From positions 1 to 21,687 of IMG/VR virus record IMGVR_UViG_3300013137_000116: DNA of 21,687 bases; one strand, written 5' to 3'. Under the pieces are notes generated by a model that saw nothing but the letters and a program-made list of their open reading frames with translations, did not search any database and was not told the DNA's origin. Position 1 is the stretch's first letter, and every line of letters starts with the position of its first letter. Below, one piece after another: positions 1 through 21,687 of this stretch. This DNA comes from a virus. Made by a program: the position numbers and the translations under genes.

Positions 1-438
1 GACATAAAACTCATCCTTATTCGCAAAGACAATCTTATCTTCTTCGGAATCATCATAAATCTCAATATTATTTGTCATTATTTTTAGCACTTCCACAATA
101 TCATCTAGCCTGATGACCTCCTCGTGATACTGTCCTTTTTTATGAGACGTTATAATATACACTTTTTCATTATTAGGTATTCTAAAAAATAATTTTAGCA
201 GATATTCTAACTTGCTTTTCTTTTCGTTAATATGTCCTATCGGAAAAACGTGAATAAGATATTTACCGGGAACGACTATTGCCGTACACCAATATAATTT
301 AGCATAATAATCACCACCATAGCTTAATATACCAACTCCGCTTTCAACAACTTCTGTTGCTGAACTTGCTGTGCCGAAATTTATTCCTGCTTCTAATGGC
401 GAGCAGAGTAGTAGTAGTATTAGTATTAGTATAAACAT
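1..438 (-). CDS. Putative secreted or membrane-anchored protein, C-terminus cut by window edge
   Basis: The reading frame is open from the ATG at 438 to the left edge, giving 146 codons without a stop, so the C-terminus is missing. The N-terminus MFILILILLLLCSPLEAG is a strongly hydrophobic run that looks like a signal peptide or membrane anchor. It lacks the usual Lys/Arg in the n-region, and Cys12 gives at best a poor lipobox. The rest is a mixed soluble protein with an acidic stretch (DDSEEDK) near the cut. An in-frame TAG lies just upstream of the ATG, so no longer start exists. No clear Shine-Dalgarno site is visible, and the gene overlaps the 57-aa zinc-ribbon gene by 13 nt, so translational coupling is likely. 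I do not recognise the family. A cell-envelope role is inference from the signal sequence only. Confidence 0.6.
   Translation of the reverse strand, partial: MFILILILLLLCSPLEAGINFGTASSATEVVESGVGILSYGGDYYAKLYWCTAIVVPGKYLIHVFPIGHINEKKSKLEYLLKLFFRIPNNEKVYIITSHKKGQYHEEVIRLDDIVEVLKIMTNNIEIYDDSEEDKIVFANKDEFYV
407..432. repeat. Short trinucleotide-type repeat in signal-peptide coding region
   Basis: A run of AGT/ATT triplets (agtagtagtagtattagt and onward) encodes the Leu/Ile core of the hydrophobic N-terminus of the gene starting at 438. It also overlaps the stop codon of the upstream 57-aa gene (426-428). A length change here would lengthen or shorten the signal peptide core without breaking the frame. 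Confidence 0.5.
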
Positions 439-599
439 ATTCTAATCATTGGGATATTCTTGCTTAAACATGTCTTACACAGGTACTCATTGCCGTCTTT
501 CGTATAGATGGTCTTACACTCTCTCCGGCATAGATCGCAGATGTAGACCGTATCGTGGCACTTCATTTTCCAGATCTTCTGTTTCTGCTGTTTCTGCAT
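426..599 (-). CDS. 57-aa zinc-ribbon-like small protein
   Basis: An ATG at 599 opens a 57-codon frame ending in TAA at 426-428, preceded by a good Shine-Dalgarno site (GAGGAGAGAAT before the ATG). The protein begins with a Lys/Gln-rich stretch (MQKQQKQKIWKMK). It carries CDLC (residues 21-24) and CKTC (41-44), plus Cys14, Cys28 and Cys55. Two CxxC pairs about 16 residues apart are the usual layout of a zinc ribbon or treble-clef-like knuckle, so it probably binds one zinc and may bind nucleic acid or protein. It lies 9 nt after the HNH gene and overlaps the following gene by 13 nt, so it belongs to the same operon. The exact family is not recognised. Confidence 0.65.
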   Translation of the reverse strand: MQKQQKQKIWKMKCHDTVYICDLCRRECKTIYTKDGNEYLCKTCLSKNIPMIRICLY

Positions 600-608
600 A
601 TTCTCTCC

Positions 609-1037
609 TCACTTAACCCACATGTATCTTTTGTCAACTTTTCTCCATTCCCACTCCCCATCAGGATTGAGGAGCTGTTCGATTCCTTCGTAAGTTTGAT
701 CCTTGGCGATGGTAACGTTGGCAAACGCCTGGAGTTCTCGTTTACGATCTGCTCCTATGACCTTCTCTACAATCTTGTCTTCTAACGGTCCATGCTCATC
801 ATACTGCTGATGACAGTTATGACAGAGACAATGTCCACAACTATCATACTCTTTGTCAATATCGCACATCCCGTGCCACACCATTCCCCACCTCGTAGCT
901 CTGTACCTACGCCCTACAACGTGGGCTGCCTCCATGCGAACTCCCCTGATACCGCAGAACTCACAGGTCCACTTAGCGTTGTCTTTAAGGATCGTAGCCC
1001 AGAGTTCATCAAGCTTGTCTATCTCTCCTCGCTTCAT
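609..1037 (-). CDS. HNH / NinG-like zinc-binding nuclease-family protein
   Basis: This 142-aa protein has the layout of small phage HNH or NinG-type proteins. It has a first CxxC (Cys25, Cys28), then AHVVGRR (His39 in the first catalytic-type motif), then a second cysteine cluster with CxxCxCHNCH (Cys67, Cys70, Cys72, His73, Asn74, Cys75, His76) followed by YDEH (His82). This matches a beta-beta-alpha metal finger with structural zinc ligands. Family knowledge: NinG-type proteins act in phage recombination and HNH proteins cut DNA, so either a structure-specific nuclease or a homing/packaging-type nuclease is possible. The start at 1037 has GGAGAGGTTTAC before the ATG. The gene sits at the end of the replication and recombination operon, which favours a recombination role over packaging, where the HNH gene usually sits beside terminase. 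Confidence 0.75.
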   Translation of the reverse strand: MKRGEIDKLDELWATILKDNAKWTCEFCGIRGVRMEAAHVVGRRYRATRWGMVWHGMCDIDKEYDSCGHCLCHNCHQQYDEHGPLEDKIVEKVIGADRKRELQAFANVTIAKDQTYEGIEQLLNPDGEWEWRKVDKRYMWVK

Positions 1038-1058
1038 GTAAACCTCTCCAACCTCATC

Positions 1059-1610
1059 TTAATCTTCTCCTGAGCCGTAGGGGTCCGCCTTCCGGCTAAT
1101 GATTTTATCCACTTTCTCTGCTTCTTTGTTACTTCGAATGGAAGTCTCTTGTTTTTCACAGAATATTCTCCTTATAGTCTGTAACTTCATCTCTACCACG
1201 GTGAAGTCTTTGAGCTTGTTTTCTATTCTTCTAATCTCCATGCTGTCTTCTTTAGGGCTTAGCCATTTAACTAACTGCTTTAACCATAATGTGTTAGACC
1301 TATTGTTCCTAAAGACTTCTTGACACTGGTTTAAGTAATGCTTAACTTCTTCGTTCTCCCAGTCAAATTCCTGCTTTTGCCTTGGAGTCATGCTATCGTA
1401 GACTTTAAGGCGAACTGGGCGCGGCGGTTCGGTCAACGGTAACAGCCCCTCAAAGTCAGCATAATGAACAGCCCATAAAGCCAAAGCCCTGTCTCTATCT
1501 ACTCCTGGCTCCATATCCAAGACTGTCTTTCTGATCTCTGACTGTGTCTTATCTTTAATACTTTCGAGCCATTTGTTTTTTTCTAAAGTAGTCTTCTGGG
1601 ATTCCACCAT
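1059..1610 (-). CDS. Protein of unknown function downstream of the replication initiator
   Basis: This is a 183-aa charged, mostly helical-looking protein that I do not recognise. I chose ATG 1610 because AAGGAG lies just upstream; a GTG at 1637 would extend it by nine residues (MGCLRCKEI) but overlap the upstream gene even more. With ATG 1610 the overlap with the upstream DnaD-like gene is still 56 nt, unusually long here. Visible features are a Pro-rich stretch (TEPPRPVR), a Lys/Glu-rich C-terminal half likely to be helical, and the tail ADPYGSGED. Its place directly after a replication initiator is where phages often carry a helicase loader, but there is no Walker A motif, so a DnaC-type ATPase is excluded. 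A replisome accessory role is inference from position. Confidence 0.6.
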   Translation of the reverse strand: MVESQKTTLEKNKWLESIKDKTQSEIRKTVLDMEPGVDRDRALALWAVHYADFEGLLPLTEPPRPVRLKVYDSMTPRQKQEFDWENEEVKHYLNQCQEVFRNNRSNTLWLKQLVKWLSPKEDSMEIRRIENKLKDFTVVEMKLQTIRRIFCEKQETSIRSNKEAEKVDKIISRKADPYGSGED

Positions 1611-2214
1611 GATCTCCTTGCACCTCAAACACCCCACGCCAAGACCTCTCTATAGACTGTTCTAACATCTTAACAGCAGTCTCTATAGAATAATCCTTTA
1701 ACTTGTTTATAACAAGGTTCATAGCATGTTCAGTCATCGGTGCTTTTATCTTCTTTCGCATCTCTACGAAAGCGTTGAATGTTCTATCAAGCTTCTCATC
1801 TTCGAATACGCTTATACGCTTATTAGTTATTACTTTATCCTTATCCTTATCCATAACTCTACTGGGGAGAGTTAGCAAAGAGTTCAATAACTCTTCATTA
1901 ACCCTTTCTTTCTCAAGTACTGAAATAACGGAAGCATGTATCCTTGAGTCAGGATTTAGCTTACCGTACTGGAACTCTATGTACTTGGGCAAGAACCACT
2001 TACCTTCATTTATGACCTTGATTCTACCGTTAAAGATAGAGAGGTCTGGTCTGTACCCTGGGAAGAACATATCCACAAGGATCCAGTTAACCTTCCAGAA
2101 GCCTGCGTGGTTGCAGTTATCCAACAGGTACATCCAGAACCCTCTATCTCGCTCAGTGATTTCACAGAACCAAGGATCTGCCCATTTCTCTGAGTCTGTG
2201 AATCGTTTAGCCAT
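1555..2214 (-). CDS. DnaD-like phage replication initiation protein
   Basis: This 219-aa protein has the build of phage replisome organizers. The N-terminal half (about 1-105) has the pattern of the N-terminal winged helix found in these proteins: an aromatic-rich start (FTDSEKWADPWF), a hydrophobic helix (FWMYLLDNCNHAG) and an EGKWFLPKYIEFQYG segment. A Lys/Asp-rich linker (DKDKDK) follows, then a helical C-terminal part ending in SIERSWRGVFEV, the sort of tail seen in DnaD/DnaB-like phage proteins (residues about 180-200). The family's role is to open or mark the origin and recruit the host helicase loader. The start at 2214 is preceded by GAGGAGTTATAAG and lies one base after the SSB-like gene stop. 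The assignment rests on sequence pattern; no origin repeats are obvious inside the gene. Confidence 0.65.
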   Translation of the reverse strand: MAKRFTDSEKWADPWFCEITERDRGFWMYLLDNCNHAGFWKVNWILVDMFFPGYRPDLSIFNGRIKVINEGKWFLPKYIEFQYGKLNPDSRIHASVISVLEKERVNEELLNSLLTLPSRVMDKDKDKVITNKRISVFEDEKLDRTFNAFVEMRKKIKAPMTEHAMNLVINKLKDYSIETAVKMLEQSIERSWRGVFEVQGDHGGIPEDYFRKKQMARKY

Positions 2215-2215
2215 C

Positions 2216-2689
2216 TTATAACTCCTCTTCTTTCCACTCTTTCTTTAAGAAATCAGGGACATCTTCTTCGCCAGTAAGAGTAATAACATCCTGTGTTTCA
2301 TCCCTTGAGAACTGGACAATCTCGTTCTTGGGGTCTCCTGATGGAGTAGTAGACTGGACATTTCTCCAGTAGGTAAGACGACCTACGCAAGCTTGGCAGA
2401 TCCTGTCATAGACAGGACTGCTGGTATCTACTTTAAGCTTGGTAACATCAACACCGCATCCGAAGATAAGGTTAGCAATCTTCCATAAAGACTTGTCTGT
2501 TAGATAGGTGTGAATAATAATGCTGCGCCCTGCATGCTCTTCTGGGCTCACAATGTTAGCTCTCCAACGGATCTGTGGGGTACCTGTAGAAGCTGTAACC
2601 CTTTCGAAGTGATTAATCCTGACCTTATAAGTTCCATCTGGGTAGATGGGGTTCTGCCTTGTTTCTTTCCCAAAGTCGCACATAGTCAT
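2216..2689 (-). CDS. DUF669-like protein, putative phage ssDNA-binding protein
   Basis: This 157-aa protein begins with a loop (MTMCDFGKETRQ) and then the pattern PDGTYKVRINHFERV followed by PQIRWRANIVSPEEHAGR. It continues into a segment with TDKSLWKIANLIFGCGVDV. These are hallmarks of DUF669, a family that sits next to Sak4 or other recombinase genes in many phages and is thought to be an OB-fold-like ssDNA-binding partner. The C-terminus is acidic (EEDVPDFLKKEWKEEEL), like the tails by which SSB proteins recruit partners. The start ATG overlaps the stop of the preceding small gene (TAATG), and AAGGAG sits in the last codons of that gene. The family assignment is from memory of the pattern; ssDNA binding is family knowledge plus neighbourhood. 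Confidence 0.65.
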   Translation of the reverse strand: MTMCDFGKETRQNPIYPDGTYKVRINHFERVTASTGTPQIRWRANIVSPEEHAGRSIIIHTYLTDKSLWKIANLIFGCGVDVTKLKVDTSSPVYDRICQACVGRLTYWRNVQSTTPSGDPKNEIVQFSRDETQDVITLTGEEDVPDFLKKEWKEEEL

Positions 2690-2910
2690 TATTTTATCTC
2701 CTTTAGTTTCATAATAAGTTTATCTTTCCACTCTTTATCACAATCTTTAATACCAGCCATATACCCCCTAAGATAAGGGTCCTCTGTATCAGGCATCTCC
2801 ACATTATCAAGAGCATACGTAATAAGCTCTTTAAGGAGATCCTCTGCACAGATAAGACCATTATCAAATATAGGGGTGGGGGTGGTGAAAGCTACATTCC
2901 AATCTGCCAT
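2689..2910 (-). CDS. 73-aa protein of unknown function between Sak4-like and SSB-like genes
   Basis: A short acidic protein (MADWNVAFTT at the N-terminus, CDKEWKDKLIMKLKEIK at the C-terminus) with a central DPYLRGYMAGIKDC segment. I chose ATG 2910 over the GTG at 2916: AAGGAG lies five bases before it, and the preceding Sak4-like stop TGA at 2913-2915 leaves a 2-nt gap. It ends by overlapping the SSB-like start by one base. Its place between recombinase and SSB-like genes suggests an accessory to that pair, but no motif identifies it. Confidence 0.55.
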   Translation of the reverse strand: MADWNVAFTTPTPIFDNGLICAEDLLKELITYALDNVEMPDTEDPYLRGYMAGIKDCDKEWKDKLIMKLKEIK

Positions 2911-2912
2911 AC

Positions 2913-3632
2913 TCACTCCTTGTAATTATAAGACTTAATCTTTTGAATTAGCGCCAGTAAGTCTGGGGGCTCTCCAGAGTCTACGCCCTTGAACTGGCAT
3001 TTAGTCAGGTATTGGTCTGATGGTCCTAATCTGATCCACCGCTTTCCTGACTTCTCGTACACCTCCAGATGACCTACGACATCAACGATACCACTGGCTC
3101 TCTTCGCAAGCTGTGGTCCAAGCATAGGGCATATCTGGGTCTTGACATAGCCATCACTACGCTGGATATCATAGACAGCTTCCCAAGCATTGAAGATAAC
3201 ATTGATACCATAGGAGACAAGATCTCTCCAGTTATAGACTATGTCTATCATCTTAAAGGCAATGTCTCCATGCTCTTTAACCTCTGGGAACTCTTTCTTT
3301 CTTGTCTCTACGAACTGATGCAACAGAGACTGCGTCAGCTCACTAAGGTTATCAATGACCACATGCTTAAACGGGAACTTCTTTGTCCTGAAGTCCAGAT
3401 ACAACTCATCCATAATTTTATCGATCTTCCTGCCATTCAACACTGCCTTCTTAACATCAAAGAGATTTATCCCTTTGCCGAGGAGGGGTCCAATACCAGC
3501 CTCGGTGTTGATGACAAGAGTATCTTCAAGAGGAAGAGTCGTAGCCAGCGTCGTCTTGCCAACGCCAGGGTCTCCGTAGATGATGAGGCTAATGCCTCGC
3601 TCTAACTTATTTGGAGATTTCTCGATTTCCAT
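2913..3632 (-). CDS. Sak4-like RecA-fold ATPase (phage recombinase / single-strand annealing)
   Basis: This 239-aa protein shows a clear P-loop near the N-terminus, GDPGVGKTT (residues 20-28), after SLIIY. A Walker B-type strand follows at HVVID (90-94) with Asn95 and Glu98 after it. VIFNAWEAV around 155-163 is a later core strand of the RecA-like fold, and ICPMLGPQLAKRASGIVDVV follows. This is the AAA_24 / phage nucleotide-binding protein layout shared with Sak4 recombinases, which are shortened RecA/Rad51 relatives that anneal ssDNA with help from a partner SSB. The length (about 230-250 aa) fits. ATG 3632 has GGAGGCTGAAGA before it. A DUF669-like gene two genes downstream and a PD-(D/E)XK nuclease upstream support a recombination module. 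Confidence 0.8.
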   Translation of the reverse strand: MEIEKSPNKLERGISLIIYGDPGVGKTTLATTLPLEDTLVINTEAGIGPLLGKGINLFDVKKAVLNGRKIDKIMDELYLDFRTKKFPFKHVVIDNLSELTQSLLHQFVETRKKEFPEVKEHGDIAFKMIDIVYNWRDLVSYGINVIFNAWEAVYDIQRSDGYVKTQICPMLGPQLAKRASGIVDVVGHLEVYEKSGKRWIRLGPSDQYLTKCQFKGVDSGEPPDLLALIQKIKSYNYKE

Positions 3633-3643
3633 TCTTCAGCCTC

Positions 3644-3865
3644 CTAAACTTGAAAGAGATAATCTTTCAGGGTTCTGTAGTTATCAGAGAAGTCCTTCGC
3701 TCTGACTGTTTCATTGTTATAGAAGTCCATTGAAAGCTTCTTTACTTCTTTCGAGTCCTTGAATAACAATGTTGTCTTCTTGCCTTCTTTCCTCTTCCCC
3801 TCAAGCTTACATCCATTAGCCATCAGGAAAGAGGCTTCCCAAATAGACTGTGTTTCATGGTTCAT
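3644..3865 (-). CDS. DUF5659-like small protein
   Basis: A 73-aa protein with SIWEASFLMANGCKLEG, then a strand segment TTLLFKD, then SMDFYNNETVRAKDFSDNYRTLKDYL. The order (hydrophobic helix with a Gly turn, a basic hairpin ending in FKD, then a helix with FSDNYRTLK) resembles DUF5659 proteins, small proteins of unknown function common in phages and mobile elements. ATG 3865 has a strong AGGAGGAATAA before it. Its stop is TAG (3644-3646), and that stop is built into the Shine-Dalgarno site of the Sak4-like gene (TTTAGGAGG). The family link is by pattern only. Confidence 0.55.
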   Translation of the reverse strand: MNHETQSIWEASFLMANGCKLEGKRKEGKKTTLLFKDSKEVKKLSMDFYNNETVRAKDFSDNYRTLKDYLFQV

Positions 3866-4240
3866 TTATTCCTCCTGATGGGTAAGCAACATTGTGCTAT
3901 GGGTATTATCAACGATCTTCTTCATCTCAAGAGATACTGCAGGTGTGCAAGAAGCTATTATAGGGAGAACATTAGCTATCTCACCTTTCGCGTGGCGGCA
4001 GACTAACTTCGTATGGTAAAGATAATCCCCGGCAGTAGGTCTAAGAGTATAGCCCTTATGACCTGTGATAATGTTCCAACCGCTATTCCTCGCAGATCTT
4101 ATATGGACAGCTCCTCTTGTGCACTGTCCGTTAAACAAGATAGAAGCAATCTCCTCTAACCTCCAGTATCTTTTTCTCTTGGACATCATGAGCTTTACGA
4201 CTTTGTTAACAACGCTGGTCTTCTTTTTGTTTCTACGCAT
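3866..4240 (-). CDS. Winged-helix-like DNA-binding protein
   Basis: This 124-aa protein starts very basic (MRRNKKKTSVVNKVVKLMMSKRKR). It then shows a likely winged helix: YWRLEEIASIL (25-35), a turn, CTRGAVHIRSARNSGW (40-55) as the recognition helix, and a wing NIITGHKGYTLRP (56-68). Such proteins in phage replication operons act as regulators or as replication accessory DNA binders. ATG 4240 has AGGAG seven bases upstream; it lies inside the end of the ParB-like gene, with a 46-nt overlap. A later start at 4189 or 4186 would remove the overlap but lacks a good ribosome site and drops the basic leader. The stop abuts the DUF5659-like start. Confidence 0.6.
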   Translation of the reverse strand: MRRNKKKTSVVNKVVKLMMSKRKRYWRLEEIASILFNGQCTRGAVHIRSARNSGWNIITGHKGYTLRPTAGDYLYHTKLVCRHAKGEIANVLPIIASCTPAVSLEMKKIVDNTHSTMLLTHQEE

Positions 4241-5160
4241 ATCGTTTCTCCTGCTAAGTGTTGTTTAAGGTGTTTAATGAGGTTATTCTCGACAGCTACC
4301 ATTACTGCCTGTTCTTTAGAAGTAAAAAGTTTCAAAGGGTTCTTCTTTAGAAGCTTAATGAGGTAGTCGCAGTTAAGGACTATCTCCTGCCCTTCGAAGT
4401 TCTTCGTTACTTCATCTACCTTATCGTTGTCTATCTTTCTCCTTTCTATCTTTAATGGTTCCTTCCTCTCGATATTCCTGACAAGATTCTCTGTTTCTCT
4501 TGTATTGAGTTCATTGTCCTTAACAAACTTGGCAAGAGCTTCTTGCCTTTTATGGTCTGGTATTCTGGCTATTGCTTCAGCATGAGAAACTGTTATCTTT
4601 TCTTTTCCCCGCAATGTTCCTCCTGCGTCAGAAGCGTTAACCATCTCATGCTGAATCTTTGGGCTGAGACTGCCGTGAATCTTTAAGTATCCAGCAACCT
4701 TGCTCTTGCTCCAGTTCTTTTCTCCGAGAAATTCAGAGATTTGCCTGCACCCAATCCCTTGGTCTCCTCTAACATGAGGTCTGTGTCCACCGTCTGGACG
4801 CAGATGATTTTCAAGGAATCTCTTCACAGCCAACACTTGGTCCACCTGATAGATGGCATACTCTTCGTTTTGCATGCAGTTCTCATTGCCGAGAATGCGG
4901 AGCATGTTCTCATCAGATAGATCTTTGACTGGGATATCTGCGACATAATCGATGCCGAGGACTTCTTTGGCAGCCTGAAGCCTGTGGTGACCGTAGGCGA
5001 TTTGGTAGGTTCCATTGACTTTCCTGCAAATAATATTGTCCCAGAAGCCATCTTTCTCGATGGACTCCTTAAGAAGGACAACCTTCTCTTTGTTCAGCTT
5101 ACCCCCGTTGATCTCTTTCTTAAAGGGATTAGGCTGAAGGTCTTTTAACTTTATCTTCAT
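4195..5160 (-). CDS. ParB/Spo0J-like protein with N-terminal ParB domain and HTH
   Basis: The 321-aa protein opens with KIKLKDLQPNPF, a classic ParB N-domain start. It has SIEKDGFWDNIICRK, then YGHHRLQAAKEV (GHHR at 57-60, the nucleotide-binding box) and NENCMQNEEY (92-101). A helix-turn-helix follows (RQISEFLGEKNWSKSKVAGYLKI, about 139-161). The remainder is charged and helical. Family knowledge: ParB proteins are CTP-dependent clamps or, in phages and plasmids, DNA-binding nucleases and regulators. No ParA-like ATPase is in the window, so a DNA-processing or regulatory role is more likely than partition. ATG 5160 has AGGAGG four bases upstream. It lies in the recombination operon between a coiled-coil protein and a winged-helix protein. 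Confidence 0.82.
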   Translation of the reverse strand: MKIKLKDLQPNPFKKEINGGKLNKEKVVLLKESIEKDGFWDNIICRKVNGTYQIAYGHHRLQAAKEVLGIDYVADIPVKDLSDENMLRILGNENCMQNEEYAIYQVDQVLAVKRFLENHLRPDGGHRPHVRGDQGIGCRQISEFLGEKNWSKSKVAGYLKIHGSLSPKIQHEMVNASDAGGTLRGKEKITVSHAEAIARIPDHKRQEALAKFVKDNELNTRETENLVRNIERKEPLKIERRKIDNDKVDEVTKNFEGQEIVLNCDYLIKLLKKNPLKLFTSKEQAVMVAVENNLIKHLKQHLAGETICVETKRRPALLTKS

Positions 5161-5167
5161 TTTCCTC

Positions 5168-5422
5168 CTATCCGGTAAACCTTCCTGCTTTATACCATTT
5201 GCGGTTCTCTTCTGCTAATGTTCCAACGATCTTGGTAAGCTCTTTGATAGCTTCGGTGTTCCCATCAATCAGCTTCTCAACAAGCTCATCAATCTTCTCA
5301 AGCTCATCAAGTTTCTTCCCGACGGTATCAAACGTATCGTTAATCAGCTTCTCAAGCTCATCCAGCTTCTTGCCGACGGTATCAAACGTATCGTCGTAAT
5401 CTGGTTCAGGTACTTGCGTCAT
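5168..5422 (-). CDS. Small coiled-coil protein with duplicated 18-residue unit
   Basis: The 84-aa protein is almost entirely a predicted amphipathic helix. The unit DTFDTVGKKLDELEK occurs twice (residues 11-25 and 29-43), offset by 18 residues, and a degenerate third piece (IDELVEKLID) follows. The rest (AIKELTKIVGTLAEENRKWYK) continues the coil. This points to a self-associating coiled coil, perhaps a linker or scaffold in the replication machinery; no enzyme motif is present. The start is ATG 5422, not the GTG at 5431, because the GTG lies inside an almost perfect anti-16S sequence (AAGGAGGTGAT) that serves the ATG. The gene overlaps the end of the nuclease gene by 17 nt. Confidence 0.65.
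   Translation of the reverse strand: MTQVPEPDYDDTFDTVGKKLDELEKLINDTFDTVGKKLDELEKIDELVEKLIDGNTEAIKELTKIVGTLAEENRKWYKAGRFTG
5295..5394 (-). repeat. Tandem 46-nt direct repeat, period 54 nt
   Basis: Copy A at 5295-5340 and copy B at 5349-5394 differ at only three of 46 positions. The 54-nt period equals 18 codons and keeps frame, so it encodes the duplicated DTFDTVGKKLDELEK unit. A shorter related piece (cttctcaacaagctcatcaa) lies at about 5272-5291. The few differences point to a recent in-frame duplication. Confidence 0.85.
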
Positions 5423-6311
5423 CTGTATCACCTCCTTTATTCATTCTTGGTTCCTTTGAATAGTAAAGATCCAGCGTGAGTTGGTCTGGTTGATTTTGAA
5501 AGCATATCTTGGCATAAGTGCATTCGGTGTTAAAGTTCCAGCACTGGTCAGGGTTTCTGTACCACTCGTGAGTCTTACAACGGTTCAAGATATCTTTAGC
5601 CGTCTTCTTCAAGTCCTCCTCGTAGATGCCAAGTTCCTCGTCGTTGCGATAAGTAAAATGTCTTTTAAAGTAAAGCTCTGGTCTTGCCTTGTAGTCTGCC
5701 ATAATGCGGTAGCCGAAAGCGTGCATGTCGTCAGTGACCGTCTTTCTTAATAAAGGCTTCTTGATGAAGTCGTACATGACCCCGACCACCGGGTGACCAA
5801 GCTTCCGCATTGCCCAGATGTAGCCCGTGGCTTGGGGCGAGGTCTTCGCCCTGCGCTCGAACTGGGAGAAGGAAAGGCTTGTGGTCTTAATTTCTCTGAC
5901 CCATAGCCTATTTTCCTTGTCCTTAACCAAGCCATCAATCTTTCCTACAAAGTAGACCTGGGGAATTACAAGAACCCTGAACTCCATCTCAGGCTTGACC
6001 TCAAGGAAGTTATCCAAAGAAGAAGGGAAGTTGTGCCACATGCCAAGAGCCGTGTACTTTGCCAGCACTGCGTCCTCTGCTTCTGACGGAGAACACTTAG
6101 AGATCTCTTCATCCATCTGCTTTCTGATGTAGTCGATGATATCAGCGTTAGAAAACTTGCTGTAGAACATTTCAAAGCAGGTGTGGACGAGTGAACCGAG
6201 AGTGATCTGATGAGACTTGTGAAAGGGGATGTATCCGTCGATGTAATGCCACTTGTACTTCATGGGGCAACCACGATAAGTCGAAGCGGAGGAAGAAGAT
6301 ATTTCCAGCAT
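5406..6311 (-). CDS. PD-(D/E)XK nuclease of the Cas4/AddB-like (PDDEXK_1) family with four-cysteine cluster
   Basis: The 301-aa protein starts SSSSASTYRGCPMKYKW, the N-terminal motif of this family with Cys15. GSLVH (39-43) and EMEFR (108-112) come next, then GKIDG (Asp126), VREIKT (Glu140 and Lys142 of the E-x-K motif) and QATGY (Gln160, Tyr164; the Q-x3-Y motif). Near the C-terminus come Cys257, Cys264 and Cys270, spaced x6 and x5. One N-terminal and three C-terminal cysteines are how Cas4 and AddB hold a 4Fe-4S cluster that pins the nuclease domain. Expected role: exonuclease or endonuclease end-processing for recombination or replication. ATG 6311 follows AGAGG and directly abuts the stop of the small upstream ORF. 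It is the first large gene after the promoter at 6510-6537, with Sak4-like and SSB-like genes downstream. Confidence 0.85.
   Translation of the reverse strand: MLEISSSSASTYRGCPMKYKWHYIDGYIPFHKSHQITLGSLVHTCFEMFYSKFSNADIIDYIRKQMDEEISKCSPSEAEDAVLAKYTALGMWHNFPSSLDNFLEVKPEMEFRVLVIPQVYFVGKIDGLVKDKENRLWVREIKTTSLSFSQFERRAKTSPQATGYIWAMRKLGHPVVGVMYDFIKKPLLRKTVTDDMHAFGYRIMADYKARPELYFKRHFTYRNDEELGIYEEDLKKTAKDILNRCKTHEWYRNPDQCWNFNTECTYAKICFQNQPDQLTLDLYYSKEPRMNKGGDTDDAST
5427..5437 (-). promoter_or_regulatory. Extended Shine-Dalgarno site, AAGGAGGTGAT
   Basis: On the minus strand this reads AAGGAGGTGAT, almost the full complement of the 3' end of bacterial 16S rRNA, with ACAG between it and the ATG at 5422. 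It lies inside the end of the nuclease coding region. It decides the start of the coiled-coil gene and suggests that this small protein is made in high amounts. Confidence 0.75.
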
Positions 6312-6503
6312 TTAGTACCTCTGATGTTTACTGCAAAGTTTAGAATCTTTTTTCTCACACCCGCAGGAATGAGTTGAAGGGGAAGGGCGGTGAGGACCTT
6401 GGCTACCCTTTGGCAAGGGACCCTTCCCTAAAGAAGAAACCCCGTCGGAATTTGAAGTCCTAACGGGGTTCTGAGTTTCTTTTTTTATCCTCACCTTAGC
6501 CAT
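6312..6503 (-). CDS. Possible 63-aa Cys-containing small protein, leaderless if real
   Basis: An open frame of 63 codons runs from ATG 6503 to a TAA that abuts the nuclease start. The N-terminal half is basic and low in complexity (Gly/Pro/Ser); the C-terminus HSCGCEKKDSKLCSKH has Cys47, Cys49, Cys57 and His60, which could bind a metal. There is no Shine-Dalgarno site before the ATG. The predicted transcription start falls on or next to the A of the ATG, so it would be translated as a leaderless message. The same DNA folds into hairpins that could serve as a terminator or leader, and the odd composition may simply reflect that. I hold both readings open and rate the protein as the less certain one. 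Confidence 0.35.
   Translation of the reverse strand: MAKVRIKKETQNPVRTSNSDGVSSLGKGPLPKGSQGPHRPSPSTHSCGCEKKDSKLCSKHQRY
6389..6495 (-). ncRNA. Candidate structured RNA leader downstream of the promoter
   Basis: On the minus strand GGTGAGGA (6495-6488) and TCCTCACC (6396-6389) are perfect 8-base complements. They enclose a strong hairpin (6470-6438) and a second small hairpin, CCCTT-GCCA-AAGGG (6419-6406). A closing stem with two inner hairpins is a three-way-junction-like layout. It starts about 8 nt after the predicted transcription start and ends about 78 nt before the nuclease gene. It could be a regulatory leader, a small RNA or an attenuator. No known riboswitch class is recognised, and the pairing was found by eye only. 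Confidence 0.35.
6438..6470 (-). terminator. Hairpin with T-rich tail, possible intrinsic terminator or attenuator
   Basis: AACCCCGT (6470-6463 on the minus strand) pairs with ACGGGGTT (6445-6438). A short GGA/TCC extension lies across a small internal loop, and TCTTCTTT follows at once. It lies about 65 nt past the stop of the giant virion gene and about 35 nt past the predicted start of the leftward promoter. It may end late transcripts, attenuate the next operon, or both. The T-tract is interrupted by C, so termination may be partial. Confidence 0.5.
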
Positions 6504-6509
6504 AATCCC

Positions 6510-6537
6510 ATTATAGTCAGAAAAGCTATTTTGTCAA
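6510..6537 (-). promoter_or_regulatory. Near-consensus sigma70 promoter driving the replication/recombination operon
   Basis: The minus strand reads TTGACA (6537-6532), 16 bases, then TATAAT (6515-6510): both hexamers match the consensus exactly, with one base less than the optimal spacing. The -35 box overlaps the TGA stop of the 2367-aa gene at 6534-6536. The predicted start point is around 6503. It is the only such match I found in the window, at the boundary between virion and DNA-metabolism genes, which suits an early promoter read by host RNA polymerase. Confidence 0.8.
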
Positions 6538-9500
6538 GGCTTTTTTCCCCAGTCTATTTTTTTATCATTGTAAAGTTCTTTGATGTCAGTCCTGTTGTTC
6601 CTCATGAAATAAGAAACAGGATATCTGCGCTTGTTTCCTTCTCGCCTTAAGAACCCCCTGACTTGCGGGAGATCACTTCTCTGCTCTAACTCTTCCATCG
6701 TCAAGTTCCTGAACGGAGCTCTTTGAGCTGCTTTGTCAAACTTCTTGCTTGCTACCGCAGCCTTCATTATGCGGAATTCTTTAGAAGTAGCAACACCTGG
6801 CTCAAAGGATGCACCTGAATAATTAACACCACCAGCAAGGTTAAAGATCCTCATGAAAGAGTTAATAGCAGGATCCCCATTCCCATCCTTATCAACGATA
6901 GGTACCCCTCCGTCTACCTCAAGACCGATAGGAACTGCTAAATCGCTAAAGAGCTTATTAAATATGATACCATAGTTTTTCCAAGGATCTCCTTCTGGAA
7001 GATTAGGATCAGTAATCGGGTTTCCTCTCCAATCCTGGTTAGCAGCGATCTCTGTGAAAGTATTAAATAAGCCTATTTTTCCCAACGCCCAAGCATTTAT
7101 ACCTCTTCCTGTGTTAATACTGTAATCTCTTGTGACTGTCTGCGCCAGAGGATCTATGATAGAAGATGTTATGTCGATGAAGTCCCGTATAGGTCTAAAG
7201 AGCTGTGTATCGATATACTGAGGCTGCCAATATTGGTTTATTCTTCCAACTCTAACCTTATTCCAGTTTGTAGAGTCATTGTTAAATATCCATCTCTTCT
7301 TAGCAGCAAAGCCCTTCTCCCTCCCGATCTCTCCGAACTCGTCTTCGTCATCGTCGTCGAGAAAGCTTAAGATAAACTGCGTTATGCCTTTTGTAAGTAA
7401 GGCATAGAAGAATAGAACAGAAGTATCAAGCATCATCTGAGCGGACAGTATCCTCAAGTCCCTATCAACAAGATCTGCAGCTGTTATGGCATTAAGGTTC
7501 TTAGAGAACATGCCTGTCTTATAATCATAGTATCCAGCCTTCTTCAAACTCTTTCCAAGCAAAGGAACTTTACGAGCAAGAATAGAAAGATTGCGTAAAG
7601 GTCCTATGGCATAGCCTCTGGACATGGTAAGTATTCTGAGCCACTTTCCTTCATCGCTCATCAAGGAAGAATGAATCATGTTTGCCGTAGAATCGATATA
7701 CGCTACAGCGGCTCCCATAGCAGCTTCTTTATTAGGGAAAGCCCCGCTTGCCAAGTTCTTCTCATAAACAAGCTTTGTGGCATTATACATCTCTGGCTTA
7801 ACGATTTGTTCCATCATGGCAGAGTTAATCCCAAACCAAGACATCCACCAGTTGCTCATGCGCTCTCCACCGCTGGAACGCTCTGCAAAGGTAGCAGACT
7901 GGTTGTAGTCAAGGACTTGTCTCATCATGCTTTCATAAGACATCCCCATGCCACCAGCTTTTATCATGTCCTCAAGTAATTCATAACCTTCTGTCTGGGT
8001 CTCTGTTGTTTCTCCTCTCAGCATCTTCTGCCCAGTACCTTCCTTAAAGAAAGCAGCCTTAAATGTCACTGCAGGTACTTTAACCCCAAAGGTGTAAGCG
8101 GCTCTCGGCAAGAAAGTCCACTTGGATCCTGAGTTAAGCAAAGAGAATACGAGCATGGCAGGTAAGTTATCGAATGGGTTACCAGTCTTAATATTCCTTG
8201 CCATGTTAAGGAACTGGAACGCCTTCGCCATAGACTGGAAGTCAGGTCTATCAAACCACAGCGTATTGACCATATTGTTGACAGAAGAATACAGATAAGG
8301 TCTGGAATATATGCCCTTATTGTATTTAACAAGCCCTGAAGATTCCCGAGCCATGACATATCCAAGCTGATTAAGAATAGCCGCTGGCTCCAAAGCTTGG
8401 TCTTTTAATGCTTTCTGAAATAGTTTTGTTATCTCTAAAATAACAGGACTATCGGTGTATTCACATACCTTAAGTTCTTTAAGTTGAGTACGGATATCGT
8501 CATTGACAGCATCTCTGAACTCTTTATCCTTAAAATTAGCTGGAGCAAAGGCGTACCTGGAGCTACTGCCAAGTTTCCTTATAATGTTAGCCTGGTTAGC
8601 TGACATAGGGGACTTCACAGCATACTCAAAGTTATTATCCCAAAAGTTATCAACAGCTGTCCATCCTTCTTCGTAACCTGCTCCTGCAAAGGCATCATAG
8701 GTGTCAAACTCTGCCTTTGGTTGATCTACCGTAGAAGGACCTCCCTGCTTTCCTTTGAAGAAATTGACCCTCTCTTTGCCTTGAGCAGACGTTGGATCAT
8801 ACTTAAAAGTCCTCGGTTCATATCCTTCTTTAATCTTTTGATAAAGGTTAGTATGCGTATAAACTCCAGCCTTTATCATTGTCTCGAGGAATGTATTCTG
8901 GATATTTCCCTTAACATATCTCAGAATGTCTTGTAACTCCGTATCTTCAGCTACAGCCTCATCGGCTAACATCTGCCAGAAGATAGGGGTTCTCTTGTTC
9001 CTGAGAGTATTAGGATCGTTGCTTGTTCCATCTGGGTTATGGATCTGCCCTTCTCCAACGATACCATACTTTGCAAGATCTATTCCGTAACGGTTAACAA
9101 ACTTCATTACATATTTAACATAATTGTCCGTATTCTCTTTGGCATCTTTCTTTCCTATCCTATGAAATCCATCACCCTGTTCTGTATAAGAGATAATGCT
9201 GTCATCAGCTACGTATCCGTTGGTTGTCCACTTTCCTGTCATAACCTGCGGAGAGGCGTGAGCCATCAACTTGGCTGCCCAATCGAGCTCTTCCTGCAGC
9301 TCTTCCATCGTAGGAGCCCTTCCAAGCTTCTTAGCAAGATATTTCTTTCTGTTAGAAACAAATGCTGTCCAGGTTGTCTTAAACATGTGTTCAGCTGATG
9401 TCCTGAAAGAATCTTCCATCTTCTTGCCTGAGACAAGGTATTCCTTAATATCATCCGCTACCTTCCACTCATACTTCGTCTCCATTGCCGTATCAACCTT

Positions 9501-12500
9501 TTTCTTTCCCATCCACCATACGGCAGTGTCATAGATAAGAGGATTGCGGAGCATGTTTTGGAGAACAACGCCTAACGGACTGTCTGTCCTGGGAACTTCT
9601 TTCTCTACAGCGGTAGGCTTAGTTTGTTTCTTAGAAAACTCTTTAGGGTCTTTGACTTGAGTTACAAAAGAAGAAGGAGGAGTTCTTGGCTCTTCAGAGT
9701 TAAGGATAACTCCTAAATTTCCACCTGTCCCCTTGATGTCTTTAGAGAATTTAGATAGCTGGTGCGCTGCGTACTGTAACCCGAGCTCAATGTTCTTTTC
9801 TTCTCTAATAATAGCAATAACAGAATTAACTTGTTTTCTTACATCCTGATTATTATGAGCAAATATCTGAAGCTCTCCAATAAGCTTCTTCTTCATGTAA
9901 TCACGATACCTGTACATGAAGTCTAAAATCTGGTTTATCTTCTGAAGGTTTTCTCTCTGAGAAGTAAGCTCTGCTTTCTTTATTCTTTCAGAAGCAAACA
10001 TCATCTTAGGATCCTGCTTATACTTCTCATAGCTCCTTGCAGTTGCCAAGATATCCTGAGAACGCTGGTCTGTCTTTCCTTCCAGTTCTCCGCTTATCAT
10101 CATCTGATAAGCCTTCTCCATGCTTGGCATTGGTGTAACATTAGATGTTTTCTGACCTGAAGAATAAAGATATCTTTTATAAAAAGCACGGTCTATAGCA
10201 GAAACCTTCTGTTTGTTGTTTAATGCCCTCTCTATCTTGCGAACACGCTGTTCATACTTTGAAGTATCTTCTTTTTCCTTGCTAAGAGCTTCTTTCTTAG
10301 AAGAAACACCGAGAGCTGGAGGCTGTGCATAGCGTGGAGTGTGCTGAGATTTTAGAGGATTTATCTTCTCTATCTCTTCAACGTCCTTCTCTTCCTGTTC
10401 TGAAAGATAATCAAACTTCATCAAGGCTATGTAGTCACGTATCCTTTCAGATACAGCCTTTAAGTTAATAGCTTGATGACTTCCAGCATCATTAAGGATC
10501 TGCTGTTCTTCGTAAGATAGCTCAGTCCTTCCTTCGATAGAAGCTATAAGCGCTTCTTCGTTGGTAGGTTCTCTTTCCTTAGTTGCTTTCTCAACCAAGA
10601 ACTCTTCTTTAGGAACAGATGTAACCAAAGACTTAATATCAAGGAGAATCCCACGGACTTCGCCTTCCTCAAGTCCTGCACGCTTGGCGACCTCAGCTAT
10701 CGTTGGCTCTTTAACACGCATCTCTCTGATAATATCTCTGAGAGTCTTGAGTTTAGACTGATACTGAACCTCTACTTCATCTTCTATCTCTTCTAAGGGA
10801 ATAGGTTTATCGTCTTCTTGAGCTATCTGTTCGAACTCTTGCTTTTCTTCTTCAGGCTTTACAGGAACAAGTCCTTTTCCTTCAACCCACTCTTCTTGAA
10901 GCTTAGGAGTTCCTTGGACACCAGGAGTCATGCGCACATCTCTCTTTGCAAAGATATTCTTTTGCTGAGGAGCTACTTCTGGAGGATACGGTGTACCTGT
11001 TGCAGCCTCTATCATCTGAGCTATCTCTGGAGTAACAACTGAACCTTGTAAAGGAGTGACATCCATGGGAGCTGAACTCTGCCAAGGCTCACGCTTGTCT
11101 TGCCCATACTTTTTAGAGAAGTCAAATTCCTTCTGTTTTGCTTCAAACTCTCTCCTCACTCCAACGTTTACTACCCCCTTAATGAAGTTGTCTACATCAT
11201 CCTCTGTCCATTTAACTTTAAGCCACTGCTGAACCCACAGCGCCAGGTCTTTCTTCAGTCGCTTGAACCACGAAATGTTGGCTAAGTCCCCGTAGCGCTC
11301 TGCCCACCTGGCTGCTAATTCCATGAGTATTTGCTCATCTGAAGTGAATCCATAGTCCTTAGCCATAGCGTCAACGTTAGCATACCCAGAGTCCTTTAGA
11401 AGCACTGGGGCTGCTCTGTAAAGCTGTTCTCTGGCTCTTCCAAGAATCTCTTGAAACTGAGCTTTAGCTTCAGGATTTAATGAATCAAGAAGGACATGGA
11501 ATCCTCGGTGCGTGACCTCGTGAAGTGCTTTGCTACGGGCATTCTCTGGAGTTACATTCTCTCCAACGATAGCTATCCTGTCAGTCTCTGGATCATAGTA
11601 GGCTTCTATATCACTTGTTACTTGTTCTTTAAGCTGTTTACCATCTCGAGATACCTGAACTACTTTACCAACAGGAAGATCTTTCTTGCTAATGATGTCA
11701 ATGCGGTCAAGAAATGCTTTAGGGAGTGAACTTAAAGCTTTATAAATAGTATTAAATTTAGTGTTCTTAAACTCTCCGACAATCTGCTCAGCCTGTATAC
11801 TTCCTTCAAGCGCTGCTTGAGCATGCTCTGGTGAGATTACCTCATTGGGAGTCTTAGGAGTCTCGATCTTGGCATATTCTTCAAGGATAGCCAGTCTACC
11901 CTTTTCAGCTTCACCCATAGGTTGCCCTGCTCCCCGTAATACGTTACGAGAGACGTGAAGAACGTCTTTAAGGCTTATGGGCTTCTTCCCCATTCCTTCA
12001 AGGCGCATGTTCATAGAATGGAACCTGCGAGCTATGGTAGAAGCATCCTCCTGCCTTCCTTGAGCCATAGGGTTAATAAATAATACTTTAGGTCCTGATT
12101 CAACTTCGCCTGCGACACGTGGAGCTTGAGCCGTCTGGACAACATCAAATCTCTTTACCTGTTCATTTACATCAAACCATTTCCCGATCTCTTCTACAGC
12201 TGTTCCTTCGTTATCTATTCCCTGTATCTTCTGAACAAGATAGCTTAAAGTATCAGGATGAAGATCTTTGGCATTCCCTTTGATATCCGAGATATTTAAT
12301 GCTTGTTGAATGATAGGAATAGCTGCTTGCGTCTGTGCATTGTTTACAGGTTTAAAATTATTAACGGTAGTTGTTGCAGGTCCTGAAGTTTCAGTAGTAA
12401 CCTCTTGAAGAACATTTGATGTCTGACCAACGGTTGCTGTCCCTAATTGTTCTCTCAAAGCCTGCCACTCTTTAGAAGGCTTTTGTTCTGATATGGCTTT

Positions 12501-13637
12501 TAGTTCAGCTAACTTTTGTTCTTTAGTTAGTTTCGTTGATTTAGTTAGCAGTCCTCCAACTCCTCCGAATTGTCCTTCAGAAAAGAATCCCATAGCAGCA
12601 GAGTTTCTTATATTCTCCCATGAAGGAGGAGTTTGAGATCCAATATCTTCTGCCAGAGCTTGAGATCCTTCGACAACAGCGCCAGCACCACCAGCCTCCA
12701 AGAATCCTAAAGCACCTTTAGCAACTTTCCCTTTTATGCCCTTAAGCGCTATATTCTTTAATCCAGGAAGAGGAATGGCTTTTGACAATACCCCAAACGT
12801 AAGAACATTCTCAACCATTTCAAGACCGCCAGCGACTCCAGTTGCAGCTAAAGCTCTATTAAGGTCTCCTCTTGTTATGTTCTCTCTTCCTTTGTTTCTC
12901 TCTAAATCAGGATAAATCTGACCACCTTCTTGAACCTGACCATAAGCTCCCATAGCAAGCACACCAGCTATCTTCCCAGCAACATTCTTAATAGCCTGCT
13001 CTCTTATGGCTTCAGCTCCTAATTTCTTTCCTACAGAAGAAAAAGCGATCTTTAAGGATTGTTTCGTTATAGCATCTGCTATAAACTTATTTGCAAGCAC
13101 CTTTGCTCCCACACCAGTTGCAGCAGCCGCTGTGGCGACTTCTGCTCCTCCTAATGCAGAAGCAATAGCAAGTGGTACAGCCATAGTTACCTGACCTGCT
13201 CCGTATCCAAAGTTCTGTCCAAGGAAGTCTAAGATAGCACCAGGGTTCTTTTTATTTGTAACTTGATCTACCATTGTATCCCAATGTCCAGCTCTCTCTG
13301 CAATGGCAGTATCAGGATCTTCTGTATATCTCTTATTGGCTAATTCATTCTCTTTATGAAAAGCCTCTTCCATTGGCTTTATGCCTAAATACTTTCCAGC
13401 AAATTCTCCTGAGCCAGTTACTATTCCTGGAACTTGGGTAAAAGATTGTTTATACCCTGTTCCCCAGCTTTTAAAGAATCCACGATTGTCAGATTTCGGC
13501 TTTAGAATATCGTCAAATAACCCAGATTGCTGGACAGATGGTTGAGGAGAAACTTTAGGCTGTAAAATATCATCAAACAATCCTGTTGGAGCAGGTTTTG
13601 TTTGAACAGGAGAAATAACATCGTCAAATAATCCCAT
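6534..13637 (-). CDS. Giant polyvalent / ejection-type virion protein with zincin metallopeptidase motif
   Basis: This 2367-aa protein is by far the largest product. Order of parts: three GLFDD motifs (2-6, 19-23, 39-43) separated by Pro/Gln linkers; a region (about 130-365) with several Ala/Gly-rich hydrophobic stretches that could insert into membranes; a domain with HEVTH (706-710) and DEQILMELAARWAE (767-780), the HExxH-plus-downstream-Glu layout of zincin peptidases found in phage polyvalent proteins; a long charged helical middle (roughly 900-1350); and a long C-terminal part with a hydrophobic segment near 2060-2090 followed by DDDDEDE. Family knowledge: such proteins are packaged and enter the cell with the DNA, like T7 gp16 or the polyvalent proteins of other phages. 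The start has no strong Shine-Dalgarno site beyond AGGAGTGTT upstream, only 8 nt after the previous stop. The catalytic role and ejection are inference. Confidence 0.75.
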   Translation of the reverse strand: MGLFDDVISPVQTKPAPTGLFDDILQPKVSPQPSVQQSGLFDDILKPKSDNRGFFKSWGTGYKQSFTQVPGIVTGSGEFAGKYLGIKPMEEAFHKENELANKRYTEDPDTAIAERAGHWDTMVDQVTNKKNPGAILDFLGQNFGYGAGQVTMAVPLAIASALGGAEVATAAAATGVGAKVLANKFIADAITKQSLKIAFSSVGKKLGAEAIREQAIKNVAGKIAGVLAMGAYGQVQEGGQIYPDLERNKGRENITRGDLNRALAATGVAGGLEMVENVLTFGVLSKAIPLPGLKNIALKGIKGKVAKGALGFLEAGGAGAVVEGSQALAEDIGSQTPPSWENIRNSAAMGFFSEGQFGGVGGLLTKSTKLTKEQKLAELKAISEQKPSKEWQALREQLGTATVGQTSNVLQEVTTETSGPATTTVNNFKPVNNAQTQAAIPIIQQALNISDIKGNAKDLHPDTLSYLVQKIQGIDNEGTAVEEIGKWFDVNEQVKRFDVVQTAQAPRVAGEVESGPKVLFINPMAQGRQEDASTIARRFHSMNMRLEGMGKKPISLKDVLHVSRNVLRGAGQPMGEAEKGRLAILEEYAKIETPKTPNEVISPEHAQAALEGSIQAEQIVGEFKNTKFNTIYKALSSLPKAFLDRIDIISKKDLPVGKVVQVSRDGKQLKEQVTSDIEAYYDPETDRIAIVGENVTPENARSKALHEVTHRGFHVLLDSLNPEAKAQFQEILGRAREQLYRAAPVLLKDSGYANVDAMAKDYGFTSDEQILMELAARWAERYGDLANISWFKRLKKDLALWVQQWLKVKWTEDDVDNFIKGVVNVGVRREFEAKQKEFDFSKKYGQDKREPWQSSAPMDVTPLQGSVVTPEIAQMIEAATGTPYPPEVAPQQKNIFAKRDVRMTPGVQGTPKLQEEWVEGKGLVPVKPEEEKQEFEQIAQEDDKPIPLEEIEDEVEVQYQSKLKTLRDIIREMRVKEPTIAEVAKRAGLEEGEVRGILLDIKSLVTSVPKEEFLVEKATKEREPTNEEALIASIEGRTELSYEEQQILNDAGSHQAINLKAVSERIRDYIALMKFDYLSEQEEKDVEEIEKINPLKSQHTPRYAQPPALGVSSKKEALSKEKEDTSKYEQRVRKIERALNNKQKVSAIDRAFYKRYLYSSGQKTSNVTPMPSMEKAYQMMISGELEGKTDQRSQDILATARSYEKYKQDPKMMFASERIKKAELTSQRENLQKINQILDFMYRYRDYMKKKLIGELQIFAHNNQDVRKQVNSVIAIIREEKNIELGLQYAAHQLSKFSKDIKGTGGNLGVILNSEEPRTPPSSFVTQVKDPKEFSKKQTKPTAVEKEVPRTDSPLGVVLQNMLRNPLIYDTAVWWMGKKKVDTAMETKYEWKVADDIKEYLVSGKKMEDSFRTSAEHMFKTTWTAFVSNRKKYLAKKLGRAPTMEELQEELDWAAKLMAHASPQVMTGKWTTNGYVADDSIISYTEQGDGFHRIGKKDAKENTDNYVKYVMKFVNRYGIDLAKYGIVGEGQIHNPDGTSNDPNTLRNKRTPIFWQMLADEAVAEDTELQDILRYVKGNIQNTFLETMIKAGVYTHTNLYQKIKEGYEPRTFKYDPTSAQGKERVNFFKGKQGGPSTVDQPKAEFDTYDAFAGAGYEEGWTAVDNFWDNNFEYAVKSPMSANQANIIRKLGSSSRYAFAPANFKDKEFRDAVNDDIRTQLKELKVCEYTDSPVILEITKLFQKALKDQALEPAAILNQLGYVMARESSGLVKYNKGIYSRPYLYSSVNNMVNTLWFDRPDFQSMAKAFQFLNMARNIKTGNPFDNLPAMLVFSLLNSGSKWTFLPRAAYTFGVKVPAVTFKAAFFKEGTGQKMLRGETTETQTEGYELLEDMIKAGGMGMSYESMMRQVLDYNQSATFAERSSGGERMSNWWMSWFGINSAMMEQIVKPEMYNATKLVYEKNLASGAFPNKEAAMGAAVAYIDSTANMIHSSLMSDEGKWLRILTMSRGYAIGPLRNLSILARKVPLLGKSLKKAGYYDYKTGMFSKNLNAITAADLVDRDLRILSAQMMLDTSVLFFYALLTKGITQFILSFLDDDDEDEFGEIGREKGFAAKKRWIFNNDSTNWNKVRVGRINQYWQPQYIDTQLFRPIRDFIDITSSIIDPLAQTVTRDYSINTGRGINAWALGKIGLFNTFTEIAANQDWRGNPITDPNLPEGDPWKNYGIIFNKLFSDLAVPIGLEVDGGVPIVDKDGNGDPAINSFMRIFNLAGGVNYSGASFEPGVATSKEFRIMKAAVASKKFDKAAQRAPFRNLTMEELEQRSDLPQVRGFLRREGNKRRYPVSYFMRNNRTDIKELYNDKKIDWGKKP
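13494..13634 (-). repeat. Three N-terminal GLFDD[IV] motif repeats of the giant protein
   Basis: The coding DNA holds three diverged copies of a unit encoding GLFDDVISP, GLFDDILQPK and GLFDDILKPK (protein residues 2-10, 19-28, 39-48), each followed by a Pro/Gln/Ser linker. The motif is conserved while the linkers differ, as expected for short linear binding motifs and not a recent DNA duplication. What binds them is unknown; a virion or scaffold partner is a reasonable guess. Confidence 0.75.
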
Positions 13638-13645
13638 AACACTCC

Positions 13646-14182
13646 TTAGAATTTATATAAAGAAGGATCTTCGCCTACCTTGAGAAGTTCAGATTGTATT
13701 GTTGATACTGGAACCCTGCCTTTTAATTCATCAATTCTCTTTTGCACAGCTGGGTTTATCTTCTTTTTGAATACTTGATTAGTAACTTGCGAAGATTGAA
13801 CAGCAGCATTTCTTTCAGCAAGAATATCTGAGATAGATCTTGGCTTAAAAGAAGCTCCTTCTTGAGCCTTAAAAATACTATCTATAAAAGCCCTATCTTG
13901 ATTCTCATATTCAGATTGTTTTAATAAATTATTCCAATCTACAGGTGGAGCTGAAGTTGTCCACGCTGCTGGATCCTGAAAGTTAGATGGATCATTCAAC
14001 GTTGCCTGCTTAGCATTGATTAGAGGCTGTAATATCTTTAGCCAATTCTCTTGTGTAGCTGTTTCCTTTGCTTGTTGTGTCTTAATATGTCCTAATCCTC
14101 CTTGAAGAGCTCCTGCTAAAGCAAGAAGAGCTGTGTTTGGAACTGGACTCTCTCTTACACCTGAAGTACCTGCGTATGGCAT
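13646..14182 (-). CDS. Putative internal virion protein, unknown family
   Basis: The 178-aa protein begins MPYAGTSGVRESPVPNTALLALAGALQGGLG, with a short Ala/Gly/Leu segment. Gln/Ala-rich helices follow, with a C-terminal charged part ending GEDPSLYKF. The start is ATG 14182, directly after AGGAGGAAAATA; a longer in-frame reading back to 14269 would overlap the previous gene and encode an Ile/Asn/His-rich stretch unlike the rest. The stop of the previous gene (TAG, 14193-14195) is built into this Shine-Dalgarno site, so the two are probably coupled. It lies between a small hydrophobic-start protein and the giant protein, like the middle member of a three-protein ejection set. That role is inference; no domain is recognised. 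Confidence 0.6.
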   Translation of the reverse strand: MPYAGTSGVRESPVPNTALLALAGALQGGLGHIKTQQAKETATQENWLKILQPLINAKQATLNDPSNFQDPAAWTTSAPPVDWNNLLKQSEYENQDRAFIDSIFKAQEGASFKPRSISDILAERNAAVQSSQVTNQVFKKKINPAVQKRIDELKGRVPVSTIQSELLKVGEDPSLYKF

Positions 14183-14192
14183 TATTTTCCTC

Positions 14193-14930
14193 CTAAGTAA
14201 AATATTGTGAATATTGTGAATTCTGAGATGGTTGTACCTGAGATTGATTAATAATAGATAACCAATCATTCACGGTCATTCCTGAAGCTCCCCGCTGGAA
14301 TCCGCCAGTTACCCCAGCCTGTTGTGGTTGTGTTTGCTGACCAGGAAACACTTTGCTCCAATCAATTCCGCTTGTATCTATGTTAGGACCAGCTACGCCA
14401 GGAGTGCTCCAGTTGTTTAGTTGTTCTTGACCAGGATTAAGCTGTTGCATTAATGCGGCAGGAACAAATCGGTTAGCTTGTGACATATAATTATAAGCAT
14501 TCTGGTTTATAAAATCAGATACTGCCTGTTGTCTATCTGCATAATCCATCATAGCTGTTCTTGTCAAAGCCTGGGCTCTTTTGGGACCAGTTCCTGTTAT
14601 TGCTCCAATCGCCATTGCGTCATCTAACTGACCGTGAGCTCCTGGTCTCCCATATAAGTCTTTCTGCAATTCTCTCATTCTGTATAGCTGAATAGCGTCC
14701 AAGTACTTTTGCATACCCCCAGGCAACTGTCCCGCAGCAAGAGCATTAAGTTGATTCCTTAAGTATGTTGAACCAAGCTTATTGTTCTCAAGGCTTAACA
14801 TTCCAAGTTCATTATACCAAGGAGGAACATAGCTATCAGTTCCTTGCTTTCCTGGCTTGTTCATAGCTCCAGAAATAGCACTACCCGCCGCCGAAGCAAT
14901 GATCGGTGCTGCAATCGCCCAAAATCCCAT
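14193..14930 (-). CDS. Putative internal virion protein with hydrophobic N-terminus (gp14-like by position)
   Basis: The 245-aa protein starts MGFWAIAAPIIASAAGSAISGAMNK, a membrane-like Ala-rich helix typical of small ejection or internal core proteins of podoviruses. Next come an Asn/Leu/Arg-rich helical middle (NNKLGSTYLRNQLNALAAG, then QKYLDAIQLYRMRELQKDLY) and a Gln/Pro/Gly/Ser-rich C-terminal third ending in SQNSQYSQYFT. ATG 14930 has GGAGAATAATC before it, which overlaps the end of the YkgJ-like gene. Similar proteins such as T7 gp14 form the outer-membrane part of the DNA-ejection channel; here the link is by position and composition only. Confidence 0.6.
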   Translation of the reverse strand: MGFWAIAAPIIASAAGSAISGAMNKPGKQGTDSYVPPWYNELGMLSLENNKLGSTYLRNQLNALAAGQLPGGMQKYLDAIQLYRMRELQKDLYGRPGAHGQLDDAMAIGAITGTGPKRAQALTRTAMMDYADRQQAVSDFINQNAYNYMSQANRFVPAALMQQLNPGQEQLNNWSTPGVAGPNIDTSGIDWSKVFPGQQTQPQQAGVTGGFQRGASGMTVNDWLSIINQSQVQPSQNSQYSQYFT

Positions 14931-14932
14931 GA

Positions 14933-15142
14933 TTATTCTCCATATCCGCAGCCTTCAGGTAACCCGCCAGGAATGAGCTTCATCTCTTCCGCGGTCAAGC
15001 ACCATGAAGGTCTGCTTTCATAAGTTGTACACAAGTTGTCTTCTCCCAGAAAAGGACACTTCCTCTTTGTCCTTATAAAGTTAAGTTTAGAATCTGTAAT
15101 AACTGACAAATAACAACACTTCCCGCACTTCTTACATGACAT
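14933..15142 (-). CDS. CxxCxxCC-type (YkgJ/UPF0153-like) metal-binding small protein
   Basis: A 69-aa protein with MSCKKCGKCC (Cys3, Cys6, Cys9, Cys10), then KCPFLGEDNLCTTYESRPSWC (Cys29, Cys38, Cys48) and Cys65. The spacing of CxxCxxCC, CPFL, C-x2-YE-x-RP and C is the signature of the YkgJ / UPF0153 zinc-or-iron cluster family, here in a minimal version. Family members bind metal, and their cellular role is poorly known. ATG 15142 follows AAGGAAAC. It lies between a fibre-like gene and an internal virion gene, so it may be a virion component, a metal-dependent maturation factor or a passenger gene. It ends in GYGE with the TAA overlapping the next ribosome site region. Confidence 0.75.
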   Translation of the reverse strand: MSCKKCGKCCYLSVITDSKLNFIRTKRKCPFLGEDNLCTTYESRPSWCLTAEEMKLIPGGLPEGCGYGE

Positions 15143-15152
15143 GTTTCCTTCT

Positions 15153-15761
15153 TTATATCCCTACTGCAAACCAGTTAATAGGACTATCTGTTGTAAAATC
15201 TCTTAAAGTTATCTGACTACCACTATCCCTTGAAGCACAAACAGTTTGAGAAGCATACCCCCCAGAACCATTCCGACATGCTATTGCTGTAAAAGATATA
15301 GAAGAAGTAAACGCAAGATTCGTAATGGCTTGACTTGAAACGCCAGTCATTGGGAATATCCCAAAAGCCATTTTAAGGGTTGAGCCAGCAGTTCCTCTTT
15401 CCGTTGAAGAAGAAGCACTTGTTCCATAATCTAATATACTCCATACAGTAGTTGCAGCAGCAGCAGGAAGATTAGCCGCAGGAATCACTCCAGCCCCAGC
15501 GGGAATGCTCCCAAGATTAACAAAGTTAGATCCGCTATTAATAGTAAAAAGATTCCCTTCACCAGTCACTACAGAAGCTGTCTTTGTCCCTGCTCCGTCA
15601 TCCTGGATTACAAGCTCTCCCTCAGAGACATTAGACAAAGAAGGGGCATCAACAATGTTCTTAACCCCAAGAGCTTTATCACAGATACTCCTGATAATCT
15701 CATTAAGAGACGGTAGGTCTCCTGCTTCCATGCCTGTAAGGTCAACTGGTTTGTCTATCAT
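15153..15761 (-). CDS. Tail fibre-like protein with C-terminal gp53-type domain
   Basis: The 202-aa protein has an N-terminal helical anchor-like part (MIDKPVDLTGMEAGDLPSL and on to about 40). A Gly/Ser/Ala/Thr-rich middle follows, typical of trimeric fibre shafts. The C-terminal region has SSQAITNLAFTSSISFTAI, then ITLRDFTTDSPINWFAVGI. The closing pattern (aromatic strand, then INWFAVGI at the very end) resembles phage tail-fibre tip domains of the gp53-like type, which end in WxAxG. The ATG overlaps the stop of the nozzle-like gene by four bases (ATGA), with only a weak ribosome site, so translation is probably coupled. Host recognition is the likely role; the carbohydrate or protein target cannot be told. 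Confidence 0.6.
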   Translation of the reverse strand: MIDKPVDLTGMEAGDLPSLNEIIRSICDKALGVKNIVDAPSLSNVSEGELVIQDDGAGTKTASVVTGEGNLFTINSGSNFVNLGSIPAGAGVIPAANLPAAAATTVWSILDYGTSASSSTERGTAGSTLKMAFGIFPMTGVSSQAITNLAFTSSISFTAIACRNGSGGYASQTVCASRDSGSQITLRDFTTDSPINWFAVGI

Positions 15762-18700
15762 ACAATCACCGTAAATGGGCTGTAATATCCTTCCACTTCG
15801 CTTATGCGGAAGTCATACAGGTCGTTCTTTGTTATAGTCACATCTATCTGTTTACCAAACGCTGTATCCTGAAAGTAACTATCCCAACGTTCAGGGTCAG
15901 AAGCCAACGATACGTTAAACGCTCCTGTGGCATTCTCTGTTGACCAGGATAATATGAACGAACCGTTGGAGCCTTCATGCACCGTTGATATCTTCTTAAA
16001 CAGCTTATCCAAAGTAGGCTCATTGAAGTTCCTAAAGCCCACATTGTATATAAAGTTAACACTTGTCTCTGCTGAAGTAGCGCCTCTTGAGTAATTAAAC
16101 TTACAGACATATCCATTAGTAAAATAAACTAAAGGATTAGTAACCATAGAATCTGTAGCTGTTAAATAAGCTTTATATTGAAAGAAAGTATTAGCTGTAG
16201 AGGCTATGATGCTGCCGTTGGGGTCGCTTAAAGCGGCGCTCCACGATGCAGCAGTGCAAGCAGTAGCCGTAGCAGCTGCCCGAGTGTAGAATTGTACATT
16301 GTCAGACCCTTCGATATCCTCGTTCCAATAGATCTTATCCAGAGACTCTGCGCTGATTTCCATCACAGGAGATGTCCAAGTCCCTGCAGTATATGTCTGA
16401 GTAGAGGCTTTATTGTAATCTTTCATCTGCCCAAGTATCTTCTTATAGAGGCTCATTGTCACAGAAGGCGGAGATCCTGCCGTACTTGAGGCTGCAGAGA
16501 GAGTAACGCTATGCGTATGAGGTCCCTCATAGCCAGTAGCATGATACCCGTCATTCCCCCAAGAAGCGCTCTCTGTAGAGGTAGTGAATGTTCCTACTAC
16601 GTGCGTGTGAGAACCTACGTAAGCTGTACTGCTGGATGCCATTACTACTGTAGGAGTACCAGTTCCTACCTTCAATGCATACCCTTCATAAGTAGCACTG
16701 CAAGCTATCCACCCATTGCTGGGAGTTCCTGCAGAACAATAAAGAGCATAGCAATATTTATCTACTCCATCCCATGTATCTGACTCTCCTATCTTCTTAA
16801 TAAACCCTACTGCCACATGATCTAACTCCCAGGAGTCAAGAGTCTGTTGAGAAGTAGTCCCTGTTACCATGTGATTGTGACCCCACCGAGGTCCATTCTC
16901 TCCGCTGTCTGATTGCGCTAAATAACCACCTGCCGTACCTGTAGGTATATTAAAAGTATGGCTATGCGTAGAAGAAGATACAAGAGCTAAGTCCGCTGTA
17001 CTTGGAACAACATAATACCCAACTTCCGTTGAGAGCTGTACCCATCCCGTAGGAGGAGTAGACTGATCCCACATGACAATAGCCCCATCAGGGAACTCAT
17101 ACTCTGTTCCTGTAGCATTCCTCTTGAACAGTCTATACTTAACATGTCTTGGCAAAGGAGTAGAAGCAGCTGAAGCAGAAGAAACCTCATGCGTATGAGC
17201 TGCTATAGCATTAGGGCTTCCATCCCCAAGATTACAGGTAGTCCCATACCACATAGAAATAGACCCTGAAAGAGTATGCGTATGACTTGTCCCTGCAGCT
17301 GTTGTAAGGGCAGTAGCAGATATCTTAATAAGCCTATCTTGATATCCTGTAACCTCTGTCCATCCTGTCCCTGGAGAAGTTACTGTTGTGTCCCAAAAGA
17401 AGCATATATTCTCGGGAATAGCAGAAGCTGAAGAAGTTGCCCCTAATGTGATGTAAGGCTCATTCTCAGTCCCTCCTATGAAGATACCATCTGCAGCAGT
17501 ACTTGTAGATGCAGTTCCTGCATTGACCTCTGTCTTAGTTCTCAGTTTATAGGTTAATTCTGTATCCTGCTCTTTGACAACATAACCCGTTGCGGAATCC
17601 CCATAGTATAAGTCTCCAGCCTCATCATCTCCTACGCGTGAAGCAAAGCAATTAGCCCCTGTAAGAGTAGAGCTTGTCCAGTTGTCATAGCTTAATGCTT
17701 CTCTCTTAAAGTTATATCTCATAATCCTATCATGGTGGAGAGAGGCATTCACCCTGTCTGTATAAGCGGCTATAAAATTCCCGTTATGATAGAACCCTAC
17801 AACATCAGAGTAATTACCGGGAAGCATATCATTAGTATCAAACTCATCAAAGACAGGCTTTGCTCCGGCTCCATCGAATAAGTACCAGTGATCCCATCCC
17901 AGGAATACCACACCGTTGGGTGTCTGAGTTACGGACCATGGAGCTACACACCCTATCCAGGCAATAGGATCATCCGCATACCAGGTTGTAGGATCCGCAC
18001 CGGAGACAGGAGAAGTGACATGAAGCTTCCTGATAGTATTCTTCTTGATACAGACCATAACTCCCAGCTGAATAGGGATACCCATGATCTCGTCACCGTC
18101 ATCTGGAGAGATATCCATATAGTCAAGATTTGTAGTTTCTTGGATGTAATGAGGCAAGTAAACGTTGGAATAATATATCTTATTAGGATAAGTCGTATTG
18201 CCGGATATAAACAATCTCTCCCTGTGAAGAGTTAACATGCTTCCTTTAGGCATATCATCTGTAACTGATGGATAAGCTGCCCCAAGAGCTGCATCCGCCT
18301 TAGTATCTGCGTAAGTGGTTGTGGTATTATCAGTAAGCTCAACAAGAAGCTTCAAAGAGCTTCCTCCGCCTTCTGTTCTATAAATCCTTCTCTTGTCAGT
18401 TCCAACTGGTCCAAGAGGAATATGACTTAAGGCAAGACTACCAGAAGTAGTACTTGTAATAGAATTGCTCACGGCTCCGCTAACATATTGATCCGCTGTC
18501 CCGATCCCCATAGTAACCGCATAATAATAAATAGCACCTGTATCAGCACTTCCTGAAGCAGTGCTTGTGATAGCCTTTAAAGCTCCAAGTTCCCAAGTCT
18601 TGAGATTAGTCGTATCCCCATCCCACACCCAAGGATTGTCATATCCATTAGAACAGATAAGTAAGTCTTTATACGTAACGAATGATGCTCTCTTGCCGGT

Positions 18701-19018
18701 TGTAAGACCTGTACGAATGTTCGCTGTAGTACCAGTATCTGAGATATAGATCCCAAAGGTATCGTTTAGTCCTACCCAGTACGCACCGCCAGAAGAAGTA
18801 TAATATCTATAAAGACCTGTCATAGCGTAAGAACCTACGCTGGCTGTATTTAGATAAGTAACACAGGCTCTCTTATCTACAGCCCCAGGCTCTTGTTCAA
18901 ACCTACAGTTCTGAGCAACTTCTACCCATCTGTCTTTAAGGTCTAAGTCCTCAACCTTATTGTTCATGCCGGGTATAGTCTTAATATACCACTTTCTTAA
19001 TTCTGCCATTAGTCCCAT
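15758..19018 (-). CDS. Large tail hub/nozzle-like protein with inserted HxH receptor-binding-like modules
   Basis: The 1086-aa protein starts AELRKWYIKTIPGMNNKVED, then DRWVEVAQNCRFEQEPGAVDKR, a pattern of podovirus tail nozzle or stabilisation proteins. Repeated strands with WGLN/WVWDGDT/WYADDPIAW-like aromatics follow, consistent with a beta-propeller. A beta-sandwich-like segment (about 150-255, YYYAVT to TTTTYADTKAD) is inserted early. From about 534 to 861 there are three modules, each with two HxH motifs: 579/581 and 608/610; 685/687 and 714/716; 804/806 and 834/836. The C-terminal 220 residues return to a beta-rich part ending in YYSPFTVIV. HxH motifs of this kind bind iron in T4 tail fibre tips (gp37). 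ATG 19018 follows AGGAACGTGTAAT; an in-frame ATG three codons later is possible. It directly follows the adaptor-like gene, as gp12 follows gp11 in T7. Confidence 0.7.
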   Translation of the reverse strand: MGLMAELRKWYIKTIPGMNNKVEDLDLKDRWVEVAQNCRFEQEPGAVDKRACVTYLNTASVGSYAMTGLYRYYTSSGGAYWVGLNDTFGIYISDTGTTANIRTGLTTGKRASFVTYKDLLICSNGYDNPWVWDGDTTNLKTWELGALKAITSTASGSADTGAIYYYAVTMGIGTADQYVSGAVSNSITSTTSGSLALSHIPLGPVGTDKRRIYRTEGGGSSLKLLVELTDNTTTTYADTKADAALGAAYPSVTDDMPKGSMLTLHRERLFISGNTTYPNKIYYSNVYLPHYIQETTNLDYMDISPDDGDEIMGIPIQLGVMVCIKKNTIRKLHVTSPVSGADPTTWYADDPIAWIGCVAPWSVTQTPNGVVFLGWDHWYLFDGAGAKPVFDEFDTNDMLPGNYSDVVGFYHNGNFIAAYTDRVNASLHHDRIMRYNFKREALSYDNWTSSTLTGANCFASRVGDDEAGDLYYGDSATGYVVKEQDTELTYKLRTKTEVNAGTASTSTAADGIFIGGTENEPYITLGATSSASAIPENICFFWDTTVTSPGTGWTEVTGYQDRLIKISATALTTAAGTSHTHTLSGSISMWYGTTCNLGDGSPNAIAAHTHEVSSASAASTPLPRHVKYRLFKRNATGTEYEFPDGAIVMWDQSTPPTGWVQLSTEVGYYVVPSTADLALVSSSTHSHTFNIPTGTAGGYLAQSDSGENGPRWGHNHMVTGTTSQQTLDSWELDHVAVGFIKKIGESDTWDGVDKYCYALYCSAGTPSNGWIACSATYEGYALKVGTGTPTVVMASSSTAYVGSHTHVVGTFTTSTESASWGNDGYHATGYEGPHTHSVTLSAASSTAGSPPSVTMSLYKKILGQMKDYNKASTQTYTAGTWTSPVMEISAESLDKIYWNEDIEGSDNVQFYTRAAATATACTAASWSAALSDPNGSIIASTANTFFQYKAYLTATDSMVTNPLVYFTNGYVCKFNYSRGATSAETSVNFIYNVGFRNFNEPTLDKLFKKISTVHEGSNGSFILSWSTENATGAFNVSLASDPERWDSYFQDTAFGKQIDVTITKNDLYDFRISEVEGYYSPFTVIV
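16436..17419 (-). repeat. Three tandem HxH tail-collar-like modules within the nozzle-like gene
   Basis: Modules begin near residues 534 (IPENICFFWD), 642 (FPDGAIVMWD) and 753 (KYCYALYCSAG). Each has a PxxGW-type strand (SPGTGW, PPTGW, TPSNGW), then two HxH motifs 29 or 30 residues apart, then a closing strand ending in RLFKR, GFIKK or SLYKK. Spacing between modules is 106 and 119 residues. The DNA copies are diverged, so the duplication is not recent. Confidence 0.85.
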
Positions 19019-19019
19019 A

Positions 19020-19763
19020 TTACACGTTCCTGTAAGATTTCATTATAAGTTCATCATCTTCCCGTTCGTTCTTTCTCTCAGTGACATAGTCGCTGATCTT
19101 CTTAAAGTACTTGCTCCAGAAATCATTAGCCCTGTCTCCCCATCCCCTGTCCTCTAATCCAGTGGCTGTAGCAAAGTCTATGATTGCCGGGTGTAAACCA
19201 GAAGGTATCGTTGGAGAAGCACTGTCTGTTGAGACATCCGTGTGCGTGTACGCGTAATAGACCTTGATATAGTTAGTCCCTGAATTGTCAGCATCAGGCG
19301 GAGGATATAACCCAAACACATCTTCCTCCCTGCTCCAGTAATAATCTGTAGGAGTAGAAGTGTTAGAAGTGTAGTTGTAGGTCGTTACCGTGCTGGCTGT
19401 GGTTGAATAGGTATACCCTATCAGAGATTGCCACGCTGGGTTCTGAACATCAAGCTCTTCCCGGGTTGTAGGATTAAGCCTAACAAAGTCTGTTCCATCT
19501 TCTTTGAAATACACCTCAGTGATCGCGTAGCAGGCTGTAGAGAGAGCCGTAGAGATTGTATACTCATTGGAGCAGGCTGATACAGTGTTCGCTGTGCAGG
19601 AGATACTGGAGATATAACCGGTAGTCCTTAAACACTTAGTCCTCCAAGATAAATCCTTAGCCCCTTGATTAACATAAGCATTGATCTCGGCATCTGTCCA
19701 GAAGGCTGCGGTTGTTTCCCCGAGTCTCTTTCTTACAGCATTTCTTAATTCCAGTAAAGTCAT
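19020..19763 (-). CDS. Head-tail adaptor-like protein
   Basis: The 247-aa protein begins MTLLELRNAVRKRLGETTAAFWTDAEINAYVNQGAKDLSWRT, the N-terminal helical pattern of phage adaptor proteins (a helix with LRxxVRxRL, then W-x-D-AEI-x-YVNQG). A beta-rich middle full of Thr, Ser and Tyr follows (about 50-175), and a C-terminal helical part has HPAIIDFATATGLEDRGWGDRANDFWSKYFKKISDYV. This is the expected fold order of gp11/gp6-type connectors, which form a ring between portal and tail. ATG 19763 has AGGAGGAACA upstream. The gene sits directly before the nozzle-like gene with a 1-nt gap, which supports the assignment. Confidence 0.7.
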   Translation of the reverse strand: MTLLELRNAVRKRLGETTAAFWTDAEINAYVNQGAKDLSWRTKCLRTTGYISSISCTANTVSACSNEYTISTALSTACYAITEVYFKEDGTDFVRLNPTTREELDVQNPAWQSLIGYTYSTTASTVTTYNYTSNTSTPTDYYWSREEDVFGLYPPPDADNSGTNYIKVYYAYTHTDVSTDSASPTIPSGLHPAIIDFATATGLEDRGWGDRANDFWSKYFKKISDYVTERKNEREDDELIMKSYRNV

Positions 19764-19771
19764 TGTTCCTC

Positions 19772-21687
19772 CTATTTATCGTATCTATAAGAACCGCACT
19801 GAGGGCAACCCCCTGTAACGATTGGATCATCAGCTACTTTGTTATAAATCTTTATAGTGCTTGTATTGGCTAAAGATAAAGTGTTTGTACCGCTGTAAGA
19901 AAAAGAACCATAAGCTCCTGTAGGTGGAGTAAAGTTGCTTGTCCACAAGGCAATTCCTTTGACTATGCGGAGTTCGTCGATGTATCCTTGGAAAAAAGAG
20001 GTTGCTACTGCACTCCACATTTGTGCTCCAATAAGCATATCACCTGTAAAATCTGGATATGTTTGAGCGACTGTCTTAAAATCTACCCTGCTTCCATTTA
20101 CATACAAAGTCCAAACATTTCCATTTCTTACAATAGCTGAATGGAAGAAACTTCCAGCAGCAACAGGAGCATAGGAAAGGTTTACTTTCTCTACACCACC
20201 AACAGTAAGAGAGAATATAACTCCATAAGTTCCGATAGAATATACAGCAAAATTATCGTCATCCGTCGAATGACTCCACAATGCTGCATTTCCGAGAGCT
20301 GAAGCATAAGCCCATCCGTCTATGGTAAAATTTCCATCTGCAAAATTCCAATCATCACTATCAGCCAATGTCAAATAATTCCCACTCTCAAACCATCCAG
20401 ACGCTGTGCCGAATTTCTTTTGAGCAGTAGAGATAACTACTTGTCCGTAAGGATAGGCAGGTGGTGTGAAGTTAGCTGTCCATCTTGCGATGCCCTTTAA
20501 AATGCGGACTTCGTCTATCCATCCGTTAAAGTAATAAGGAGTTCCTCCATGTCTTCCAATGTATAAAACGGAATCATAATCTCCTGAATCATTTGTTGAA
20601 AATGCTGTTGTTTCCGTTAATGCTTGAGATACACCGTCAATAAAAATTTTTGCTGTTGTCGTTGTGCGTTCGAAAACAATATGATACCAAGTATCATTAG
20701 AGGGAGTCCAATTATTGGACATTACATAATTTCCCTTTTCGACAGAACCTGTATAAAAATAAAACTTTAACTTATGTGTTGTTGCTTCTTTATACATTAT
20801 CCAATGGTTATTGCCATCTTTGTATTGACCGCAAAACACCTGTTGCCCTGTTGCATCATTAAACCTAACCCAAAAATCTACTGTGAAATCTCCTGTTCCA
20901 AAATTCCAATCAGCACTATCAGGCAAGGTCACGTAACTATAACCATCTAATTTCAGAGATGCAGTACCAAACTTTTTCTGAGATGTATCTAATTCTGCCC
21001 TTATGCGAACATAAACCTTAAAATACTTGTCATATCCTGAATAAGCTGTCCATACTGCATCAGTGCCAGAGGCATAATTTCCGTTAGCATATCCACTTGG
21101 TGTTGTAGCAAATGTTGTCCAATATTTCCCCGCTGCTTGTGGTGTCGTTGCCAATACAACAATCCAATAAGTCGTTGATGCATCCAAAGAAAAAGGCGTT
21201 GCAAATGTAGCCTTAACAACAGTATTATCACCTGGCGGGGCAACATCGACAGTTGCATTAGCATCGGCAAGAGTTCCCGAAGGCTTACCAGCATTATTTG
21301 TTTCAATCCTGATTGTCCAGTCTCCTGTTGGGCTATTTACCGCTGTCCCCTGTTTAACTTCTACTGCCGTAATAACCTGTGCAGAGGATAGCTGAAAACT
21401 CTGTCCTGATTTCAAAATTTCTCCACCACCCCCCCAAGTTCCAACATCTGGAAGAGCATCAGTAGCAGATGTTTGTTCTTGATTCGAAATGTCACTAGCG
21501 GCAGGAAACGTATAAGCCCCTTGAATAGGGTCAGAATACGCTGTAGCTTCGTCTGTGCCGTCGAAATGAGAGCAGAGTTTGGTGTAAGAGTCGATTGGAT
21601 CAACAATAGCTCCAAATGTTGTTGTGCCTCTTTTATAGATCCTGACATTAAAGTCACCTGAGATAAATCTTTCATTGCAAAATTCTC
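19772..21687 (-). CDS. Large virion surface protein with two LamG lectin-like domains, N-terminus beyond the window
   Basis: The frame is open through the right edge, so at least 637 residues are present and the true start lies outside. Read from the edge it has NVRIYKRGTTTFG and SHFDGTDEATAYSD, then a beta-sandwich region with GQSFQLSSAQVITAVEV and STTYWIVVLAT (about 20985-21415). Two LamG (concanavalin A-like) domains follow (about 20440-20985 and 19895-20430). They share QKKFGTAS, DxDWNFxxGxFTxD-type strands, and GWIDEVRILKGIARWT in one against GYIDELRIVKGIALWT in the other. The last residues hold GGCPQCGSYRYDK, a lone CxxC. Such domains bind glycans, so it is probably a fibre or capsid decoration. 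An in-frame TTG at 21415 is not the true start, since the upstream frame continues with sensible composition. Confidence 0.7.
   Translation of the reverse strand, partial: EFCNERFISGDFNVRIYKRGTTTFGAIVDPIDSYTKLCSHFDGTDEATAYSDPIQGAYTFPAASDISNQEQTSATDALPDVGTWGGGGEILKSGQSFQLSSAQVITAVEVKQGTAVNSPTGDWTIRIETNNAGKPSGTLADANATVDVAPPGDNTVVKATFATPFSLDASTTYWIVVLATTPQAAGKYWTTFATTPSGYANGNYASGTDAVWTAYSGYDKYFKVYVRIRAELDTSQKKFGTASLKLDGYSYVTLPDSADWNFGTGDFTVDFWVRFNDATGQQVFCGQYKDGNNHWIMYKEATTHKLKFYFYTGSVEKGNYVMSNNWTPSNDTWYHIVFERTTTTAKIFIDGVSQALTETTAFSTNDSGDYDSVLYIGRHGGTPYYFNGWIDEVRILKGIARWTANFTPPAYPYGQVVISTAQKKFGTASGWFESGNYLTLADSDDWNFADGNFTIDGWAYASALGNAALWSHSTDDDNFAVYSIGTYGVIFSLTVGGVEKVNLSYAPVAAGSFFHSAIVRNGNVWTLYVNGSRVDFKTVAQTYPDFTGDMLIGAQMWSAVATSFFQGYIDELRIVKGIALWTSNFTPPTGAYGSFSYSGTNTLSLANTSTIKIYNKVADDPIVTGGCPQCGSYRYDK

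Follow-up and report, generated by a model that had tools for sequence, protein, structure and literature searches.

The window analysed here, the whole 21,687-nt stretch of IMG/VR record IMGVR_UViG_3300013137_000116, is a 21.7-kb fragment from an uncultured phage, and it carries on its minus strand a 1086-aa open reading frame (P0001) that directly follows the gene for a tail adaptor of the SU10_adaptor family (Table 1). The adaptor gene is itself preceded by a 637-aa frame that is cut by the contig end (19772-21685, minus strand) and holds two laminin-G/ConA-like domains; such a laminin-G pair sits inside the nozzle in the related locus L004 (near residue 138) and is divided between two separate genes in L041. 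Also on the minus strand, and among virion genes, lies a 69-aa Cys-rich protein that starts with MSCKKCGKCC and by its look is of the YkgJ metal-chelating type (14933-15142). A 2367-aa protein (6534-13637, minus strand) probably belongs to the internal virion proteins that are ejected, and its residues 680-777 match M78 metallopeptidase below the threshold (E 0.0016); a ParB-like protein adjoins a PD-(D/E)XK exonuclease at 4195-5160 and 5406-6311 (minus strand).

The best reading of P0001, not a proven one, is that of a podophage-type tail nozzle, the kind represented by T7 gp12, P22 gp10, and SU10 gp17. The sequence-only reading had described the host protein as nozzle-like, and this description is supported by the adaptor neighbour (PF24175), which is also found directly upstream of the nozzle gene in L041 and L009, as well as by the podophage tail folds matched by a weak model. 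Full-length AF2 prediction with 10 sequences was poor (pLDDT 41) and was set aside for geometry, and podophage tail chains (E1004, T7, Kp9) came out on top when this model was searched with Foldseek, with E values from 1.6e-5 to 9e-4. The sole PDB match of a profile built from ten relatives was 8jov_A (E 0.015), a six-chain virion-associated protein that we take to be the nozzle of phage GP4, and the head closure Hc3 family phrog_8040 matched three relatives (best 6.5e-11). Nozzles of this family are hexameric. By analogy with SU10 and T7, after which the domains are named here, residues 1-526 would represent the start of the platform and a propeller with an Ig-like insertion.

Table 1. Positions of the nozzle-like protein, its parts, and the related genes discussed in the text. 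Positions refer to the window unless another locus is named.
Feature	Residues	Position	Strand	Basis or remark
Tail adaptor, SU10_adaptor family (PF24175)		19020..19763	(-)	Pfam, E 2.7e-19
Nozzle-like protein P0001	1086 aa	15758..19018	(-)	ORF, adaptor neighbour, profile and Foldseek matches
Nozzle N-terminal part	1-526	17441..19018	(-)	Alignment of relatives
Ig-like insertion in nozzle N-terminal part	about 140-255			Matches 8jov_A
Inserted cassette, three tandem collar/HxH modules	534-860	16439..17419	(-)	Missing in L009 and L040; AF2
Module 1	534-639	17102..17419	(-)	Profile-profile homology
HxH 1a, HTH	579-581	17276..17284	(-)	
Module 1 variable loop, predicted receptor-facing	582-607	17198..17275	(-)	28% mean pairwise identity, 24 nozzles
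HxH 1b, HTH	608-610	17189..17197	(-)	
Module 2	642-746	16781..17095	(-)	Profile-profile homology; clearest collar signature, FPDGAIVMWDQSTPPTGW
HxH 2a, HSH	685-687	16958..16966	(-)	
Module 2 variable loop	688-713	16880..16957	(-)	30% mean pairwise identity; low-pLDDT tip
HxH 2b, HNH	714-716	16871..16879	(-)	
Module 3	753-860	16439..16762	(-)	Profile-profile homology
HxH 3a, HTH	804-806	16601..16609	(-)	
Module 3 variable loop	807-833	16520..16600	(-)	29% mean pairwise identity; low-pLDDT tip
HxH 3b, HTH	834-836	16511..16519	(-)	
Nozzle C-terminal part	870-1086	15761..16411	(-)	Aligns across all complete relatives
Fibre-like gene in L009		L009:8230-9042		Directly after insert-less nozzle
Fibre-like gene in L040		L040:5533-6249		Directly after insert-less nozzle
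Fibre-like gene in L042		L042:6198-6953		Directly after insert-less nozzle
Pas28, Actinoplanes phage phiAsp2 (L083, NC_005885)		4273-8148		Neighbour of Pas29
Pas29, Actinoplanes phage phiAsp2 (L083, NC_005885)		8181-10991		Neighbour of Pas28

Six HxH motifs start at residues 579, 608, 685, 714, 804, and 834 of the 1086-aa frame, forming three pairs with within-pair spacings of 29, 29, and 30 residues. On recount, this is exactly what had been claimed for positions 16436-17419 (residues 534-861), and the triplication claimed alongside it proved real at the level of module-to-module profile homology. The composition of the protein would lead to 0.5 HxH motifs, and six were reached in 0 of 20,000 shuffles. 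The three ~105-aa modules that hold the pairs are mutually homologous (profile-profile E 4e-17, 1e-20, and 4e-14) and have diverged to about 20% identity with one another, each having a core with an FP.GAI.MW....P.GW stretch and a closing VxFRLIKK strand. In the 24 HxH nozzles, the 12 histidines reached a mean pairwise identity of 99.3%. The nozzle body followed with 50-59% and the module cores with 45%, and the loops that separate the two HxH motifs of a pair had 28-30%. When 63 modules of all three types were pooled, exactly four columns were invariant, and these were the four histidines. Invariant histidines together with variable loops are, judged from the alignments, the pattern of a metal-pinned scaffold presenting variable loops.

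Profile searches also upheld the proposal that the modules are of the gp37-tip type, through the HxH pattern. The best PDB match of the module profile was the iron-binding tip of T4 gp37 (2XGF, E 8.6e-4), followed by SU10 7z47_I (E 0.67), and no match to an unrelated family came up. The gp37 match was lost after histidine masking or removal of the HxH loop, indicating that the similarity rests on the HxH pattern, and homology to gp37 beyond the histidines was therefore dropped as proof. By eye, gp37 shares with the modules a collar-like start (YPIGAPIPW...VPAGF) and a closing strand (IAFNYIVRLA) in addition to the HxH motifs. The module core by itself matched Pas28 (E 5e-4) and Pas29 (E 3e-4) of the Actinoplanes phage phiAsp2, and there was a weak match to a collar protein (0.04). 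The phage tail collar domain PF07484, whose P.GAI..W....P.GW signature is present in the modules, matched two to three members weakly (best E 0.005 among the 63 modules and 0.042 among 22 inserts), below the curated cut-off in the single case where the cut-off was shown, and module 2 matched the tail collar fibre family phrog_1800 (E 0.007).

Some 46 related loci were available from IMG/VR. No relatives were found in the genome contigs searched, and cultured phages gave no match of useful strength when the whole protein, its insert, the nozzle of an insert-less relative, and the adaptor were used as tblastn queries; the yield was limited to Microcystis phage MaAM05, with a weak match of the N-terminal part, and to tail-fibre matches below the threshold. 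In the nozzles of these loci, the insert lies between two fixed anchors, GGTENxPxIEIG on the left and GTWTSP on the right, which are separated by 343-419 aa in complete HxH nozzles and by 24 aa in L009 and L040, versus 351, while L042 has a different domain of ~200 aa at this place. In a third state, the three module cores are kept without HxH motifs; modules 1 and 2 have shorter hairpins, and module 3 contains a larger domain, which in L022 is weakly similar to the galactose-binding F5/8 domain. Other small insertions, with the HxH pairs retained, occur in the C-terminal part (L064 and L067) and inside module 3 (L012 and L021). Counted per module in the 36 complete nozzles, HxH motifs followed the pattern (2,2,2) in 23 cases and (1,2,2) in one (L017, with HGEH), and the remaining 12 nozzles, three insert-less ones included, had none or one stray motif. 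Five changes between the HxH and core-only states were mapped on the nozzle-body tree, at least four of them forced by well-supported branches. A role as metal loader for the YkgJ-like protein was considered and rejected, as small ORFs of this kind are located after the nozzle in L006, L022, and L043 whether or not HxH motifs are present.

AF2 prediction of the insert alone, based on 28 homologues, gave a pLDDT of 83.7 and a pTM of 0.80. Given that each module accounts for about 31% of the chain, this pTM indicates a fixed mutual arrangement of the modules; loose beads should score lower. Foldseek found no match of the insert in the PDB (best E 0.058), where a single-chain search may miss a three-chain fold, and the sole strong matches in BFVD were Pas29 (E 1.1e-11) and Pas28 (E 2.7e-11), both with prob 1.00 and with TM values of 0.46 and 0.48, respectively, between models that are predicted on both sides. 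Pas28 and Pas29 have exactly three tandem modules per chain with HxH counts of 4+4+4, in Pas29 as ladders with spacings of 7,7,32 / 7,7,31 / 7,7,30. The record of Pas29 reads "possible receptor recognizing protein; contains HXHY motifs; similar to phage TuIa tail fiber", and that of Pas28 is without a note. In profile-profile comparison, the nozzle insert and the Pas family were collinear over the first two modules and the beginning of the third (E 2.5e-14). In both, a single chain holds three tandem modules with the same number of HxH motifs in each (2+2+2 in 23/24 nozzles), whereas the Pas proteins belong to a tail gene cluster rather than being nozzle inserts, and have four HxH motifs per module versus two. 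The 4+4+4 arrangement is mostly kept in IMG/VR relatives of Pas28 and Pas29. The distant actinophage-type relatives L104 and L106 have 3+4+3, contrary to what would be expected from a strict ladder rule; in L106, one rung is missing in two modules, in register. Loci L104-L109 (e.g., L106:3983-5341) encode proteins of ~430-450 aa that consist of almost nothing except three tandem HxH modules with 3+4+3 motifs.

We consider it likely that a pseudo-trimer of the gp37-type tip, formed by a single chain and predicted to have two metal sites of six histidines each, is present on every nozzle subunit. This reading is based on the presence of a cassette, its triplication, the invariance of the histidines, the variability of the loops, the all-or-none distribution of HxH motifs, the AF2 prediction of a single unit, and the exclusion of a separate fibre gene described below. 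From these we infer a metal, a pseudo-threefold geometry, receptor binding, and six copies per nozzle. The three tandem modules of one chain would form a receptor-binding tip inserted in each subunit of the hexameric nozzle, each module consisting of a collar-like core and a hairpin whose outgoing and returning arms have one HxH motif each. By analogy, the modules of one chain would close round a pseudo-threefold axis in the manner of the three chains of T4 gp37 or of the SU10 short tail fibre; motifs 1a, 2a, and 3a would contribute to one six-histidine metal site and motifs 1b, 2b, and 3b to a second, with iron as the metal suggested by the same systems, and the variable hairpin loops at the tip end would touch the host. 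With the triplication inside one chain, a six-fold nozzle could carry a trimeric tip and would need neither a separate fibre trimer nor a docking site for one. A pseudo-threefold in JBD30 was discarded as a precedent, since it concerns capsid axes.

Known tips differ from this arrangement in how the three-fold unit is assembled. In T4 gp37 (2XGF), the sites are made by three identical separate chains, each contributing one long HxH needle, in contrast to the three diverged modules of one chain inside a nozzle protein, which differ from a homotrimer and are predicted to pack as one unit. SU10 has an SU10-type adaptor beside its nozzle, as in the window, and two HxH pairs per chain, but trimers of separate gp16 are docked on a loop of the nozzle protein gp17 (7Z47; PMC9509320), while here the tip would be part of the nozzle chain. 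The two His pairs of the gp16 trimers, the same number as per module here, have been proposed to bind Fe2+, and SU10 has six tips per nozzle (PMC9509320). The nozzle family studied here seems to have built an SU10-type short-fibre tip into the nozzle chain. In Alteromonas phage R22Y, likewise a podophage, the tail fibre gp12 has multiple HxH motifs for which iron binding is predicted; however, gp12 is a homotrimeric fibre from a separate gene with HxH motifs spread along the chain (PMC11705849).

The sequence-only reading had pictured three tandem HxH devices with pairs aligned across the subunits of the hexamer. The modules would then be independent receptor-binding domains, beads on a string that act multivalently and each pair with the same module of neighbouring subunits, an arrangement with which separability of the modules by sequence and their short linkers agree, as does the lining up of HxH tips between chains in gp37 (PMC11705849). 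We regard it as unlikely, however, because an isolated single chain reaches the pTM given above, modules always number three, and Pas28 and Pas29 repeat the triplet with equal HxH counts in each module. Moreover, nozzles with one or two HxH modules are expected for beads on a string and not for a shared axis, and the all-or-none distribution of the motifs therefore favours a shared axis. Triplets also occur outside nozzles, in siphophage-type tail proteins and in the near-triplet-only proteins of ~430-450 aa, which again argues against beads.

Comparison of gene content connects the proposed pseudo-trimer with host binding. Directly downstream of the nozzle, all three insert-less relatives (L009, L040, and L042) have a homologous fibre-like gene, which is conserved over its first ~143 aa and variable at its end, and the copy in L009 matches the second domain of Mtd (8e-6). 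In L009, a radical SAM gene is also located nearby (3239-4510). The fibre-like gene was found in none of 11 insert-bearing records of 21-55 kb each that were searched over their full length. If relatedness is ignored, a split of 3 versus 11 has a chance of 1 in 364, and at least two of the three insert-less nozzles represent independent cases on the tree. The insert, a cassette, and a separate fibre gene exclude one another in these records. The earlier idea of a receptor-binding device, recast as such a cassette, gains sequence-level support from the hypervariable loops and from this exchange. A metal-pinned triplet could also serve the nozzle as a structural brace or a sensor instead of binding a receptor, in keeping with the view that HxH iron sites stabilise fibres (PMC9509320), and the receptor role of the triplet is one that we only infer. 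Nevertheless, this alternative appears quite improbable, given that the cassette is swapped for other tips, as by the F5/8-type-like insertion in module 3 of L022, that it is missing in three relatives with a separate fibre-like gene, one of them with an Mtd-like domain, and that no other part of the protein varies as much as its loops.

Compared with the pseudo-trimer, a four-histidine zinc or iron site formed by each module from its own two HxH motifs, with triplication as a mere repeat, is very improbable: two motifs 28-35 residues apart would suffice for it, but the 7-residue ladder of four HxH motifs per module in Pas28 and Pas29 fits rungs between modules, the one-module relative L110, whose six HxH motifs recur at spacing 7 like those of an ordinary homotrimeric fibre, fits stacked rungs, and the T4 and SU10 relatives coordinate, or are proposed to coordinate, metal between chains (PMC11705849; PMC9509320).

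In the literature searched, in which subscription journals were thinly covered, we found no description of a single-chain HxH triplet and no mention of the single-chain triplication in Pas28 and Pas29. In published descriptions, iron-bound HxH tips are trimers assembled from separate chains. We are inclined to think, with somewhat less assurance than for the nozzle subunit itself, that a fold known only as an obligate homotrimer, in which the chains share the metals, has been converted by triplication within one gene into a single-chain pseudo-trimer. Unrelated tail proteins, namely a podophage-type nozzle and an actinophage tail protein, would use this pseudo-trimer as a portable cassette for receptor binding, and it would settle the mismatch between a threefold tip and a sixfold nozzle and replace the fibre gene. 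If true, a monomeric HxH tip would be far easier to produce, mutate, and crystallise, with the ~430-450-aa triplet proteins as near-minimal single-chain tips well suited for expression. It would also allow each His rung to be changed one module at a time, and such changes could directly address the "Trojan horse" iron question of what the metal contributes when the phage binds its host. In this nozzle family, a built-in metal-pinned host-binding tip probably takes the place of a separate fibre protein, which would show a route by which phages can build the tip into the hub and drop the separate fibre.
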